Source: Pseudothermotoga sp. (GTDB lineage: Bacteria; Thermotogota; Thermotogae; Thermotogales; DSM-5069). Taken from it: a stretch of DNA of 64,000 nt. The notes below the pieces were generated by a model that made no database searches, was not told the DNA's origin, and saw only the letters and a list, made by a program, of their open reading frames with translations. Made by a program: the position numbers and the translations under genes. The stretch is taken from contig JANXCS010000003.1 in NCBI GenBank assembly GCA_025060105.1, positions 1 to 64,000 on the forward strand, in the 5' to 3' direction. Positions 1-64,000 of the stretch are shown piece after piece; the stretch's first letter is position 1; each line of letters starts with the position of its first letter.

Positions 1-639
1 GTTGAGATGATCAAACAAGCCAGGGACAAAGTCGAACAGACTGCGAGTGTGGTATCCAGTTTGAGCGAACAAGCCAAGAACATAGGTCAGATACTACAGA
101 CCATAAACTCCATAGCCGAGCAGACGAACCTACTTGCGTTGAACGCTGCGATAGAGGCGGCCAGGGCAGGAGAAGCGGGCAGGGGCTTTGCGGTGGTTGC
201 GGATGAGATAAGGAAGTTGGCTGAGGAGAGCAAGAGGGCGACGAGTCAGATAGGTCAGATTTTGAATCAGATAAGTCAAGGTGCGGCCAAGGCGGATGGT
301 GCGACGAAGGAAGCGGTGGGTGTGGTGGAGGAGGTGGCGAAGAGATCAGAGCGTGTGGTGGAACAGTTTGGGAAGATAACAGAGCAGATAATGAACATGG
401 GTAGTCAGATAGAGAGCTTAGCTGCGAGTGCGGAGGAGCAGAGTGCGGCGGCGGAGGAGATGAGCAGTGCGATGGACAGTGCTACGAAGTCGATAAGTAT
501 GATAGCGCAGCGTGTGGAGGAGATGACGAAGGCGGTGAGGGAGCAAGCAGGAGGGGCGCAGGGTGTGAGTGGTATGTCTGAGGAGTTGAGTTCGATAGCT
601 GAGAGTTTGGTGGAACAGGTGAGAAAGTTCAAATTTTGA
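1..639 (+). CDS. Methyl-accepting chemotaxis protein, C-terminal part (5' end outside window)
   Basis: This is the cytoplasmic signalling end of a chemoreceptor, which controls the CheA kinase through CheW. The reading frame is open from the first base, so the sensor domain and membrane segments lie upstream of the window. The conserved hairpin tip is plain ([19 protein letters not shown], followed by [13 protein letters not shown]), and heptad-rich helices typical of the receptor coiled coil follow. The protein ends in VRKFKF and has no CheR-binding pentapeptide tail. A strong intrinsic terminator follows directly, so this is the last gene of its transcript. The 3' half is unusually G-rich in codon choice (runs of gtg/gag/gcg), which probably reflects its Val/Glu/Ala-rich coiled-coil composition. 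The family call is certain; the ligand cannot be inferred. Confidence 0.95.
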
Positions 640-656
640 TGTGTGAATCGAATGTG

Positions 657-683
657 AAAAGGGGCGCAAACGCGCCCTTTTTT
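657..683 (+). terminator. Rho-independent terminator after the chemoreceptor gene
   Basis: GGGCGC, loop AAAC, GCGCCC, then six T residues. A-rich bases before the stem can pair with the T tract. It lies 18 bases after the chemoreceptor stop codon. Confidence 0.9.
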
Positions 684-751
684 GTTGATGTAGCAAATCA
701 GGGTAAAAATTTTGAATGAGTGAAACAAACTCAAAGTCGGAATGATTAGAA

Positions 752-760
752 TTGCTATAA
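752..760 (+). promoter_or_regulatory. Extended -10 promoter of the Nqr/Rnf-like operon
   Basis: TGCTATAAT is an extended -10 box (TGnTATAAT) between the chemoreceptor terminator and the first pump gene. No good -35 box is visible at the right distance. Transcription would start near position 767, which argues against a translation start there and favours the TTG at 815. Confidence 0.55.
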
Positions 761-814
761 TTCGAATTGGAAGAAACTGTTAACGTTCAACTCGATTTTG
801 TAGGGGTGAACAGT

Positions 815-1717
815 TTGAGCGAGAAATTCTTTTTGAAGCAACCTATGATGCGACGTATGCTCTATGCACTTGCTCCGATTTACGCTTTTGCAGTTTTCGC
901 TTACGGTTTTAGGGTGATCTTGCTCAGTTTGATCGTCTTTCCAACAGGTATTTTCGTGGAGTATCTGTTCGAAAGGGCTAAGAGGAAGCCTGTCAGCGAA
1001 GCTGTCCTTGTGAGTTGTGCACTGTTTGTGCTCGCCATGCCACCAAAAGTTCCACTGTGGATCGCCACGTTAGGTATAGCGTTCGGTATTGCTTTTGGAA
1101 AGTGTGTGTACGGTGGTTTTGGAAGAAACGTTTTCAATCCAGCCATAACTGGGAGGCTGTTCATCTATATAACTTTTCCTGCGTTCATGACGGCTGGATG
1201 GATCAGCCCAAGTTTGTTTGGAATCGATGCAGTTTCGAGTGCGACGCCTTTGGAACTTCTGCGCGAAGGAGTGCAAGTGAAACTGTCGAGCCTCTTTCTC
1301 GGTTGGCGTGCTGGTTCTATAGGCGAAGCTCCCATTTTTTTGATGATTCTTTCCGCACTGTATTTGGTGTTCACAAGAACGGCGAGCTGGCGCATCATAG
1401 TTTCAACCTTTGGTTCGGCGACGATCCTATCTTTTCTGCTCGATCTTCTCAATGCTCCAAAAGCCCTACCGGTTGTTCCAGCCGTGCTGTCAGGCAGTTT
1501 GCTTTTTGTGTCCATTTTCATGGCGACAGATCCAGTTTCTTCCCCGAGGAAAGTTAAAGCTCACTGGTTATTCGGTACCATCGTTGGAGTGTCCGGTGTT
1601 CTTGTACGCACGTTTTCCCTCTTCCCAGAAGGTTGGAGCTTTGCGATCATGATCGCCAATTCCTTTGCTCCTCTTTTGGACGAGTTGATGCAAGATAAAA
1701 AGAAGGTGAAAGCGTGA
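815..1717 (+). CDS. Nqr/Rnf-type electron-transport complex, membrane flavoprotein subunit (NqrB/RnfD)
   Basis: This is a polytopic membrane subunit of a Na+-translocating NADH:quinone or ferredoxin:NAD oxidoreductase. Subunits of this family carry covalent FMN. Hydrophobic segments run through most of its 300 residues, and the conserved start PMMRRMLYALAPIYAFAVF and the motif FGIDAVSSATPLELL are visible. The flavinylation site of the family is usually written [ST]GAT; here it reads SSAT. I chose the TTG at 815 because AGGGGTGA ends five bases upstream; a TTG at 767 in the same frame has no ribosome binding site. At 300 residues it is nearer RnfD (about 320-350) than NqrB (about 410). First gene of a tightly overlapping operon, with a GTGA overlap to the next gene. 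Confidence 0.88.
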   Translation: MSEKFFLKQPMMRRMLYALAPIYAFAVFAYGFRVILLSLIVFPTGIFVEYLFERAKRKPVSEAVLVSCALFVLAMPPKVPLWIATLGIAFGIAFGKCVYGGFGRNVFNPAITGRLFIYITFPAFMTAGWISPSLFGIDAVSSATPLELLREGVQVKLSSLFLGWRAGSIGEAPIFLMILSALYLVFTRTASWRIIVSTFGSATILSFLLDLLNAPKALPVVPAVLSGSLLFVSIFMATDPVSSPRKVKAHWLFGTIVGVSGVLVRTFSLFPEGWSFAIMIANSFAPLLDELMQDKKKVKA

Positions 1718-2313
1718 AACTCAACAGAGAGGGTAAGATCTACACTATTCTCTTCACTTTCATTGTGAGCTTCGTTTTTGTCTTCTTGCTCTCCGCAGTC
1801 AATTCTTTAACGGTAGAAAGGTCTAGGAACAATCAAGAACTCTTCAAAATCAAAGCATTACTGAATGCGTTCGGTATTCCTTTCTCGTCGAACGAGGACG
1901 CATTCGAAAAGTTCTCAAAGTTCGTTCAGCGCTTCCAACCTTCCGATATAGAACTTTACCGCACAGTTCTAAACGGTGAGGAAATGTACGCGTACGTGTT
2001 CCAAGGTAACGGTTTGTGGGGACCGATCGTTGGGGTGATCGCTGTAGATTCGAAGGTGAACAAGATCTTCGGGATCGATTTCATCTCGCAGAGTGAAACA
2101 CCAGGGCTCGGTGCAAGGATAGAAGAAAAGTGGTTCAAGGAGCAATTCAGAGGGAAAAATGTCCAGCATGGCCTGATCGTAACTAGGACCAGAACGGGCG
2201 CAGAGAACGAAGTTGATGCCATCACGGGTGCCACCTCGACGTCGAAGGCGGTCGAACGGATCGTCAACGATGCTTTGAACAATTTGAGGAAAACTTTGGG
2301 GGTGAGACCGTGA
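1714..2313 (+). CDS. Nqr/Rnf-type complex, FMN-binding subunit (NqrC/RnfG)
   Basis: This subunit has one N-terminal membrane anchor (about residues 10-30) and an extracytoplasmic FMN-binding domain. It carries a covalent flavin in the electron path of Nqr and Rnf pumps. The attachment motif DAITGATSTSKAV lies near residues 168-180, with the expected threonine in TGAT, preceded by the family motif SETPGLGARI. Its length of 199 residues fits RnfG; NqrC is usually about 250. The GTG start overlaps the stop of the upstream gene (GTGA), implying translational coupling, and the next gene overlaps it in the same way. Family membership is secure. Whether it acts in an Rnf or an Nqr complex depends on its unusual partners. 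Confidence 0.9.
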   Translation: MKLNREGKIYTILFTFIVSFVFVFLLSAVNSLTVERSRNNQELFKIKALLNAFGIPFSSNEDAFEKFSKFVQRFQPSDIELYRTVLNGEEMYAYVFQGNGLWGPIVGVIAVDSKVNKIFGIDFISQSETPGLGARIEEKWFKEQFRGKNVQHGLIVTRTRTGAENEVDAITGATSTSKAVERIVNDALNNLRKTLGVRP

Positions 2314-2912
2314 AGGTCAGAGAGATTACCCTGAAGAACCTTTGGTTAGAAAATCCCGTGTTCGTTCAGATACTCGGTATTTGTTCTACATTGGCGGTGA
2401 CGAACAATCTCAGAAACACTCTCGTCATGACGGTGGGAGTTTGTTTCGTTACGGCCCTATCGAACGCCACCATCTCGGCCTTCAGATCCTTCATACCGAG
2501 AAAAGTGAGAATGATGGTTCAAGTGTTGGTGATCTCTTTTTATGTGATTTTGGTCGACTTGGTCTTGAAGGCCTACATTCCGGAAGTGAGTAAAGCATTG
2601 GGACCGTACGTAGGTTTGATCATAACCAACTGTATCATCATGGGCAGGGCGGAAGCCTTCGCACAAGCGAACCCTCCTTTAATTTCCTTCTGGGATGGTC
2701 TAACGTCTGGATTCGGTTACATGCTCGTTTTGGTGGTGATCGCTTTTGTGAGGGAGCTTTTAGGTTTTGGAAGTTTCATGGGATTCAAGATCTTACCAGA
2801 TTCGTTCGTGCCTTGGACGATCATGGTGGTTCCTGCGAGTGCTTTCTTCGTCCTTGCCAGCTTCATATGGATCGCAAGGACTATGCAGATGAAAAGAAGA
2901 GGTGGTAAATGA
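2310..2912 (+). CDS. Nqr/Rnf-type complex, membrane subunit (NqrD/RnfE)
   Basis: A six-helix membrane protein of 200 residues. With its paralogue, the next gene, it forms the inverted-topology pair that in Nqr/Rnf holds an intramembrane iron-sulfur cluster and the ion path. Visible family features are the start NPVFVQILGICSTLAVTNNL and the segment VGLIITNCIIMGRAEAFA, with the conserved cysteine of the central half-helix, and a second FVRELLGFGSFMG segment. The start is a GTG overlapping the previous stop (GTGA), and the end overlaps the next gene by four bases (ATGA). This arrangement suggests equimolar synthesis with its neighbours. Confidence 0.92.
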   Translation: MKVREITLKNLWLENPVFVQILGICSTLAVTNNLRNTLVMTVGVCFVTALSNATISAFRSFIPRKVRMMVQVLVISFYVILVDLVLKAYIPEVSKALGPYVGLIITNCIIMGRAEAFAQANPPLISFWDGLTSGFGYMLVLVVIAFVRELLGFGSFMGFKILPDSFVPWTIMVVPASAFFVLASFIWIARTMQMKRRGGK

Positions 2913-3502
2913 TGCCACGGATCGACCCATTCTCACTTTTGATCGCTTCCATCTTTACAAGCAACGTTCTTCTCAGCTATTTTCTCGGAATGTGTTCCTT
3001 CATATCCATATCGAAAGACCTCAAATCCTCAAACGGCTTGGGTATGGCCGTCACGTTGGTGATGACGATCACTACAGCCGCGAACTGGATCGTAGAAAAG
3101 TACATCATACAGGTGTGGAATCTTTCTTATCTCAGATACATTTTGTACATAATCGTGATCGCTGCGGTGGTCCAAATGCTAGAGATGATAATCGATCGTG
3201 TATCACCAGCACTCTACATTTCGCTGGGAATCTTTTTACCACTGATCACCGTGAACTGTGCCATTTTGGGCGTGGCTCTTTTCATGCAACTGAGAAACTA
3301 TTCTTTGATCCAATCTATCTTTTACGGTTTTGGAAGTGGCCTTGGTTGGTGGCTAGCCATAGTGCTCCTCGCGGCTATAAGAAAAAGGATCGAGAACGCA
3401 CCAATCCCAGCAGGTTTGAAGGGAGTTGGAATCACGCTCATCACGATAGGGCTCATGGCGATGGCCTTCATGGGTTTTGCGGGCATGCTGCCAGTTCAGT
3501 GA
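2909..3502 (+). CDS. Nqr/Rnf-type complex, membrane subunit (NqrE/RnfA)
   Basis: The partner of the preceding NqrD/RnfE-like subunit: 197 residues, six predicted membrane helices. Conserved features are FTSNVLLSYFLGMCSFISIS near the N terminus and LITVNCAILGVALF near residue 115; each contains one of the cysteines that bind the intramembrane iron-sulfur cluster in this family. The start overlaps the upstream stop (ATGA). It ends 16 bases before the NqrF-like gene. Confidence 0.92.
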   Translation: MMPRIDPFSLLIASIFTSNVLLSYFLGMCSFISISKDLKSSNGLGMAVTLVMTITTAANWIVEKYIIQVWNLSYLRYILYIIVIAAVVQMLEMIIDRVSPALYISLGIFLPLITVNCAILGVALFMQLRNYSLIQSIFYGFGSGLGWWLAIVLLAAIRKRIENAPIPAGLKGVGITLITIGLMAMAFMGFAGMLPVQ

Positions 3503-3518
3503 TTGGGGGAAGATTCAA

Positions 3519-4625
3519 ATGGATTTTCTTGCGCCTTTGATCGTTTCTTCTCTCGGTGCAGGACTCGCGTTAATGATCTCCATAGTCGATGCGATCGTGA
3601 ACAATTACGGAGAAGTGGAAATAAACATCAACAAGGGAAAGAAGAGGTTGAAAGTCAAGGGAGGTTCACCTTTACTGCAGACTCTCGCTGCACAGAATAT
3701 CTTTGTGCCATCAGCGTGCGGTGGTAGAGGAAGCTGTGGGGTGTGCAAAGTGAGGATTTTTTCCGATGTGGGTCCATATTTGCCAACAGAACTACCGCAT
3801 CTGAGCAAGGAGGAGATGGCGAGCAACGTGAGGCTTTCTTGTCAGATAAAGGTTAAAAAAGATCTTCAGATCGAGCTTCCCGAAGAACTCTTCAAAGCTC
3901 AGAGGTTCAAAGGCATCGTGGAGAGTATCAAGGACCTCACTTACGATATCAAAGAAATCAGGATAAGACTTGTAGAACCAGACAGTATCGATTTTCTGGC
4001 AGGTCAATACATCCAATTGGTCATACCACCTTACGGAAAAGTGGAACAGTCAGTACAGCGTGCTTATTCTATATCTTCTCCACCGAGCGATTCTGGACAC
4101 ATAGAATTGGTGATAAGACTAGTTCCAGGGGGCATAGCGACGACTTACGTTTTCAACCACATGAAAGAAGGGGAAATAGTTGAATTTGTTGGTCCATTCG
4201 GCGAATTCTACATGAGGAACACAAAAGCGGATATGATCATGATCGCTGGTGGTAGTGGCATGGCACCGATAAAATCGATCATCCTAGACATGATCGATAG
4301 AAAAATCAAAGACAGAAACGTGTGGTTTTTCTTCGGTGCGAGAAGTAAAAGAGACCTGTTCTACGTGGAGCTGTTTCGAACGATCGAGAAAGATTGGGAC
4401 AGGTTCCACTTCATTCCAGCTCTTTCCAATCCAAATCCTGAAGATGATTGGACTGGTGAGTTGGGATTGATCACGGAAGTTGTGGATAGGTATTTGATGA
4501 GTAAGATATCAAAAGAAAATGAAAAAGAAGCTTACCTGTGTGGAAGTCCTGGTATGATAAATGCCTCGATACAGGTGTTACAGAAACATGGGATCAACAA
4601 GATCTATTATGACAAGTTCGCCTGA
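3519..4625 (+). CDS. nqrF: NqrF-type NADH-oxidising subunit with [2Fe-2S] and FAD domains
   Basis: The electron-input subunit: one N-terminal membrane helix (about residues 5-25), a plant-type [2Fe-2S] ferredoxin domain, then a ferredoxin-NADP reductase-like FAD/NADH domain. Cysteines 67, 73, 76 and 108 (CGGRGSCGVC and LSCQ) have the spacing expected of NqrF. The FAD motif RAYSISSPP and the nucleotide loop GGSGMAPIKS are intact, and CGSPGM lies near the end. The ATG at 3519 has GGGGGA eight bases upstream; an ATG at 3477 lies inside the previous gene and is less likely. Length (368) is slightly short of the usual ~405. The operon has the F subunit of Nqr, yet no NqrA and no RnfB or RnfC occurs in it. 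Confidence 0.93.
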   Translation: MDFLAPLIVSSLGAGLALMISIVDAIVNNYGEVEININKGKKRLKVKGGSPLLQTLAAQNIFVPSACGGRGSCGVCKVRIFSDVGPYLPTELPHLSKEEMASNVRLSCQIKVKKDLQIELPEELFKAQRFKGIVESIKDLTYDIKEIRIRLVEPDSIDFLAGQYIQLVIPPYGKVEQSVQRAYSISSPPSDSGHIELVIRLVPGGIATTYVFNHMKEGEIVEFVGPFGEFYMRNTKADMIMIAGGSGMAPIKSIILDMIDRKIKDRNVWFFFGARSKRDLFYVELFRTIEKDWDRFHFIPALSNPNPEDDWTGELGLITEVVDRYLMSKISKENEKEAYLCGSPGMINASIQVLQKHGINKIYYDKFA

Positions 4626-4639
4626 TGGGAGGTGAAACG

Positions 4640-5089
4640 ATGAAGATGACACCTCAGCAGATCAAAGCTCAGGAGAACATGAAACCTGGCAAGATAACGG
4701 CCGATGGTTTTTTAGGTGACGACGATAGGAACATAGTTGATATAATTCAGGAAGACGAAACCAACTTTGCTCGCCTCGGGATCGATTTCAACGAAGTTGC
4801 TGAGCTGATGCGAAAACTCATGAAAGAAGGACTCAAAGGTTTAGGCGAACCCATCGTGTACGAAAAATGGGAAATAAGAGTGGATGAAGCGCGTGGTTTC
4901 TTGCCTTGTCCGTATCAGGATGGAATATTCAGAAAGAGAGTCGCCACGGTGAGGAACCTCAGAAACGATGAACAGATCATTTTCAGTGATCTTTCCATAC
5001 ACCTGCTCGAGAAGCACCACTTTTTGCAGGGGAAAGGCTCCAAATTCAGGATCGAACCAGAGAAGATCAAAAAAGTCTTCTATGATTAA
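4640..5089 (+). CDS. Conserved hypothetical protein, last gene tightly linked to the Nqr-like operon
   Basis: I do not recognise a named function. It is a soluble-looking protein of 149 residues with no signal peptide or membrane segment. It is acidic in the N-terminal half (DGFLGDDDRNIVDIIQEDE) and has a helical middle (ELMRKLMKEGLKGLGEPIVYEKWEIRVDEARG), a single CPY motif and a basic C terminus. The start at 4640 follows GGGAGGTGA; an earlier in-frame ATG at 4625 overlaps the nqrF stop but lies inside that ribosome binding site. Only 14 bases separate it from nqrF, so it is cotranscribed and could be an accessory or assembly factor of the pump. That role is inferred from position only. Confidence 0.7.
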   Translation: MKMTPQQIKAQENMKPGKITADGFLGDDDRNIVDIIQEDETNFARLGIDFNEVAELMRKLMKEGLKGLGEPIVYEKWEIRVDEARGFLPCPYQDGIFRKRVATVRNLRNDEQIIFSDLSIHLLEKHHFLQGKGSKFRIEPEKIKKVFYD

Positions 5090-5105
5090 GGAGAAGTGAT
5101 TAAAA

Positions 5106-5570
5106 GTGTGGATGACTGATCAAAAGCGTGTTAGATCACTTCTCATACTGGTGATATTCGGATGGAGCTTTCTATTCGCTTTCGCTTCGATACTGTACAT
5201 CGCGGAAGTTGAATGGTATGTTCTACTAGTTTTCTTGGCTGTCTACACTCTATCTGCTGTGATCAGCACGCTTCAATTCATAAGCTATTCAAAAGGCATC
5301 TTTGTGAGTGACTTTGAAATAATCCTGCCAGGTGTAACGAGAAAAAAGTTCTCTTCACAAGATCTGGAAAAGATTGTTTTGTCTGACACTAGATCGAGGT
5401 TTGGAACTAACTACTTTGCCATGTTCTATCTGAAGGGGAAAAAGTTTCCTTACGGTGTGACGTTCTCATCCGACGAAAAGCGCCGAGAGATCATCGAATT
5501 GTTATGTGAATTCTGCCCACACGTTCAGCTGGTAGATAAAACTAAACGTTCCGAAAAAAGGAAAAAGTGA
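5106..5570 (+). CDS. Small membrane protein with a PH-like cytoplasmic tail, unknown function
   Basis: 154 residues. Two hydrophobic helices (about residues 10-30 and 37-58) are followed by a cytoplasmic part with alternating strands (SKGIFVSDFEIILPG, MFYLKGKKFPYGVTF), resembling bacterial PH-like domains found after two membrane helices (YcxB/YdbT-like). That resemblance is by eye and is only a suggestion. The start is the GTG at 5106, with ATG 5112 as an alternative, and AAGGAG just overlaps the upstream stop. It continues the same strand and is probably read through from the pump operon, since I see no terminator before it. Confidence 0.6.
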   Translation: MWMTDQKRVRSLLILVIFGWSFLFAFASILYIAEVEWYVLLVFLAVYTLSAVISTLQFISYSKGIFVSDFEIILPGVTRKKFSSQDLEKIVLSDTRSRFGTNYFAMFYLKGKKFPYGVTFSSDEKRREIIELLCEFCPHVQLVDKTKRSEKRKK

Positions 5571-5577
5571 GATTGAA

Positions 5578-6177
5578 ATGCAGCAACACGGATTTAAACT
5601 TTTCATTTTCGATGTGGGTGGAGTCTTGTGCGATGGAACTTCCGTGACCCATTTGATAAGTGAGTATCTATCTATAAACCAGCAGGAATTTATCAAGCTT
5701 GCCAAACTTTCTGGACTCAGAGACCTTCAGACGGGAAAAATCACAGCAAGACAATTTTGGGAGAATTTTTCAAAGCTTTCAGGTAAACACGTTGAAGAAG
5801 ATCTGTGGGTTAAATTCTTCAAACCAAAGTTGAAGTTAGAAACGGCGAGGCTGATAGAACGCTTGAAAATGAGATACAGAGTGGTCGCTGGTACGAACAC
5901 CATAGAGTCACACTATCAGATTCACCTTGAAAATGGAGATTATCGTTTCTTCGATCGTGTCTATGCATCCCACCAAGTAGGCTATCTCAAGCCAGATGAT
6001 GATTTCTTCCATTACATTTTAAAGAAAGAGTCGATCTCACCGCAGGAAACTTTCTTTGTGGATGATTCATTCGAAAACGTTTTGGCAGCTCAAAAGCTTG
6101 AAATTCACTCTGTGTTGTTCACAAATGCACAAGATCTACAAAGCAAGTTGTCTTCTCTCAAGCTGATCGATTTTTAA
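5578..6177 (+). CDS. HAD-superfamily hydrolase (phosphatase-like)
   Basis: A haloacid-dehalogenase-fold hydrolase of 199 residues, of the kind that includes YihX sugar phosphatases. Motif I is FDVGGVL (nucleophile Asp), motif II AGTNT, motif III the lysine in LKPDDDFF, and motif IV FVDDS. The residue two after the nucleophile is Gly rather than the Asp of classic phosphatases; this DxGGV form is common in YihX-like and dehalogenase-like members, so it is not by itself a defect. The substrate cannot be told. It starts seven bases after the preceding gene and is followed by a bidirectional terminator, so it ends the rightward transcript. Confidence 0.82.
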   Translation: MQQHGFKLFIFDVGGVLCDGTSVTHLISEYLSINQQEFIKLAKLSGLRDLQTGKITARQFWENFSKLSGKHVEEDLWVKFFKPKLKLETARLIERLKMRYRVVAGTNTIESHYQIHLENGDYRFFDRVYASHQVGYLKPDDDFFHYILKKESISPQETFFVDDSFENVLAAQKLEIHSVLFTNAQDLQSKLSSLKLIDF

Positions 6178-6181
6178 ATGA

Positions 6182-6208
6182 AAAACCAAGCCCCATAGGG
6201 CTTGGTTT
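6182..6208. terminator. Bidirectional terminator between convergent genes
   Basis: AAACCAAGCCC, loop CATA, GGGCTTGGTTT. It lies between the rightward HAD gene and the leftward lipoprotein gene and can serve both, with T-rich tails in both directions. Confidence 0.8.
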
Positions 6209-6228
6209 GAGCGTTACTGATTTTTCCA

Positions 6229-6783
6229 TCAGAAAGTTTGGATAGAACTTCGGTGTAGTACAATATCGACGTTTGGAATCGGCCTAGTGGCGTACGGAAC
6301 GATTGGGTAAAACTTCGGTGTAGTACCTTCATAATATACGGCGAAGAAGAAGGCTTTTTTAGCAACGTCCTTGATAGTGACCATAGGTAACATCAAAGCA
6401 GTTGAAGTTGCCGAACTGCCGGTACCATAAGTTGCCAACACTTCGATCATGTAAACTTTCTCAACGAACGTCGGTGGATTTTGAACTAGGTAAATGAATT
6501 TTGTCGAGTAATCTGTAACATTCTTCAAAGTGATGGTCGGTGTTGGATAACCAGAAGGTTTTAATAAATGCTTGACAAAATCGAGTAATTCGCTCGCTTC
6601 AGTTGTGAGTGTTGCATCCATTGTCTTTACATAAACAACTTCGGTGGCACTGGCTGTGAACAGCTTGGATAGCAAATCATTTGCGAGTTGGTTCGGAGAA
6701 GGGCCAAATAGATTTGCACATCCTGAGAGTACGAAGATGATTGTAGCAGCCAAAACCATAATGAGGACGTATTTGTACCTCAC
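6229..6783 (-). CDS. Predicted lipoprotein of unknown function
   Basis: 184 residues with a lipoprotein signal: a basic start (MRYKYV), a hydrophobic core, and lipobox VLSGC near residue 21. The mature part has no domain I can name. Its C-terminal half (VEKVYMIEVLATYG, then LMLPMVTIKDVAKKAFFFAVYYEG, then FYPIVPYATRPIP) matches in order and character the end of a second lipoprotein at 58100-58612 (VDRVYLINLLFIN, SLPIITLKNEANKIYIAVIFERDG, AVYPKPITP), so the two appear paralogous. The GTG start is supported by GAAGGAGGG. Single-gene transcript with its own promoter. Likely an outer-envelope protein; function unknown. Confidence 0.8.
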   Translation of the reverse strand: MRYKYVLIMVLAATIIFVLSGCANLFGPSPNQLANDLLSKLFTASATEVVYVKTMDATLTTEASELLDFVKHLLKPSGYPTPTITLKNVTDYSTKFIYLVQNPPTFVEKVYMIEVLATYGTGSSATSTALMLPMVTIKDVAKKAFFFAVYYEGTTPKFYPIVPYATRPIPNVDIVLHRSSIQTF

Positions 6784-6811
6784 CTTTCATCCCTCCTTCG
6801 GTTATGAAAAA

Positions 6812-6820
6812 TTATAACAC
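6812..6820 (-). promoter_or_regulatory. Extended -10 promoter of the lipoprotein gene
   Basis: On the minus strand TGTTATAAT gives an extended -10 box about 30 bases before the GTG start, followed by GAAGGAGGG as ribosome binding site. Confidence 0.55.
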
Positions 6821-6822
6821 GA

Positions 6823-7686
6823 TCACCAAATTATTTTTCTTCTGAAGTGACAGTAAGGAACTTTACCGGTTCTTTCGTAATAATCTTGATGATAATCTTC
6901 CGCAAGCCAAAACGTCGAAGCTTTTCTTATCCGGGTTGTCACTCGATAACGTGTGCTCAATCGATTCTTCAAACTCTCCGCGACCATTTTCTGTGATTCG
7001 CTTGTGTAAAAAATTACACTTTTGTACTGTTCGCCTATATCTGGACCCTGTCCATCTTCTTGAGTGAAATCATGAATTTCGAAAAAGTATTTTATTAGGT
7101 TTTCTTCGTTCATCTTTTTAGGATCGAATATGACTTCCACGGTTTCGACATGGCCTGTTTTCCCAGTGCACACGTCTTCGTAAGTTGGGTTATCCACATG
7201 TCCTCCCATGTAACCGACTCTGGTATCGATGATCCCTTCCAATTGTTTGAACAGATGCTCCACACCCCAGAAACAACCTGCCGCAAAGAAGATTCTATCT
7301 ATCTTGGGTTTCTGACCAGCAGGTACAAATTTCAAAGAGACACTGTTCACACAATGACGAACATTTTTCGGTGTGAAACCTTCGTTAAAGAAGACATGCC
7401 CAAGGTGAGCTCCACAATAGGCACACGTTATCTCTATTCTGACGCCATCTTTATCCAACTCTTTTCTCACAGCGCCAGGAATTTCATCGTCGAAAGCAGG
7501 CCAACCACAACCAGAGTGAAATTTATCTTGGCTTCTGTAAAGCGGTATGCCACAGTTTTTGCAGGTGTATATTCCCTCTTCAAAATGATCGACGTATTCA
7601 CCACTGAACGGTGGCTCTGTACCTTTACCAAAAAGTACGAACTTTTCGAATTCACTGAGTTGCGTGTTCCTTTTTATACGTTTCAA
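6823..7686 (-). CDS. msrBA: Fused peptide methionine sulfoxide reductase MsrB-MsrA
   Basis: Repairs oxidised methionine in both stereoisomers. The N-terminal MsrB domain (about residues 10-122) has the zinc cysteines CKNC (42/45) and CAYC (88/91) and the catalytic Cys112 in RHCVNS. The MsrA domain (about 130-288) has the catalytic Cys138 in GCFWGVE and the conserved GGHVDNPTYEDVCTG stretch. Fusions in MsrA-MsrB order are common; here the order is MsrB first. I chose TTG 7686 because the upstream TTG at 7710 only adds eight residues and GGGAGAG lies better for the inner start; the spacing is not ideal, so the start is uncertain. It is transcribed alone and was probably acquired or kept for oxygen stress. 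Confidence 0.93.
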   Translation of the reverse strand: MKRIKRNTQLSEFEKFVLFGKGTEPPFSGEYVDHFEEGIYTCKNCGIPLYRSQDKFHSGCGWPAFDDEIPGAVRKELDKDGVRIEITCAYCGAHLGHVFFNEGFTPKNVRHCVNSVSLKFVPAGQKPKIDRIFFAAGCFWGVEHLFKQLEGIIDTRVGYMGGHVDNPTYEDVCTGKTGHVETVEVIFDPKKMNEENLIKYFFEIHDFTQEDGQGPDIGEQYKSVIFYTSESQKMVAESLKNRLSTRYRVTTRIRKASTFWLAEDYHQDYYERTGKVPYCHFRRKIIW

Positions 7687-7822
7687 ATTCTCTCCATCTC
7701 TCCCAAACAAATCATATCATAAATCAAAATTAAGCGAACCTTCCGTTAGTTCAGGATCATTCAAGTTTCCTTCCAACTAAAAGCGCTTCGACATTAGCTA
7801 CGTTTCCTTCGAGGTCTATACA

Positions 7823-8797
7823 TCATTCCTTAAAACCTTTCTGGCGGAGTTTTTCCAAGACGGTGTTGTTCGCAACGTACTTTGGAATCTTACCATTGAA
7901 GAAATCTACGATCGACTCAGCAGCCATCATGTTCATGCGCAAGATGGCTTCAAACGTGTGAGCGCCGACGTGAGGGGTTAAGATAAGGTTTGGACAATCG
8001 AACAACGGTGAGTCTGATGGTAATGGTTCGGGTTCGAAAACATCGAGAGCGGCGCCGGCGATTTGCCCATTCTTCAAAGCATCTATGAGCGCAGTTTCAT
8101 CAACTACACCAGCGCGTGCGGTGTTTATCAAATACGCTGTCTTCTTCATCAAGGAAATCTTTCTCTTATCAATGAGATTTCTCGTGGATTCATTGAGTGG
8201 TACGTGCAAACTGACAAAGTCACTCTGTTTTAAGAGTTCTTCGAGCTCTACTTTTTCTGCTCCAACCTGCCGCAGAGATTCTTCCTGAACGTATGGATCG
8301 TACACAAGAACCCTCATACCCAAGCAAATGGCTCTTTTAGAAACTTCCCTACCGATTGAACCGAAACCCACCACACCGAGTGTCTTACCAGACAGTTCGA
8401 TACCGATGGAGGAAACGAATTGTCTTTTTTCATAGAGTGTCTTGTGCGATTCTACCAGCTTTCTTGCGAGTGCAAAGATGAGACCAACGGTGAGTTCTGC
8501 AACGGAAACTGCGTTGGCATTCGGCGTAACCGTGACTGGAATTCCTAGCTCGGTGGCAGCTGAAAGGTCTATGTTGTCAACGCCCACGCCGTGTTTCGCG
8601 ATGATTTTGATTGATGAATTCTCAAGCATGTTGCGCGTAATTTTTTGAACTCCTACGATTATTGCTTCAAAGTTCTTCAAATCTTGGCTCTCTATCTTTT
8701 CTTTCCTTTCCACAACGAAACCATTTTTTTCAAGCAAAACGATCGGTTCGTGTGAGTATCTTCCGAAAGTTCTTGCCAAAACAAGCACCTTCTTCAC
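7823..8797 (-). CDS. D-isomer-specific 2-hydroxyacid dehydrogenase (phosphoglycerate dehydrogenase-like)
   Basis: NAD(P)-dependent 2-ketoacid reductase / 2-hydroxyacid dehydrogenase, 324 residues without an ACT domain. The nucleotide motif is GVVGFGSIGREV (about residue 145). The catalytic trio is the Arg in NTARAGVVD, the Glu in DVFEPEPLP and the His in TPHVGAHT. It lies last in a leftward operon with a TRAP transporter, an SDR and an RpiR regulator, so reduction of a sugar-derived keto acid (for example a ketogluconate or hydroxypyruvate) fits better than serine synthesis. The exact substrate is inference. The GTG start is preceded by GGGGGCG, 14 bases after the RpiR gene. Confidence 0.88.
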   Translation of the reverse strand: MKKVLVLARTFGRYSHEPIVLLEKNGFVVERKEKIESQDLKNFEAIIVGVQKITRNMLENSSIKIIAKHGVGVDNIDLSAATELGIPVTVTPNANAVSVAELTVGLIFALARKLVESHKTLYEKRQFVSSIGIELSGKTLGVVGFGSIGREVSKRAICLGMRVLVYDPYVQEESLRQVGAEKVELEELLKQSDFVSLHVPLNESTRNLIDKRKISLMKKTAYLINTARAGVVDETALIDALKNGQIAGAALDVFEPEPLPSDSPLFDCPNLILTPHVGAHTFEAILRMNMMAAESIVDFFNGKIPKYVANNTVLEKLRQKGFKE

Positions 8798-8811
8798 ATA
8801 ATCGCCCCCAT

Positions 8812-9654
8812 TCAGTACTTCAACTCGGAAATGGCGAGCCTGCTCTTTTTGAGATTCTCTATCGCATTTGGATCTTTTGTTGCGAGCAATGTGTAGATCG
8901 TATCTAAGATGACGAGCTGAACTATGCGTGAGGTCATGGCATCCGTTCTTATCCTGGTTTCCTTCGTATTCGTAACTAGAACGACGCTTGAAATTTTGGC
9001 GAGGCTGGATTTAGGATTCCCAGTGATCGCCACAACTGGGACGTTCACTTCGATGGCTTTTTTCGCAAGAGCAACGATGGATTTCGTCTCACCGGTGTGT
9101 GAAATTGCCACAACTAAATCTTCTTTCGTTGCCGTTGCGAGGATCGTGGCCATGATGTGCTCATCGTTGGAGAACAAGCAGTGTTTACCAAGTCTTGTGA
9201 ACTTGTGAAAAGCATCGAAAGCCACCGCTGCTGAAGCAGCAAAACCGAAGAAGAGAAGTCTCTTTGCGCTCAAGAAAAGTTCTGTCGCTTTTTCCAAGCT
9301 TTTTATGTCCACTGTATCGAGTGTATCCAAGATGGCTCGAACGGTCGCTTTGAAGATTTTCTGCGTGATAGTTTTTGAATCATCTCCCTCAGAAATGTCC
9401 TCATAAACTATTTCCAGTGGAGCCTTGGAGAGTTCCTGCGCGAGGAGGACTTTGAACTGCTGAAAACTCGTCAAACCGATTTTCCTGTAAAACTTGACGA
9501 CCGACGCCTCACTCTTCACACCGGCAAGCTGGCTTAACTCGCTTATTGAGCATTCGAGTACAGTCCTTGGATTTTGTAGGATCACATCCGCGATCTGACG
9601 TTCAGCTTGTGTGAGATCTCTGTAGTTCTCTCTTATAGTTTGAAGTACGTCCAT
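8812..9654 (-). CDS. RpiR/MurR-family transcriptional regulator
   Basis: 280 residues. The N-terminal helix-turn-helix domain is about 1-80 (LTQAERQIADVILQNP, then ISELSQLAGVKSEASVVKFYRKIG), and the C-terminal SIS sugar-phosphate-binding domain is about 125-265 (LLFFGFAASAAVAFD; VVAISHTGETKSIVALAKKA). RpiR proteins sense phosphosugars or sugar acids. Because it sits inside the TRAP/dehydrogenase operon it probably controls it, and a palindrome in that operon's promoter (13312-13344) is a candidate binding site. Start ATG with GGGGGG-rich ribosome binding site 18 bases downstream of the SDR gene. Confidence 0.9.
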   Translation of the reverse strand: MDVLQTIRENYRDLTQAERQIADVILQNPRTVLECSISELSQLAGVKSEASVVKFYRKIGLTSFQQFKVLLAQELSKAPLEIVYEDISEGDDSKTITQKIFKATVRAILDTLDTVDIKSLEKATELFLSAKRLLFFGFAASAAVAFDAFHKFTRLGKHCLFSNDEHIMATILATATKEDLVVAISHTGETKSIVALAKKAIEVNVPVVAITGNPKSSLAKISSVVLVTNTKETRIRTDAMTSRIVQLVILDTIYTLLATKDPNAIENLKKSRLAISELKY

Positions 9655-9671
9655 AAATCGCCCCCCAACGT

Positions 9672-10433
9672 TCAGGCGGTCGTGGCACCTCCATCGATCA
9701 CAACGTAGCTACCCGTCATGAAAGCGGCCTCATCGCACGCTGCAAACAGTATGGCAAAAGCGATCTCTTCCTCTTTGGCAAGTCTTCCCACGGGTTGTCT
9801 TGCGATCATCTCTGCAAGAACGGCTTCTGGGTCTTTCGATGCTCTGACTCTCTCGGCGAGTCCCTGAGAATAGGTTGTACCTGGACATACCGCGTTCACT
9901 CTGATGTTATCTTTGACATAGTCTATGGCGAGCGATTTTGTGAGTCCAAGTAGCGCAGCCTTGGAAACGCTGTAAACGCATCTGTTTGGTATCCCTTTCA
10001 AGGCTGCCACTGAAGAAACGTTCACTATGACACCCCCACCCACCTTTTTCATCTCGGCCACGGCGTACTTCGCGAGGAACATGGGGCCTTTCACATTCAC
10101 AGCCATGGTCCTTTCGAAATCCTCTTCAGTGAGATCTTCTATCTTTCCAGATGGGACGATCCCTGCGTTGTTGATGAGAATATCCAACCGTCCAAATGCA
10201 TCGACAGTCTGCTTCACTATCTTTTCCGCCTCTGAGGCTTTCGATACATCTCCATGAACGAAGGTGGCTATTCCACCAACTTTCTTTATCATCTCGACAG
10301 TTTCGTTCCCGCGCTCATTGGATATATCGTTAACTGCTACTTTGGCACCCCTTTCAGCGAACATGATCGCAGCTTTTCTACCTATGCCAGAACCTGCCCC
10401 AGTGATCAAAACGACTTTGCCTTGAAAGTTCAT
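9672..10433 (-). CDS. Short-chain dehydrogenase/reductase in TRAP operon
   Basis: Classical SDR of 253 residues. Cofactor motif TGAGSGIG (residues 11-18), NNAG near residue 89, catalytic Ser in VNVSSVAALKG and YSVSK (Tyr-x3-Lys). The acidic NDIS after strand 2 suggests NAD(H) preference. Annotation pipelines often call such proteins FabG, but the location among acid-transport genes suggests oxidation or reduction of a polyol or sugar acid, such as a gluconate 5-dehydrogenase-like step. The substrate is not shown by the sequence. GGAGGG precedes the ATG, and the gene follows dctM by 13 bases. Confidence 0.9.
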   Translation of the reverse strand: MNFQGKVVLITGAGSGIGRKAAIMFAERGAKVAVNDISNERGNETVEMIKKVGGIATFVHGDVSKASEAEKIVKQTVDAFGRLDILINNAGIVPSGKIEDLTEEDFERTMAVNVKGPMFLAKYAVAEMKKVGGGVIVNVSSVAALKGIPNRCVYSVSKAALLGLTKSLAIDYVKDNIRVNAVCPGTTYSQGLAERVRASKDPEAVLAEMIARQPVGRLAKEEEIAFAILFAACDEAAFMTGSYVVIDGGATTA

Positions 10434-10446
10434 CCGCTAACCCTCC

Positions 10447-11730
10447 TCAACCGAAGATGAGTTTTGGTATGAGCAATGACAGTTGTGGGAAAAAGATGAC
10501 GAGAATAATTATGATGATCGTTGCTATCAAAAATGGCCAGGAAGCTTTCACGTACTCTTCCAAGGTAGCACCCAGAACGCTACAACCTGCGTACATCGAA
10601 GCACCAACTGGAGGTGTTTGATTTCCCATAGCTGCGGAGAGTATGAAAACGAGTCCAAAGTGCACAGGATCTATACCAATCCTCCTCGCAACGGGTAGAA
10701 AAACCGCCGTGGTCATGAGTATCAATGCGGTTGCATCTATGAAAAGACCTGCGAAAACCAAGAAGATCATTATGATTATCATAAGTACGTATGGATTAGT
10801 TGAAATACCCAACAAGAAATTGGCCATGGTCTCGGGCACTCTTTCCCACACCATACCATAGCTGAATATGTTCGACATGGCCAAGATCGCCAACACTGCG
10901 CCGATATCACCCACGGAATACTCCAACGCTTCAGTGAAGAAGCTCTTCAAACTCATCTCTCTGTGTATGAGAAAACCTACGATCATTCCGTACACGACGG
11001 CAAAGGATCCTACTTCGGAAGGTGTGAAGATGCCAGCCCTCAAGCCAAAGATGAGTAGCACTGGGAATATCAAGGCCCAAATGCTCTTTGATAAAGCTTG
11101 CGATATTTCTCTATATGACGCTCGTCTTTCTCTTTCCGGTTGGAGTCCCAACCTTCTCGATACGAAGTAGATCACGATCATGTAGATCACCATCAGCAAA
11201 AGACCGGGTATGATGCCTGCCGCAAACAATCTTCCAATGGAGACCTGACCGATGGTTCCATAGAGGATGAAAGCTATACCAGGCGGTATGATTGGCACGA
11301 TCAAGCTGGTCCAAACGTTCACCGCCACTGCAAAACCACGTGGATAACCTCTTTTCAACATTTCAGGCCCGAGCATGCGTGTTTCCATCGCTGCGTCGGC
11401 TATGCTTGAACCCGACACACCACCCATGAGGGTTGAGAGCACTGCTGAGACTTGTCCAAGTCCCCCTCTCATGTGACCAACGAGCGATGAAGCAAAGTCG
11501 AGCAACCTTTTGGTCACACCTGCCGAGTTCATTATGTTACCCGCTATGATGAACATGGGTATGGCTAAGAGTGTGAAGTTTATTATCTGAGACAGAGAGA
11601 GCTGGATAGGTATGGTTATCGGAAGATAGGGATTCTGCAAAAACCATATGAAACCGGCTATCCCTATGGCGAATGCAACTGGCATACCAAGAAGCATGAA
11701 AGCAAAAAATGCTATCAGCATCCAAATCAT
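10447..11730 (-). CDS. dctM: TRAP transporter large permease (DctM family)
   Basis: The 12-helix, 427-residue membrane subunit that forms the translocation path of a Na+-driven tripartite importer. Family landmarks: MPVAFAIGIAGF near the N terminus, GGVSGSSIADAAMETRMLGPEM, and DATALILMTTAVFLPVARRIGIDPVHFGL. It is separated by a single base from the small permease gene, with which it acts as a complex. The substrate is unknown but is likely an organic or sugar acid, as for the DctP family in general. Confidence 0.94.
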   Translation of the reverse strand: MIWMLIAFFAFMLLGMPVAFAIGIAGFIWFLQNPYLPITIPIQLSLSQIINFTLLAIPMFIIAGNIMNSAGVTKRLLDFASSLVGHMRGGLGQVSAVLSTLMGGVSGSSIADAAMETRMLGPEMLKRGYPRGFAVAVNVWTSLIVPIIPPGIAFILYGTIGQVSIGRLFAAGIIPGLLLMVIYMIVIYFVSRRLGLQPERERRASYREISQALSKSIWALIFPVLLIFGLRAGIFTPSEVGSFAVVYGMIVGFLIHREMSLKSFFTEALEYSVGDIGAVLAILAMSNIFSYGMVWERVPETMANFLLGISTNPYVLMIIIMIFLVFAGLFIDATALILMTTAVFLPVARRIGIDPVHFGLVFILSAAMGNQTPPVGASMYAGCSVLGATLEEYVKASWPFLIATIIIIILVIFFPQLSLLIPKLIFG

Positions 11731-11731
11731 T

Positions 11732-12214
11732 TCATTTTGCCTCCTCGATAGATTTATTTCTGAATTCCTTCAATATTTTTTGCACAGTTGTTCTCACCAG
11801 CAACAACGAACCAACAGGAACAGCCAGAGTTACCCACGCATAACTGAAATTCGGCATTCCCTGAAATTTTCTGAATCGCTGTGTCCAGGTTAGTTCTGAT
11901 CCCCAGATAACCATATAAGCACAGAAAGCTAAAATTATGAACAAAGTGATGATCCTGATCAGTTTTTGAGCTTTTTTTGGTAATCTTTTAACGAACAGAT
12001 CCACCGACATCATTTTGTTTTCGCGCCATGCAACGTCCATGGCGAAGAAACAAGCCCAGGCAAAGAGAAAAGAGCTGAGGTCCACTGCCCAGTTCATTGG
12101 ATGTCTCAAAAACCTCGCAATACCTGAAGCAAAAACCATTATAATCATCGTTATTAGAAGTATCTTCGCCGCATTCTTTTCAAACCACACCAGATACTCG
12201 TCCAACTTTTTCAC
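11732..12214 (-). CDS. dctQ: TRAP transporter small permease (DctQ family)
   Basis: 160 residues with four predicted membrane helices. The family pattern is visible: helix 1 after WFEKNAAKILL, the conserved RFLRHPMNWAVDLSSFLFAWACFFAMDVAWRE segment, and a last helix before the basic tail. It partners the following DctM. The start is GTG with GGGGTGAG upstream. A hairpin with a T tract separates it from the preceding binding-protein gene (see 12238-12270), which should lower its expression relative to the binding protein. Confidence 0.9.
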   Translation of the reverse strand: MKKLDEYLVWFEKNAAKILLITMIIMVFASGIARFLRHPMNWAVDLSSFLFAWACFFAMDVAWRENKMMSVDLFVKRLPKKAQKLIRIITLFIILAFCAYMVIWGSELTWTQRFRKFQGMPNFSYAWVTLAVPVGSLLLVRTTVQKILKEFRNKSIEEAK

Positions 12215-12237
12215 GATCTCTCACCCCATCTCAAAGT

Positions 12238-12270
12238 ATAAAAAATCCCAGTCCCCGAATGGGGACTGGG
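12238..12270 (-). terminator. Intra-operon hairpin/terminator between dctP and dctQ
   Basis: On the minus strand: CCCAGTCCCC, loop ATTC, GGGGACTGGG, then ATTTTTTA. It lies between the binding-protein stop and the small permease start. It probably causes partial termination or protects the dctP message from decay. The opposite strand has no T tract after the stem. Confidence 0.8.
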
Positions 12271-12279
12271 TTGAAAAAT

Positions 12280-13281
12280 TCACATACCCTTGACTTCCTT
12301 CATGAGTTGTTCGAGAGCATCCATGATACCAAGCTTAATGTAAGCTTGCTTTGCAGCTTCCATGAACGCAGCTTTGTTGACATCGGTGATGACTGTAATA
12401 CCTTTTTCGATGCATTTTTTCTTGAAATCTTCACTGAGTTCTTTCATGATTCTCAGCGAAACTTCAATGCCAGCCTTGTCGCATTCTTCTTCCACGATCT
12501 TCTGATACTCAGGTGGTAAGCTTCTGAACCACTTTGAACTGACGACTTCGAAGTTGATCAGCAGTATATGACCAGTCTCGGATGCGAACTTAACAACTTC
12601 GTACAACGAGCCATTATAAATATTCGCATAAGTCAACTCAGCACCGTCGCATGCCTTCGTTTGAATAGCTTGGTATATCTCGCCGAACGCTATAGCGACT
12701 GGTTGTGCACCGAGTGCTCTGATCGACTCTTGCCATGCGGGTGATGGAGGTGTTCGAATTCTCAGACCAGACAGATCTGCAGGCGTTCTAATGGGTTTAT
12801 TGGTGAAGAAATGTCTGTATCCTTGGACCCAATAGAACGAAAGAACTTTGAATCCAAACTTGTTCTCAAGCTCATCGAGCCACTTTCTCATCGATGGAGA
12901 TCCTTTCACTTTTTGCAACACTTGGATGACTTCTTCTGGTGTTTTGGCACCCATGAAATCAATGAAATAAGCGATGTTCATCACACCGATCGGAGGAACG
13001 TACATACCCATTCTCGCAGAGTCAGTGTTCTGACCAACTGGAGCCCCTCTTCTGATTTGCTCAAGTATGTCTTCTTCGACCCCAAGCTGTGCACTGTGAT
13101 AAACTTCGATTTTAACATCGCCGTTCGTTCTTTCTTCGACTGCTTTGGCCCATTTTAAGAATGCTGCATGGTAAGGTTCGCCGGCGGCTAAAACGTGGTT
13201 GAATTTGAGGACGTACTTCGGAGCCGCGATGAGTGTAACGAATGTGAGTACCAGAACAACTGCCACCAGCAGTCTTTTCAC
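12280..13281 (-). CDS. dctP: TRAP transporter substrate-binding protein (DctP family)
   Basis: Extracytoplasmic binding protein of 333 residues that delivers an organic or sugar acid to the DctQM permease. The N-terminal signal peptide (VKRLLVAVVLVLTFVTLIAA) is followed by a DctP core: KFNHVLAAGEPYHAAFLKWAKAVEERTNG, then GLRIRTPPSPAWQESIRALGAQPVAIAFGEIYQAIQT with the ligand-carboxylate arginine (RIRTPP). I placed the start at the GTG 13281, right after AGGAGGG; an upstream in-frame ATG would add 34 residues before the signal peptide and has no ribosome binding site. First gene of the operon. Confidence 0.93.
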   Translation of the reverse strand: MKRLLVAVVLVLTFVTLIAAPKYVLKFNHVLAAGEPYHAAFLKWAKAVEERTNGDVKIEVYHSAQLGVEEDILEQIRRGAPVGQNTDSARMGMYVPPIGVMNIAYFIDFMGAKTPEEVIQVLQKVKGSPSMRKWLDELENKFGFKVLSFYWVQGYRHFFTNKPIRTPADLSGLRIRTPPSPAWQESIRALGAQPVAIAFGEIYQAIQTKACDGAELTYANIYNGSLYEVVKFASETGHILLINFEVVSSKWFRSLPPEYQKIVEEECDKAGIEVSLRIMKELSEDFKKKCIEKGITVITDVNKAAFMEAAKQAYIKLGIMDALEQLMKEVKGM

Positions 13282-13311
13282 CGCTGATCCCTCCTCCTTA
13301 AGAAAAATATT

Positions 13312-13344
13312 TTGACAAAACCCCACTATGCGTGGGTATGTCAA
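13312..13344. promoter_or_regulatory. Palindromic operator candidate downstream of the TRAP promoter
   Basis: TTGACAaaACCCCAC, centre TATGC, GTGGGTaTGTCAA: an imperfect inverted repeat with arms of about 13 bases. It lies at the expected transcription start, between the -10 box and the dctP ribosome binding site. A related half-site (ACCCCCACTTGTCAA) overlaps the -35 region at 13365-13379. Repression by the operon's own RpiR protein is a plausible inference. Confidence 0.6.
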
Positions 13345-13348
13345 AAAA

Positions 13349-13379
13349 ATTATATACGAACGATACCCCCACTTGTCAA
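13349..13379 (-). promoter_or_regulatory. Promoter of the TRAP/dehydrogenase operon
   Basis: On the minus strand: TTGACA (13374-13379), spacer 17 or 19 bases, then TATATA/TATAAT (13349-13356). This is a near-consensus housekeeping promoter upstream of dctP. Confidence 0.7.
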
Positions 13380-13440
13380 TCATGGATTTTTGTTAATAGT
13401 CATCAGCATCGTCTGACCTAGCTGTGAAAAAAACGTGAAA

Positions 13441-13510
13441 GATGGCTCGAAGAGACATTGAAGTCAGCAGAGCGTTGGTAAGATCCTAACTGAGAGAGCC
13501 ACTTCGAACC
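13441..13510 (+). ncRNA. Candidate structured 5' leader of the permease gene
   Basis: The leader can fold as a three-way junction. TGGCTC (13443-13448) pairs with GAGCCA (13496-13501) and encloses GAC-ATTGAA-GTC and GTTGG-TAAGAT-CCTAAC. The same 5' arm, GGCTCGAAG, can instead pair with CTTCGAACC (13502-13510) just before the ribosome binding site AAGGGG. Competing helices next to a start codon suggest a translational switch. I cannot match it to a known riboswitch class. Confidence 0.35.
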
Positions 13511-13523
13511 AAGGGGAACTGAA

Positions 13524-14873
13524 ATGGTCGACTTGGTAATCGCACTCAATCTTTTTTTCGCTACAGTGTTTCTAACGATCAAAGAGCCAAAGATAAAGTT
13601 GAAGAATCGTGATGTTTCGCTCGATCAAGCGAAATCTTCTATCTTTGTTCTGATCTTGTTGATCGTCACCGGTGTCGTACCACTCACCTTGATCAGAACG
13701 TCCCTCATGAGGCAACTCAACATAGTTCCTTGGCAAATACTCGTGATCTTCTTTGGTTCGGCGTACATCTGTACCAGCTTGGATGCTTCCGGCCTGTTGA
13801 AGGTGATTGCCTACAAATTCTTGATGCTAAGTAAAGGAAGTGGAAGAAAGCTCTTTTTCAACACCCTGCTGCTTGCTGGAATCATGACGATCTTCACGTC
13901 GAACGACATAGTGACCCTCACGCTCACTCCAATCATCGTTTATATGTCGCAGTACTCTGGTATAGACCCTGTACCCATGTTGATCACCGTCTTTTTCACT
14001 TCCAATACTTGGAGCATGTTTTTCTACATAGGTAACCCTACGAACGTGATAGTTGCCCAAGCTTATTCTCTAGGTTTTTTTGACTATGCGAAGTTGATGT
14101 TCATACCAACTCTTGCAGCTATAGCTGCATCGATCGTAGGCTTTTATTTGCAGTACAGAAAGAGGATACCGAATCGTGTTGAGATAAAACTTCAACTCGA
14201 TGTTCAAAAGGTCATCAAGGACAAACTGTACGCGTGGCTCTCTGGTTTGACCTTCTGTGCATTCTTTGTTACTGTATCGATCGGCGATTTTATAAACCTT
14301 CCTCTGTGGAAAGCGGTTGTGTTGTACTGTGCTGTTTATCTTGTACTCAATTTTGTTTTCTCCAGCAAAATGTCAGATAAGGAGCAATCAGGTATCGATA
14401 TGAGCCCTGATCTTTCTTTTTTCATGGACGTGTTCAAGAAAGTCCCTTGGAAGATACTGCCAATGATTATCACCTTCTTCATCTTCATTCAGATCTTCTC
14501 GATGTACGGTATAACTAACTTAGTGGCCAAAGTTTTTACGTTCAAAAATGATTTACTCGCCATCGTTTTCACTACGTATGTAACTGCTTTTGCCGCGAAC
14601 ATCATGATAAATCAACCCATGACGATTTTCTTTGCACACGTACTGTGGCAGAAACCCATTACTTACGCTATGAGTTTGGTCATAGGCTCCAACATAGGAG
14701 GAAATATAACGCTCATGGGAGCCTTGGCTGGTATGATGTGGTCCCGAATTTTGAAAAATTACGGTATAGAGATGAACAACCTCAAGTTCTTCAAAAACAC
14801 CTTTCCCGTAGCTCTTCTGACATTGTTCGCTTCAAGTTTGGGTGTCGTCCTCACCCAAACGTTTTTGAAATGA
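13524..14873 (+). CDS. ArsB/NhaD/CitM-superfamily ion permease
   Basis: A polytopic transporter of 449 residues, about 11-12 helices, from the ion-transporter superfamily that includes ArsB, NhaD and citrate/sulfate (SLC13-like) carriers. Characteristic motifs are FTSNDIVTLTLTPIIV in the first half and GSNIGGNITLMGALAGMMW in the second, the two re-entrant substrate/ion sites. MFFYIGNPTNVIVA is also typical. Possible substrates are an organic anion, sulfate, arsenite or Na+/H+ exchange; the neighbouring sugar-acid genes slightly favour an organic anion. The ATG has AAGGGGAA upstream. The leader contains possible alternative hairpins. It is followed after 62 bases by a sugar kinase on the same strand. 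Confidence 0.82.
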   Translation: MVDLVIALNLFFATVFLTIKEPKIKLKNRDVSLDQAKSSIFVLILLIVTGVVPLTLIRTSLMRQLNIVPWQILVIFFGSAYICTSLDASGLLKVIAYKFLMLSKGSGRKLFFNTLLLAGIMTIFTSNDIVTLTLTPIIVYMSQYSGIDPVPMLITVFFTSNTWSMFFYIGNPTNVIVAQAYSLGFFDYAKLMFIPTLAAIAASIVGFYLQYRKRIPNRVEIKLQLDVQKVIKDKLYAWLSGLTFCAFFVTVSIGDFINLPLWKAVVLYCAVYLVLNFVFSSKMSDKEQSGIDMSPDLSFFMDVFKKVPWKILPMIITFFIFIQIFSMYGITNLVAKVFTFKNDLLAIVFTTYVTAFAANIMINQPMTIFFAHVLWQKPITYAMSLVIGSNIGGNITLMGALAGMMWSRILKNYGIEMNNLKFFKNTFPVALLTLFASSLGVVLTQTFLK

Positions 14874-14935
14874 ATTTTTTGTTGCTTATCCCCTCCAAGT
14901 TGGTGTAACATAGCTCAGTGTGGAGGTGTGTCGTT

Positions 14936-16378
14936 GTGGGACTGTACGTCGGTGTCGATATAGGTACAACTGCCGTTAAAGTTATCCTCTATGACTCTGA
15001 TGCGATGAAAGTCTTAGTTGATGTGAGTCAACAGTACGACGTTTTCACCACAGGGGCGGCCATGTTTGAGCAAGATCCAAAGCAAATAGAAAATGCCATC
15101 TTCAAAGCGTTGCGAATCATCGGGGAAAAATATCCAAAAATTGAAGGGATCGTACTGGACAGTATGCTCCATTCTTTACTCTTCCTCGACGAGCAGTTCG
15201 AACCGTTGGGCAATGTTGTGCCGTGGGTAGATGAAAGATCAATTCCACAAGTGTTTCAAATAAAGAAGAACAGAGATCTGGCACAGTTGCTCCAAAAGAA
15301 AGCAGGATGTGCCAACAATTTTGCGTATCCTTTGTTTAAATTGATGTGGTTCGCTCAAAACGACAAGGAAAAACTCATCAAATCGAGCAAGATTGTCTCC
15401 ATAAAGGATTACATCTTTTATAAACTCACCGGCACTATGGTCAGCGATATTTCGGTAGCCTCAGGCAGTGGATTTTTGGACATCCATACGAAAAGGTGGT
15501 TGGATGACCTCTTAAGAGATTTAGTTGGAATAGACGAAAGAAAGTTGCCTCAACTCGTACCACCGAGTTTTGAAGAACCTTTAAGCAGTGAAGCGGCTGA
15601 AAGGACTGGATTTTACAAGGGCACACCTGTTTTCATAGGGATCTCGGATGCAGCTGCTTCCAGCATAGGATCAGGCGCGGGTGTAGACGATTCTTTGACG
15701 ATCTCTTCGAGTAGTAGTGCTGCAATAAGAGGGATCGTCAGTGAACCACCGAAAGAATACCCTTCACCTGGTGTATGGTGTTACGTGGTGGATGAGAAGT
15801 ACTACATCAGTGGTGTGGCCACAAGCAACGGTGGGATCGTTTTCGATTGGTACGTGAAACTTTTCTCGAAGTATGATCATGCACATCTAATAAAAATGAT
15901 CGAAGAGAATTTGTACGATGTGAATTTACACAAGGCCGTTTTGTTCTATCCCTTCGTGTTCAGCGAGAGATTCCCAGAGCTCGATCCAAATTTGAGTGCA
16001 AAGTTTTTGCGACTCAGAGGAGACATTTCTGAAGCAGCTGTGGCGAGAAGTGTTCTTGAGGGCATCATTTTCAATCTCAGGAGGATCTTCGATGTCGTCA
16101 AGTTTTTACCAAAGAAACTTGAGCGAGTTTACTCAACAGGTGGTCTAACGAGGGCGGACGTGTGGACGAAGATATTAGCAACGGTGATAAATGAGAGGAT
16201 CATCGTTCAGAGTAAAAGGCAAGGAACGGCTCTTGGAGCGATATGGCATTTACTCGGAGAAAACCACAGGAAAAAAGCAATGGAAGCGATCAAGGAAGAA
16301 CTCGAGGTCTATGAACCTGATGAAAAGCTCCACGCTCACTATGAGAAACTTTATAAGTTGTGGTGTGAAAATCTATGA
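14936..16378 (+). CDS. FGGY-family carbohydrate kinase, gluconokinase-like
   Basis: 480 residues. The N-terminal phosphate loop is YVGVDIGTTAVKVILYD. DSMLHSLLFLDEQFEPLG and WVDERS resemble the gluconokinase branch of FGGY kinases. The C-terminal ATP motif is YSTGGLTRADVWTKILA. It would phosphorylate a sugar or sugar acid such as gluconate. The GTG at 14936 fits GGAGGTG nine bases upstream; an in-frame GTG at 14918 overlaps that site. The gene faces an ABC exporter gene with only two bases between the stop codons. Together with the dehydrogenases of the divergent TRAP operon it could form a ketogluconate/gluconate pathway (inference). Confidence 0.88.
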   Translation: MGLYVGVDIGTTAVKVILYDSDAMKVLVDVSQQYDVFTTGAAMFEQDPKQIENAIFKALRIIGEKYPKIEGIVLDSMLHSLLFLDEQFEPLGNVVPWVDERSIPQVFQIKKNRDLAQLLQKKAGCANNFAYPLFKLMWFAQNDKEKLIKSSKIVSIKDYIFYKLTGTMVSDISVASGSGFLDIHTKRWLDDLLRDLVGIDERKLPQLVPPSFEEPLSSEAAERTGFYKGTPVFIGISDAAASSIGSGAGVDDSLTISSSSSAAIRGIVSEPPKEYPSPGVWCYVVDEKYYISGVATSNGGIVFDWYVKLFSKYDHAHLIKMIEENLYDVNLHKAVLFYPFVFSERFPELDPNLSAKFLRLRGDISEAAVARSVLEGIIFNLRRIFDVVKFLPKKLERVYSTGGLTRADVWTKILATVINERIIVQSKRQGTALGAIWHLLGENHRKKAMEAIKEELEVYEPDEKLHAHYEKLYKLWCENL

Positions 16379-16380
16379 AC

Positions 16381-18108
16381 TTATGAAGCAAACTGTATTT
16401 GGTATAACTGATAATAAACTCCGCGAGCAGCAAGGAGCTGAGTGTGTTTGCCTTCTTCGACTATTTTTCCATTGTGAACAACGAGTATTCTGTCGGCGTT
16501 CTTCACAGTTGAAAGCCTGTGTGCGATCATGATGACGGTCTTCTCTTTGGACAGTTCTTTTATCGTTGTCTCTATGCGCGTTTCTGTTTCAACGTCGATG
16601 TTACTGGTGGCCTCGTCGAGTATGAGAATCTTCGCATCGAACAAAACTGCTCTTGCCAGGGCGATGAGTTGCCTTTCACCGGCCGAGAGAGTATAACCCC
16701 GTTCAACTATTTTCGTTCGTATACCGTCGTTGAGTCTACAGACGATGTCATACGCATGAACTCTCTTCAGAGCCTCGATAACTTCTTCCTCACTGTAAGT
16801 ATCGTCGAACAGCCTCACGTTGTCGAGCACAGTCCCAGTGAAAAGTATTACATCTTGAGGCACGGCAGCTATCTGTTTTCTTATCCTCTTTAAATCGTAT
16901 TCGAACATGTCTCTACCATCTATCAAGATGCGACCTTTTTGAGGCACGTACAAACCGTTGATCAAGTTCATCAATGAGGTTTTCCCAGCACCAGTTTCGC
17001 CGACTATGGCTGTGAGTTCTCCCGGTTTGAACGAAACGTTGATGCCTTTAAGAACCCATCGATCTGAGTCATAGCTGAACCAGACATCTTCGAACTTTAG
17101 CTCTCCTTTTTCTATAACGAAGTGCGCCTTTGGATTTCCCTCAGGTTCAGGTTCTTCATCCATGAGTGAGAAAATCTTCTCGCAAGAGGCTGTCGTGTTT
17201 TGAATGATATCGTATTTTTCAGAGATATCCTCGAGAGGCCTCATGAAGGTGTCTATGTAAGCGATGAATGCGTATAACTCACCGAATTTTATCGTTTCTT
17301 GCAAGATCATTTTTGCACCAAAATATACTATCACGCTGGTTGCGAGGTATCTGACGAAGCTTATGAAAGGTCTGAAGATTCCAAACACGTACATTTGCTT
17401 CAAGAGTGATCTATAAAGTTCAGAGTTCACATGATCGAATTCTTTTCTTTTGTAATTCTCGGCAAGGAAAAGTTTTATCACACTCATACCGCTTATGTGT
17501 TCAGCCAAATAAGCGTTGACCTTTGCAAGATTTGTTCTCACTTCTCTGTAGACTTTCAAATCGAAGTATCTGAAAAGTATCATGGCTGCTGCGATGATGG
17601 GGAAAATGAAACTGCTCGCTGTGAACAACTTCGAACTGAGTCGAATTAGAAAATAGATCGTACCAGCAAGCAGAAAAACGTCTTTCACCATGGAGGTAAT
17701 AACGTTCGTGAAAAACTCTTGGATGTTTTGCGTGTCGTTCACAATCCTTGTGGTGATCCTACCTGAAGGATTTCTATCGAAGAAGGTCATCGGTAATCGC
17801 ATCACTTTTTCAAAAAGCTCGATCCTGACATCGTGCACGATCCTGTTTCCAAGATAAGAAGTGATGAACGTACTAACATAACCGAGTAAAAACTGAGCGC
17901 AGAAAACAACTGTAACGAGTAGTCCCATTCTGTAAATACCACTGATTCTCTCGAACTGTGCGAGGGCATCGTTGTTGAGATAATCATCTATGGCTGTTCT
18001 TATGAGCTGTGGTGGTAGCAAATCAACGATCGCTGCGATCAGAACTATGAATATCGCGAGAATGAAGAACCAAACGTACGGTAAAGCATACTTGAGTAGC
18101 CTTGCCAA
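16381..18108 (-). CDS. ABC transporter, fused permease/ATPase (exporter type)
   Basis: 575 residues: six-helix exporter domain (about 1-310) and ATPase domain (about 335-575). Walker A is GETGAGKTS, the signature LSAGERQ, Walker B ILILDEATS, and the H-loop AHRLST. These half-transporters dimerise, often with a partner encoded next door; no second half-transporter is seen here, so it may be a homodimer or pair with one encoded elsewhere. The substrate (lipid, peptide or drug) is unknown. I prefer TTG 18108, with GGGGTGG upstream; a GTG at 18135 adds nine residues but lacks a ribosome binding site. Confidence 0.92.
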   Translation of the reverse strand: MARLLKYALPYVWFFILAIFIVLIAAIVDLLPPQLIRTAIDDYLNNDALAQFERISGIYRMGLLVTVVFCAQFLLGYVSTFITSYLGNRIVHDVRIELFEKVMRLPMTFFDRNPSGRITTRIVNDTQNIQEFFTNVITSMVKDVFLLAGTIYFLIRLSSKLFTASSFIFPIIAAAMILFRYFDLKVYREVRTNLAKVNAYLAEHISGMSVIKLFLAENYKRKEFDHVNSELYRSLLKQMYVFGIFRPFISFVRYLATSVIVYFGAKMILQETIKFGELYAFIAYIDTFMRPLEDISEKYDIIQNTTASCEKIFSLMDEEPEPEGNPKAHFVIEKGELKFEDVWFSYDSDRWVLKGINVSFKPGELTAIVGETGAGKTSLMNLINGLYVPQKGRILIDGRDMFEYDLKRIRKQIAAVPQDVILFTGTVLDNVRLFDDTYSEEEVIEALKRVHAYDIVCRLNDGIRTKIVERGYTLSAGERQLIALARAVLFDAKILILDEATSNIDVETETRIETTIKELSKEKTVIMIAHRLSTVKNADRILVVHNGKIVEEGKHTQLLAARGVYYQLYQIQFAS

Positions 18109-18146
18109 ATGTACCACCCCGAAAGTTAGTTCCACGAATTATTTTA

Positions 18147-18965
18147 TCACTCAACGGCGAGCTTGAAGAACCTTGTTTTGTTGAACTGATCATTAAAGAA
18201 CGTGATTTTTCCAAATGCGTTGCAGAGTTTTTCTATCGAATCTTTTTGCTCTGGTGAGAACTCCATGATGATGGTTTTATCTTTCAGGAGAGAGACATCT
18301 GAAAAGAAGTTTCTGAAAAATTCAAGGCCATCCTCTCCAGCAAACAGTGCCTCCGAAGGCTCTTTTCGAACATCTGCGGGTAGCTCGGCTTTCGTGGAAA
18401 CATATGGGGGATTTGAAACTATCAACTCGATCTTGTCTAAGAAAGGGATCAACGGCTCCAAGTATGGTCCTTTGAGTAAAGTGATATCAACTCCATACTT
18501 TTTGGCATTTTTCTTCGCGATTTCGAGTGCTTTCTCGTTCACATCTGTGGCATAAACCTCAGAATGAGTGTTGAGCGCGATCGCTATAGCGATACAACCA
18601 GTACCTGTACCTATGTCGGCGACTGTTTTGATGTCATTCTCATGAATTGTTTCAATGGCGAGATCGACGAGAACTTCTGTTTCTATTCTAGGTATGAAAA
18701 CACCTTCACAGATATGGAGCTCAAGGTTGTAGAAGTGACACTTTTTGGTGATGTATTGCAATGGATAACCTTCAGCCCTTTTCCTCGCTAAAAAGAGAGC
18801 AGTTTCCACTTGTCGTTGTTCGACTTCATCTTCGAAATCCATCAAGAGTCGCTCCCGCGTTTTTACCATAACTTCAGACAAAAGAAACAGCGCTTCCGAA
18901 CCTGGGGAATCGGAAGCGCTCTTGAGAATGTCTCTCACAGCTGTGTAAAGTTCTTTCAATTTCAT
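18147..18965 (-). CDS. prmC: Peptide chain release factor N5-glutamine methyltransferase
   Basis: Methylates the glutamine of the GGQ motif of release factors, raising termination efficiency. An N-terminal helical domain (about 1-80) is followed by a Rossmann methyltransferase domain with the SAM motif VADIGTGTGCIAIAIA and the active-site SNPPYV that recognises the glutamine side chain. Length of 272 fits the family. The ATG overlaps the stop of the upstream DUF59 gene (ATGA), so the two are translationally coupled. I recall the same neighbour pair in Thermotoga maritima (a solved HemK structure and a DUF59 protein); this is from memory and was not checked. Confidence 0.95.
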   Translation of the reverse strand: MKLKELYTAVRDILKSASDSPGSEALFLLSEVMVKTRERLLMDFEDEVEQRQVETALFLARKRAEGYPLQYITKKCHFYNLELHICEGVFIPRIETEVLVDLAIETIHENDIKTVADIGTGTGCIAIAIALNTHSEVYATDVNEKALEIAKKNAKKYGVDITLLKGPYLEPLIPFLDKIELIVSNPPYVSTKAELPADVRKEPSEALFAGEDGLEFFRNFFSDVSLLKDKTIIMEFSPEQKDSIEKLCNAFGKITFFNDQFNKTRFFKLAVE

Positions 18966-19261
18966 ATTCCAAAGCGCTTTTTAACTTCCTCACTCATTCT
19001 ATCCGGTGTCCAAGGTGGATCGAAGGTGAGATTGATTCTCACATCTTTGATGCCTTCGATCTGTCTCACTTTGTCTTCCGCATCTTGGAGTATGAGACCA
19101 GCGAGTGGACAAGCAGGTGTCGTCATGGTCATGGTAATGGTCACATTGTTCTCATCATCGATGTCTATATCGTAAACTAAGCCTAGACTCACCACGTCGA
19201 GTCCTATTTCAAAATCAATGACATTCTTCAAAGCTTCAAGCACTCTTTCTTTCGTTACCAC
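18962..19261 (-). CDS. MIP18/DUF59-family iron-sulfur cluster assembly factor
   Basis: A small (about 99 residue) single-domain DUF59 protein related to SufT, PaaD and the N-terminal domain of ApbC. It supports maturation of Fe-S proteins. Visible are VIDFEIGLDVVSLGLVYDI and the conserved MTTPACPLAG, whose cysteine is the functional residue, then DPPWTPDRM. I chose GTG 19261 because GAAGGAAGG lies seven bases upstream; a TTG at 19279 would add six residues. It is embedded between ferritin-like and prmC genes in a leftward operon. Confidence 0.88.
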   Translation of the reverse strand: MVTKERVLEALKNVIDFEIGLDVVSLGLVYDIDIDDENNVTITMTMTTPACPLAGLILQDAEDKVRQIEGIKDVRINLTFDPPWTPDRMSEEVKKRFGI

Positions 19262-19275
19262 GATAAAACCTTCCT

Positions 19276-19770
19276 TCAAGAAATTTTTTCCAACATGTCG
19301 CTCAGAATCGCCACATGTGACATTTCTTCACGAACGATGAATTCTATCTTATCTTTTCCAAGGCCTTGAGGCACCATCTCTTTCAAACCAAGATAAAATA
19401 TGATGGAATCTTTTTCAATATCGATGGCGATCCTGAGTAACTCGGATACGGATTTGATATCTTTGAATCTCTTGGTTGGATCCAACTTAGGATCGAACAC
19501 TTTGCCACTCACCATCGCTCTGAGATAAGCTGCTGCCTCACCTTGTGGATCGACAAACTGAGATATCTCACGTTCTTTTTTCGCAAGCTCGAGTCTCATT
19601 TGGTGGAACCTTCTTTCATGTTCCTTTTCCATTTCGGCGAGTTTCAGAAAGATGGATTTCTTAGTGTACTCAGGGAAAAGCTCGGCCGCCTTGTTGTAGA
19701 ATGTAACTCCATTCCTCTCAATTTGTTCAGCCATTTCAAAGATTTCGTCGATGTTGAACAAGTTCCTCAC
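19276..19770 (-). CDS. Ferritin-like diiron protein (rubrerythrin-type domain)
   Basis: A 164-residue four-helix-bundle protein with the two ExxH-type iron sites of the ferritin-like superfamily: EQIERNGVTFYNKAAE, EMEKEHERRFHQM, then DIEKDSIIFYLGLKEM and REEMSHVAILSDML. There is no rubredoxin-like C-terminal domain, so it is not a full rubrerythrin. It is probably involved in peroxide or iron handling. The GTG start overlaps the stop of the ferritin gene (GTGA), which implies coupled translation. Confidence 0.88.
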   Translation of the reverse strand: MRNLFNIDEIFEMAEQIERNGVTFYNKAAELFPEYTKKSIFLKLAEMEKEHERRFHQMRLELAKKEREISQFVDPQGEAAAYLRAMVSGKVFDPKLDPTKRFKDIKSVSELLRIAIDIEKDSIIFYLGLKEMVPQGLGKDKIEFIVREEMSHVAILSDMLEKIS

Positions 19771-20255
19771 TCCCTCTTTGCAAGTTCTCTGTCGAGCATT
19801 ATTATACCAGCGATATTGTCTTTTACGTGCTCGAGCAGAGTGACGATCTTCTGAGCGTTGGCTTCTTCTTCGATCTGTTCATTCACGAACCAGTTCAGAA
19901 ACACAAGAGCCGCATTGTCATTCATCTTCCTAGCCAACTCAACGAGTCCATTTATGCTCGCCGTTACTTTTTGCTCGTGTTCATAAACATGTTTGAAGAC
20001 TTCGAGTGGAGAAGACCAACTCTTCCTTGGTTCACTCAAAGCGAAAAGCTCCACCCTTCCTCCGCGCTCGTTCACATGCTCATAGAACTTCATCGCATGA
20101 TTCACTTCTTCCTGAGCTTGTTTTTTCATCCAATGCGCCATGCCTTCGAAGTTCTCATGATCGAAGTACGCAGCCATGGAGAGATAAAGATAAGCTGACT
20201 CGAGCTCTTTTTTGATCTGTTCATTGAAAGCTTTTTCAATTTCCTTAGGAATCAT
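19767..20255 (-). CDS. ftn: Non-haem ferritin
   Basis: 162-residue bacterial ferritin that oxidises and stores iron in a 24-mer shell. The ferroxidase-site residues are carried by EQIKKELESAYLYLSMAAYF, EEVNHAMKFYEHV, and the later helix WFVNEQIEEEANAQKIV. There is no haem-ligand methionine pattern of bacterioferritin that I can identify. The start is ATG after GGGGGGATGAG. It lies 45 bases downstream of a peroxiredoxin gene, from which it is separated by a strong hairpin. Confidence 0.95.
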   Translation of the reverse strand: MIPKEIEKAFNEQIKKELESAYLYLSMAAYFDHENFEGMAHWMKKQAQEEVNHAMKFYEHVNERGGRVELFALSEPRKSWSSPLEVFKHVYEHEQKVTASINGLVELARKMNDNAALVFLNWFVNEQIEEEANAQKIVTLLEHVKDNIAGIIMLDRELAKRE

Positions 20256-20276
20256 TTCTCATCCCCCCATACTGTA

Positions 20277-20302
20277 GAGGCTCCCAAGGGGAGCCTCTTT
20301 TT
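20277..20302. terminator. Hairpin between peroxiredoxin and ferritin genes
   Basis: GAGGCTCCC, loop AAG, GGGAGCCTC. The T tract (TTTTT) follows the stem only on the plus strand, although both flanking genes are on the minus strand. On the minus-strand message the stem directly follows the peroxiredoxin stop codon and has no T tract. It may therefore work as a stabiliser or processing element, or block antisense transcription. Confidence 0.7.
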
Positions 20303-20933
20303 AGACTTTTTTGTGGCACAACCACCAGTCAAGGCATTTATACTGTTCTTTTCTTTTCGCAGCTTCTTGAACGTTCGTCGGCGGAGGAACTATGACTTCA
20401 TCGCCGAAAAGTTCATTGTTGGGCCAGTTCGCAGGTATAGCTACTTTGTGCTCGTCTGCAACCTTGAAAGCTTTGATGATTCTCACGATCTCATCGATGT
20501 TTCTTCCGACCTCCTGAGGATAGTAGAGTATCGAGCGTATGATTCCATTGGGATCGACCACGAACACGGCCCTCACCGTGTTACTGCCCTTCGCTGGATG
20601 AATCATTCCAAGATTCTCAGCAATCTTTCCTGTATCCGCGATGATGGGAAATTGGATCTCCACACCCGTGTTTTCTTTGATCCACTCAATCCACTTGATG
20701 TGGGAAAAAACTTGATCCACACTCAAACCTATCAGTTCAGCGCCGAGTTCCCTGAATTGGTTGTACCTCTTTTGAAAAGCGATGAACTCCGTCGTGCACA
20801 CAGGGGTGAAATCTGCTGGATGGCTGAACAGAACAAACCATTTACCTTTGTAAGCGTCTGGGAGTTTCATCTTGCCATGGGTTGTGAGCACTTCAAATTC
20901 TGGAAACTTTTCACCTATCAAAGGAATACCCAT
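20301..20933 (-). CDS. Peroxiredoxin of the archaeal/thermophile Prx6-like type
   Basis: 210 residues; reduces peroxides by a reactive thiol. The peroxidatic Cys46 is in [14 protein letters not shown], and the C-terminal arm carries two further cysteines (Cys200 and Cys206, in KCLDWWLC). This spacing matches the Aeropyrum-type thioredoxin peroxidase. [19 protein letters not shown] is also family-typical. ATG start after AGGAGGTGG. A palindrome in its promoter suggests regulation by a redox or metal-sensing repressor. First gene of a run with ferritin, a ferritin-like protein, DUF59 and prmC. Confidence 0.95.
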
Positions 20934-20970
20934 GAAACCACCTCCTGTTCGATCTCAAGTAAATTGTACC

Positions 20971-20987
20971 ATACATATTGTATGTAT
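20971..20987. promoter_or_regulatory. Perfect palindrome in the peroxiredoxin promoter
   Basis: ATACATA-TTG-TATGTAT, a perfect 7-3-7 inverted repeat. It lies just upstream of a likely -10 box TACAAT (minus strand, 20963-20968) of the peroxiredoxin gene. A third, similar half-site (TACATATCGTA) follows at 20988-20998. It has the geometry of a Fur/PerR-class or other dimeric repressor site, but the sequence does not match the classic Per or Fur box that I know. Confidence 0.6.
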
Positions 20988-21118
20988 TACATATCGTAGT
21001 TCAAATATAAAAATTTTATAAGAAATTGTCCGAGAACGTCTTTAATGTTTTTCTAATCCAAGCTCGCTATAAGTCGCAGTAGAAGGAGGGTTATCCTTAA
21101 AGCGAAGGAGGGAGACTC

Positions 21119-23857
21119 ATGAAGGTGAAGATCGGATACACCATCTTCCTTCTGTGTCTCACCTCTACTTTGTTGTCACAAGCTCTTTTTAGCAACTGGC
21201 AGGTAATATCTGAAGGTCGAGATGAATCACGTTACAGAATCGTTCTGGATGGCTCAGTTGTTGAAGCTTTGGAAATTTCTTGGTACGCTGTTTCTGCATC
21301 CGGTTCGATCCACAACGATTGTGTGTTGTTCATATGTAACGACGCTTTCGGAAAACCTGCGGCGGTGTTCAGATACGGTAGAGACGGTGACAATGTTGAT
21401 AACATCAGTGGTTGGCATTTGGTGTATTTGATCTTGCCGAGCAAAACTGCAGTGAAAACTCTAGACATTGTTCTTCGAAAGAATTATTCCAATCCGAAGT
21501 TGGTGACAAAACTGAGCACAGTCAAACCTGCAAACCTCTATGTCGATCTTCAGTGGTTCCCGTTGACACATCAAGGTAAGGTTTCATACACGGGCTATGA
21601 ATCGCTTCCTAGAGGAAAAGTATGGATGCACGCTGCGGGATTCTTTGGTGCTCCCAGCGACTCAAGGATCGACTACGTGATCTGGAAGAGATTCACAAAA
21701 CCAACGGTTCCACAGAATTTTTCACCCAACCCAGACGTCTATTTCGATACAATTTATGCCGGCACGATCAATGTGGTCGGAGAAGGTTGGACTGGCCAGG
21801 GAGGCTATACCGCAGCAATTCAAGCCGGGATAGGGCAAGGTGACTGGATAAACAATGCCATCGCTTCTGGAAAGGCGCAATTGCTATGGAAAGCTACGAA
21901 CCATGCCTCTGAAGGTTTCATAAGAGAGATGATGGTCAACACCGCCAGCGGTGTTATAGATATCGCTATAGATGTTCTTGATCTAACTCTACTTGGATAC
22001 ATAAAATTCGCTATTGAGAGCGCTTTACTTTTCAATACACTTCGCGATATAGATGAAAAAGTGTTCGGAAAAACAACGGTGGTCTTCGAGAATTTTCCCC
22101 TCAATCCCAATCAATCTTCCATCAATGTATGGTTGCGACTCAGGGCACAAGTGGTCGCACTCGGTTTTGCCCACAGTGTTCTCAGCTTTCATACAGACGG
22201 AACTGTCGAAGGAGATTTGAAGGGTAACAGGGGAATGGAGATAGGCACTATTCTTCTTCACTACAAAGGTCCACAGTCACCAGAGATTCTTGAGAGCTCT
22301 CTGAAAGATGGTTCAACGGAGGTATCACTCCAACAGCAGATCACCTTGAAACTCAGCACAATTGTAAACAGTCTTGATTCATCTAAGATCTTTTTCAAAA
22401 AGGCTGGAACGGGTCAAATCGTTCAGTCAAACGTTAGACTCGAGGGTGATACAGTCAAAATCTCTCCAAAAACGAACTTCGAACCGAACACAGCTTACGA
22501 TCTGACGGTGCAATCTGGTGCGTTCAGATCGAACCAAGCTGGTAACTTGAGAGAATTCAATCTCAAATTCACGACAGGGAGTGCACCAACCATCGTGGGT
22601 TGCACGTTGAACAATGGAGCCGTTGAAGTGCCGTTGAAACCTTCGATCAAGTTCTTACTCAACAAAGATGCCATCATTGCCTATTCTTCGTTCATAGTTG
22701 TGAAGAAATTGAACGGTGAGTACGTAACCGATGCTGGTAGATCCGCCAACGTGAGTATCGTTGGTAAGGAATTGATCGTCAATTTTGTAGAAGCGCTTTC
22801 GCCGGAGCAAACCTATGTTCTTGAGGTACAAAGAGGAGTCTTGAAAGATTCTTCGGGGAACATGAACACGCCTTACTCGATCATTTTCACCACGGTTCCT
22901 TATGTGAGAGTAGTTTCAACTCAACCATCCAACAAACATCCGGATGCTCCAGCGGATAAGCCGATCACGATCCAGTTCAACAAAAACATCAAGCCTGGTT
23001 CGAAATATGACTCCATACAACTGAAGAATGCGAAGACAAACGCAATCGTTGCCATCGACAAACTCATCAGTGGTTCCAGCCTTGTTTTGAAACCCAAGCA
23101 ACCCCTTCAACAGCTGGTAGAATACGTCGTGGTCATACCTGATGGAGCAGTGGCGAATGCAGAAAATGATGCACCCAACACAGCCCATAACTTCAGCTTC
23201 AAATGTGGTGCCCCCCCACAATTGGTCAAAGTTGAGCCAACGAATGGTTCAAAGGAAGTTTTTAGAGATCAAATCATTCTGTTGACTTTTTCGGAAGCTA
23301 TCAGAGCTGGAGCTGATTTTTCACGCCTTTCCGTAAGGACGGGAAACACTCAAATAAATTACAGCATAAAGTTGGAATACAACTGCATCTTTCTGACACC
23401 AACCTCGATTCTCCCTGCCAACACCTTGGTGACAGTTTTTATACCAAAGAACGCCTTTGTGGATCTCGGTGGTTCTTCGCTCGACAAAGACTACACGGTG
23501 AGTTTCACAACAGGATCAGGTGCATATCCACCACGAATCGTTTCATCTTCACCCTCCGATGGTGATCAATCTGTTTCCATAAACAGTAACATCTATGTGC
23601 GCTTTGATAAAACGATTCTGGAAGGCCCGAACTGGGGTAACATCGTTTTGAAAACGATCTCGGGTGAAACAGTGCAGATCCAAAAACTCATTTCCTATGG
23701 CGTGCAACTCGAAGTCAGACCAGTTCAGAAACTGAAGCCCAACACAACTTACACGCTCATCTTACCAGCAGGTTGCGTCAAAGAGCAACTCGGTTCACTC
23801 CTACAAGGTGAAGTGAGTATAAAATTCACAACTGAGGCTCGATCAGGTACCATGTGA
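21119..23857 (+). CDS. Exported protein with five tandem SbsA-type Ig-like domains
   Basis: 912 residues. A signal peptide (MKVKIGYTIFLLCLTSTLLS) is followed by a unique N-terminal region (about 25-380) that I do not recognise. It is rich in Trp/Gly, with a helical segment near 285-310. Five copies of a ~100-residue domain then begin near residues 385, 488, 595, 699 and 803. Each opens with a P-x-[IV]-[VL] strand and a 'S-x-P-x-(N/D)-G-x-x-x-V' turn, and closes with 'F-x-T-x' (for example KFTTGS, SFTTGSG). This is the bacterial Ig-like fold of S-layer type proteins. There is no membrane anchor at the C terminus. ATG after AAGGAGGGAG. It probably belongs to the cell surface or toga. Confidence 0.85.
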   Translation: MKVKIGYTIFLLCLTSTLLSQALFSNWQVISEGRDESRYRIVLDGSVVEALEISWYAVSASGSIHNDCVLFICNDAFGKPAAVFRYGRDGDNVDNISGWHLVYLILPSKTAVKTLDIVLRKNYSNPKLVTKLSTVKPANLYVDLQWFPLTHQGKVSYTGYESLPRGKVWMHAAGFFGAPSDSRIDYVIWKRFTKPTVPQNFSPNPDVYFDTIYAGTINVVGEGWTGQGGYTAAIQAGIGQGDWINNAIASGKAQLLWKATNHASEGFIREMMVNTASGVIDIAIDVLDLTLLGYIKFAIESALLFNTLRDIDEKVFGKTTVVFENFPLNPNQSSINVWLRLRAQVVALGFAHSVLSFHTDGTVEGDLKGNRGMEIGTILLHYKGPQSPEILESSLKDGSTEVSLQQQITLKLSTIVNSLDSSKIFFKKAGTGQIVQSNVRLEGDTVKISPKTNFEPNTAYDLTVQSGAFRSNQAGNLREFNLKFTTGSAPTIVGCTLNNGAVEVPLKPSIKFLLNKDAIIAYSSFIVVKKLNGEYVTDAGRSANVSIVGKELIVNFVEALSPEQTYVLEVQRGVLKDSSGNMNTPYSIIFTTVPYVRVVSTQPSNKHPDAPADKPITIQFNKNIKPGSKYDSIQLKNAKTNAIVAIDKLISGSSLVLKPKQPLQQLVEYVVVIPDGAVANAENDAPNTAHNFSFKCGAPPQLVKVEPTNGSKEVFRDQIILLTFSEAIRAGADFSRLSVRTGNTQINYSIKLEYNCIFLTPTSILPANTLVTVFIPKNAFVDLGGSSLDKDYTVSFTTGSGAYPPRIVSSSPSDGDQSVSINSNIYVRFDKTILEGPNWGNIVLKTISGETVQIQKLISYGVQLEVRPVQKLKPNTTYTLILPAGCVKEQLGSLLQGEVSIKFTTEARSGTM

Positions 23858-24070
23858 TGTTATCTTCCTCATTTTCTATTCGCAAACTTAAGACCTTAAT
23901 TACCTTAACGTATCACGGTGGTCAGCAAAGCAAGTGATCGTTTGATCTCTGTGAGCCAAAAATTGATATCAACCGTTCAGCGTCTTTGCGCGACTTTTTC
24001 GCATGTTGTCATCCACTCGGTGAGGAACTTTAGCGGTAGAATATCTTGGAAACGTGAGGGGGGATGGACG

Positions 24071-25324
24071 ATGAGAAACTTCGCTTGGCTTGTAAACCTG
24101 TTTTTGATCGTAGGTTTAGTGATAGCTGTTTTCTTCTCGTCCTCCTATAATGAATCTGACAGGGATGTCGTTTGGACAAGGTTCTTAGGAAAAATGGGTA
24201 GAGACATCGCTTATGATTTGACAATGCTCGATGATGGCATTGTTGTTGTCGGTTGGACTACATCTTCGAGTGGCACAGGTGATCAAAATGCGATGATAGT
24301 GAAAATGACTAAGGATGGGAAACTGTTGTGGCAACGAGAACTTGGCTGGTCTGGGAATGAAGGAGCAAATTGCGTCGAAAGAACAAAAGATGGAGGATTC
24401 ATAGTCGGCATAATCAGTGATTCGAAAGGCGGAGATACACCGGCCGAGATTGGCAATCAGGATGTTTGGATTTTGAAATTCAACGGTCAAGGGGATTTAC
24501 TCTGGAAGAAGTGTTATGGTACAGAAGGTTACGAATCGATCTTCGATATCGTTGAAGATGAAGGTTATCTGTTCGTCGGTTATACAACGAAAAATGGCAG
24601 CGAAGATTTCTGGGTAGTGAAGGTGAACGAAACAGGTGATCCGGTGTGGGAAAAAACCTTTGGTGGAAAAGATTGGGATTGTGCGTTCGCGGTAGACAGT
24701 ACTAAAGATAGCTACTTTGTTGTTGGAATGACCAAATCCACTGATGGAGACGTAACTTCTCCACGGGGATCTTCAGACATGTGGATTTTGAAACTCACAA
24801 AGCAAGGGGAGTTACTATGGCAAAGAAGCATAGGAGGGGTCGATTGGGATCAAGCAAGTGACGTCGTTGCACTCAACGATGGAGGGTGTGTGGTTCTTGG
24901 AACAAGCTGGTCTGAAGAACTCTCTCATTTGAGGAAGGGAAATTTTGTGTTCGCAAAATTCAATGCAAACGGCCTGGTTGAATTATTGAAAAGTTACGGT
25001 GGGAATCGAGACGATATAGCGCAGAAACTTGTGAAATTGGAAGATGGATATTTGTTGGTGGGAACAACTTGGTCTGAAGATGGGGATGTGAAGGGTAAAA
25101 CTAAAGGGAGCGATTATTGGCTTTTGAAAATCAGTAGGGATGGGGAAATCATGTGGAGTAAATGCTTGGGGGCGGAAATGGACGAGATCGCTTATGCTCT
25201 AACCATCGACGGTTATACTTGCTTCGTTGCAGGCGTTTCTTATTCTCACATGATCGGTCTTCGGACGCGTTCACATGGTGGTGGCGACGCGCTGTTGTTC
25301 AAACTTGAAGTGAAGAAAAACTGA
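24071..25324 (+). CDS. Membrane-anchored or secreted beta-propeller repeat protein
   Basis: 417 residues. An N-terminal hydrophobic segment (FAWLVNLFLIVGLVIAVFF) acts as signal anchor. The rest consists of about seven repeats of the pattern 'D-x-A-x-x-(x)-x-x-x-D-G-G-x-(V)2-G-x-T-x-S...D-x-W-(I/V)-x-K-(x)-x-x-x-G-x-x-x-W', typical of Trp/Gly-rich propeller proteins. Blades begin near DIAYDLT, EGANCVE, ESIFDIV, DCAFAVD, DQASDVV, DIAQKLV and DEIAYAL. The ATG at 24071 follows GAGGGGGG; an upstream in-frame GTG at 23918 adds 51 residues without a signal-like sequence and is unlikely. No enzymatic motif is seen. It follows the Ig-domain gene and may share its role at the surface. Confidence 0.82.
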   Translation: MRNFAWLVNLFLIVGLVIAVFFSSSYNESDRDVVWTRFLGKMGRDIAYDLTMLDDGIVVVGWTTSSSGTGDQNAMIVKMTKDGKLLWQRELGWSGNEGANCVERTKDGGFIVGIISDSKGGDTPAEIGNQDVWILKFNGQGDLLWKKCYGTEGYESIFDIVEDEGYLFVGYTTKNGSEDFWVVKVNETGDPVWEKTFGGKDWDCAFAVDSTKDSYFVVGMTKSTDGDVTSPRGSSDMWILKLTKQGELLWQRSIGGVDWDQASDVVALNDGGCVVLGTSWSEELSHLRKGNFVFAKFNANGLVELLKSYGGNRDDIAQKLVKLEDGYLLVGTTWSEDGDVKGKTKGSDYWLLKISRDGEIMWSKCLGAEMDEIAYALTIDGYTCFVAGVSYSHMIGLRTRSHGGGDALLFKLEVKKN

Positions 25325-25336
25325 GTCTCTAAAAAC

Positions 25337-25358
25337 GGCCCAGGTTGTTCCCTGGGCC
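25337..25358. terminator. Bidirectional terminator between propeller and OsmC genes
   Basis: GGCCCAGG, loop TTGTTC, CCTGGGCC. On the minus strand it is followed by GTTTTTA, so it best serves the leftward OsmC gene. The plus-strand tail is weaker. Confidence 0.75.
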
Positions 25359-25369
25359 ATAGATTCGTT

Positions 25370-25807
25370 TTAAATTCTAGACAGGTGAAACTTCAACGGT
25401 GTTGGATTTTCAATGTTATCTGAAACAGGGCACCTATCTTCCACTGACTTGAGCCATTTCGTGAGTAAATCTTCCGAAGCATTGCTTTTAACCTTGATAT
25501 TTACATTGATCTGTTTGTAACCAGCCCTCTCTTGGAAAGATCTTCCTTGAAGGCGTGCGGGGTTAAGGGTACCTTCAATGTCTATACTCAGTTCGTCCAA
25601 CCTTATGTTCATCTCCTTGGCGACCAAGTGGCCCACGACATTGATACAACCCGCTAATGCCGCGAGCAAATATTCCACTGGATTTGCACCTTTATCGTCT
25701 CCTCCAAGCTGAGGTGGTTCATCGACGTACATTGTGAAATTTCTCGCTTTCACCACAACTCTCGAAGGAGTTTCCGATTTCGCACTTACAGAGAATTTGA
25801 CATCCAT
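25370..25807 (-). CDS. OsmC/Ohr-family peroxide-reducing protein
   Basis: 145 residues. OsmC-family proteins reduce organic hydroperoxides through two cysteines: Cys54 in AALAGCINVVG and Cys126 in VEDRCPVSDNIENPTP. NPVEYLLAALAGC is the family signature. The second ATG (25807) is chosen since AGGAGGTGA lies just before it; the earlier GTG is within the ribosome binding site. It is a single gene bounded by a terminator and adds to the window's oxidative-stress genes. Confidence 0.93.
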   Translation of the reverse strand: MDVKFSVSAKSETPSRVVVKARNFTMYVDEPPQLGGDDKGANPVEYLLAALAGCINVVGHLVAKEMNIRLDELSIDIEGTLNPARLQGRSFQERAGYKQINVNIKVKSNASEDLLTKWLKSVEDRCPVSDNIENPTPLKFHLSRI

Positions 25808-26100
25808 GTATTTCACCTCCTAGTTTTATTCTATTCTCACAGTATTCCGACTAAATTACTCGGAGATTAAAAATGGGGCGTTATTCGTTTCAACATTCAA
25901 AAGAAAAATGGAGAGAGATGACATAAAACTTAGTCATCCTTAGAAAGACTGAGAATCAAGATCGCAGTAATTGGCAAAACACGTTTTTCATTCTCTTCGA
26001 TCATTATTTGTCATTTTTGGTTCTTGATTTTAACATTGAATTGAAATATCATTAGTAAAGAAATCTTTCTAACCAACCTTAAACGGAAGGAGGGGATATC
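25808..26100. promoter_or_regulatory. Intergenic region with the sugar-ABC operon promoter
   Basis: No gene is seen. A promoter candidate is TTGATT (26024-26029), 17-base spacer, TATCAT (26047-26052). AAAGA-AA-TCTTT (26057-26068), a small palindrome at the expected start of transcription, could be an operator for the ROK repressor. A further inverted repeat, GATGAC-N10-GTCATC, lies near 25917-25938. These regulatory readings are by eye only. Confidence 0.45.
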
Positions 26101-27354
26101 GTGAGGAAAGCTAGTGTTGTGTTTTTCGCGTTGATGATCGTTGCCTTGTTCGCCGAAGTTGTCGAGCTGAATACGATTTTTGGTCCTGAGGATCTGAGTT
26201 ATTACATAGGACGAAACCAAAAATTCTACGATCAAACAGGTGTTAGAGTCAACATCACGGTCGTTCCCTATGGAAGAGATCAAAACATCAAGCTCATAGC
26301 ATCGATGTTAGCTGGGGGAAGTCAATATGATATTTTCATCATCGACTGTGTTGAAGTACCTCTCTACGTCGAAAACGGTTGGGTCCTTCCGATCGACGAA
26401 TGGCTCACGGAAGCTTTGAAAAAAGACGCGATACCTTTCGCACTGGATGGAATGGCTTACCAAGGCAAATGGTATGGCTTACCTTGGGTTTCAGAATGGA
26501 AATCTTTCGTATACAACCGCGAGATGATGAAGAAGGTTGGCTATCAAGAATTTCCGAAAACTTGGGACGGAGTCGTCGAGCTGGCGAAGAAATTGCAACA
26601 AGCAGGTGTCGTCAAATACGCCACAGCGTGGTCTTGGGCGCAGAAGGAATGCTTGGTGTGCGACTTTGTAGCGATCCTTTCAAGCTTCGGTGGAAAATTT
26701 TTCGATGAAAATCTGAATCCTGTATTCAACGACGAAAAGGGTGTCCAAGCCCTTCAATTCATGGTAGACATGATCTATAAACATCAAATCGTTAATCCAG
26801 CTTCACTCGGTTGGACAGAAACTGAAGTATACAAAGCTATTTACAACAACGACATCGCTTTTGGAATGATGTGGGGTATACCACTCGTGGATCTTGACAA
26901 TCCCGAGATCTCTAAAGGTGTTGGTCAGTGGGAAATAGGTTTGATGCCATCTGTTGACGGTAAAAATCCATACAGTGTTTCTGGACCCATGGGATGGGCG
27001 ATTTCTTATGGCACGAAACATCCCAAGGAAGCCTTTGAATATATAAAGTTTTTGGCAGGTCCAGAGGGTTCTCTAGATGCAGCTTTGAAGGCTGGAATAG
27101 TTCCAGGCTGGAAATCTGTGTGGGAAAATCCAGAATTCAAGAAAAAAGTCAGAGGTTTGGACAAGATGTATGAGCAAGCAATGTATATAGTTCACAGGCC
27201 AAGGGTACCTTGGTATCTGGAGTTTTCGAACGTTTTGCAAGAAGAACTCCACAAAGCTCTGACGCGCCAGAAATCTCCAAAAGCTGCCCTCGATGCTGCT
27301 GCCCAAGCAGCCATTAGGATAAAGAACGAATACGAGAAGGCAAAGAAGAAATGA
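26101..27354 (+). CDS. Sugar ABC transporter substrate-binding protein (CUT1)
   Basis: 417-residue family-1 extracellular solute-binding protein. A short signal peptide (MRKASVVFFALMIVALFA) precedes the two-lobed core, with NKFYDQTGVRVNITVVPYG-like and YDIFIIDCVEVPLYVENGWVLPIDEW stretches and the typical WGIPLVDLDNPEISKGVGQWEIGLMPS and GPMGWAISYGTKHPKEAFEYIKFLAGPEG segments. It captures an oligosaccharide or sugar outside the membrane. Its aromatic residues (many Trp/Tyr) fit sugar stacking. GTG start with GGAAGGAGGGG. First gene of an operon with two permeases and a ROK regulator. The ATPase must be encoded elsewhere, as is common in this group. Confidence 0.92.
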   Translation: MRKASVVFFALMIVALFAEVVELNTIFGPEDLSYYIGRNQKFYDQTGVRVNITVVPYGRDQNIKLIASMLAGGSQYDIFIIDCVEVPLYVENGWVLPIDEWLTEALKKDAIPFALDGMAYQGKWYGLPWVSEWKSFVYNREMMKKVGYQEFPKTWDGVVELAKKLQQAGVVKYATAWSWAQKECLVCDFVAILSSFGGKFFDENLNPVFNDEKGVQALQFMVDMIYKHQIVNPASLGWTETEVYKAIYNNDIAFGMMWGIPLVDLDNPEISKGVGQWEIGLMPSVDGKNPYSVSGPMGWAISYGTKHPKEAFEYIKFLAGPEGSLDAALKAGIVPGWKSVWENPEFKKKVRGLDKMYEQAMYIVHRPRVPWYLEFSNVLQEELHKALTRQKSPKAALDAAAQAAIRIKNEYEKAKKK

Positions 27355-27362
27355 TTATTCAC

Positions 27363-27391
27363 AAGGTGGGGTGGTTCGCCCCACCTTTTTT
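27363..27391 (+). terminator. Hairpin with T tract between binding protein and permease genes
   Basis: AAGGTGGGG, loop TGGTTCG, CCCCACCTT plus TTTT. It lies within the operon, 8 bases after the binding-protein stop and 21 bases before the permease start. It is probably a partial terminator that keeps the binding protein in excess. Confidence 0.85.
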
Positions 27392-27412
27392 CCTTGAGAG
27401 AGTGAGGTAGCC

Positions 27413-28297
27413 TTGGAAAAGCGTAAAAGGACCATCGGATACATGTTCATGATACCTTCTCTGCTTATACTGCTTCTGGTTTTGGCGTTTCCACTGGTTC
27501 ATGCTTTTTATTTGAGCTTATTCAATGTGCGCTTTTTTGGTGGAAGAATAATCACGAGTTTTGTTGGCTTGGAGAATTATTTGGCTGTTCTTCGAAGTGA
27601 ATCTTGGTGGCGATCTTTCATCAACACCGTGTATTTCGTCCTAGCAGACATAACCGTTGGTATGTTTCTTGGTTTCATTTCAGCCCTCGCTCTGAACAGG
27701 AGATTGAAGTTCAAGTCTTTCATCATAGCAGCCATACTTCTGCCTTACGTTCTGCCACCGATAGTTCACGCATTGATCTGGAAGTGGGCATTCAATGCAG
27801 ATTATGGCTTCATAAACCAAACATTGCTCAGGTTTGGGATCATCAAGCAAAACATTTACTGGCTTACCGATTCGAGATTAGTTCTCTGGGCCCTCATCCT
27901 GGCTAATCTTTGGCAGGGAACAGCTTTCGCTACGATCATATACCTTGGAGGTATGAAATCCATACCTGATGAGCTCTACGAGGCAGCGAGGATGGATGGT
28001 GCCACACGAATGCAGCAAGTTATGTACATCACACTTCCTCTTCTGAAACCGTTCACTCAGCTGCTCTTGGTTATGAAGACGATACTGACTTTCAAGCTCT
28101 TTGAGCTCATTTATGCGGTGACTGGTGGAGGGCCAGCGGGCAGAACAAGAGTTGTGTCTTACGAGATTTACAGAACTGCTTTCGAATCTTACAAATTCGG
28201 TCAAGCAACGGCGATGTCGTACATTCTCCTTGGAATAGTTGCAATTATAGTTCTGCTTTACAGAAAGTTCCTTGCCACGGAAGCGGGTGAAGAGTGA
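27413..28297 (+). CDS. Sugar ABC transporter permease (MalF-type)
   Basis: 294 residues, six predicted membrane helices. The EAA loop that contacts the ATPase reads PDELYEAARMDGATRMQQVMYITLPLLKP (residues about 184-212). It forms a heterodimeric channel with the next gene product. The start is a TTG preceded by GTGAGGTAG. The intercistronic hairpin upstream would keep its expression below that of the binding protein. Confidence 0.93.
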   Translation: MEKRKRTIGYMFMIPSLLILLLVLAFPLVHAFYLSLFNVRFFGGRIITSFVGLENYLAVLRSESWWRSFINTVYFVLADITVGMFLGFISALALNRRLKFKSFIIAAILLPYVLPPIVHALIWKWAFNADYGFINQTLLRFGIIKQNIYWLTDSRLVLWALILANLWQGTAFATIIYLGGMKSIPDELYEAARMDGATRMQQVMYITLPLLKPFTQLLLVMKTILTFKLFELIYAVTGGGPAGRTRVVSYEIYRTAFESYKFGQATAMSYILLGIVAIIVLLYRKFLATEAGEE

Positions 28298-28298
28298 T

Positions 28299-29150
28299 AT
28301 GGCACACACGTTCTATAAGATGTCAGTCATAATTGTGATCTTAGCTGCCGTCTTCGTGTCCGTGATCCCAATATATTGGGTTCTCGTTACGAGTTTTTCA
28401 CTCGACGTGGATTTGATGAAAACGTCCCACAGTTGGTTCCCACCGAGACCTACAGTTAAAAATTACAGAGATGCGTTGGGGATAGGTCAAGGGATGTACA
28501 GCGTGGCTTCTCAAGTGAAGGTAACTTTGTTCAACAGCACCGTGATAAGTTTTTCCGTCACGGGGATAACTTTGATTTTGGCGATAATGGCGGCGTATGC
28601 GATCGAAAGACTTAGAGTACCGTTGAGAGGATATGTGAGCTTTTTTGTATTGCTGACGCAGATGCTACCTCCCATCATACTCGTGATACCAATATATCTG
28701 TCACTCGCTCGCTTTGGTATGCTCGATAGAAAAGTATCTCTCACATTCATTTACATCGCTTTGAATTTGCCATTCGCTATATGGATCATCAGTTCCTATT
28801 TTAGAAGGTTACCTATATCCGTAGAGGAAGCGGCGATAATAGATGGCTGTAGCCACGTTAGAGTTCTTTGGAACATACTGGTTCCAATGTCAAAACCTGC
28901 TATCTTCACATCGGGCATCTTTGTTTTTCTCTCAGCTTGGAACGAGTTCATAATCGCTTTAGTTTTAACCTCAAGCTTGAAGGCTAAGACTCTACCGATA
29001 AGCATTTCTGAATTCATGGGAAGGTTCTACACGAACTACCCACTGATGTGCGCAGCCGGGATAGTTTCGATGGTTCCTCCGATAATATTCGCTGCTCTCT
29101 TCCAAAATTTCTTGATCGAAGGTCTTGCGAAAGGAGCTGTCAAGGAGTGA
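28299..29150 (+). CDS. Sugar ABC transporter permease (MalG-type)
   Basis: 283 residues with six predicted helices. The EAA loop is VEEAAIIDGCSHVRVLWNILVPMSKPA. The ATG at 28299 follows GGGTGAAGAG; a TTG at 28272 lies inside the previous gene. It starts one base after the upstream permease stop and overlaps the ROK gene at its end (GTGA), indicating one cotranscribed unit. Confidence 0.93.
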   Translation: MAHTFYKMSVIIVILAAVFVSVIPIYWVLVTSFSLDVDLMKTSHSWFPPRPTVKNYRDALGIGQGMYSVASQVKVTLFNSTVISFSVTGITLILAIMAAYAIERLRVPLRGYVSFFVLLTQMLPPIILVIPIYLSLARFGMLDRKVSLTFIYIALNLPFAIWIISSYFRRLPISVEEAAIIDGCSHVRVLWNILVPMSKPAIFTSGIFVFLSAWNEFIIALVLTSSLKAKTLPISISEFMGRFYTNYPLMCAAGIVSMVPPIIFAALFQNFLIEGLAKGAVKE

Positions 29151-30283
29151 TAGAGAGATCAAATTTGAGAGAGTCTGAGATCAGAGTGCTCGAATGTATC
29201 AGAAGAAATCAACCGATATCCAGAGCAACGATAGCCTCTTTGACAGGGTTGAGTAAACCTGGTGTTTCGGAAGCCGTTGAAAAACTGTTGAAGCGAAACA
29301 TCATTAAAGAATTCAGGAAAGGCAAAAGTACGGCGAGAGGTGGAAAGAAACCAACTTTACTTGTGTTCAATCCCAACTGTGGTTACATCGCTGGGGTGGA
29401 CATTGGTGGAAGTAAGATTAGGGCGATCATCGCAGATTTAGACGGGAATATCGTTCGGAGGGCTGAACGTAGGGTGGAAGAAATGGAATCTTCCGAAAGT
29501 TTGGTTGAACAGGTATCCAACGTGCTCGTGGATATAGAAATTCATAAGTATAGATTGATCGGTGTGGCTGTTGGAGTTCCTGGTACTTGTGACAGAGAAA
29601 CTGGTGAGGTACGATACATCCCAGCTTTCAATTTGAAAGACGTTCCACTCAGAAAAATGTTGGAAGAAAGATTCCATTTACCTGTGTTCGTCGAGAATGA
29701 TGTAACTTTGAATGCCCTTGGGGAAATGTGGAAAGGTTCAGCGAAAGGATTGAAGAACATTCTATTAATCTCACTCGGTACAGGTACTGGAGCGGGGCTG
29801 GTGTTGAATCGTTCACTGTACACTGGTTCGAAAGGTATGGCTGGCGAGATCGGTTATTTCGTAACCGATTGGTCCATGGAGAGAGACGTTGAGTATCGCT
29901 TTGGTAGACTAGAAAGATGGTTCTCTGGATATTCGTTCATTGAATTTTTGAAAGGAAAGAGTGTTCGAACTGAGCTGAAATGGATCTTTGAAGATCTCAA
30001 TTCTCATCCTGATTTTGCTGAATTTTTTGAACACGCATGCGAGCATCTGGCTGTAGCGATAGCGAATGCGGTGTGTTTGTTGGATCCAGACGCAGTTGTT
30101 TTGTCCGGCGGGATAGGTTACAATCAATACGAAAAGATAGTAGAGAAGATCAAGCCCATCGTTTCAAGGATAGTTCCACCTGAGATACTTGAGCACGTTC
30201 GGTTCATGAAGTCTGAGCTCGGTGAGCTTGGAGTTGTACTCGGAGCGGTTTATTTCGTTCAAAGCGAATTGTTCGTGGTTTAG
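29147..30283 (+). CDS. ROK-family transcriptional regulator
   Basis: 378 residues: N-terminal winged helix-turn-helix (SEIRVLECIRRNQPISRATIASLTGLSKPGVSEAVEKLL) and C-terminal ROK sugar-kinase-like domain (VDIGGSKIRAIIADLDG; VENDVTLNALGEMW; SLGTGTGAGLVLN; GMAGEIGYF; DAVVLSGGIG). The cysteine-rich zinc motif of most ROK proteins (CxCGxxGCxE) is replaced by RFGRLERWFSGY and is absent. ROK repressors usually bind the sugar imported by the adjacent transporter, so it should regulate this operon. The GTG at 29147 overlaps the permease stop; the frame is open 33 codons further upstream but inside the permease gene. Confidence 0.92.
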   Translation: MIERSNLRESEIRVLECIRRNQPISRATIASLTGLSKPGVSEAVEKLLKRNIIKEFRKGKSTARGGKKPTLLVFNPNCGYIAGVDIGGSKIRAIIADLDGNIVRRAERRVEEMESSESLVEQVSNVLVDIEIHKYRLIGVAVGVPGTCDRETGEVRYIPAFNLKDVPLRKMLEERFHLPVFVENDVTLNALGEMWKGSAKGLKNILLISLGTGTGAGLVLNRSLYTGSKGMAGEIGYFVTDWSMERDVEYRFGRLERWFSGYSFIEFLKGKSVRTELKWIFEDLNSHPDFAEFFEHACEHLAVAIANAVCLLDPDAVVLSGGIGYNQYEKIVEKIKPIVSRIVPPEILEHVRFMKSELGELGVVLGAVYFVQSELFVV

Positions 30284-30288
30284 ACAGT

Positions 30289-31224
30289 TCATATTTTCAG
30301 GTCCAGTTGGTGAACCGTTCTTACCTGACCATCTTCTGTGAGATAGATTCCAGTGGAATTCAATCTTCCAAGTGGAATCCCGCCATCGTAGAAGTTGAAC
30401 TGCGTCCTCACAAAACCAAGATAAATTGCGCCAACATTCATTTCAGATAGAGAAAGCAACTTCAACCCGTTCCCATCAGTTTTCAGGATTTTTAGTTTTG
30501 CGAACACGACGTCTGATTCGTCTATCCAACTGTTTCCATCATCGTCGTATCTTGAAAGTTCTAAAAATCCTTTCCCAGTCAGAGGTCCGAACAGCTCACG
30601 GCCATCATCCAGCTTACCGTTGTCGTTCGAATCCAACACGAGCAGTGCGACATTTTTTGGAAGGAAGAACTCTTCAAATTCGCCGTCAAGATCGAGATCC
30701 AACTGAAGTTTCTTTTCGAAAGGTCCTATGGGAGCATCATCCAATTTCAAAACGATCGGATCTTGCAACGCGCCAACGGTGAGTCTAAAGTTTTGTCTGC
30801 TTTCGTACAATCTACTCAATTGAAGGTTCACTTCGAATTCTATTCTTCTGCCATCTTTCGTTTCGATGTAACCCTTCGCTGAAAAACTCGTAGTCTCAGA
30901 CTCTCTTTGGTATTCATTCTTTTCGTAGATCAATCCCACCTGTGTTCTGATTCCTCCCGGTTCTGCAATGGAAAGCTCTTTGGACTCTGAAGATTCGAGA
31001 ATGATCAATCTCACCTTACGTCCTGTCAGCTTTTCCAAGAGAGCCTTTATCAACATGAGCTTCAATCTGTCTTTCTCACTCAACTTGATTTCAAACTTGG
31101 TGCTCTCAGATCGAACAGGTTCAGTCTGTACAACTCGAACGATTCGAATCCGTTCCTGTTTTTCGCTCAAATGTTCGTAACTTCTCACTGAGGACATCGA
31201 CACGTGATAATTTTCGATTTTCAA
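30289..31224 (-). CDS. Protein with EF-hand-like calcium-binding loops, unknown function
   Basis: 311 residues and no signal peptide. The N-terminal half (about 1-130) is charged and includes a helical stretch (KDRLKLMLIKALLEKLTGRKVRLII). The C-terminal half contains DSNDNGKLDDGRELFG (198-213) and DDDGNSWIDESD (227-238), then LKTDGNGLKLLSLSEM. This is the 'D-x-N-G-x-(x)-D-G-x-E-L-F-G...D-x-D-x-N-x-W-I' pattern seen at the ends of many bacterial calcium-binding and RTX-associated proteins. Such domains are normally exported, but none of the usual export signals is visible here. TTG start after GAGGAGTGAT. It converges with the ROK gene (five bases between). No specific role can be assigned. 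Confidence 0.72.
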   Translation of the reverse strand: MKIENYHVSMSSVRSYEHLSEKQERIRIVRVVQTEPVRSESTKFEIKLSEKDRLKLMLIKALLEKLTGRKVRLIILESSESKELSIAEPGGIRTQVGLIYEKNEYQRESETTSFSAKGYIETKDGRRIEFEVNLQLSRLYESRQNFRLTVGALQDPIVLKLDDAPIGPFEKKLQLDLDLDGEFEEFFLPKNVALLVLDSNDNGKLDDGRELFGPLTGKGFLELSRYDDDGNSWIDESDVVFAKLKILKTDGNGLKLLSLSEMNVGAIYLGFVRTQFNFYDGGIPLGRLNSTGIYLTEDGQVRTVHQLDLKI

Positions 31225-31280
31225 CCTATCACTCCTCTTATTTTTATCGGCAATTTTGAGGAACTGGAAAGATCTGCAAA

Positions 31281-31303
31281 AAAATTTGGCGGCCTAAGCC
31301 GCC
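31281..31303 (-). terminator. Terminator of the TAXI-TRAP operon
   Basis: GGCGGC, loop CTAA (plus strand), GCCGCC. On the minus strand the stem is followed by AAATTTTTTT. It ends the leftward TAXI operon and lies 57 bases upstream of the next leftward gene start. Confidence 0.88.
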
Positions 31304-31325
31304 AAACCGATTTAGTAGTGGATTT

Positions 31326-33260
31326 TCAAGATTTTCTCGTCAAGCGCATCCTTGCTCTTTGTAACAAAAACGCGAGGACTATCAAACCGAATCCTATCAG
31401 ATCGGTTGTACGCCTTGGTTCGACGAGCAGTACTCCACCCAGACCATAGAGCAATCTTTCCCACGCAGCGAGATTACCGAACAAATAACCAGCGAGGCCT
31501 CCGGAGAGAGTGAACAATCCAACAGCACACGTGAAGGCGGGCCAGATGACCTCCAGTGGGTTCGAAACTTTCACTAACAGTAATTGTGGAGAGAGGACAA
31601 AGGCGTAAGGGACGAGGAAAGCGGCAATGGCCAATCGTGACGCAGTCAAACCTGTTTTCATCGGATTGGCCCTGGCTATACCGGCTCCCGCCATCGCAGC
31701 GAGTGCTACTGGGGGTGTCACGTCCGCTATGATACCGAAATAGAATGCGAACATGTGTGCGGGCAGGATCGGCACACCCAACCTCAGAAGGGCAGGGGCA
31801 GCGATCGTTGAAGTGATCACGTAGTTTGCGGTTGTGGGAACTCCCATACCGAGCACGAGGGATGTCAGCATGGTGAAAAAGAGCGTGATCAAAAGATTAC
31901 CGCCGGCCAGGTCGACCAACGCAGTTCCAAGTTTCAAGCCTATACCGGTGAGCGTGACCACACCTATGATTATTCCGGCGCACGCCGTGGCGGCAACGAC
32001 ACTCAGGGCACCTCTAGCACCAGCTTCGAGTGCCGCCGGTATGTCTGAAAACTTTATTCTCGTACTTTTTCTTATGAGCGAAGAAGCCACAGAGAATACG
32101 ATCGCATAGAGAGCCGCTTTCATGGGAGTGAAACCAGTCACTAAAAGATAGATGATCGCAACCAACGGGAACAGAAGATGACCTCTCTCCATCAAAACCC
32201 TCTTCATCTTTGGAAGCTCTTCCTTGGAGAGACCTCTAAGGCCAAGTTTCTTTGCTTCCCAGTGTACACCCATCCACACTCCGAAATAGTAGAGCGCGGC
32301 TGGTATAGCCGCAGAAACGATGATTTTAGAATATGATATACCTGTGAACTCGGCCATCAAGAACGCGGCGGCTCCCATGATCGGTGGCATGAGCTGACCG
32401 CCAGTGGAAGCCGTCGCTTCCACCGCTCCGGCAAACTCAGGTTTGTAACCAAGTTTTTTCATCATGGGTATAGTGAAGGTTCCAGTACCCACAACGTTTG
32501 CAACGCTGCTACCGCTGATCATGCCCATCATTCCACTGGAGAAAACTGCCACCTTTGCAGGTCCACCCGTTGCCCAGCCCGCGAGCGCGTTCGCGAGATC
32601 TATGAAGAGCTGTCCAAGCCCCGTCCTTTCGAGAAAAGCGCCCAAGAGAATGAACAGGAAAACGAAGGTTGAAGATACTCCGAGCGGTATACCGAAGATA
32701 CCTTCCGTTGTGTAGAAAAGATGTCCTACCAACCTTTGAAAAGAAACACCTCGATGGGCCAAAATGCCTGGAATGTACCTTCCATACAGTGCGTAGAGGA
32801 TGAAACAGATCGCCACCACTGATATGGGAAGTCCAACCACACGGCGTGCTGCTTCGAGCACCAACGCGATTCCCAGAAGACCAACGATCAAATCCAAACT
32901 CGTCACGGTTCCAGCGCGCAGCACCAGTTCTTTATAGTTAGCAACAACATAGATCGTTGCCAAAGGTGCGATGATCGCTAATAGCAGATCAAACCAATGA
33001 AGTTTTTCTCTGGACCATCTTTTGCTTGCTGGATAGAGTAAAAAGATGAGAGAAAAGCCGAAAGCAAGGTGTACTGAACGTTGTATCATCGCATCAAACA
33101 CACCGAAGGCTGCGGTATAGATCTGGAAGACCGAGAAGGTGATGGCGATTGCGGCAACGATTCTTGCCAGAAAACCTTTGAATGTTCTATAACGAGCCTC
33201 TCTGTCATATTTTTCAAGAATTTCACGCGTTTGCTCAGAAGACATCTTCTCGTTGCTCAC
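31326..33260 (-). CDS. TRAP transporter fused permease, TAXI type (DctQM fusion)
   Basis: 644 residues. The N-terminal small-permease-like helices are fused to a DctM-like 12-helix part, as is usual in TAXI systems. Landmarks: SGMMGMISGSSVANVVGTGTFTIPMMKKLGYKPEFAGAVEATASTGGQLMPPIMGAAAFLMAEF and, in the second half, LVLGMGVPTTANYVITSTIAAPALLRLG. It is the Na+-driven import channel for an organic acid, typically glutamate or a dicarboxylate; the substrate is not evident. I use the GTG at 33260, seven bases after GAGGAGG. Confidence 0.94.
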   Translation of the reverse strand: MSNEKMSSEQTREILEKYDREARYRTFKGFLARIVAAIAITFSVFQIYTAAFGVFDAMIQRSVHLAFGFSLIFLLYPASKRWSREKLHWFDLLLAIIAPLATIYVVANYKELVLRAGTVTSLDLIVGLLGIALVLEAARRVVGLPISVVAICFILYALYGRYIPGILAHRGVSFQRLVGHLFYTTEGIFGIPLGVSSTFVFLFILLGAFLERTGLGQLFIDLANALAGWATGGPAKVAVFSSGMMGMISGSSVANVVGTGTFTIPMMKKLGYKPEFAGAVEATASTGGQLMPPIMGAAAFLMAEFTGISYSKIIVSAAIPAALYYFGVWMGVHWEAKKLGLRGLSKEELPKMKRVLMERGHLLFPLVAIIYLLVTGFTPMKAALYAIVFSVASSLIRKSTRIKFSDIPAALEAGARGALSVVAATACAGIIIGVVTLTGIGLKLGTALVDLAGGNLLITLFFTMLTSLVLGMGVPTTANYVITSTIAAPALLRLGVPILPAHMFAFYFGIIADVTPPVALAAMAGAGIARANPMKTGLTASRLAIAAFLVPYAFVLSPQLLLVKVSNPLEVIWPAFTCAVGLFTLSGGLAGYLFGNLAAWERLLYGLGGVLLVEPRRTTDLIGFGLIVLAFLLQRARMRLTRKS

Positions 33261-33272
33261 GATCATTCCTCC

Positions 33273-33731
33273 TCAGAATATCTTGGATCTTTTGCTCAGT
33301 TTCGGTTTCACATAAAAGGTTAAAGTATCACCAACGTTGGCAATGCTTTTGAACCACACTGGGCCGTCTCTGAAAACTATGCCGTGACCATCGATGTGAG
33401 AAACACGGAGGGTGATCCGCTCAAATTTTCTATCGAGTTTGAGAACGAACTCGCCATCTTCAAGAGCGAATCCCCCTCCGATGTCCGAAGGTAAACCAGC
33501 ACCATAAGAACTATAACGACATTCGTACAAAAGCATCTCACCGTTCGGTTCGATTCTGAAACGTTCTTCTACCTTGGTTTTCTCGACCGAATGGATGAAC
33601 ACCAGGCTGAAAAATGGCTCTTCCAATCGTTTTTCGAAAATTACCTCGCCTTGTTTTTCGATCAACAGAACGAACTCAGGCTCAATGATCGTCAGTAAGA
33701 AGGCACAGAAACATAGCGAAAACTTAACCAC
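33273..33731 (-). CDS. DUF1850 protein associated with TAXI-TRAP transporter
   Basis: 152 residues. An N-terminal hydrophobic stretch (FSLCFCAFLLTII) serves as signal or anchor and precedes a compact domain with LVFIHSVEKTKVEERFRIEP, the family pattern (H-S-V-E-x-x-x-V-E-E), and SSYGAGLPSDIG. DUF1850 proteins commonly occur between the binding protein and the fused permease of TAXI-TRAP systems, and an accessory role in transport is assumed. The GTG start follows the upstream stop by three bases. Confidence 0.82.
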   Translation of the reverse strand: MVKFSLCFCAFLLTIIEPEFVLLIEKQGEVIFEKRLEEPFFSLVFIHSVEKTKVEERFRIEPNGEMLLYECRYSSYGAGLPSDIGGGFALEDGEFVLKLDRKFERITLRVSHIDGHGIVFRDGPVWFKSIANVGDTLTFYVKPKLSKRSKIF

Positions 33732-33734
33732 CGT

Positions 33735-34661
33735 TTAGAGTCCCATCTCCTTGAAGAATCTTTCGGCGCCAGGATGTAGTGGTATGGACATACCTTCTTT
33801 TCCTGTTTCTGGAATTATCAATTCTCCCTTGGCATGAGCTTCGATCAATCTTTTTTGGTTTGCATACATAGTTTTGAGAAGTTCGTAAACGAGACTCTCA
33901 GACATTTCAGCTCTGACTGCCAACATGGCCTTCACTGCAACCGTGACAACGTCTGTGTCAATACCTTTATATGTACCTGCAGGAACAACGATCTTCACGT
34001 AGAACGGATAAGCTTTCTGCAGAGACTGAATGATCGCCTCGGCGACTGGAACAAGAACAATTTTTCTGACTGCCGCAAGATCGACTATCGCCGCCGTTGG
34101 ATGACCTGCTGTGACGAAAGCTGCATCGATGTTGCCGTCTTTGAGGTTGCTAGCTGCTTCCGCAAAGCTGAGGTATTGCACTTTGATGTCGTTATAAGTG
34201 ATTCCAGCCGCTGCGAGGATCTGTCTGGCATTCACTTCAGTTCCACTTCCCGCAGCTCCAACGGCCACCCTTTTGCCTTTCAGATCGTACACGCTGCTGA
34301 TGCCTCTGTCTGCCAACGCTACTATCTGCACAGTTTCAGGATAGAGTGTTGCCAAACCTCTCAGTTGTGGGAACGGTTCTTTGAACAATTCCACACCGTT
34401 GTAAGCGTAGAAAGCAACATCGTTTTGAACGAAAATGAGGTCCACTTCTTTGTTTCTTAGCAAATTGATGTTCGCCACCGACGCACCCGTTGACTGTACC
34501 ATGGCGTTCATACCCTTGATGTTCTTGTTCCAAATATCTGCCATACCAGCACCCAATGGGTAGTACGTTCCAGCCGTACCACCTGTAGCGATCGTTAAGA
34601 ATGTGGCCGCATAAATTGTAATAACTGAGAGCAAGATTGCCACAAAGATCAGCTTCTTCAT
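33735..34661 (-). CDS. TAXI-family TRAP substrate-binding protein
   Basis: 308 residues. A signal peptide (MKKLIFVAILLSVITIYA) is followed by the family hallmark IATGGTAGTYYPLGAGMADIWNK and by VQSTGASVANINLLRNKEVDLIFVQNDVAFYAYNG. TAXI proteins bind glutamate/glutamine or other small organic acids extracytoplasmically. ATG start after AAAGGGGGT. First gene of the TAXI operon with its own promoter. Confidence 0.95.
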   Translation of the reverse strand: MKKLIFVAILLSVITIYAATFLTIATGGTAGTYYPLGAGMADIWNKNIKGMNAMVQSTGASVANINLLRNKEVDLIFVQNDVAFYAYNGVELFKEPFPQLRGLATLYPETVQIVALADRGISSVYDLKGKRVAVGAAGSGTEVNARQILAAAGITYNDIKVQYLSFAEAASNLKDGNIDAAFVTAGHPTAAIVDLAAVRKIVLVPVAEAIIQSLQKAYPFYVKIVVPAGTYKGIDTDVVTVAVKAMLAVRAEMSESLVYELLKTMYANQKRLIEAHAKGELIIPETGKEGMSIPLHPGAERFFKEMGL

Positions 34662-34698
34662 ACATATACCCCCTTTGAAAGTAGTATGATCTGATTTT

Positions 34699-34727
34699 AT
34701 TCTAACACAACGCTTACGGAACTACAA
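34699..34727 (-). promoter_or_regulatory. Promoter of the TAXI-TRAP operon
   Basis: Minus strand: TTGTAG (34722-34727), 17-base spacer, TAGAAT (34699-34704). The transcript would start about 30 bases before the ATG. Confidence 0.5.
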
Positions 34728-34821
34728 AGACTTTAACACAGATTAAGCAAACCAACTCGCTCTTCAATGATTCTTGCTGGTTCGATGTGCCGCACAAAAC
34801 AGGACACATAAGGGATCACAA

Positions 34822-35655
34822 TTAGAAAGCTTTACCAACAAGGATTCCAAGCACATCTGGTCCTGTGTGAGCCAGAACGGTTGAACCTACCCGTGCGATG
34901 CCGTCGCATTTTGGGAACTTTGAGAGTATTTCTGTTAATTTTTCTTTCATCTTCATTGAACCATATCCGCCGTACAGAACGTATTCAGGAGAATCTTTCG
35001 TGAACGCCTTGACCAGCTTGGTCAATTTCTCTAGAGCATCTTGATCGTTCCTACCGATCGCCGCTTTACAGACTTCTCCATCTCTGTCGAGTCGTAAAAC
35101 AGGTTTTAGATGCAAAAGCTTACCTAAAAGAAGGGAAAGCTTACCGACTCTACCACCTTTTTTCAAATGATTGAGCGAACCGAGCAAGAAGAACATTTCG
35201 CAGTCCCTACCGTATCTCTCGACAGACTGTTGTGAAACATTCCTTCCGTTCATAACGTCGTTGATCAAACGAGAGAGAACGTAAAATATTTTTCCACTGA
35301 CACCCTTGGAATCCAACAGGACGAAGTTCTTCAAACTGAGGTTTTCGATGACCATTCTCACGGCGTTGAACGTTCCACTGAGTTTTTGTGACAAGGTCAA
35401 CACGAAGACCTTTCGGTACTTGCTTTGAATGCTTCTGAACAAGCTGACAATATCCTCAAAGCTTGGTAATGAAGTCGATACATCGTGGCCTTCGCTCATG
35501 AGCAGACAGAGTTTATCTGCATCTATATCTACACCGTCTCTGTATTCTATTCCACCGACACGTACCCTCAACGGTAATCTATACATATCCATCGGCGATG
35601 ACCAGTTCTCTGGAAAATCTGCCGTGCTATCCACAACGAAAGCAACCTCGTTCAA
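34822..35655 (-). CDS. DegV-family fatty-acid-binding protein
   Basis: 277 residues. The start MNEVAFVVDSTADFP is the DegV signature. DVSTSLPSFEDIVSLF and LSQKLSGTFNAVRM (the SGT motif holds the lipid carboxylate) and HLKKGGRVGKLSLLLGKLLHLKPVL follow. Proteins of this family bind a fatty acid and in Firmicutes hand it to fatty acid kinase FakA. No fakA-like gene is nearby. TTG 35655 is used, because GGAGGG is just upstream; the TTG five codons earlier lies in that site. Confidence 0.92.
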   Translation of the reverse strand: MNEVAFVVDSTADFPENWSSPMDMYRLPLRVRVGGIEYRDGVDIDADKLCLLMSEGHDVSTSLPSFEDIVSLFRSIQSKYRKVFVLTLSQKLSGTFNAVRMVIENLSLKNFVLLDSKGVSGKIFYVLSRLINDVMNGRNVSQQSVERYGRDCEMFFLLGSLNHLKKGGRVGKLSLLLGKLLHLKPVLRLDRDGEVCKAAIGRNDQDALEKLTKLVKAFTKDSPEYVLYGGYGSMKMKEKLTEILSKFPKCDGIARVGSTVLAHTGPDVLGILVGKAF

Positions 35656-35753
35656 AGCCTTTCCCTCCAATTGAATTTTTCAAAAAAATTCTATCACTTT
35701 TTTCCATCAGTACAGATTTTCACATGTGAGAGAATAATCTCAGGGGTGTGAAG

Positions 35754-36527
35754 ATGGATCTTGGACTCATTAACAAGAGGGTACTTGTTTGTGGTGGAAC
35801 GAGGGGTATAGGTCGTGCGGTCGCCGAAGAATTTGCGAAAGAAGGTTCTGTCGTGTTCGTGGTTGCGAGGCAACAGTCAAAAGAGGTCGCAAAACAGATT
35901 TCGATGCTGTACCCTGCCAAAGTGTACGGTTTCGATGCTGATCTTTCAAAGGATGAAGATATAAAGCAAATCAAAAAAGCTGTTGGTGAAGTGGACGTGC
36001 TCGTCGCCAACGCTGGTGGCCCGAAACCTGGAGATTTCTTTGAGTTGCACGATGAAGATTGGCATTTTGCCTTCGAACTTCTCGTGATGAGCACCGTCAG
36101 ATTGATAAACGCTTTCTTACCTGGGATGGTTGAAAGAAAATGGGGTAGAGTGATCGCTATAACTTCCATTTCCGTTTTCGAACCCCTGCCAAGGCTGTTG
36201 CTTTCCAATTCTTTGAGGATGGCCGTCGCTGGATTGATGCGAAGCCTTTCTGGAGAGTATGCAAAATACAACGTAACTTTCAACTGTGTTGCGCCTGGCC
36301 ACACGATGACTGAAAGATTACACCAGATCATTGAAGACACTGCGAGAAAAACTTTGAAGAGTGAACAGGAAATAATGAAACAAATGGCAGAAGAAAACGA
36401 TGTCAAGCGTTTAGGTAGACCAGAAGAGATAGCTGCTGCTGTGATTTTTCTGGCCAGTGAGAGGGCTTCTTATATAACGGGGACCACTCTGAGGGTAGAC
36501 GGTGGTTTTGTAAGCTCCTCAATATGA
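35754..36527 (+). CDS. SDR-family protein lacking the usual catalytic Tyr-x3-Lys
   Basis: 257 residues with a Rossmann core: CGGTRGIG (cofactor loop), VANAGG, and the C-terminal RLGRPEEIAAAVIFLASERASYITGTTLRVDGGF typical of FabG-like SDRs. At the active site, where others have Y-x-x-x-K, it reads LLLSNSLRMAVAGL: the Tyr and Lys are replaced, with Arg at the Lys position. I recall a broad SDR subfamily with such an N/S-x-x-R site. The catalytic residue order therefore differs, and the activity is uncertain. The ATG at 35754 is preceded by AGGGGTG. Its 3' end overlaps ispD, on the opposite strand, by nine bases. Confidence 0.82.
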   Translation: MDLGLINKRVLVCGGTRGIGRAVAEEFAKEGSVVFVVARQQSKEVAKQISMLYPAKVYGFDADLSKDEDIKQIKKAVGEVDVLVANAGGPKPGDFFELHDEDWHFAFELLVMSTVRLINAFLPGMVERKWGRVIAITSISVFEPLPRLLLSNSLRMAVAGLMRSLSGEYAKYNVTFNCVAPGHTMTERLHQIIEDTARKTLKSEQEIMKQMAEENDVKRLGRPEEIAAAVIFLASERASYITGTTLRVDGGFVSSSI

Positions 36528-37223
36528 ATGCTTTTGAGCTATGAATTCTGCCAGAGTGATATCTTCCTTCGTTGTTATTTTGATGTTTCTCTTGTCTCCC
36601 TGTAAGATGGCAACGGGATGATCGTTCAGTATGAACACACCCGATGCATCGGTCAGGGCGGCTTTTTCCTGAGGTGTGAGTCTTTCGTATAACCTTAGAA
36701 ACAGTCTAACTTTGAAAGTCTGTGGCGTTTGTATTAGATAAGTTGAGTTCCTATCGGTCAAAGATTTGATCACGCGACCATCCGAAGATAAACCGACAGT
36801 ATCTGTAGCTGACACTGCCAAGGTTACGGCTTCGAATTCTTCACACAATCTTATGCTGGAGAGAATATGCTCTCTTGTAACGAAAGGCCTCGCTGCGTCG
36901 TGCGTCACAGCTATATCCTCTTCACCTATGTTGAAACGTTCATCTATGAAATAGAGTGCTTTCATTAGTGAATCTGTTCTCGTCTGACCTCCTTTTATGA
37001 ATAACAACCTCTCATCTCTCAAATACGATTCCACCAGCTTTTTTGCGTATTCGAGCCATTCTTGTGGAAGAACAACGATGATCCTTGCAAAACTTGAAAC
37101 TGACGAGAATGTCGTCAAACTCCAGATCAAGATAGGTTTATTCGCTATCTCAACGAACTGCTTCGGAATCTCTCCGGAGAATCTCTCAGATCTTCCACCA
37201 GCCAGAATGACTGCGTAAATCAA
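36519..37223 (-). CDS. ispD: 2-C-methyl-D-erythritol 4-phosphate cytidylyltransferase
   Basis: Third enzyme of the MEP isoprenoid route, joining CTP and methylerythritol phosphate. 234 residues. The N-terminal nucleotide loop is AVILAGGRSERF with KQF shortly after; HDAARPFV and IQTPQTF are the substrate/Mg2+ motifs, and GDKRNIKITT is near the end. A CDP-ribitol synthase (TarI) has the same fold and cannot be excluded by eye, but no ribitol-phosphate genes are near. TTG start after AGGAGGGATT. No operon partner on its strand. Confidence 0.88.
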   Translation of the reverse strand: MIYAVILAGGRSERFSGEIPKQFVEIANKPILIWSLTTFSSVSSFARIIVVLPQEWLEYAKKLVESYLRDERLLFIKGGQTRTDSLMKALYFIDERFNIGEEDIAVTHDAARPFVTREHILSSIRLCEEFEAVTLAVSATDTVGLSSDGRVIKSLTDRNSTYLIQTPQTFKVRLFLRLYERLTPQEKAALTDASGVFILNDHPVAILQGDKRNIKITTKEDITLAEFIAQKHSY

Positions 37224-37328
37224 TCAAAATCCCTCCTAACGATTATATGAATTCCACCCGATTGCACACACAAGGTGAAATTAGTGTAAAATGAATTACA
37301 GTCTTTCTACTTTTAGAGGTGTCGAGCA

Positions 37329-38258
37329 ATGTGGTACGTGTTTCCATCCGTGTTTTTAGGTTGGTCACTCGGTGCCAACGATGCAGCGAACGTCTTTGGT
37401 CCAACTGTGGCATCAGGCTTGATACCGCACAGAAAAGCTATGCTGCTCGGAGCGATCTTCGTGGTGTTGGGAGCTGTGGTGGGCGGTTCCCACTGTCTCA
37501 TCAACGTATCTCAGATTTCAACTGGTATAGCCCTCGACAGCGCCGTAGCTATTTTATCTGCTGCTTTGACCGTCACGGTGATGACCTTGCTCAAATTTCC
37601 AGTTTCCACATCTCAGGCCGTGTTTGGAGGAATAGTTGGAGTGAACATTCACAGGTTCGGATTTTCGAATGTCAACTGGGCTCCCATGGCAAAATTCGTG
37701 ATCGTGTGGGTGCTCACTCCCATCGGTGCTATGATCATTTCTTTTTTACTTTACAAGCTTGGATCCACGCTTTTTAGACGAATCAAGTCGATTCAGGTGC
37801 AAGATAGCTTTGTTAAATTAGGATCTTGGATTGCAGGTTTGTATGGGAGTTACGCACTCGGTGCCAACAACGTAGCGAATGTTACTGGAGCCCTTGTAGG
37901 TAGCTTGTTCGGCGTGTTTGAAGCTGCTTTGTTAGGAGGTATCTGCATAGGACTTGGCATGATCACGTTCAGTAAAAGGGTGATCATGACTGTTGGAAAG
38001 AGCATAATCGCACTGGATCACTTCTCGGCGATGATAGCGATCTTTGCGCATTCTTTGACTGTTTGGGTTTACAGCTTGGTAGGAATTCCAGTTTCATCCT
38101 CTCAAGCTATAGTTGGAGCAGTGATAGGTGCAGGTTATGCAAAAGGAGTCAAACTCTCCAACGTCAAAATGATTCTGAACATCGTTTTAGCGTGGGTAGA
38201 AACACCTTTCGTTTCGGCGACGGTTTCGTATTTGCTGATCCGAGGGATTGAATTATGA
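37329..38258 (+). CDS. PiT-family inorganic phosphate transporter
   Basis: 309 residues, ten or so membrane helices in two repeats. The duplicated PiT signatures are GANDAANVFGPTVASG with VSTSQAVFGGIVG in the first half, and GANNVANVTGALVG with VSSSQAIVGAVIGAG in the second. It moves phosphate (or sulfate in CysP-type members) by H+ or Na+ symport. The usual long central cytoplasmic loop is short here. ATG with AGAGGTG upstream. The next gene overlaps its stop (ATGA). Confidence 0.93.
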   Translation: MWYVFPSVFLGWSLGANDAANVFGPTVASGLIPHRKAMLLGAIFVVLGAVVGGSHCLINVSQISTGIALDSAVAILSAALTVTVMTLLKFPVSTSQAVFGGIVGVNIHRFGFSNVNWAPMAKFVIVWVLTPIGAMIISFLLYKLGSTLFRRIKSIQVQDSFVKLGSWIAGLYGSYALGANNVANVTGALVGSLFGVFEAALLGGICIGLGMITFSKRVIMTVGKSIIALDHFSAMIAIFAHSLTVWVYSLVGIPVSSSQAIVGAVIGAGYAKGVKLSNVKMILNIVLAWVETPFVSATVSYLLIRGIEL

Positions 38259-39100
38259 TCTTGAAAAAATGTGCACTTTTAGTCCTATTCCTCTGCATAA
38301 TCAACTCGATAATGGTTTCACATGCAGCTGGATTTGGCAGGAAACATTTCGCCGTTTATGCTACCGCGCAGGATGGCATATTTTTCAGCAAACCGCAACT
38401 GAACACTGTCGATTTCGAAAAAGCAGAAGTTAGAACAGTATCCTATGGGGAAGAATCTCACATGGAGGTGGGGAGCTTCAAATTTAAGGTCACTTTGATG
38501 TTAGCTTTTTCCACCTTTTTGCTCATGGTGGTAACCATCGTGCTCAAGAATAGATCCAAAAATTGCGTCTTTTTCAAAGCGCTCACAACAATTTGTATCA
38601 TCTCCATCGCTTTACTGAACTATAGTGGATCGGAATGGTTCATACTGGCAGGCTTGATCTTCAGTCTCGTTGGAGATATCTTCCTAGAATTTGAAAGACA
38701 TTTTCTTCATGGTATGCTCGCTTTCTTTATTACTCATGTCCTCTATTCCGTTGGTTTTGTGAAACTGTTCGGTATACCGAATTGGTGGACCTTTGCAGGG
38801 ATTTATTCGATTGTGTTGTTTCAATATTTCTTTCTGAAAGCGAATCTTGGCCGGTTCAAACTGACAGTCCTTTTTTACAGCTTGGCTATTGCAACGATGT
38901 TTTCACTGAGTTTTGGGGCTATGGGGAGTGAGATCTATCCTCTGAGGACCTTGCTTCCAATCGGTGCAGCTTTGTTCGTTCTCTCCGACTCGTGCATCGC
39001 TTGGGACAAGTTCGTAAAAAGACTTCCTTTGAGAAATTTTCTGGTCTTGTTCACATACTTCATCGGTCAATTGTTCATAGTCCTCTCGATCGTGACCTGA
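38255..39100 (+). CDS. YhhN-family membrane protein with N-terminal exported extension
   Basis: 281 residues. The C-terminal ~200 residues form a multi-helix YhhN (TMEM86-like) domain, recognised by GLIFSLVGDIFLEFERHFLHGMLAFFITHVLYSVGF and by SDSCIAWDKFVKRLP. TMEM86B in animals hydrolyses lysoplasmalogens; the bacterial role is not established. In front lies a signal-like segment (CALLVLFLCIINSIMVSHAA) and about 45 residues that would sit outside the membrane, followed by another helix. This extension is unusual for the family as I know it. The gene starts within the phosphate transporter stop (ATGA), and its 3' end overlaps the opposite-strand pseudouridine synthase gene by 26 bases. Confidence 0.8.
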   Translation: MILKKCALLVLFLCIINSIMVSHAAGFGRKHFAVYATAQDGIFFSKPQLNTVDFEKAEVRTVSYGEESHMEVGSFKFKVTLMLAFSTFLLMVVTIVLKNRSKNCVFFKALTTICIISIALLNYSGSEWFILAGLIFSLVGDIFLEFERHFLHGMLAFFITHVLYSVGFVKLFGIPNWWTFAGIYSIVLFQYFFLKANLGRFKLTVLFYSLAIATMFSLSFGAMGSEIYPLRTLLPIGAALFVLSDSCIAWDKFVKRLPLRNFLVLFTYFIGQLFIVLSIVT

Positions 39101-39809
39101 GTTTTCGATTGTACGTAGCGATCTGTAACAGTTGATGAATTTCATCATTCGTCAAAGCTCTCCACTCACCGAGCGTCAGATCACCTAAGGTTATATTTGC
39201 AAACCTTACACGTGTTATCTTTTTATACTCAAGACCTATCGAACGAAGTATCCTCTTCACCTCGTGATACTTCCCTTCCGTCAACACTAACCTAACGATA
39301 CCTTCCTGAATTTGCTCGATGGTTGCTGGCGCGAATTGAACTTTTCCGACGGCGAGTCCAGATTCGACGATCCGTTTCATCTCTTTGGTGAGTGACCCTT
39401 GCACGTGGATCACATATTCTCTCTCCAAGAGTGATTTTGGATCTATCAACATGTGTGTGAACCAACCGTCGGTCGTCAAAATGATCAAGCCTTCGACGTC
39501 CCTATCGAGTCTCCCTGCCACGTGAAGTTGATCAGACCTTGGATGATCGATCAAGTCAAACACCGTTGCATCTTGAACTCTATCGCACACATACCCTGAA
39601 GGTTTGTTCATGATCAAATACAGATGCTTCGGCGCTTCGATGATCTCACCGTGACACTCAACGACATCGACTTCATGTATTTCAAATGAAATATCCCTCA
39701 CCGTGCGCCCGTTCACTTTAACGAACCCCGACTTGATCAGCTTTTTAACTTGACTTCTGCTTCCCAAACCGGCGTTGGAAAGATACCTGTCAAGCCTAAT
39801 CTTCACCAC
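39075..39809 (-). CDS. Pseudouridine synthase, RsuA/RluB/E/F family
   Basis: 244 residues. An N-terminal S4 RNA-binding domain (IRLDRYLSNAGLGSRSQVKKLIKSGFVKVNGR) and a catalytic domain with AGRLDRDVEGLIILTTDG (catalytic Asp in RLDRD) and EGKYHEVKRILRSIG. It isomerises uridine in rRNA; the family covers RsuA (16S) and RluB/E/F (23S), and the sequence alone does not separate them for me. GTG start, overlapping the stop of the upstream LtaS-like gene by 14 bases. Confidence 0.93.
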   Translation of the reverse strand: MVKIRLDRYLSNAGLGSRSQVKKLIKSGFVKVNGRTVRDISFEIHEVDVVECHGEIIEAPKHLYLIMNKPSGYVCDRVQDATVFDLIDHPRSDQLHVAGRLDRDVEGLIILTTDGWFTHMLIDPKSLLEREYVIHVQGSLTKEMKRIVESGLAVGKVQFAPATIEQIQEGIVRLVLTEGKYHEVKRILRSIGLEYKKITRVRFANITLGDLTLGEWRALTNDEIHQLLQIATYNRKLRSRSRGL

Positions 39810-41616
39810 TTCCTTTCGATCTCAGACCTTCCAAGAAATCTCGAGAGATATGTATTTGTTTGATGGCTCTTTTGTATCCGTCTAAGCATTCATAGTATGG
39901 CAATTGTTCTTTGGTTTTCAAATCTAAGGCGACACTCTTTTGGATCACGCCGTCTTCTGAGACAGCGAAAAATCTTGAGCAATCCACAAAAGAGCCATCG
40001 GGCAACTGATACCTCAAAGCTGCAAAGTTACCACCGTTGCAAAGGTCTTCACCTAGCATGAAGGATGGTTTTTCGCTCATTCCGATCAGATTCAACAGTG
40101 TCGGTGCAAAATCTATCTGTCCACCCACGTTATCGATTTGGTAGCTCCCTCCAAGACCAGGTACATGAACTATGAGAGGAACATTCATCGCTTTGAGGAA
40201 ATCGTATTCTTCTCCGAGCCATTCTGAAACGAGTTGTTTAACTTCCCTGTTGAATGGGTACAGTCCTGCGTGATCTCCATACACAACTATGATTGAATTT
40301 TCGTATAAACCGGATTTTTTCAGCAATTCTAGAAAGTATCCAAAAGCGCTGTCTGCGTAATTGATCGCTTGCAGATAGTTTCCAAACAGCGTGTTTTCGT
40401 GGTTGGCGTCCAATTTGAGCGTTTTGAGATTGCTAGGTAAGAAGAACGGTGTATGGCTGGATAGAGTGACCATGAAAGCGAAAAATGGGCGAGGAATGTT
40501 CTTCAAAATCTCAACTGCTTGTCTGTAGAATGAAAAGTCACTCAGACCCATGTTGATGATCTCATCTGGCGACAAGTCTTCCAAGCTTACGAAATCTTTG
40601 AAGCCAAGATGCGGATATACTTTATCTCTGTTCCAAAAAGTGGCATTGTTTCCGTGGATCGCCAAAGTGTAGTATCCCATCTTAGCTAAAATACGGGGTA
40701 ACGCATCCAAATCGATGTCCGAATAAACTTCGTACGCAGGTTGATCGATGGGTGCATGTAGGGACGTTAAACTAACAAATTCGGCATCAGCGGTGTTTCC
40801 CGAACACGACTGTTGATAATATCTGCTGAAGTATATTGAATTGTTCCCTACGAGATCGTTGAGATTCGGTGTGATAGGCTGGTTGTTGTAGCTTCTTCGT
40901 ATCACCATGTTTTGCAGAGCTTCAAACTGAATGACTATCACATTCTTCCCTTTGGCGACGCCGGTAAAGTTCTTCTGTGATGTTGGTTTGTTGAATTCGT
41001 TTGACACAGGATTGGATGGAATTTGTGGATCCTTCTGTAATAGATAGACAGGGTCATACAAATGGTAGGCTATCAACCCATATCTGTTGAAAACTTGCAT
41101 AGGTTTGAGATCTTCAACGAAAATCGGAAAGCTCGCGAAAGCAAAGCACAGTACTATGCACAGCCACAGAGATTTTGATTTTCTTGAAGATCTTTCCTCG
41201 CGATCGAAGTGTTTGAGGACCTTTCTGTCCAATTTCAGTATGAACGGAACATCCGCCACAAATGAAAGTGATATGGGGTTGAGGAAATACTTTATACTGG
41301 AACCAACTTTAGGTAACTGTGGGAGTAAGAGCAGATGTTTAATGGAAGGTAAGGAGCCAAAGTTTTGAAAATAGAGATAATCAACGACGAGCATGCAAGA
41401 CACGATGGTGTACAGGACGAAACGCTTTTTTTCCGTGAGAGTTGAGAAGACAAGGAAGAGAAACGACAACCACAACAAACTTGCCAAGTAGCTTTGAATC
41501 TTGGATGGTCCAAACGTGAACAAGTAAAACAAAACCATCTTTGCATTGATCAGTGTGAAGAGAAGAAATCCGTATTTTCTAGTTATGCTCCACAAGGGTA
41601 CCACCAGCTCGTTCAA
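39796..41616 (-). CDS. LtaS-like membrane phosphoglycerol/phosphoethanolamine transferase (sulfatase fold)
   Basis: 606 residues: about five N-terminal membrane helices (to ~residue 165), a linker, then an alkaline-phosphatase/sulfatase-fold domain. FEALQNMVI, SGNTADAEFVSL (the nucleophile threonine in a SGNT motif), HGNNATFWNRDKVYPHLGF, and VVYGDHAGLYP (metal-binding DH) mirror lipoteichoic acid synthase motifs. It should transfer a glycerol-phosphate or ethanolamine-phosphate group to an envelope acceptor. Members of this group lack classic teichoic acids as far as I know, so the acceptor is unclear. The TTG start overlaps the MATE stop by four bases. Confidence 0.9.
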   Translation of the reverse strand: MNELVVPLWSITRKYGFLLFTLINAKMVLFYLFTFGPSKIQSYLASLLWLSFLFLVFSTLTEKKRFVLYTIVSCMLVVDYLYFQNFGSLPSIKHLLLLPQLPKVGSSIKYFLNPISLSFVADVPFILKLDRKVLKHFDREERSSRKSKSLWLCIVLCFAFASFPIFVEDLKPMQVFNRYGLIAYHLYDPVYLLQKDPQIPSNPVSNEFNKPTSQKNFTGVAKGKNVIVIQFEALQNMVIRRSYNNQPITPNLNDLVGNNSIYFSRYYQQSCSGNTADAEFVSLTSLHAPIDQPAYEVYSDIDLDALPRILAKMGYYTLAIHGNNATFWNRDKVYPHLGFKDFVSLEDLSPDEIINMGLSDFSFYRQAVEILKNIPRPFFAFMVTLSSHTPFFLPSNLKTLKLDANHENTLFGNYLQAINYADSAFGYFLELLKKSGLYENSIIVVYGDHAGLYPFNREVKQLVSEWLGEEYDFLKAMNVPLIVHVPGLGGSYQIDNVGGQIDFAPTLLNLIGMSEKPSFMLGEDLCNGGNFAALRYQLPDGSFVDCSRFFAVSEDGVIQKSVALDLKTKEQLPYYECLDGYKRAIKQIHISRDFLEGLRSKGSGED

Positions 41617-42998
41617 CGGTTTTGATTTGTTTGGTCATGCGATTGCCTAAGCTTTTTTATGACACTTCTGCCCCAATTGAAAGCTACCACAGCATTTGTT
41701 AAATTACCAATGACTATACCCCACCAAACGCCAGAAACACCGATGTGTAAGATGTTCACGAACAACCAGCAGAAAAACACTTGAAGAATTATCGTTCTGA
41801 AGACTGTAACTATTAAACTCTTAATTCCGTGACCTATACCCTGAAACATAGCAGAGGTGAACATGCCGAACGGTGTGCCAGGCAAGAAAAGGCTGAGGAT
41901 AACCAATGCATGAACGATATCGGAGAATATCGCGCTACCATCTTTAGAGTAAGTGAAAAGATACGCTATTTGCTTAGAGAAAATCTGTATAACCGCCATC
42001 ACCGATATTCCTATAATGAATCCAAGTTTAATGGCGAACAAGTGAGCTTTTTCAAGTTTCTCAGGATCTCTGGCTCCAAAAGCAGCACCAGTCACGGAGG
42101 TAACAGCGGCGGATATGCCCAACATCGGAATGGTACCAAAATTTATGATCCTCCATGCGCTCGTGAAAACGGCTATGCCTTTAGCCCCGGCAGCAATAGC
42201 TGCGAATCTGTTGAGAATGAAAATCGCTACAGACATCGAAAGCTGTGCCAGAGAGGCTGGGATTCCTATGACAAGGATTTTCCAAAGAATAGAGAAATCG
42301 AGATGGGTTTTCTTGAAGTCCAAATTGAGGTAGGTATTTCTGCGAAAGAAAAACCAGTACAAACTCATCCAAAGTCCCACGGATGCAGATACGACTGTAG
42401 CATACGCCGCCCCTAGAACACCGAGCTTCAAAGGATAAATGAATATAGGATCAAGCACGATGTTCAAAACCGATCCGGTAGTGATGACCAACATGGCGCG
42501 CTTGGCATCACCTTCGGCACGAAAAATCGCGTTGGCTATGTTGGTAAACATGAATATCACTGTGAACAGAAGTACAACGTACGAATACTTCAAGGATAAC
42601 TGGAACGCCTCATCGGACAACTTCATCAGCATCAAAGCTGGCTTAATGAGCAGCAAAGAAAGAATCGTTATTGTACCACCCAAAATCAAAACCAATATTA
42701 TCGACACCTTTGCGGCATTTTCAGCAGCATTTTTGTCTTTGGCGCCTATTTTTTGTGAAACGACGGCATTGGTACCTATACCCAGTCCTGTGGCGAAAGA
42801 AAGGATGATCATGAATATAGGGAAAAACGCTCCAACGGCTGCCAGTGCGTTTGGTCCCAACCCAGCGACCCATACGGCATCGGCAAGGTTGTAAAGTGTT
42901 TGCATCAACATGGCAAACATCATTGGTGTCGATAATTTCAAAATCGCTTTCTTTGGATCTCCCAGCAGTGTAGCTACACCCTTGTACGTCGTCTCCAT
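41613..42998 (-). CDS. MATE-family multidrug/toxin exporter
   Basis: 461 residues, 12 predicted helices. The family pattern is present in both halves: LSTPMMFAMLMQTLYNLADAVWVAGLGPNALAAVGA and GAKGIAVFTSAWRIINFGTIPMLGISAAVTSVTGAAFGA. Uses Na+ or H+ antiport. The start is the ATG at 42998, seven bases after GGAGGTGC; in-frame codons further upstream extend it by 25 residues without a site. Leads a small leftward group with the LtaS-like and pseudouridine synthase genes. The upstream side is a long A+T-rich region. Confidence 0.94.
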   Translation of the reverse strand: METTYKGVATLLGDPKKAILKLSTPMMFAMLMQTLYNLADAVWVAGLGPNALAAVGAFFPIFMIILSFATGLGIGTNAVVSQKIGAKDKNAAENAAKVSIILVLILGGTITILSLLLIKPALMLMKLSDEAFQLSLKYSYVVLLFTVIFMFTNIANAIFRAEGDAKRAMLVITTGSVLNIVLDPIFIYPLKLGVLGAAYATVVSASVGLWMSLYWFFFRRNTYLNLDFKKTHLDFSILWKILVIGIPASLAQLSMSVAIFILNRFAAIAAGAKGIAVFTSAWRIINFGTIPMLGISAAVTSVTGAAFGARDPEKLEKAHLFAIKLGFIIGISVMAVIQIFSKQIAYLFTYSKDGSAIFSDIVHALVILSLFLPGTPFGMFTSAMFQGIGHGIKSLIVTVFRTIILQVFFCWLFVNILHIGVSGVWWGIVIGNLTNAVVAFNWGRSVIKKLRQSHDQTNQNR

Positions 42999-44018
42999 GA
43001 GCATGCACCTCCAAAGATAGTTCGCTGGCAGGACGATTTTAACATCATCATTCAAAAAGTTTTTGTAGTTCAAGCTGGATAATGTGAAAAAAAGATAAAA
43101 GCGTCGGCATCTTCAACTTTGTGGCTATAAAAAATGAGCAAACTCAGTTTTGAAGAAAATAGAATTGATTTACGGCAATTCAACCGCATCAGTTTTCACA
43201 ACTAATCCTGCGAGATTGGAGATCTTCATTGGTAGCATGATCATATACATTTAATTTCTAAACATGAAGTAATTACTAATTTATAAGTAGTCGATTTAAC
43301 TATTATTTATAGTCTGTATTCGCATAAATAATAATCATATGTACTAATTAAATGGACATGATGTAGAATTACCAATAAGTTATGTATATATGATGTATTT
43401 ATCAGCAAAGAGAATCATAACCTTTTGGAAAACTCCTCACCATCTGCTTGAAAAGTCGAAACTTGCAACCTCGCCAGAATACTAAAGGCTTCGAATTCAA
43501 AGTGTTCACAAACAAGTTGCTTATGCAATATAATGTACCTTATATTGCATATTGAAGAAAAGGTTCGATGTTGATCTACCAAAGCGAGTTGATAGTTAAG
43601 ATCGCTTCGAGAAGGATTGCAAGCAAGAATGCTTTGCGGAGCGGCGTAGTGAAAATTTTGATAAAACCATCGAAGGCTTAAAGTTCATGCAAATTAAGAA
43701 TTCCCAAGCCAAGCAGATTTCAAATCCTCGATCGGTTTCCTCGAGAAGTTGTTAACTACTGGATTTTCTGACACCAAAAAAGCATGAAATTTTCGACAAA
43801 CCCAGGCAAAATTTCGCCGATAAAAGTTTAATGGTTCGAATCTATAGAACTATTAATATATTTGATCAATCAATATTAATAAGTACCCATTAAAGCTCAA
43901 CTTTGACTTTTTAATCAATACTTAGGGTAAATTGATCTCTAAACGATAATTTAGTTATGCCATTATTTCATATTTAGGATCTAAGCATAACTTGGTTTCC
44001 TTGGACGCTCGAGGTTTT
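42999..44018. other. A+T-rich intergenic stretch without a convincing gene
   Basis: About one kilobase with stops in all frames and a visibly higher A+T content than its surroundings, especially 43220-43400 and 43840-43980. It holds one perfect 12-6-12 inverted repeat (43522-43551), a TTAATAT/ATATTAA pair near 43853-43880, and a short interrupted reading frame around 43560-43740 that could be a decayed gene. I see no tRNA, no CRISPR, no recognisable transposase. Confidence 0.6.
43522..43551. repeat. Perfect 12-bp inverted repeat in the A+T-rich stretch
   Basis: TATGCAATATAA, spacer TGTACC, TTATATTGCATA. No T tract follows, so it is not a typical terminator. A protein-binding site or the remnant of a mobile element end are both possible. 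Confidence 0.7.
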
Positions 44019-44552
44019 TCACTGGATTTTGAAAACGAGGTCTATTCTGACTTCGTTCCTATCAACGTCGTCGTTGTGATACTGCGTGAGGTCGAAACCG
44101 TTCAGTTCAAAACCGTGCTTGCGGTAGAACTCTATCGCTTTGAAGTTGCTGTTATGAGTGTCGAGCACTATCGCACGGAATTTCTTCTCTTTAGCTATTT
44201 CCTTTGCCTTGTTGAGTAACATCGATCCAAACCCACGATTCCTGTATTCTTCAAGAATGAACAACTCAAAAATTCTCAATCTGTTACACCAATGTTCGTA
44301 ACTCAGCGTCATCCAACCTACGATTTTCCCATCTAGCTCTAGACCGTAGATCTCGCAATCTTCCATCCATGGTCTGTAGAGATATTCTCGAAACGTTTTC
44401 ACAACCCTTTCATCGTTCTTTGACCTTTTCACTTTCACAACCCAACCATCTTCATCTTCTGCGACCTCCACTCTGTAGATGTCGAAGGTTTCCCAATGAT
44501 ACTCCAACTTGAATGACTCCCATTCTTTCTTGTTTAATTTCACGATGTTCAT
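44019..44552 (-). CDS. GNAT-family N-acetyltransferase
   Basis: 177 residues. The acetyl-CoA loop motif reads EEYRNRGFGSMLLNKAKEIAKEKKF (Q/R-x-x-G-x-G form), preceded by RIFELFILE (strand 4) and followed by ALDTHNSN-like VLDTHNSNFKAIEFYRKHGFELNGFDL. Substrate unknown. The second ATG (44552) has GAGGTGA at suitable distance; the first ATG directly abuts it. It is transcribed towards the A+T-rich gap. The C-terminal QYHNDDVDRNEV stretch is acidic. Confidence 0.88.
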   Translation of the reverse strand: MNIVKLNKKEWESFKLEYHWETFDIYRVEVAEDEDGWVVKVKRSKNDERVVKTFREYLYRPWMEDCEIYGLELDGKIVGWMTLSYEHWCNRLRIFELFILEEYRNRGFGSMLLNKAKEIAKEKKFRAIVLDTHNSNFKAIEFYRKHGFELNGFDLTQYHNDDVDRNEVRIDLVFKIQ

Positions 44553-44656
44553 TCCCATTCACCTCAACTTCGAAAGCAATCAGAAACACTAATTCTTAAT
44601 CTCATAACCCCTTTGTCACGAATTTTTGTTAATTGAACATTTCTGGGTGAATCGAG

Positions 44657-45217
44657 TTGCAAAAACTTAGAACGATTTCAACCCAAGTTGTAAGTTTATA
44701 CGAAGAACTGGACGAAGTGCACGACAAACTAGCTCTCAGTTGTGATGGTTGTAGACTTTGTTGCGATACTCCTGCCTACAACATAGAAGTTTCTATGATG
44801 GAATTTTTCCCACTGGCTTGGTACTTACTCGAATCTGGACAGTTTGAACGATGGTATGAAAAATCTCAACGTGTGACACCACAAGATCGGTGTCTTTTGT
44901 TAGAGACGAACATTGCTTTCAAGCCCGAGGGTGGTTGTTCTTTCCACCGGTATAGACCTTTGATTTGCCGTTTGTTTTCTGCCAGTTTCGTTGTTCGAAA
45001 AACTCCGCAAATCCTTTCGTGCGTACTTTTGAAGGAAAAGCTACAGAATAATTTTCATCAGCTGGTCAATGCACAAGTTTATTTCGACAGATTGTACAAT
45101 ATCGATCCGGAATTGGCTATAAACAGATATGATATAAATACCGCGTTCCGTAAAGCACTAGAGTATGTTGGCTTGAGATTATGGTTCAATAACTCGTCGT
45201 TTCCGCTCGCTGGCTGA
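44657..45217 (+). CDS. YkgJ-family cysteine-cluster protein
   Basis: 186 residues. A cysteine cluster (Cys29, Cys32, Cys35, Cys36 in LSCDGCRLCCD) and later cysteines in GGCSFHRYRPLICRLF match the YkgJ family (CxxCxxCC ... CxxH), which probably binds zinc or an Fe-S cluster. Biochemical role unknown in the family. TTG start with a weak ribosome site, so the start is uncertain. A MATE exporter gene follows after a 55-base gap containing a small hairpin. Confidence 0.8.
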   Translation: MQKLRTISTQVVSLYEELDEVHDKLALSCDGCRLCCDTPAYNIEVSMMEFFPLAWYLLESGQFERWYEKSQRVTPQDRCLLLETNIAFKPEGGCSFHRYRPLICRLFSASFVVRKTPQILSCVLLKEKLQNNFHQLVNAQVYFDRLYNIDPELAINRYDINTAFRKALEYVGLRLWFNNSSFPLAG

Positions 45218-45234
45218 CGAATATTCAGAATTGA

Positions 45235-45254
45235 AATTGATTTAACCATCAATT
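45235..45254 (+). repeat. Small inverted repeat before the second MATE gene
   Basis: AATTGAT, spacer TTAACC, ATCAATT: perfect 7-6-7 inverted repeat just upstream of the ribosome binding site GAGGGGAC. It may be an operator for the MATE gene. Confidence 0.4.
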
Positions 45255-45272
45255 AGAGAGGGGACTTCACAA

Positions 45273-46637
45273 ATGGCCCGCGATTTGACTGAGGGGAACC
45301 TCAGCAAAAATTTGTTGTATATGGCGTTACCCACCATGGGTGGCTTTGCGATCCAGATAATGTATGACATAGTCGATATGTTTTGGATTGGTAAGATTTC
45401 ATCATTTGCAATGGCTGGTGTTGCTGTTTTCTCATCAATTTTTTGGCTCGCAACGGTGTTGAACGAGATCATAGGTACCGGATCGGTTTCACTGATATCT
45501 CAAGCTTACGGTGCAAAAGATTATGTTCGCGTGAATCGAACCATTGAGCAAACGATCGTGTTCAAAATTTTTGTTGCAGTCATTGCTTCTGCCTTTCTGA
45601 TTGTCTTTCTGAATCCTTTGATGAGATTCTTCAGCAGAGAATCAACGGTGATATCGTCAGGCCTCGATTATGGTTATTGGCGTATATTCTTTTTACCAAT
45701 CTTTTTCGCGACGTATTCTATCCACACGGCTTTGAGGACAACAGGAGAGTCTAGACTTCCAACCATCATATGGATCAGTAGCGCCGTTTTGAACATGGTT
45801 CTGGATCCGATTTTCATGTTCGAACGCGTTCCGATCGTGAATTTTAGAGGTTTGGGTCTGGGAGTCAAAGGCGCCGCGATAGCTACTGTTCTATCAACAT
45901 GTGTTGCTTTCCTTTGGGGAATGGCAATCCTAATTCGCGGGCACGGTGTTGTCAAGATAAAGATTTCTGGACTTTTGAGACTAGATTGGGCCATCGATAA
46001 AAAGTTGATAACCATAGGCTTGCCAACGGGCCTCGAGATGTTCTTGAGGAACCTTTCTTGGATGATCATGATGAAGTTTTTCAGCATGTATGGTTCAACG
46101 GTGCTCGCTGCTATAGGTGTTGTCGATCGGATGATGGGTTTGGCCTTCGTTCCACTGTTTGGATTCTCTATAGGGGCGAGCACGATCGTCGGCCAATGCT
46201 TGGGTGCGAACAAGATTGACAGGGCGGAAAGAACGGTCATGTTATCCGCAATTTACAGTTCTTTGTTCGTCTCGGCATTCGTGATCTTGGCAAACACATT
46301 TCCCGACATGATAATCAAGCTCTTCACCAGTGACGTGGAAGTCGTGAGAGAAGGGATGTTGGCTATTCGTATAGGGTCTTGGGCAATACTACTGGCCGGT
46401 TTTTCCGTTTCTATCATGAGTGCTTTCTTTGGATCTGGATACACCAAAGCTGCTATGTTTTCGAGTATTGTGGGCAGATGGTTCGTGCAAGTGCCTTACG
46501 CATTAGTGGTGGTATACGTGTTCAAACTCTCTGGGAAATTTCTCTGGTTTTCCTTTCTCGCAGCTGAGTTAGGAGAAGTCCTTTACGCTTCCATTGTTTT
46601 TTTCAAAGGTAAATGGAAGACATACAGGGTCGTATGA
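45273..46637 (+). CDS. MATE-family exporter (second copy)
   Basis: 454 residues and 12 helices. N-terminal LPTMGGFAIQIMYDIVDMFWIG and second-half LPTGLEMFLRNLSWMIMMKFFSMYGSTVLAAIGVVDRMMGLAFVPLFGFSIGASTIVGQCLGANK are clear MATE signatures. It differs clearly from the MATE at 41613-42998, so they are not a recent duplication. Antiports a cationic compound against Na+ or H+. ATG after AGAGGGGAC. The fluoride riboswitch begins 10 bases after its stop; the switch controls the genes downstream, not this one. Confidence 0.94.
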   Translation: MARDLTEGNLSKNLLYMALPTMGGFAIQIMYDIVDMFWIGKISSFAMAGVAVFSSIFWLATVLNEIIGTGSVSLISQAYGAKDYVRVNRTIEQTIVFKIFVAVIASAFLIVFLNPLMRFFSRESTVISSGLDYGYWRIFFLPIFFATYSIHTALRTTGESRLPTIIWISSAVLNMVLDPIFMFERVPIVNFRGLGLGVKGAAIATVLSTCVAFLWGMAILIRGHGVVKIKISGLLRLDWAIDKKLITIGLPTGLEMFLRNLSWMIMMKFFSMYGSTVLAAIGVVDRMMGLAFVPLFGFSIGASTIVGQCLGANKIDRAERTVMLSAIYSSLFVSAFVILANTFPDMIIKLFTSDVEVVREGMLAIRIGSWAILLAGFSVSIMSAFFGSGYTKAAMFSSIVGRWFVQVPYALVVVYVFKLSGKFLWFSFLAAELGEVLYASIVFFKGKWKTYRVV

Positions 46638-46642
46638 TAAAA
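46634..46642 (+). promoter_or_regulatory. -10 box candidate for the riboswitch transcript
   Basis: TATGATAAAAT spans the end of the MATE gene and would start transcription just before the aptamer. The -35 region is weak. Confidence 0.4.
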
Positions 46643-46647
46643 TAAAG

Positions 46648-46699
46648 TCGGCAATGGAGTCCGCCGTCAATTGCCCGAAGGGGCTGATGACTCCTACCC
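46648..46699 (+). ncRNA. Fluoride riboswitch aptamer (crcB motif)
   Basis: The aptamer reads CGGC-AATG-GAGTC-CGCCG, then TCAAT, TGCCC-GAAG-GGGC, then TGATG-ACTCC-TACC. Helices: CGGC/GCCG; GGAGTC with GACTCC; TGCCC hairpin with GGGC. The conserved fluoride-switch parts GGnRATG, CTGATG and the final C-T-A-C are in place and align well with the T. petrophila fluoride switch as I remember it. The 3' helix strand is shared with the terminator that follows, giving a transcriptional ON switch. Confidence 0.92.
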
Positions 46700-46717
46700 A
46701 AAAGGGTAGGAGTTTTT
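46690..46717 (+). terminator. Riboswitch expression platform terminator
   Basis: ACTCCTACCC, loop AAAA, GGGTAGGAGT, then TTTTT. Its 5' arm is the same strand (GACTCC-TACCC) that closes the fluoride aptamer, so fluoride binding and termination exclude each other. Confidence 0.9.
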
Positions 46718-46733
46718 GTTTAGGTGAGGATCG

Positions 46734-47384
46734 ATGGACCTTGTGGGGATCAGTTTGAAAGATGCTATACTCGAATTTCAATTCACATGTCCAATATGTT
46801 CACTTGTGAAGAAAGCTGTGGACTCAAGCATAGACACTTTCTTCTATGAACTTGTCAACGATGTTGGACTGAGATCTGAACTACGCTCGAAAAGGTTGTG
46901 TCAAGCGCACGTTCAAAGGATCGAATCTTACCTTAGTCGTCATATGGAATTGAGCTTCATGAGTTTGGCGATCGTCTACGCAGACTTACTCGATCACCTA
47001 GCCAAGCTCACCGAAAAAAGTTCCAAATCTGTACAAGATGGGATTTGTTTGTTTTGTGAAAAAGAGAGAACCTTCGAGATGGTATATCTCCAATGTTTCA
47101 TAGAAAATATCCGAGACGTTTTTGATCTCTACAGTTCTTCAGAATCCGTCCTTTGCTTCGATCATTACATTTTTTTGTCGTCAAAGCTCAAAGATCCCTT
47201 GAGGAACGAACTTAAGCATGTGCAGCTTCTAAAATATCAACGTTTGATGAATCTGCTCACTTCTTACATTAATAAGCATGATTACAAAAATAGGGAGAAT
47301 TTCACGGAGGAAGAAATATTAGCACGAAAAACTGCTGGGAATTTGATAGCAAAAAAGTGCCATTTTTGGAGGCGTTCAGGATGA
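46734..47384 (+). CDS. DUF6062 protein with paired CxxC/CxxH modules, first gene of a fluoride-responsive operon
   Basis: 216 residues without signal peptide. Two similar modules are visible: CPIC (about 19-22) followed ~40 residues later by LCQAH; and GICLFC followed by VLCFDH. This pattern matches DUF6062, a family of unknown function whose metal-binding look suggests zinc. The middle is helical. It starts 17 bases after the riboswitch terminator with AGGTGAGG as ribosome site, and its stop overlaps the moxR-like start by four bases (ATGA), so it belongs with MoxR/DUF58. A stress-response or metal-chaperone role can only be guessed. Confidence 0.78.
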   Translation: MDLVGISLKDAILEFQFTCPICSLVKKAVDSSIDTFFYELVNDVGLRSELRSKRLCQAHVQRIESYLSRHMELSFMSLAIVYADLLDHLAKLTEKSSKSVQDGICLFCEKERTFEMVYLQCFIENIRDVFDLYSSSESVLCFDHYIFLSSKLKDPLRNELKHVQLLKYQRLMNLLTSYINKHDYKNRENFTEEEILARKTAGNLIAKKCHFWRRSG

Positions 47385-48319
47385 ATTCAGTCTCAGATTT
47401 TGCGAACCGTGTGTTGGACAACGTTTGTCGTGTAATCGTTGGGAAAAGGAACATCGTTGAAAAGATGTTGGCTGCTTTTTTGAGCTCATCTCACGTGCTG
47501 ATAAACGATGTACCGGGTGTTGGAAAAACTATGCTGGCCAGATCCTTTGCAATATCTCTAGGACTGAGTTTCAGTAGAATTCAGTGCACACCGGATTTAA
47601 CACCTTCCGATATCACAGGATTCAGCGTCCTTGACCCGAGAACTGGTTCCTTCAGCTTCAAAAAGGGTCCCATTTTCACCGATGTGCTGTTGGTAGATGA
47701 GGTGAACAGGGCCACTCCGAGAACGCAGTCTGCTCTTTTACAAGCGATGGCCGAAAAACAGGTGACGATCGATGGTACAACGTATCATTTGAATGAGCAT
47801 TTCTTCGTCATAGCGACACAAAACCCCGTGGAATTCGAAGGAACTTTTCCGTTGCCAGAGGCACAACTCGACCGATTCGCCCTGTGTTTGAACCTGGGTT
47901 ATCTAGAAAAAGAGCAGGAAATAGATCTACTCAAGAGATTACAGAAATCTCATCCTATCGAATCGCTTAAAGCTGTGTCTGAACCAAGCGAGTTGACTTG
48001 GATGAAAGAGCTCGTCAAGGAAGTGTATGTGGATGAGTCCATCATGGACTATGCAGTCAGACTGGTCGCACGGACAAGATGTCATCCAGATGTGGCGCTC
48101 GGTGCCAGTCCTAGGGGTAGTATCGCTTTAATCCATCTTTCTCGTGCTTTAGCGATTATAAAGGGTAGAAATTTTGTCCTACCAGACGATGTAAAATCAA
48201 TCGCTGTGGATACTTTGGCTCACAGATTGGTGCTAAAACCTGAAGCTCTGTTGATGCGTAAAACGAAGCAAGCAATCGTTGAAGAAATACTTGAGACTGA
48301 GGAGGCACCAATAAAGTAG
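47381..48319 (+). CDS. MoxR-family AAA+ ATPase
   Basis: 312 residues. Walker A DVPGVGKTM (43-51), Walker B VLLVDEVNRATPRTQSALLQAM, sensor VIATQNPVEFEGTFPLPEAQLDRFALCL, and a C-terminal lid with ASPRGSIALIHLSRA. MoxR proteins act with partner proteins of the DUF58/VWA kind as chaperone-like machines, often for envelope or metal-cofactor tasks. I start at ATG 47381, overlapping the previous stop and preceded by GGAGG. It directly joins the DUF58 gene by one base. Confidence 0.95.
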   Translation: MNSVSDFANRVLDNVCRVIVGKRNIVEKMLAAFLSSSHVLINDVPGVGKTMLARSFAISLGLSFSRIQCTPDLTPSDITGFSVLDPRTGSFSFKKGPIFTDVLLVDEVNRATPRTQSALLQAMAEKQVTIDGTTYHLNEHFFVIATQNPVEFEGTFPLPEAQLDRFALCLNLGYLEKEQEIDLLKRLQKSHPIESLKAVSEPSELTWMKELVKEVYVDESIMDYAVRLVARTRCHPDVALGASPRGSIALIHLSRALAIIKGRNFVLPDDVKSIAVDTLAHRLVLKPEALLMRKTKQAIVEEILETEEAPIK

Positions 48320-49599
48320 TGAGACTCAAGTTGAACTCCCTCACTTCGAACGTTCAACCTTTGATTCTTCTTTCTGCGACAGCTGTCGTCTGGCTAGTTC
48401 TCGATGTGATGGTTTTCAGCGTTCTGTTCGGCGTCGTTTGTCTTTTTTTATGGTTGAACTATCTTAATGTGAAAAGAAACATTTCGAAGCTTGAAGTGTA
48501 CAGAAGATGTTCAACGGAAAGGGTATTCGTTGGTGACGAAGTTTGGATTCACCATTCGATTCACTCTCCGGAAGGACGGATCTTGGTTACACTCATGGGG
48601 CAAATACAGGTTGGTCGTTCTCTCACGTACAACCTCTTCGAAAAGAACGTGACCCTCAACACAGAGCCTGTTACACTGGACGTGAGGACGTCCTTCCCAA
48701 CGAAGGGAAAAAAAGTGTTGTGCGATCTGGTGTGTTATTATGAACATCCTTTTGAACTTTTCAGAATATGGGCTAAATTCAACGCACCACAGGAAATACT
48801 CGTTCTTCCAAGATTGATGCCTCTAGAGTTTTTCCCTGCGAGATTGAGAGAACCTATACCGGGAAGAAGGTCAGATTTCAAATTGTTCGAGGATCCTTTG
48901 AGAATACGAGGATTGAGAGCATATTCGAACGATCCTATAAAAAAGATTCATTGGAAAGCCTCAGCAAAGTTTGGAAAATTGCTGGTCAAAGAATATGAAC
49001 CCACTGCTGCGAGCAAAACTTTTGTCTTCGTTGATTTGAACATGTCCAAGGAAATTTTCGCGAAGAACGTGTGGGCTCAGATCAGAATTAACTATGAGGA
49101 GGAAGTCGTGCATGCTGCGACAGCCATTTTATATTGGCTCTCTCAGAGTAACGATGCTATGAACGTGACCGTTGTGGGAAAGCAAGTCCTAGAAATGGAT
49201 TGGGCTTCGAAAGATGGTTGGGTCCGAGCCGTTGAGATGCTCGCGCTGGCTGAAGGTGACGAGGATGGCCCTCAGTTGACCGATGTACTGTTTTCGCAAA
49301 TACCTAAATTGACGTTTTCTTCGACAGTGGTAGTTCTCTCCATGTTCTTGACTGATTCTATCTTACCAGTACTGCTGAAAGCAAAAGCGCGGTGTGCTCG
49401 GCTCATGGTTTTTCTTTTGCCTTACGGTTTCAGAGATCCTCGTTATAGACCCACGAGGACTTACGAAATGTATCCACTGGACATGGTGAAACTGCATGAA
49501 AAAGCAAAGTTGTTGGAACAAGAACAAGTGATCGTGAGAATCGTAAAACCAAATCAAACCTTGCAGGAGGTTTTCTATGAGATCGACAAGATTCACTGA
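48319..49599 (+). CDS. DUF58-domain membrane protein (MoxR partner)
   Basis: 426 residues. Two close N-terminal membrane segments (about 15-55) precede a cytoplasmic part with the DUF58 signature IRGLRAYSNDPIKKIHWKASAKFGKLLVKEYEP (residues about 190-225), and a von Willebrand-like region (TFVFVDLNM; TVVVLSMF). DUF58 and MoxR genes are nearly always neighbours. GTG start shares its first base with the moxR stop; the next gene overlaps by 23 bases. Role in the fluoride response unknown. Confidence 0.88.
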   Translation: MRLKLNSLTSNVQPLILLSATAVVWLVLDVMVFSVLFGVVCLFLWLNYLNVKRNISKLEVYRRCSTERVFVGDEVWIHHSIHSPEGRILVTLMGQIQVGRSLTYNLFEKNVTLNTEPVTLDVRTSFPTKGKKVLCDLVCYYEHPFELFRIWAKFNAPQEILVLPRLMPLEFFPARLREPIPGRRSDFKLFEDPLRIRGLRAYSNDPIKKIHWKASAKFGKLLVKEYEPTAASKTFVFVDLNMSKEIFAKNVWAQIRINYEEEVVHAATAILYWLSQSNDAMNVTVVGKQVLEMDWASKDGWVRAVEMLALAEGDEDGPQLTDVLFSQIPKLTFSSTVVVLSMFLTDSILPVLLKAKARCARLMVFLLPYGFRDPRYRPTRTYEMYPLDMVKLHEKAKLLEQEQVIVRIVKPNQTLQEVFYEIDKIH

Positions 49600-50938
49600 T
49601 TGGTTCTTAACTGTGATCTGTGCAATTCTGACTTTACCGATGCTTGGGCAGGATAAACCATTGTGGCTTTACATAGCGATACCCGCTTCGGTTTTCTTCA
49701 CATGTATGATGTTTGATCACAAGCCGAGCTGCTCAAAACCTCTGTTTTCTTTAATAACGTTTTTTTCGAGTTGGATCACATTTTACTGGATTTCAAGGAG
49801 CAGTTTACAATCTTTCCTCACCAGTCTGGGTATAGGAGTGATGATGAACGCTCTCAAGAGTCGAAGCATGTCGATTTGGATTTTCGTCATCGTTCTGGGG
49901 ACATGTTTGAGTTTTTCTCAATGGATAGGAAAAGTCCAAGCGATTGTGACTTTTCTGATCGTGGTATTTTCTATCCTCTGGATCAAAGTCCGCGTCAACA
50001 AAAAAATACTCATATTCTTTTTAATCTTTTCATCGCTGACCTCACTTGTCTTACTGAACTTTAGATTTTCTCCAATGCAGTACGTATTGAAATTGTTCCC
50101 TAAAGGTACTCCGCAGAAGGAACTGGTGACAGTTCAAATTGAGCCAGCAGAGAAGCACAATGCAAAAATCGAGCAAACGCAAAAAAGTGCCTCAATGGAC
50201 CTTGGCTCGATTTTGGAGAAGATTTTCTTTCCTATTATGTTGATTCTTTTCGGGATTTTCCTGTTCACACTCAGCTTCAAAATGTTCAAAGTTAAGGGAA
50301 CTTTGGTTCTTCTAACGCTGGGTGCCGTGAGCTTTTCTCTGATCATGTCAGTGCTTTCGCTGGTTTTCTCGTTAATCAAACCGCAGATGGATTCTAGTCT
50401 TGTTCAAAAAATCGAGGTCGAATCGGTTCAGCAAAATTCACAACAGAATGTCCAGTTCGTCGAGTCTACGCCAACTGCGACGAGCGAATCAAAACGTAAT
50501 GTAATTGGAATTGCAAATTTTTTGAATTGGTCTTCACTCGTTTTATTGATTCTCAGTGGTTTTTTCATGATCTACTTGACCTTTTATATAACTACGAACG
50601 TACGTGCTCCTGTGGAATCGAAAAAGCCGATGCACACAGGAGTGAATGAAGTGACGTCTCATGAGAGCCTTCTCAAATACGAAGTGTCTGAACACTTCGT
50701 CAAAGAAGCATATTGGTGGCTTAGAAGAAAATATTTTCCAAATCTGCATCATTTGACTCCGTACGAGGTTTTAAACTTGAAAGATCCGTTCGAGGCGTTC
50801 AAGAGATTAACAGATGTGTATGTGACTTTGAAATACGCGGGCAAAAAATTACGATCCGAAGAGATCCAAAATTTTTATACTGATTTTCTGGAAACTTGCA
50901 ACTTTCTAGAGAAAGATCTCCCACAGAGATCGACTTGA
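49577..50938 (+). CDS. Polytopic membrane protein with DUF4129-like C terminus (TgpA-like without transglutaminase)
   Basis: 453 residues. About five N-terminal helices (to ~residue 150), a long linker with two further hydrophobic segments (near 215-275 and 310-335), and a C-terminal cytoplasmic domain with YWWLRRKYFPNLHHLTPYEVLNLKDP and FKRLTDVYVTLKYAGKK, matching DUF4129. In many bacteria the gene following moxR-DUF58 encodes TgpA, which has a transglutaminase domain between such helices and DUF4129. Here no transglutaminase Cys-His-Asp region is visible. The ATG is preceded by CAGGAGG and overlaps the DUF58 gene by 23 bases. It ends the operon. Confidence 0.75.
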   Translation: MRSTRFTDWFLTVICAILTLPMLGQDKPLWLYIAIPASVFFTCMMFDHKPSCSKPLFSLITFFSSWITFYWISRSSLQSFLTSLGIGVMMNALKSRSMSIWIFVIVLGTCLSFSQWIGKVQAIVTFLIVVFSILWIKVRVNKKILIFFLIFSSLTSLVLLNFRFSPMQYVLKLFPKGTPQKELVTVQIEPAEKHNAKIEQTQKSASMDLGSILEKIFFPIMLILFGIFLFTLSFKMFKVKGTLVLLTLGAVSFSLIMSVLSLVFSLIKPQMDSSLVQKIEVESVQQNSQQNVQFVESTPTATSESKRNVIGIANFLNWSSLVLLILSGFFMIYLTFYITTNVRAPVESKKPMHTGVNEVTSHESLLKYEVSEHFVKEAYWWLRRKYFPNLHHLTPYEVLNLKDPFEAFKRLTDVYVTLKYAGKKLRSEEIQNFYTDFLETCNFLEKDLPQRST

Positions 50939-51016
50939 ATTCACTAAAAATCCCGAGGTTCCAACCCAAACTTCATTTGAATGTAGAGCCCAAAGAGCAA
51001 AGGAAACGTGAAAAGA

Positions 51017-52003
51017 TTAAAATCTAATCGTTGTATGATTATCGGCCGCTTCTATAGCTTTCAACGCGATGTACGTTGCATAAATGGACTGTTGCTCACT
51101 CACCATACACTCGTTTTTGCCAAGCACACAGTTCAAAAAATCTTTGAATATACGGCCACCTTCTGTGAGTGGTACGAAACGTGTCCCATCTTCATCGATG
51201 AGTTTCACTCTTCCTTCCGCAACCTCAAGAACACCTTTTGTACCCACGATCCTCAACCTGTCATCATCGTGTGTTTCTGCACCTTCTGGACGCAAATAGT
51301 CCACCGAAACGGTTGCGATCACTTCCTGCTCGAGCTCGAACAAGCATGCGCCTGTGACCTCAAGCTCGGCGTGGTTTCGATTCGCCATTCGAGAGTGGAG
51401 TGCACATACACTCACGAAACGTTTGTTCGATATCCAATGGATCCAGTCTATCGCGTGTATGCCAACCCAGGCGAGAGTTCCTCCAAATGTTTCTCTTTTT
51501 CTGAAAAAAGCGGGCCTCTCACCGAGCTTGTAAGATTTTTGAGCGTTCATGAGCCTTATATCACCGATCGCACCAGACTCAACAATGTGTTTTGCTGTGA
51601 GAAACCAAGCTTTATATCTTAAACCAAACATCGCTGCGAAACGAACTTCTTTTTTTAACAGTGAATGCAATTCTTGGATCCGCTCAAGATCTTTGAGGTT
51701 AGTTGCGATGGGTTTCTCAACGAAAGCGTGTATGCCCATTTGCAACACTTCTTGCAGGATTCTACCGTTCATGTAAAAGTGAGTGTTTATGACCACCACG
51801 TCCGGTTTCTCCAATCTCAGCATTTCTGAGTAATTTTCGTACACACGTGGCTTCAATGAGAGCCTTTCGAGTTTGAAGAGTAAGTGCGAGACATCTTCAT
51901 TCAAAACACCAGGTGCAATCGCTGAAATTTCAAAATCTTCACTCAGTTCTTCCAATACGTATCCATAGTGACCACTCGCACCGATGATGCACACTTTTAA
52001 CAA
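51017..52003 (-). CDS. Gfo/Idh/MocA-family oxidoreductase
   Basis: 328 residues. The N-terminal Rossmann start is VCIIGASGHYGYVLEEL, and the family lysine lies in AFVEKPIATN. WVGIHAIDWIHWI contains the catalytic-site histidine pair of the C-terminal domain. Members oxidise or reduce sugars, inositols or sugar acids with NAD(P). Last gene of a leftward operon with a CUT1 importer and a second oxidoreductase. The upstream paralogue overlaps it by seven bases. Substrate probably the imported sugar. Confidence 0.9.
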   Translation of the reverse strand: MLKVCIIGASGHYGYVLEELSEDFEISAIAPGVLNEDVSHLLFKLERLSLKPRVYENYSEMLRLEKPDVVVINTHFYMNGRILQEVLQMGIHAFVEKPIATNLKDLERIQELHSLLKKEVRFAAMFGLRYKAWFLTAKHIVESGAIGDIRLMNAQKSYKLGERPAFFRKRETFGGTLAWVGIHAIDWIHWISNKRFVSVCALHSRMANRNHAELEVTGACLFELEQEVIATVSVDYLRPEGAETHDDDRLRIVGTKGVLEVAEGRVKLIDEDGTRFVPLTEGGRIFKDFLNCVLGKNECMVSEQQSIYATYIALKAIEAADNHTTIRF

Positions 52004-53205
52004 GATTCAAACACCCCACCACATTGCCCTGAATTAACTTTCTTACTCGCCCTGGCCCAGGGTAGATTCAGCTCACTTGGAAGTTTTCCTTGGTTGAAAC
52101 ACTCTCTGATCCATTTTGAAAGGTCCTCGATCCAAACCAAGGGCGGGTCGCCCTCAATTCGTTTCAAATTTTTTGGAAAATCAACAACCTCAGAAGAAAG
52201 ATGTGCACAATTCACAGTTAAAGTGAGACTGAGAGCAGATTCCAAAGTGCAGTAAGTTTTTTTCTCACCTTTCAGAAGATCTACAACGTCCCATAGCTTT
52301 TTCATACTACCGTGATTGACTGCCCCGTAAATTTCTTTCGTTCCGTTCCGATGAACGACGAGAAGGCTATCCGTACTGTCCAAAAAATCTGGATGGTTGA
52401 AGTATACGATTGCTTGAGAGAATTCAAGTTCGAACATCGGTCCCATCTTTTCTTTAACAGCATGAGACGCGAAGAAGAGTATCTCGACATCCTTCGTGCT
52501 AATCCTCATCGCGCAGGTGTCGAAACTCTCTATCTGATTCGCCCTATAAAGTTCTGCCTCAACGAAATCGGGATATGCGCTGTTCAACATATCTTGGCCA
52601 AGCAGGAAAAGCATGAAATGTAGAAAGTGTGCTGTGGCGTTTGAGGCAACACTGTCCAGTACCCATTGACCGTTGATTTTGAGTTTTCCTGCCCAGAGAG
52701 ATCTATTGTAGTAAGCGGTGTTCCTCGGCCAGAGTACCAAACATTTGAATCTTTTTGCTGCACCGAATTTTCCAGACAGGATATCTTCTTTCAACCGTTG
52801 AACGGCTGGATCATAGCACCACTGAAAACCAACAGCTACGGTGCGTTTCCAATAGTTTCTCACTCGGATCATCTCTTTAACTTGCTCAACAGTTGGTGCG
52901 GCAGGTTTTTCGCAAAGAACATGACTTCCATGTTGAACAGCATAACAAGTTTGCTCACAATGCAAGTGTATTGGTGTTGAAATCACAGCAAGATCGGCAT
53001 TCATATGTGAGTAGAACTGTTCCAACGTCTCAAAGATTGGAATTTTCGCTTCGATAAGTTGCGCGTAAATTTCACTCTTGGTGGCGTATGGGTCTACAAC
53101 AGCTACGAGAAGGGTATTGTGCAGATGACTTTCTCTCAGTAAATACTCTGCGTATTTTTTACCGTAGCCACCTGACCCGACGAGAACAACTTTAATCGTG
53201 TGCAT
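51997..53205 (-). CDS. Gfo/Idh/MocA-family oxidoreductase (larger paralogue)
   Basis: 402 residues. The N-terminal VVLVGSGGYGKKYAEYLL is the nucleotide motif, and SHVLCEKPAAPTVEQV holds the conserved EKP lysine. It is about 70 residues longer than the neighbour and differs through most of its length, so the pair is not a recent duplicate. Likely acts on the sugar imported by the adjacent ABC transporter; no glycosidase is in the cluster. ATG start with a moderate ribosome site, one base after the MalG-type gene. Confidence 0.9.
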   Translation of the reverse strand: MHTIKVVLVGSGGYGKKYAEYLLRESHLHNTLLVAVVDPYATKSEIYAQLIEAKIPIFETLEQFYSHMNADLAVISTPIHLHCEQTCYAVQHGSHVLCEKPAAPTVEQVKEMIRVRNYWKRTVAVGFQWCYDPAVQRLKEDILSGKFGAAKRFKCLVLWPRNTAYYNRSLWAGKLKINGQWVLDSVASNATAHFLHFMLFLLGQDMLNSAYPDFVEAELYRANQIESFDTCAMRISTKDVEILFFASHAVKEKMGPMFELEFSQAIVYFNHPDFLDSTDSLLVVHRNGTKEIYGAVNHGSMKKLWDVVDLLKGEKKTYCTLESALSLTLTVNCAHLSSEVVDFPKNLKRIEGDPPLVWIEDLSKWIRECFNQGKLPSELNLPWARASKKVNSGQCGGVFESC

Positions 53206-53206
53206 C

Positions 53207-54019
53207 TCAATACTTCAGCCCTCCTGCGGTGATACCGCGCATGAAGAACTTCTGGAACACCAAGAAAATGATCAGAGTTGGTATGATCGATACGGTTGAA
53301 AACGCCAAAATTGTGTTCCATGGTACTCCACCGTACTCTCCCTGGATGACCGCGAGCGCGAGTTGCAAAGTGTACAACTTCCTTCTGTTGACAACGATCA
53401 ATGGCAGAATAAAGTCGTTCCATCGCCAGGTGAAAGAGAATATGGCTAAAGCTGCTATGAGTGGTTTTGATAAGGGAAAAACGATTTTCCAGAATATTGC
53501 CCATTCACTAGCACCATCGATTTTCGCACTCTCAAGGAATTCATCTGGAATATCCTTCATGTACTGAATAGCTGTGAACATACCAGTCGGTGTGTATACA
53601 GCGGGGAGTATAAGACCCCAGAGATTATTTATCAATCCTAATCTCCTTATGATTACAAACAATGGAACCATTATCACCTGCGCAGTTACGAAAAGTGTCA
53701 TGACGACCAACCTGTTGAGAGCAATTTTACCGATGAAAGTTCCTTTTGCAAGACCATATCCTCCCATCACGTTGATCAAAACAGTTATCACTGTCGCAAC
53801 ACAAGCGACGAACAAAGTGTTTTTCAAATAGGTCGACATATCTTGTTTTTGTAGAGCTTCTTTGTATCCCTGAATTGTCGGCTTTTCAGGGAAGATGGTT
53901 GGGGGATAGGAATAGATCTCTTTCAGTCCCTTGAAAGAGGAAGCGATCGAGTAATACACCGGTAACATGTAAAAGATCAACATTGTGAAGAGAAAGATCC
54001 ATTTTATGTATTTCGCCAT
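53207..54019 (-). CDS. Sugar ABC transporter permease (MalG-type)
   Basis: 270 residues, six predicted helices. EAA loop PDEFLESAKIDGASEWAIFWKIVFPLSKP. The ATG at 54019 follows GGGAGGG; an earlier ATG at 54034 overlaps that site. It is coupled with the MalF-type gene just upstream. Confidence 0.93.
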   Translation of the reverse strand: MAKYIKWIFLFTMLIFYMLPVYYSIASSFKGLKEIYSYPPTIFPEKPTIQGYKEALQKQDMSTYLKNTLFVACVATVITVLINVMGGYGLAKGTFIGKIALNRLVVMTLFVTAQVIMVPLFVIIRRLGLINNLWGLILPAVYTPTGMFTAIQYMKDIPDEFLESAKIDGASEWAIFWKIVFPLSKPLIAALAIFSFTWRWNDFILPLIVVNRRKLYTLQLALAVIQGEYGGVPWNTILAFSTVSIIPTLIIFLVFQKFFMRGITAGGLKY

Positions 54020-54034
54020 CGCTTTCCCTCCCAT

Positions 54035-54886
54035 TCAACGTTCCCGCACGCGTAGAGTGACCATGGCTATGGCAAATGAGATCAACAAGAAAACGATCGA
54101 CATCGCATATGCGTATCCTATACGCCATTGGGTGAACGCGGTGTTGTATATGTAGAGGGGTGTGACCATCGTCGAATAGCCTGGTCCTCCACCAGTTAGA
54201 ACATAGATTCCCGCAAAGTCTCTGAATACGTGTGCAATATCCGTCGTTAAAACTAGCAGGTTCGTGTTCTTCAACAGTGGGAACGTGACGTACCAGAACA
54301 TTTGCCATCTGTTCGCACCATCCACCTTTGCGGCTTCGTGCAATTCCTCAGGAATGGATTGCAATCCTGTGATGAACATCATCATCAAAAGTCCGGTCAT
54401 ACCCCATGTGCGCAGCAGAGCGATCGCAATCAATGCAGCAGTTGGTTTGAGTAACCAAGGAACCGGATTGAAACCTACAGATTTCAAAACGTGGTTCAAT
54501 AAACCTAGATCGTATGACAAGAGCCATTTCCACATGGTTGTCCCTGCGACGGCAGGCATCATGTAAGGCCAGTAAAACAAAGCTCTCAGAATTTTCGAGG
54601 AGGTGGTTTCTTTGTACAAACACACTGCGAGCGCCAGTGATATGAAGAACGTCATCGGTACAGTCAGTATCAAAAGTTTGATGGATACCCACACCGAGTT
54701 CCAAAACCATTTGTCTTCAAACAGTCTGGCGAAATTCGACCAACCCACAAAACGCGGAGGAGAAAGAAGGTCCCAGTTGGAAAAACTCATCACAAAAACG
54801 CTGAATATCGGCAGCAAAACGAATATAGACAAAAATATCAACGCTGGTATCGTAAAAATGAATCTACTACTCACTACCTTGTTCAT
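54035..54886 (-). CDS. Sugar ABC transporter permease (MalF-type)
   Basis: 283 residues with six predicted helices. EAA loop PEELHEAAKVDGANRWQMFWYVTFPLLK, and LTGGGPGYSTMVTPLYIYNTAF is typical of MalF-type subunits. ATG after AAGGTGGA. A large palindromic hairpin separates it from the preceding binding-protein gene. Confidence 0.93.
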   Translation of the reverse strand: MNKVVSSRFIFTIPALIFLSIFVLLPIFSVFVMSFSNWDLLSPPRFVGWSNFARLFEDKWFWNSVWVSIKLLILTVPMTFFISLALAVCLYKETTSSKILRALFYWPYMMPAVAGTTMWKWLLSYDLGLLNHVLKSVGFNPVPWLLKPTAALIAIALLRTWGMTGLLMMMFITGLQSIPEELHEAAKVDGANRWQMFWYVTFPLLKNTNLLVLTTDIAHVFRDFAGIYVLTGGGPGYSTMVTPLYIYNTAFTQWRIGYAYAMSIVFLLISFAIAMVTLRVRER

Positions 54887-54922
54887 TTCAATCCACCTTC
54901 AATCTGCATAAATTCAACATAA

Positions 54923-54947
54923 GGGGGGTACCACAGTGGTACCCCCC
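54923..54947. terminator. Intra-operon palindrome between binding protein and permease
   Basis: GGGGGGTACCAC, A, GTGGTACCCCCC: a 12-1-12 palindrome. The minus-strand message forms a very stable hairpin right after the binding-protein stop, without a clear T tract. It is more likely an mRNA-stabilising or partly terminating element than a full terminator. Confidence 0.65.
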
Positions 54948-54955
54948 TCTTCATT

Positions 54956-56233
54956 TCATTTCTTTCCGCCAAGCTCTGCGACAAGTTTATCGTATTCTCT
55001 TCTTAAACTCTTGATGGCCTCATCTAGATTGATCTGACCAGATATCACTGCGGATATTTGATTCACTATAGGCGTCTGCAATCTTGAATAAATGGTCGAG
55101 TTACGCACATTGACCACCCAGCGTGGTGTAACCTCGGCCAGCCTTCCACAAACTGCTTGCACTTGGTTCATGATATCTCGGTCATAGGCAACGTTGTGCT
55201 CTTTGTACGCAGACATATGGTATGTCTTTTTGAGATAGATATCGTAACCGAGTCCTTTCCACCCTACCCAGAGTGCAAACTTGGCAGCTGCCTCTTCCCT
55301 ATCTTTCTTTCCTGTCTTGAAAGCTCCGAAGAATCTTCCTCCTTCACAGCTCAGCCATTCAACATCTTTTGGTAAGTATGCAGGTACAAAGTTCTTCTCA
55401 ACCTTGAGTAAATCGAGCGTGCTCCAGCTTCCAGCCCACAATACAGCGGTCAATCCACCCGTGAAAGCCATGTTTGGATCTTGGGCAGCTATCCATTCTG
55501 CAGGTACCATGAGGTTATTTTTGAAGAGGTTCACAAATTCTTCGAGCGTTTTCTTTGCCCTCGGATCTTTATCCAATGTGAAGTCTAAGTTCTCATCGAG
55601 GATCTTGACACCTCTGATGCCCAGATAGTTGAACAGCCTCTCGGCAGTTCTCTGCATGGACATGGCGTAAGGCAAGTTGTTCGCTTCTTTTACTTTCTTC
55701 AATACGTCGACGAACTCTTCCCAAGTCCAAGGATCTGACCTTCCTCCGAACGGTGGGAAGGGAATCCTCGCCTTTTTGAAATAATCGGCGTTCACCCATA
55801 GACACTGCATGGTGAAGTGTAAAGGAACGTACCTGATTTCTCCTTTCGTATCAACGACTCTGACTGCTGCCACATCGTACATAGCTTTCAAGAACTGCTC
55901 CGGTTTTATACCTAGATACTTCTCGATGTACGGCCTAAAGTCAATCATGTACTGCATATAACCGGGTGCGAATGGATACGTGATCGTTACAAGATCTGGT
56001 AGATCACCACTCACAATGCCTAACCTCACCTTTTGCTCGTACTGTGCGTATGGAACGTCGACTAGCTCGAAGTCAACGTCAGGGTTCTGCTTTTTGTATT
56101 CGGCAATGGCTGCTTCGAGTCCTTCTCTCTCAGTTCCTCCCCCGCACCAAACGACCAATGTGATCTTCGCGGCGAGGACACTGCTAATCAACGCTACCAA
56201 CAGTGAGAGTGAAACCCACTTTACCCACTTCAT
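54956..56233 (-). CDS. Sugar ABC transporter substrate-binding protein (CUT1)
   Basis: 425 residues. Signal peptide MKWVKWVSLSLLVALISSVLAA, then ITLVVWCGGGTEREGLEAAIAEYKKQNPDVDFELVDVP. FTGGLTAVLWAGSWSTLDLLK and the C-terminal NVRNSTIYSRLQTPIVNQISAVISGQI are family-typical. It binds a sugar outside the membrane and passes it to the two permeases. Start at ATG 56233, with AAAGGGGGAG upstream; earlier in-frame codons precede the signal peptide without a site. Confidence 0.93.
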   Translation of the reverse strand: MKWVKWVSLSLLVALISSVLAAKITLVVWCGGGTEREGLEAAIAEYKKQNPDVDFELVDVPYAQYEQKVRLGIVSGDLPDLVTITYPFAPGYMQYMIDFRPYIEKYLGIKPEQFLKAMYDVAAVRVVDTKGEIRYVPLHFTMQCLWVNADYFKKARIPFPPFGGRSDPWTWEEFVDVLKKVKEANNLPYAMSMQRTAERLFNYLGIRGVKILDENLDFTLDKDPRAKKTLEEFVNLFKNNLMVPAEWIAAQDPNMAFTGGLTAVLWAGSWSTLDLLKVEKNFVPAYLPKDVEWLSCEGGRFFGAFKTGKKDREEAAAKFALWVGWKGLGYDIYLKKTYHMSAYKEHNVAYDRDIMNQVQAVCGRLAEVTPRWVVNVRNSTIYSRLQTPIVNQISAVISGQINLDEAIKSLRREYDKLVAELGGKK

Positions 56234-56268
56234 GACTACTCCCCCTTTCAGTGAAATATCCGTAAAAA

Positions 56269-56297
56269 ATTTTATCAAAAACCATTTATTGTTTCAA
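56269..56297 (-). promoter_or_regulatory. Promoter of the second sugar ABC operon
   Basis: Minus strand: TTGAAA (56292-56297), 17-base spacer, TAAAAT (56269-56274), about 35 bases before the ATG. Confidence 0.65.
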
Positions 56298-56410
56298 CTT
56301 TCAACACATCTAATCTAAAAAACGAAACATTCATTTTGATCCTGATGTATTGCAAAAAATTTTTCTCTAGCTCTAAGGTTATCGACGATTTCCATAGTTT
56401 TCTGATTGAA

Positions 56411-56438
56411 TTGAAAATGAACGCAATTTGAGTACAAT
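56411..56438 (+). promoter_or_regulatory. Promoter of the esterase/EamA transcript
   Basis: TTGAAA (56411-56416), 16-base spacer, TACAAT (56433-56438), upstream of the esterase TTG start. Confidence 0.6.
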
Positions 56439-56464
56439 CATAATTAGCTTTGGGGGTGAACGTG

Positions 56465-57223
56465 TTGAAGTTCGCAAACTGTAAGACGGTGAAGTGTTCG
56501 CTACCGATGTTCTTGATCGGTGGTGAAAGTGGTGTGTTGTTCATCCACGGTTTCACAGGATCACCCCACGATTTTGAGTATATGGCGAGAAAAGTTCACG
56601 AAGCTGGTTTCACAGTTTCAGTACCGAGACTTCCCGGTCATGGTACCTGTGGGGAAGATTTTTTGAAAACCACCGCGAACGATTGGTTACGGAGGTCTTT
56701 CGATGCTTACTACGATTTGAAAACCGTGTGTGAGGATGTGCACATCGTTGGGCTTTCCATGGGTGGTGTCATAGCGCTGATCATGGCTTCGATTTTGAAG
56801 CCGAAAAAGCTTGTCACACTTGCCGCCGCAACACACCTCAGAGACGATCGAATCAAAATTGCGTGGCTTGTTAGTTTATTCAAGAAGAAAATTCCAAAAG
56901 ATAGCTCACAGGTCTACAACGATCCAGATTATGAATTTCTCAATAAAGAATATTGGTCTTTCAATTGGCCCAAACAGGCATCAGAACTTTACAAACTCAT
57001 CAAAACGGCGAGAAAGAGCGTTGGTCAGATCGTTTCAAATACACTCGTGATTGCAGCCCGTAACGACAATTTAGTTCCACTTAAGGCCGCACAATTCATA
57101 TACGACAATGTACGTTCTGAGAAGAAAAAGCTTTTGATCTTTGAACAATCTGGTCATGTTTTGAGCAACGATGTAGAAAAAGAGGCCGTAACTGAAGCGG
57201 TCATAGACTGGTTGAAAGGCTGA
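56465..57223 (+). CDS. Alpha/beta-hydrolase, monoacylglycerol lipase/carboxylesterase-like
   Basis: 252 residues. HGFTGSPHDFEYMA forms the oxyanion region, IVGLSMGGVIALIMAS holds the nucleophile Ser, ARNDNLVPLKAA the Asp, and FEQSGHVLSND the His. This combination matches thermophilic carboxylesterases of the EstA/YvaK type, which hydrolyse short-chain or monoacylglycerol esters. TTG 56465 is chosen with GGGGGTGA upstream. The EamA gene follows after eight bases, so the two are cotranscribed. Confidence 0.92.
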   Translation: MKFANCKTVKCSLPMFLIGGESGVLFIHGFTGSPHDFEYMARKVHEAGFTVSVPRLPGHGTCGEDFLKTTANDWLRRSFDAYYDLKTVCEDVHIVGLSMGGVIALIMASILKPKKLVTLAAATHLRDDRIKIAWLVSLFKKKIPKDSSQVYNDPDYEFLNKEYWSFNWPKQASELYKLIKTARKSVGQIVSNTLVIAARNDNLVPLKAAQFIYDNVRSEKKKLLIFEQSGHVLSNDVEKEAVTEAVIDWLKG

Positions 57224-57231
57224 GAACAAAA

Positions 57232-58098
57232 ATGAGTCTAAAAGTGATCTTGTCAGGATTCTGTGTTTCACTGATATTTGGCCTTTCTTTTCTCTTCACA
57301 AAGAATGCTCTCGACTACGTTGAACCACTGACATTTCTTTCCTATCGTTTTTTCGTAGGAAGCCTTTTCTTTTTGCTTCTCGCATTGACTCGGGTGATAA
57401 AGTTAGAGAGAAGACCGTACTGGAAACTGTGGAAATTAGTCATTTTTCAGCCGATCTTGTACTTCCTTTTTGAAACATTCGGGCTTCAAAAGATCAGCTC
57501 TGCTGAAGCTGGCATGATAGTTGCGTTGATACCGATTGTGGTCAACGTATTTGCAGCTTTCCTTCTGAAGGAAAAAGGCGATCTGTTCCACTACATTTTG
57601 GTGATAAACGGTTTCGTTGGAAGTATTCTCATTGTCGGTTTCAACATATCGGCTCAGAATTTCACTGGAAAATTGTTCATGCTCTTCGCAGTCCTGTCCG
57701 CAGCTTTGTACAATATAAGCGCGAGAAAGCTTTCGAAAGAGTTCTCACCTTATGAAATCACCTTTTTCATGATGATCTCAGGTTTCATATTTTTCAGTTT
57801 AATGAGCTTGGTGAGTGAGCGATTCAGAATCGTGCTCAACGTGAGTACGGTATTTGGAGCTCTCTACCTCGGTGTTTTTTCCTCTGCTGTTGCGTTTTTC
57901 CTGTTGAACTACATGGTGAAACACGCATCTCCAATTTTGACAAGTTTATTTTCGAACTTTACAAGCGTGGTCGCACTGGTTGCTGGTATGTTTTTTCGAA
58001 GCGAGAGCGTTGAAATTCGACAGATATTCGGAATATGTATCGTTCTGATCTCGTTGTTTTTGATAGCTTATAGAAAGAGAGGAACTATCCACAGATGA
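57232..58098 (+). CDS. EamA/DMT-family transporter
   Basis: 288 residues, ten predicted helices in two repeats of five. Each repeat starts as the family does: FCVSLIFGLSFLFTKNAL and ALYNISARKLSKEFSPYEITFFMM. Exporters of this family move amino acids, nucleosides or metabolites; no specificity can be read. ATG start; the ribosome site overlaps the esterase end. It converges with a lipoprotein gene with one base between stop codons. Confidence 0.92.
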   Translation: MSLKVILSGFCVSLIFGLSFLFTKNALDYVEPLTFLSYRFFVGSLFFLLLALTRVIKLERRPYWKLWKLVIFQPILYFLFETFGLQKISSAEAGMIVALIPIVVNVFAAFLLKEKGDLFHYILVINGFVGSILIVGFNISAQNFTGKLFMLFAVLSAALYNISARKLSKEFSPYEITFFMMISGFIFFSLMSLVSERFRIVLNVSTVFGALYLGVFSSAVAFFLLNYMVKHASPILTSLFSNFTSVVALVAGMFFRSESVEIRQIFGICIVLISLFLIAYRKRGTIHR

Positions 58099-58099
58099 T

Positions 58100-58612
58100 T
58101 CATGGCGTGATAGGTTTGGGATACACAGCGACGCTACCATCTCTTTCGAAAATCACTGCGATATAAATTTTGTTGGCTTCATTCTTCAAAGTGATTATAG
58201 GTAGAGAATAGATACTTCTCTTCTGCTGAGCTGGATTGATGAAAAGAAGGTTGATGAGATAAACTCTATCCACAACATCTGGTTTGAGTCCCAAGTCAAA
58301 TGAATAAATTGGAGTTGCAGCTTTCGTCTCGTACACGGACAATAATTGCACTTGATTGCCCAAGGAAGACAAAGTGGTTCTGAGTTGTGCCAACAGATTA
58401 CTCTTTGCTGTGAGTATGGCTTGTTCGGAGCTAAAGGTTTTTACATAACCATCCAAGGCTGTTGGCGAAATTGTCACAAAATTTTGAAGAGCGCTGACAA
58501 GTTCTTGAACCAATTTGTCGAACGTCGGTTTTTGCTCTTGAGTTTGTTGCGCACATGCGAAGAGTAAGAGAATTAAACCAATAGAAACAAAAGACAGGAT
58601 CCACTTTTTCAC
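58100..58612 (-). CDS. Predicted lipoprotein, paralogue of the 6.2-kb lipoprotein
   Basis: 170 residues. Signal KKWILSFVSIGLILLLFAC with a lipobox LLFAC near residue 20. The mature part has no recognised domain. Its last ~60 residues parallel those of the lipoprotein at 6229-6783 in order and spacing (see there). GTG 58612 is used because GGAGGTG is upstream; the 26 codons further upstream lack a signal-like start. Monocistronic. Confidence 0.78.
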   Translation of the reverse strand: MKKWILSFVSIGLILLLFACAQQTQEQKPTFDKLVQELVSALQNFVTISPTALDGYVKTFSSEQAILTAKSNLLAQLRTTLSSLGNQVQLLSVYETKAATPIYSFDLGLKPDVVDRVYLINLLFINPAQQKRSIYSLPIITLKNEANKIYIAVIFERDGSVAVYPKPITP

Positions 58613-58690
58613 GCAGAACACCTCCAATAAATTTTTTCTACAAAAAACTATACTATATCCAACCACAAACGGGAAGGGAGAAATTTTCAC

Positions 58691-58933
58691 ATGGTCTTAC
58701 ACGTGGAGCTTTTGGGGAAAGATCTTCTTTTAACACCTCATGCGTACGAAAGGATGATCGAAAGGGGCATCAGCCTTGAAGAACTCATGAACGTTCTCTC
58801 ATCGAAAGACTCATACGCTTTCATTCAAAAAAATGGAAGAATCAGAATAGGGAACGATTACATGGAAGCTGTTCTTCAACTTTCTGGATCTGTTTTGTAT
58901 CTTGTCACCGTTGTGAAGAAAAAGTCTAAGTAA
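58691..58933 (+). CDS. Small DUF4258-like protein
   Basis: 80 residues. LLLTPHAYERMIERGISLEELMNVLSS followed by a small beta sheet (GRIRIGNDYMEAVLQLSGSVLYLVTVV) is the DUF4258 pattern, related in shape to RelE-like toxin folds, but no antitoxin gene accompanies it. Function unknown. ATG after GGGAAGGGAG. It converges with the peptide-binding protein gene, with a strong terminator between them. Confidence 0.7.
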   Translation: MVLHVELLGKDLLLTPHAYERMIERGISLEELMNVLSSKDSYAFIQKNGRIRIGNDYMEAVLQLSGSVLYLVTVVKKKSK

Positions 58934-58968
58934 ACAAGATGATTCTAGCGAGTTCAGAGTTTTGAACA

Positions 58969-58996
58969 AAAAGGTGCGGCTTAAGCCGCACCTTTT
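58969..58996. terminator. Bidirectional terminator between DUF4258 and peptide-binding-protein genes
   Basis: AAAAGGTGCGGC, loop TTAA, GCCGCACCTTTT. T tracts follow in both directions. Confidence 0.88.
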
Positions 58997-60531
58997 CATT
59001 CAAACCAAGCATATTTGAGGATGACAAATTCAGTTGGCAAGAGCCAGACGTTCTTCAAATCTTTTCTGTGTGCAACGATGTTCGTCATGTTGTAGAGGAA
59101 AATCCATGGAGCGTCTTGTACGATTATCTTCTGCGCTTCGGCGTAGTATTGTAACAACTTGTTCTTATCCAGTTCATAGGCAATTTTATTTATAAGCTCA
59201 TCCACCTTTGGATTGCTATAGAAAGCGTTGTTGTCGCCCGTTCCACTCGGCTTGATGTTCTCAGAATGGAACAGAGGATACAACACCCAATGACCTTCAG
59301 CGGTTGAAGGAGCCCAACCGAGGAGGAAAAGTTCATAATCCCAATCTTGTGGGTTGGGAGATGAAAGTTTGTTGAGGTAGCTTGCCCACTCCATGGGTTT
59401 GACATCGACGGTGACGCCTATTTCTTTTAACATGCCTTGGACGGCTACAGCAACTTCATAATCGTTGAGATATCTTCCTTTCGGTGTGAGCAATTCAAGC
59501 TTGAGATTTTCATACCCTGCTTCTTTCAACAACTGCTTTGCTTTCGCCGGATCGTACGGATAACCCCCTGTGGAGTGATAGCCAAAAGTGTATTTTGCAA
59601 GGGGCGAATCAGAAGGTATTGCGAAATTCCTCATGATGGTGGTGCAAAGTTTTTGTTTATCTATGGCGTAGTTCAAAGCCTGTCTGATCCTCACATCGTT
59701 CAACGGAGGTTTCCTCGTGTTGAATCCTATGTATATGACTCGCAGGCCAGGTTCGACCCGAACCACGAGTCGCTCATCTTTCTGCAACACAGATACTAGA
59801 GCAGGTGGTGGGTTGAACATGACATCCACATCACCGGCTCTCAACTGGTTGACCCTCGTCACATCTTCCGGTACTACGGTGAAAACTATCCCGTCCAAGT
59901 AAGGCTGCCCTTGTCTCCAATAGTTGGGGTTCTTCACCAACTCGATCCTCTCACCAGCTTTCCATTCTTTGAACATGAAAGGACCTGTGCCGACAGGATT
60001 TCGACCCAACTTTGCAGGATCATCACCGTAAGTGTCGAGTGCCTTTGGGGAAACTATCAAAGCACCTTCGTGCGCTAGTCTGTTCAGGAACGGAGAATAA
60101 GGCTTTTCCAAAATGAATTTCACAGTGTAGTCATCGACAATTTGAACCTCCTTCACAATGCCTTTGAACAGACCAGTCCTTCTGAGAGATTTCGTGAGCA
60201 CATAGTCGTAGTATTTTTTCACAGCTTGTGCGTTGAAATCTGATCCATCGTGGAACTTGATACCTTTTCTCAAATAAAACGTATAAACAGTGCCATCCTG
60301 TGAAATCTCCCATCTTTCCGCCAAAGCTGGGTTGATGTTCAACTTCTCGTCGAACTCAACCAAACCTTCGAAGATATGACGACAAACGGTTCCACTTATG
60401 TTGTCCGTTTGGTTGGCTGGAAGCAGTGAAACGGCATCAGAACCAAGAACGTAACGAACGACTCCTCCATACTTTGCTGAGAACGAAAGCGCGGCGATCA
60501 AAATCGCTAAAATCAATACGACTTTCTTCAC
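58996..60531 (-). CDS. Oligopeptide/dipeptide (or sugar) ABC transporter binding protein
   Basis: 511-residue SBP family-5 protein. Signal peptide MKKVVLILAILIAALSFSA. Core motifs: NQTDNISGTVCRHIFEGLVEFDEKLNINPALAERWEIS, KGIKFHDGSDFNAQAVKKYYDYVL, GTGPFMFKEWKAGERIELVKNPNYW. It binds peptides or, in this phylum often, beta-glucosides/oligosaccharides. No permease or ATPase genes are adjacent; it is a single-gene unit and must use transporter parts encoded elsewhere. GTG start after GGAGGTGAG. Confidence 0.92.
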   Translation of the reverse strand: MKKVVLILAILIAALSFSAKYGGVVRYVLGSDAVSLLPANQTDNISGTVCRHIFEGLVEFDEKLNINPALAERWEISQDGTVYTFYLRKGIKFHDGSDFNAQAVKKYYDYVLTKSLRRTGLFKGIVKEVQIVDDYTVKFILEKPYSPFLNRLAHEGALIVSPKALDTYGDDPAKLGRNPVGTGPFMFKEWKAGERIELVKNPNYWRQGQPYLDGIVFTVVPEDVTRVNQLRAGDVDVMFNPPPALVSVLQKDERLVVRVEPGLRVIYIGFNTRKPPLNDVRIRQALNYAIDKQKLCTTIMRNFAIPSDSPLAKYTFGYHSTGGYPYDPAKAKQLLKEAGYENLKLELLTPKGRYLNDYEVAVAVQGMLKEIGVTVDVKPMEWASYLNKLSSPNPQDWDYELFLLGWAPSTAEGHWVLYPLFHSENIKPSGTGDNNAFYSNPKVDELINKIAYELDKNKLLQYYAEAQKIIVQDAPWIFLYNMTNIVAHRKDLKNVWLLPTEFVILKYAWFE

Positions 60532-60589
60532 GAGTGCTCACCTCCTTGGTGGTTCAATCATTGTTTTTATTGTACCATATTCGTACGCT

Positions 60590-61786
60590 TCAAAATGAAC
60601 GATTGTCCGTCTTACGGATGGTTTCGATCAACTTGATCACGTGTGAATTTTCCCTAACGTCGTGCACTCTGATCACGTCAACGCCGTTCAGAACACAGTA
60701 GGCCGTGACAGCGAGGGTTCCATAGAGCCTTTCTTCTGGGGGTACATCGCCTAAAACTTTCCCTATGAAAGATTTCCTAGAAGCACCGATCAAAACGGGT
60801 CTTTTAAGACTTTTGAACTCTGAAATGCGCTTTATGATCTCCAAATTGTCCTCGAGCCTTTTCCCAAAGCCTATACCAGGATCTATCATGATCCTGTCAT
60901 CGATGCCTGATTCGCTGAGAAACTCGATTCGTTCTTTGAGGAAATACAAGATCTCTTTCACAACGTCATCGTAGTGTGGATTTTCTTGCATTGTTTTTGG
61001 TTCACCTTTCATGTGCATCAGAACAACCGCAGGTTTATACTTTTTCAAGACTTCTACCATGTTTGGATCGAACCTCAAGGCGCTTACGTCGTTCACTATC
61101 TCGGCACCTACTTTGATCGATTCTTCTGCAACTTTCGCCTTGTAAGTATCTACTGACACCACGACATCGAAATTCTTTTTCACTAGCTCTACAGCAGGAA
61201 CGACTCTGCTCATTTCTTCTTCCTCAGTCACTCTATCCGATCCCGGTCTGGTCGATTCACCACCTATATCGATTATGTCGACACCTTCTCTGATCATTTG
61301 AGCGACGCGATCCAGCAACTTATCTTTTTCAACACGGCTCGCGGCATAGAAGGAATCTGGTGTGACGTTTATCACACCCATGATCAGGGTTCTATCGAAG
61401 TACAGCTTTCTACCAGAAGGAAGATTCATACAGCGAATAACTTCACCAAAGAGACAATCTTCGATGTCTTTCGCAATTTTGTCGAGTTCCCAATAGTGCA
61501 TCATGGAGAGTTTCTCAATGAGCTTTCTGTGTTGAGCGAGTGTTCCCATCGTGAGCACGTGAGTACGATCCACTCTGTGTGTGATCGCTTGCCTGTGGAC
61601 GGCGGCATCACCTCCGGCTGCGAGCATTTCTTGTTTTATCACATTCGCGGCGATCACAGGTACATCGTAAATGAGCAGACTGACAAACTCTCCCTTGTTT
61701 TTGAATATCACAACCGATGCTGGATCGACACCGACCCTCGATAGATGTTCGATCGGATTGTTAACTTTCGTTACGAGGAAGTTCAT
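60590..61786 (-). CDS. folP: Dihydropteroate synthase with N-terminal extension
   Basis: 398 residues; makes dihydropteroate from pterin pyrophosphate and p-aminobenzoate for folate. The core starts near residue 130: LIMGVINVTPDSF, DIGGESTRPGSD, VSVDTYKAKVAEESI, DPGIGFGKRLEDN, ASRKSF. The first ~130 residues are extra compared with the usual ~275-residue enzyme; they contain VIAANVIKQEMLAAGGDAAVHRQAITHRVDRTHVLTMGT, as in the longer thermophile/archaeal DHPS form that I recall. ATG start after GGAGGGATATAG. It overlaps the Nudix gene end by 26 bases. Confidence 0.93.
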   Translation of the reverse strand: MNFLVTKVNNPIEHLSRVGVDPASVVIFKNKGEFVSLLIYDVPVIAANVIKQEMLAAGGDAAVHRQAITHRVDRTHVLTMGTLAQHRKLIEKLSMMHYWELDKIAKDIEDCLFGEVIRCMNLPSGRKLYFDRTLIMGVINVTPDSFYAASRVEKDKLLDRVAQMIREGVDIIDIGGESTRPGSDRVTEEEEMSRVVPAVELVKKNFDVVVSVDTYKAKVAEESIKVGAEIVNDVSALRFDPNMVEVLKKYKPAVVLMHMKGEPKTMQENPHYDDVVKEILYFLKERIEFLSESGIDDRIMIDPGIGFGKRLEDNLEIIKRISEFKSLKRPVLIGASRKSFIGKVLGDVPPEERLYGTLAVTAYCVLNGVDVIRVHDVRENSHVIKLIETIRKTDNRSF

Positions 61787-62276
61787 CTCTATATCCCTCC
61801 AACAGATGTTCGATCTGCAAGAAAGAATTCCTCATAATTCTCGCCGTGGCTCCCCAGACGACGAGATCACCGAACTTGAACCGAAAGGTCTTTCCTCCCT
61901 TCGGAAGAACAATTTCTTCACAATGATTTTCTTCGAACAGCTTCAATTCAATGAAATAGATATCTTCCACTTCGTTCCTGTTCAGCCGAAAATGTGGTAG
62001 TTCGATCTTGACGAGGAAAGGTTGCATATACAAGTTGGATTTCGCAGTCACGGTTGGGCTGAGCTTGCCAAGTAACTTACAATTTTGCTTTAAAACTCCA
62101 ACCTCTTCTTCAAGCTCACGGAACAAGGCATCCACCATCGATTCATTCTCTTCCACTATACCTCCAGGGAAAGCGACTTGATTTGGATGTCGTTTCAACC
62201 TGCGCGCTCTCCTTATTAGAACAACGTATGGACTACCAAAAAGATGTACGATTGGAACTGCAACCACGGATAGCAA
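61761..62276 (-). CDS. Nudix hydrolase, CoA diphosphatase-like
   Basis: 171 residues. The Nudix box is complete: GGIVEENESMVDALFRELEEEVGV (G-x5-E-x7-R-E-x2-E-E-x-G). RRARRLKRHPNQVAFPGG just before it is the CoA-pyrophosphatase variant (L-x-R-R...H-x-x-x-V-x-F-P-G-G), suggesting it cleaves CoA or a related nucleotide diphosphate. TTG start with weak site. Tail overlaps folP by 26 bases, so the two are cotranscribed. Confidence 0.88.
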   Translation of the reverse strand: MLSVVAVPIVHLFGSPYVVLIRRARRLKRHPNQVAFPGGIVEENESMVDALFRELEEEVGVLKQNCKLLGKLSPTVTAKSNLYMQPFLVKIELPHFRLNRNEVEDIYFIELKLFEENHCEEIVLPKGGKTFRFKFGDLVVWGATARIMRNSFLQIEHLLEGYRDELPRNES

Positions 62277-62352
62277 GAACGATCACCAAACTTTTATATT
62301 ATTATAGAGCTGAGTGCTGGTTCTACTCATTCTGGAGTATCATGTTATATCG

Positions 62353-63030
62353 ATGAGAAGAGAGCTTTTTTTATTCGACGATTTTTATCGAGCAAGTTTT
62401 GGTACCATCATAGGGATCGATGAAGCTGGCAGAGGTTGTTTGGCAGGACCAGTCGTGGCAGCGGCCGTTATTCTGTTGGAGCCCGTCGATGTGTACGATT
62501 CGAAAAAATTGACGCCTAAGCAGAGAGAAATCCTTTTTATGAGGATACAAACATGTGCAAAAGTGGGTGTTGGAATAGCAACACCAGAGGAGATAGACGT
62601 GTACAATATTTTGAACGCAACAAAGGTGGCTATGAATCGAGCGCTTGAGAATCTCAATTGTCCAAGCGGCTTCGTTTTAGTGGATGGAAAATCTTTAAAG
62701 CTTTCTCAACAAGGTGTGTGCGTCGTCAAAGGTGATATGAAAAGCGCCTCTATTGCAGCAGCATCTATAGTCGCGAAAGTGACGAGAGATCGATTGATGG
62801 AACAATTCGACAAGCAATATCCAAACTACGGGTTTACAAGGCACAAGGGTTATTCGACAAAAGAACACCTCAAAAGCCTTCATCGTTATGGCCCTACTTC
62901 TTTCCACAGGCTCACTTTCAAACCCGTTTTGAACTTACTCAATGAGCGCTTACTTGCAGAGATCGTCGAGAAAGATACGGAACGTTTCCGAATAGTTCTT
63001 CAAAAATTGAAGCAAATCGTTGCTAGTTAA
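62353..63030 (+). CDS. rnhB: Ribonuclease HII
   Basis: 225 residues; removes RNA from RNA/DNA hybrids and single ribonucleotides. The catalytic start is IIGIDEAGRGCLAGPVVAAAV (Asp23, Glu24), with DSKKLTPKQRE and the IAAASIVAKVTRDRLM region (third acidic residue) and GFTRHKGYSTKEH. The start at ATG 62353 is my choice; upstream in-frame codons to 62314 lack a good site and the ribosome site for 62353 is poor as well. Monocistronic, upstream of glnA. Confidence 0.92.
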   Translation: MRRELFLFDDFYRASFGTIIGIDEAGRGCLAGPVVAAAVILLEPVDVYDSKKLTPKQREILFMRIQTCAKVGVGIATPEEIDVYNILNATKVAMNRALENLNCPSGFVLVDGKSLKLSQQGVCVVKGDMKSASIAAASIVAKVTRDRLMEQFDKQYPNYGFTRHKGYSTKEHLKSLHRYGPTSFHRLTFKPVLNLLNERLLAEIVEKDTERFRIVLQKLKQIVAS

Positions 63031-63183
63031 GACATTCTGGGTTGATCGTTCGTTGATATCGATGAAAAGTTTCTGTTACTTACTTCTACTGTTTTGTTCT
63101 GCGTAGCTTTTTATATTCTTCACGCATTTGAAAATTGACCCTGCATAAAATAATGGCATATGAAACTTTCTGGGGGGATCAAA

Positions 63184-64000
63184 ATGAGAGCTGAAGACAT
63201 TTTGAAGATCGTTGAGGAGGAGAACATCCAATTCATAAGGCTTCAGTTCTCGGATATCAACGGTAACATCAAGAACGTGGAGATACCTTCTCAAGAACTC
63301 CCAAGAGCTTTCGAAAGAGGTATCATGTTTGACGGATCATCCATCGAAGGTTTCGTGAGGATTGAAGAATCTGATATGTATTTAAAACCTGACCTCGACA
63401 CTTTTTCAATTCTACCTTGGACTACCAACGGTATCAAGAGCGCCAGGCTCATCTGTGATGTTTACAAACCGAACGGCACGCCGTTCGAGGGGGATCCACG
63501 CTACAGATTGAAGCTCGTTGTCGAAAAAGCTAGGAGAATGGGTTTTGAGCCTTACGCAGGTCCCGAGCTAGAATTCTTCGTTCTGCCCAGAGATCCAAAA
63601 GGTTTCCCAGTCGCCGAGTTACTCGATAAGGGTAGCTATTTTGATCTTCTACCACTCAATGAAGTAGAATCTTTGAGAAGTGAAGCTGCAGTTGCGCTCC
63701 GCACAATGGGAATAGAAGTTGAGGCTTCTCACCACGAAGTTTCTCCGTCTCAGCATGAAGTTGACTTTCGATATGGCGAGCTCGTGAAGACTGCCGACAA
63801 CGCACAAACTGTAAAGCTCGTCTTGAAAACGATCGCCATCAAGCACAATTTGCACGTTACGTTCATGCCAAAGCCTTTCTTCGGTATCAACGGATCAGGT
63901 ATGCACACTCATTTGAGCCTTTTCAAAAATGGAGAGAACGCATTCTATGATCCAAACGCTTCTGACGGGCTTTCGAAAATACTCTACCATTTCGTCGGGG
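63184..64000 (+). CDS. glnA: Glutamine synthetase type I (3' end outside window)
   Basis: First ~272 residues of a type-I enzyme that makes glutamine from glutamate, ammonia and ATP. The start RAEDILKIVEEENIQFIRLQFSDINGNIKNVEIP, FDGSSIEGF, and AGPELEFFVL (metal ligands) and SHHEVSPSQHEVDFRY, NLHVTFMPKPFFGINGSGMHTHLSL (substrate and metal binding) are unmistakable. The ATG at 63184 follows GGGGGGATC. The window ends inside the gene, before the catalytic loop end and the adenylylation region, so regulation by adenylylation cannot be judged. Confidence 0.95.
   Translation, partial: MRAEDILKIVEEENIQFIRLQFSDINGNIKNVEIPSQELPRAFERGIMFDGSSIEGFVRIEESDMYLKPDLDTFSILPWTTNGIKSARLICDVYKPNGTPFEGDPRYRLKLVVEKARRMGFEPYAGPELEFFVLPRDPKGFPVAELLDKGSYFDLLPLNEVESLRSEAAVALRTMGIEVEASHHEVSPSQHEVDFRYGELVKTADNAQTVKLVLKTIAIKHNLHVTFMPKPFFGINGSGMHTHLSLFKNGENAFYDPNASDGLSKILYHFVG

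Follow-up and report, generated by a model that had tools for sequence, protein, structure and literature searches.

A conserved small protein encoded behind nqrF is a candidate NqrA-replacing subunit of NqrA-less Na+-pumping NADH oxidoreductases

NADH oxidoreductases of the NqrBCDEF type that lack NqrA have been reported in Thermotoga thermarum, T. lettingae and Clostridium ultunense (PMC4148951, PMC5924567). The absence of NqrA from C. ultunense and P. lettingae is depicted together with Alkaliphilus metalliredigens (PMC5924567), and the available text of these accounts states the electron acceptor of the NqrA-less pump as unknown (PMC4148951, PMC5924567). In the accessible portion of another survey, nqr was not found in Thermotogae (PMC4014512). 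In Vibrio cholerae, the available text places the assembly genes apbE and nqrM directly behind nqrF (PMC12174285).

Here we describe a gene, designated ‘X’ (a placeholder name), that follows nqrF in an operon of the NqrA-less type. No paper describing X was found in a literature search, which was hampered by X having no name, and the available text of the accounts of the NqrA-less pump does not mention it (PMC4148951, PMC5924567).

Gene X and its operon

The window (the whole 64,000-nucleotide stretch of DNA analysed) opens contig C3 of a genome of 1.92 Mb, 99% complete. It carries, in order, nqrB, nqrC, nqrD, nqrE, nqrF, X, a small gene at 5106-5573 and a HAD hydrolase gene at 5578-6177, and the identities of NqrB to NqrF were confirmed with Pfam and NCBIfam. 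The plus-strand gene nqrB (767..1717) belongs to the RnfD/NqrB family (Pfam/NCBIfam); its true start may lie further in, at GTG 806 or TTG 815, and MMRR occupies residues 27-30, so that at most 26 residues can precede it even from the first start codon. On the same strand follow nqrC (1714..2313), which encodes an FMN-binding protein (Pfam/NCBIfam) containing, by eye, the sequence DAITGATST, which we take to be the flavinylation motif, and nqrD (2310..2912) and nqrE (2909..3502), each with two cysteines in stretches homologous to cluster-binding ones (by eye), as expected for the membrane cluster. nqrF (3519..4625, plus strand) encodes 368 amino acids with intact 2Fe-2S, FAD and NAD domains.

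X (4640..5089, plus strand) is read from an ATG and encodes an uncharacterised soluble protein of 149 amino acids, a candidate for a subunit replacing NqrA. The nqrF stop codon, TGA, occupies 4623-4625, leaving a gap of 14 bases within which the ribosome-binding site GGAGGTGA (4628..4635, plus strand) can be read directly; the first-pass annotation, which had placed the gene 14 bases 3' of nqrF with a strong ribosome site, is thus confirmed on the sequence. An upstream in-frame ATG at 4625 would add five residues to X, and the start at 4640 is preferred because ATG 4625 precedes the ribosome site and because the conserved MK of the family aligns at 4640. X is present in a single copy in the genome. 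It is a real gene, far beyond chance, since it has relatives in three phyla and a low dN/dS (0.04-0.14 in seven of 11 pairs, dS being saturated in the other four).

The small gene at 5106-5573, whose product has a hydrophobic N-terminal half, yielded no domain over cut-off in Pfam or NCBIfam. It had been described as less tightly linked than X, which does not hold: it begins only 16 bases after X and has its own AAGGAG-type site. tblastn at E<=1e-3 detected it in none of the loci L002-L035, and from these searches it is probably lineage-specific. The HAD hydrolase gene (5578-6177) is the last of the run, and a hairpin scored as a minus-strand terminator (6183-6208) lies between it and the convergent next gene. 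An ORF on the minus strand at 6823-7710 resembles a fused methionine sulphoxide reductase, presumably of the MsrB-MsrA type. The earlier observation that NqrA, RnfB and RnfC are missing from the operon was right; RnfC is encoded elsewhere in the genome (G000:C1:16257-17540). In several Spirochaetales (L028, L030, L031, L033, L035), a response-regulator-like gene, recognised by its N-terminal sequence, adjoins the X-type operon.

Domain, fold and conservation of X

Searches of the window's X against Pfam, NCBIfam and the PDB gave no significant match, in agreement with the first reading of X as free of recognisable domains: nothing appeared at E<=1 except a sub-cut-off helix-turn-helix (HTH) match at E 0.55. 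Pfam scans of two overlapping sets of relatives (29 and 12 members) returned scattered matches only, at E >=0.018, and each weak match of the family (Pfam/NCBIfam on the window's X, Pfam on its relatives) occurred in at most four members; a reading of X as a known domain was therefore rejected. Neither the NqrA nor the RnfC profile matched the window's X at E<=1, and PF04400 (NqrM) matched neither the window's X nor 29 family members at E<=1.

The AlphaFold2 model of X, built from 14 aligned sequences, is confident (pLDDT 94.2, pTM 0.86) and consists of three N-terminal helices, a small beta sheet and two helices. The full model matched no PDB chain at E 0.001 (best Z 2.6), and the C-terminal 84 residues (66-149) likewise matched none at E<=0.001 (best Z 3.5); such a non-match of a predicted structure does not amount to proof of a new fold. 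The first-pass annotation had named a known unrelated enzyme fold as the outcome that would speak against its proposal, and the structure prediction gives none. Five giant-virus proteins, among them Satyrvirus A0A3G5AF77, match most of the model (Foldseek, BFVD; E 5e-8 to 7.4e-5; TM 0.63-0.76 by the length of X). The likeness is one of predicted fold over most of X, between proteins of 281-338 amino acids and one of 149, at 15-21% identity. All five viral proteins are uncharacterised, and the match therefore gives no function for X; it suggests, from predicted models, a fold that is not confined to the pump. A 29-member X alignment (A2) found no relative on viral contigs. Two matches obtained there with a second alignment (A4) lay opposite a helicase-type ORF and were dismissed as chance, and a motif pattern picked out three viral stretches, none of them related by eye.

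Conservation was assessed in 54 loci, the set that carries X together with nqrF and nqrE once nine repeats are removed. Residues K2, G17, G23, F24, G26, D39, R85, G86 and P91 are invariant in all 54, as are K99, F128, G131, G133 and R137. The median pairwise identity is 0.48 for X, 0.58 for NqrF and 0.71 for NqrE, and dN of X exceeds that of NqrF in seven of 11 pairs. Identities of X and NqrF correlate (r 0.87), as is expected from shared descent. A role as a metal or Fe-S carrier was considered and rejected, as Cys90 is replaced by Ser in 13 of the 54 loci and His126 and His127 vary; having no invariant Cys, X is not an Fe-S carrier by way of Cys. Two of the Spirochaetales loci with Ser in place of Cys90 (L033 and L035, from G051 and G053) have a far longer NqrB frame (434-438 aa) with NqrB matches in two pieces, and both genomes give strong UbiA matches.

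Distribution of X, nqrF and NqrA

The arrangement nqrBCDEF followed by X occurs in Thermotogota, Spirochaetota and Ilyobacter polytropus (Fusobacteriota), and named records with related loci include Fervidobacterium, Thermosipho, Pseudothermotoga and Spirochaetes/Spirochaetales assemblies. Among 41 Thermotogales genomes, X (at strong E) and nqrF (E<=1e-60) are found in the same 20, and the other 21 hold neither (Fisher p 4e-12, uncorrected for phylogeny). Two genomes that have no nqrF (G019, G021) gave weak X matches (E 0.004); these are 38 residues long, the frame contains a stop and the loci show no pump genes, and they were left out of the X counts. The unbiased test of linkage is the use of NqrF as bait across Thermotogota, rather than the NqrF tree considered below. 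The bait matched in 54 of 103 genomes, and of the 53 loci that could be read 52 have X after nqrF; the 52 comprise 49 of the 50 loci read from the bait plus those of G003, G004 and G028, and one further locus (G379) is cut by a contig end. The lone miss (G402) is not a pump gene: its product is an FAD/NAD reductase of 43% identity that has no 2Fe-2S domain, and the surrounding 9 kb contain no other nqr gene. NqrE was seen in all 30 of the longer Thermotogota loci, the 20 shorter ones beginning at nqrF.

In Spirochaetota, 27 of 296 genomes hold X, with nqrF upstream in 26 and the 27th locus (L070) cut by a contig end; an nqrF profile search at E<=1e-45 found only 13 of these 27 genomes, and in the remaining 13 readable ones nqrF was detected by tblastn within the loci. 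A pattern scan of genome contigs gave nqrF upstream in 13 of 13 loci, some in genomes shared with the other counts; the pattern was built on the window's X alone, and distant X in other phyla could escape it. Of 72,556 plasmid records one carries X, the Ilyobacter polytropus plasmid pILYOP01, where a 57% identical ‘hypothetical protein’ (WP_013388434.1) is encoded directly behind nqrBCDEF. Its NqrF, at 59.6% identity, is the best NqrF match among plasmids, the other 19 records among the best 20 of 171 matches reaching at most 37.7%. The entire X-type pump operon (L131; NC_014633.1 64606-68931) lies on this plasmid of 962 kb. Over 64 loci, repeats included, the gap between nqrF and X has a median of 14 bases, is at most 30 bases in 51 and reaches 184 at the largest. 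A separate locus (L188, G392:C10) has about 370 bases between the two genes, without a coding-strand ORF of 60 amino acids. The first-pass annotation had asked whether the gene occurs apart from the pump, and no convincing X without the pump was seen in the genomes searched.

The relation of X to NqrA was examined mainly in Spirochaetota, where 27 of the 296 genomes have an nqrA that passes the curated cut-off (E<=1e-40 is reached in 29) and X occurs in none of these 27. This exclusivity is weak and not significant on its own (P 0.067 for zero overlap), and the weight of the argument therefore lies on the NqrF clade. In a tree of 55 NqrF sequences with X and 25 from nqrA genomes, a single split with support 100/100 separates the two; the X side holds Thermotogota, Spirochaetota and Ilyobacter and the nqrA side is all Spirochaetota, repeats and NqrF under 300 amino acids were left out, and most rows on the X side had been located by way of X itself. 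NqrF is 361-378 amino acids long with X and 402-414 in nqrA genomes, two fragments being excluded. Two Spirochaetota have unclear gene sets. In G266, which was left out, a contig end cuts NqrF down to 111 residues with a score per residue of the canonical kind, and neither X within the 1.5 kb behind it nor nqrA over cut-off is seen; in G267, nqrA passes the cut-off but nqrF does not appear at E<=1e-45. The NqrA profile TIGR01936 passes its cut-off in none of 13 X genomes and gives weaker matches in ten of them, and the window's genome has one weak NQRA_N match only, inside its RnfC gene. An nqrA-like gene in G121, an X genome, was rejected as NqrA (161.9 bits against a cut-off of 321; RnfC-type 4Fe-4S motifs by eye). 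This gene (L129, G121:C336), with its CxxCxxCxxxC motifs, adjoins an NqrB-like gene and is, from its sequence, a possible NqrA/RnfC intermediate.

A second difference concerns the N-terminus of NqrB, of which the available text on V. cholerae describes Phe34-Leu54 as intertwined with the C-terminal loop of NqrA (PMC9325719). Before the first-helix anchor, a rough marker that was extrapolated in distant rows, at most 6-36 residues are possible in all 14 X-type nqrB frames (the window's included), against at least 53 in all 27 frames adjoining nqrA. Of seven rnfD-like frames that adjoin rnfC, six have 19-22 residues ahead of the anchor. The short N-terminus is also the RnfD state, and the X-type form may represent an old state kept rather than the outcome of a loss. 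In the phyla examined, the annotation ‘NqrF present’ covers two distinct complexes, which the presence of X or of NqrA distinguishes.

Quinone synthesis and accessory proteins were compared between the same groups. At E<=1e-5, no UbiA-family protein was matched in 21 of 53 X genomes (13 of the 20 Thermotogales and eight of the 33 Spirochaetota), whereas all 27 nqrA genomes gave a match, a contrast with Fisher p 4e-5 (0.006 within Spirochaetota alone) that is uncorrected for phylogeny and may include gaps in metagenome-assembled genomes. The window's genome has one UbiA member. All 14 control genomes, that of Thermotoga maritima among them, matched UbiA as well, and the presence of UbiA therefore does not show quinones; in the near-complete Thermotogales without UbiA, gene content indicates that the acceptor is probably not a quinone. 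RnfC is found in 51 of the 53 X genomes, the two without a match at E<=1e-20 (G050, and G003, which is 81% complete) possibly reflecting assembly gaps. The NqrM profile, at E<=0.001, is found in none of the 53, and is also missing from 24 of 27 nqrA-bearing Spirochaetota.

Possible roles of X and comparison with known systems

On genomic evidence, X is a conserved, specific partner of the NqrA-less NQR clade. The reading we hold somewhat more probable than all others together is that X is a dedicated, stoichiometric cytoplasmic subunit standing in NqrA's place in an NqrA-less Na+-pumping NADH oxidoreductase, NqrBCDEF-X; it is based on the strict linkage in the genomes read, the lack of an above-cut-off NqrA beside X, the separate NqrF clade, the short NqrB N-terminus and a confidently predicted fold unmatched in the PDB. 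In such a complex, NADH would feed NqrF (FAD, 2Fe-2S), electrons would cross the membrane twice via NqrD/E, NqrC and NqrB, as in known NQR and RNF, and X would cap the cytoplasmic face of NqrB/NqrF, the position held by NqrA or RnfC in relatives, where it would hold the complex together and/or shape the acceptor exit site. We infer the contact of X with the pump, its place on NqrB/NqrF and any role in electron exit. Against this reading stand the position of X, which V. cholerae gives to assembly genes, the lack of an invariant Cys, the lower conservation of X compared with NqrF, the presence of RnfC in 51 of 53 X genomes and the recurrence of the fold among giant-virus proteins. The proposal of the first-pass annotation that X is an extra pump subunit gains support from the linkage and from the absence of a known fold, X remaining a candidate on gene evidence. 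That annotation also suggested a part in input or assembly; input is unlikely, because NqrF has intact 2Fe-2S, FAD and NAD domains, and assembly or an NqrA-like structural or output role fits better. A bolder version is rather doubtful: X would replace NqrA/RnfC as the exit module in a separate class of sodium pump and pass electrons from the riboflavin of NqrB to an acceptor in the cytoplasm other than a quinone, allowing fermenters without quinones to respire NADH with a soluble acceptor.

The main rival, unlikely as it seems, casts X as a transient assembly or maturation factor that, like NqrM or ApbE, would serve the NqrD/E 2Fe-2S cluster, NqrF insertion or flavin loading. X occupies the position of apbE and nqrM in the available description of V. 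cholerae (PMC12174285), carries no cofactor motif, evolves somewhat faster than NqrF and belongs to genomes in all 53 of which the NqrM profile is missing; yet 24 of the 27 nqrA-bearing Spirochaetota also manage their pumps without NqrM, X has no invariant Cys, and the split between X and NqrA clades suggests replacement rather than help. It is improbable that NqrBCDEF uses the RnfC of the rnf operon in place of NqrA, with X acting only as an adapter: RnfC is a homologue of NqrA present in 51 of 53 X genomes, and the NqrB N-terminus is short and RnfD-like, but X occurs without an RnfC match in G050 and G003, if these are not both assembly gaps.

Regulators are usually lost in some lineages, whereas in all but one of the 53 Thermotogota nqrF loci that could be read X is kept behind the gene, and the exception is not a pump gene; we accordingly regard it as quite improbable that X regulates the pump by gating NqrF or NqrB in response to a bound nucleotide or metabolite, even though R85, K99, G131, G133 and R137, invariant in 54 of 54 loci, could bind an anion. 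Operon position alone is no proof of function, and X might be a hitch-hiking neighbour with an unrelated role, but it stays linked to the pump genes in three phyla while its downstream neighbour varies by lineage, which makes this very improbable.

X offers a concrete, conserved handle on the second substrate of the NqrA-less pump. As an exit module, it would imply a redox-driven Na+ pump needing neither quinone nor NqrA; if it serves assembly instead, it would define a new factor of that kind for a large clade of pumps. The existence of two NqrF complexes matters for the metabolic annotation of fermenters.

Among described systems, NqrM (PF04400) resembles X in being encoded by a small gene behind nqrF in V. 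cholerae, but is, in the available description, a membrane-bound Fe-S maturation protein (PMC12174285), whereas X has neither a PF04400 match nor an invariant Cys. RNF (RnfCDGEAB, as in Thermotoga maritima) has a homologous membrane core and shares the short NqrB/RnfD N-terminus with the X-type pump, which differs in taking its input through NqrF rather than RnfB and in having neither RnfB nor RnfC in the operon. Na+-NQR (NqrABCDEF, Vibrio cholerae) shares homologues of NqrB, C, D, E and F, together with the FAD/2Fe-2S NADH input module. In contrast to Na+-NQR, the X-type operon has no nqrA, its NqrB is without the long N-terminal stretch, its NqrF is shorter (361-378 aa vs. 402-414 aa in the nqrA genomes of Spirochaetota), and X is added behind nqrF.
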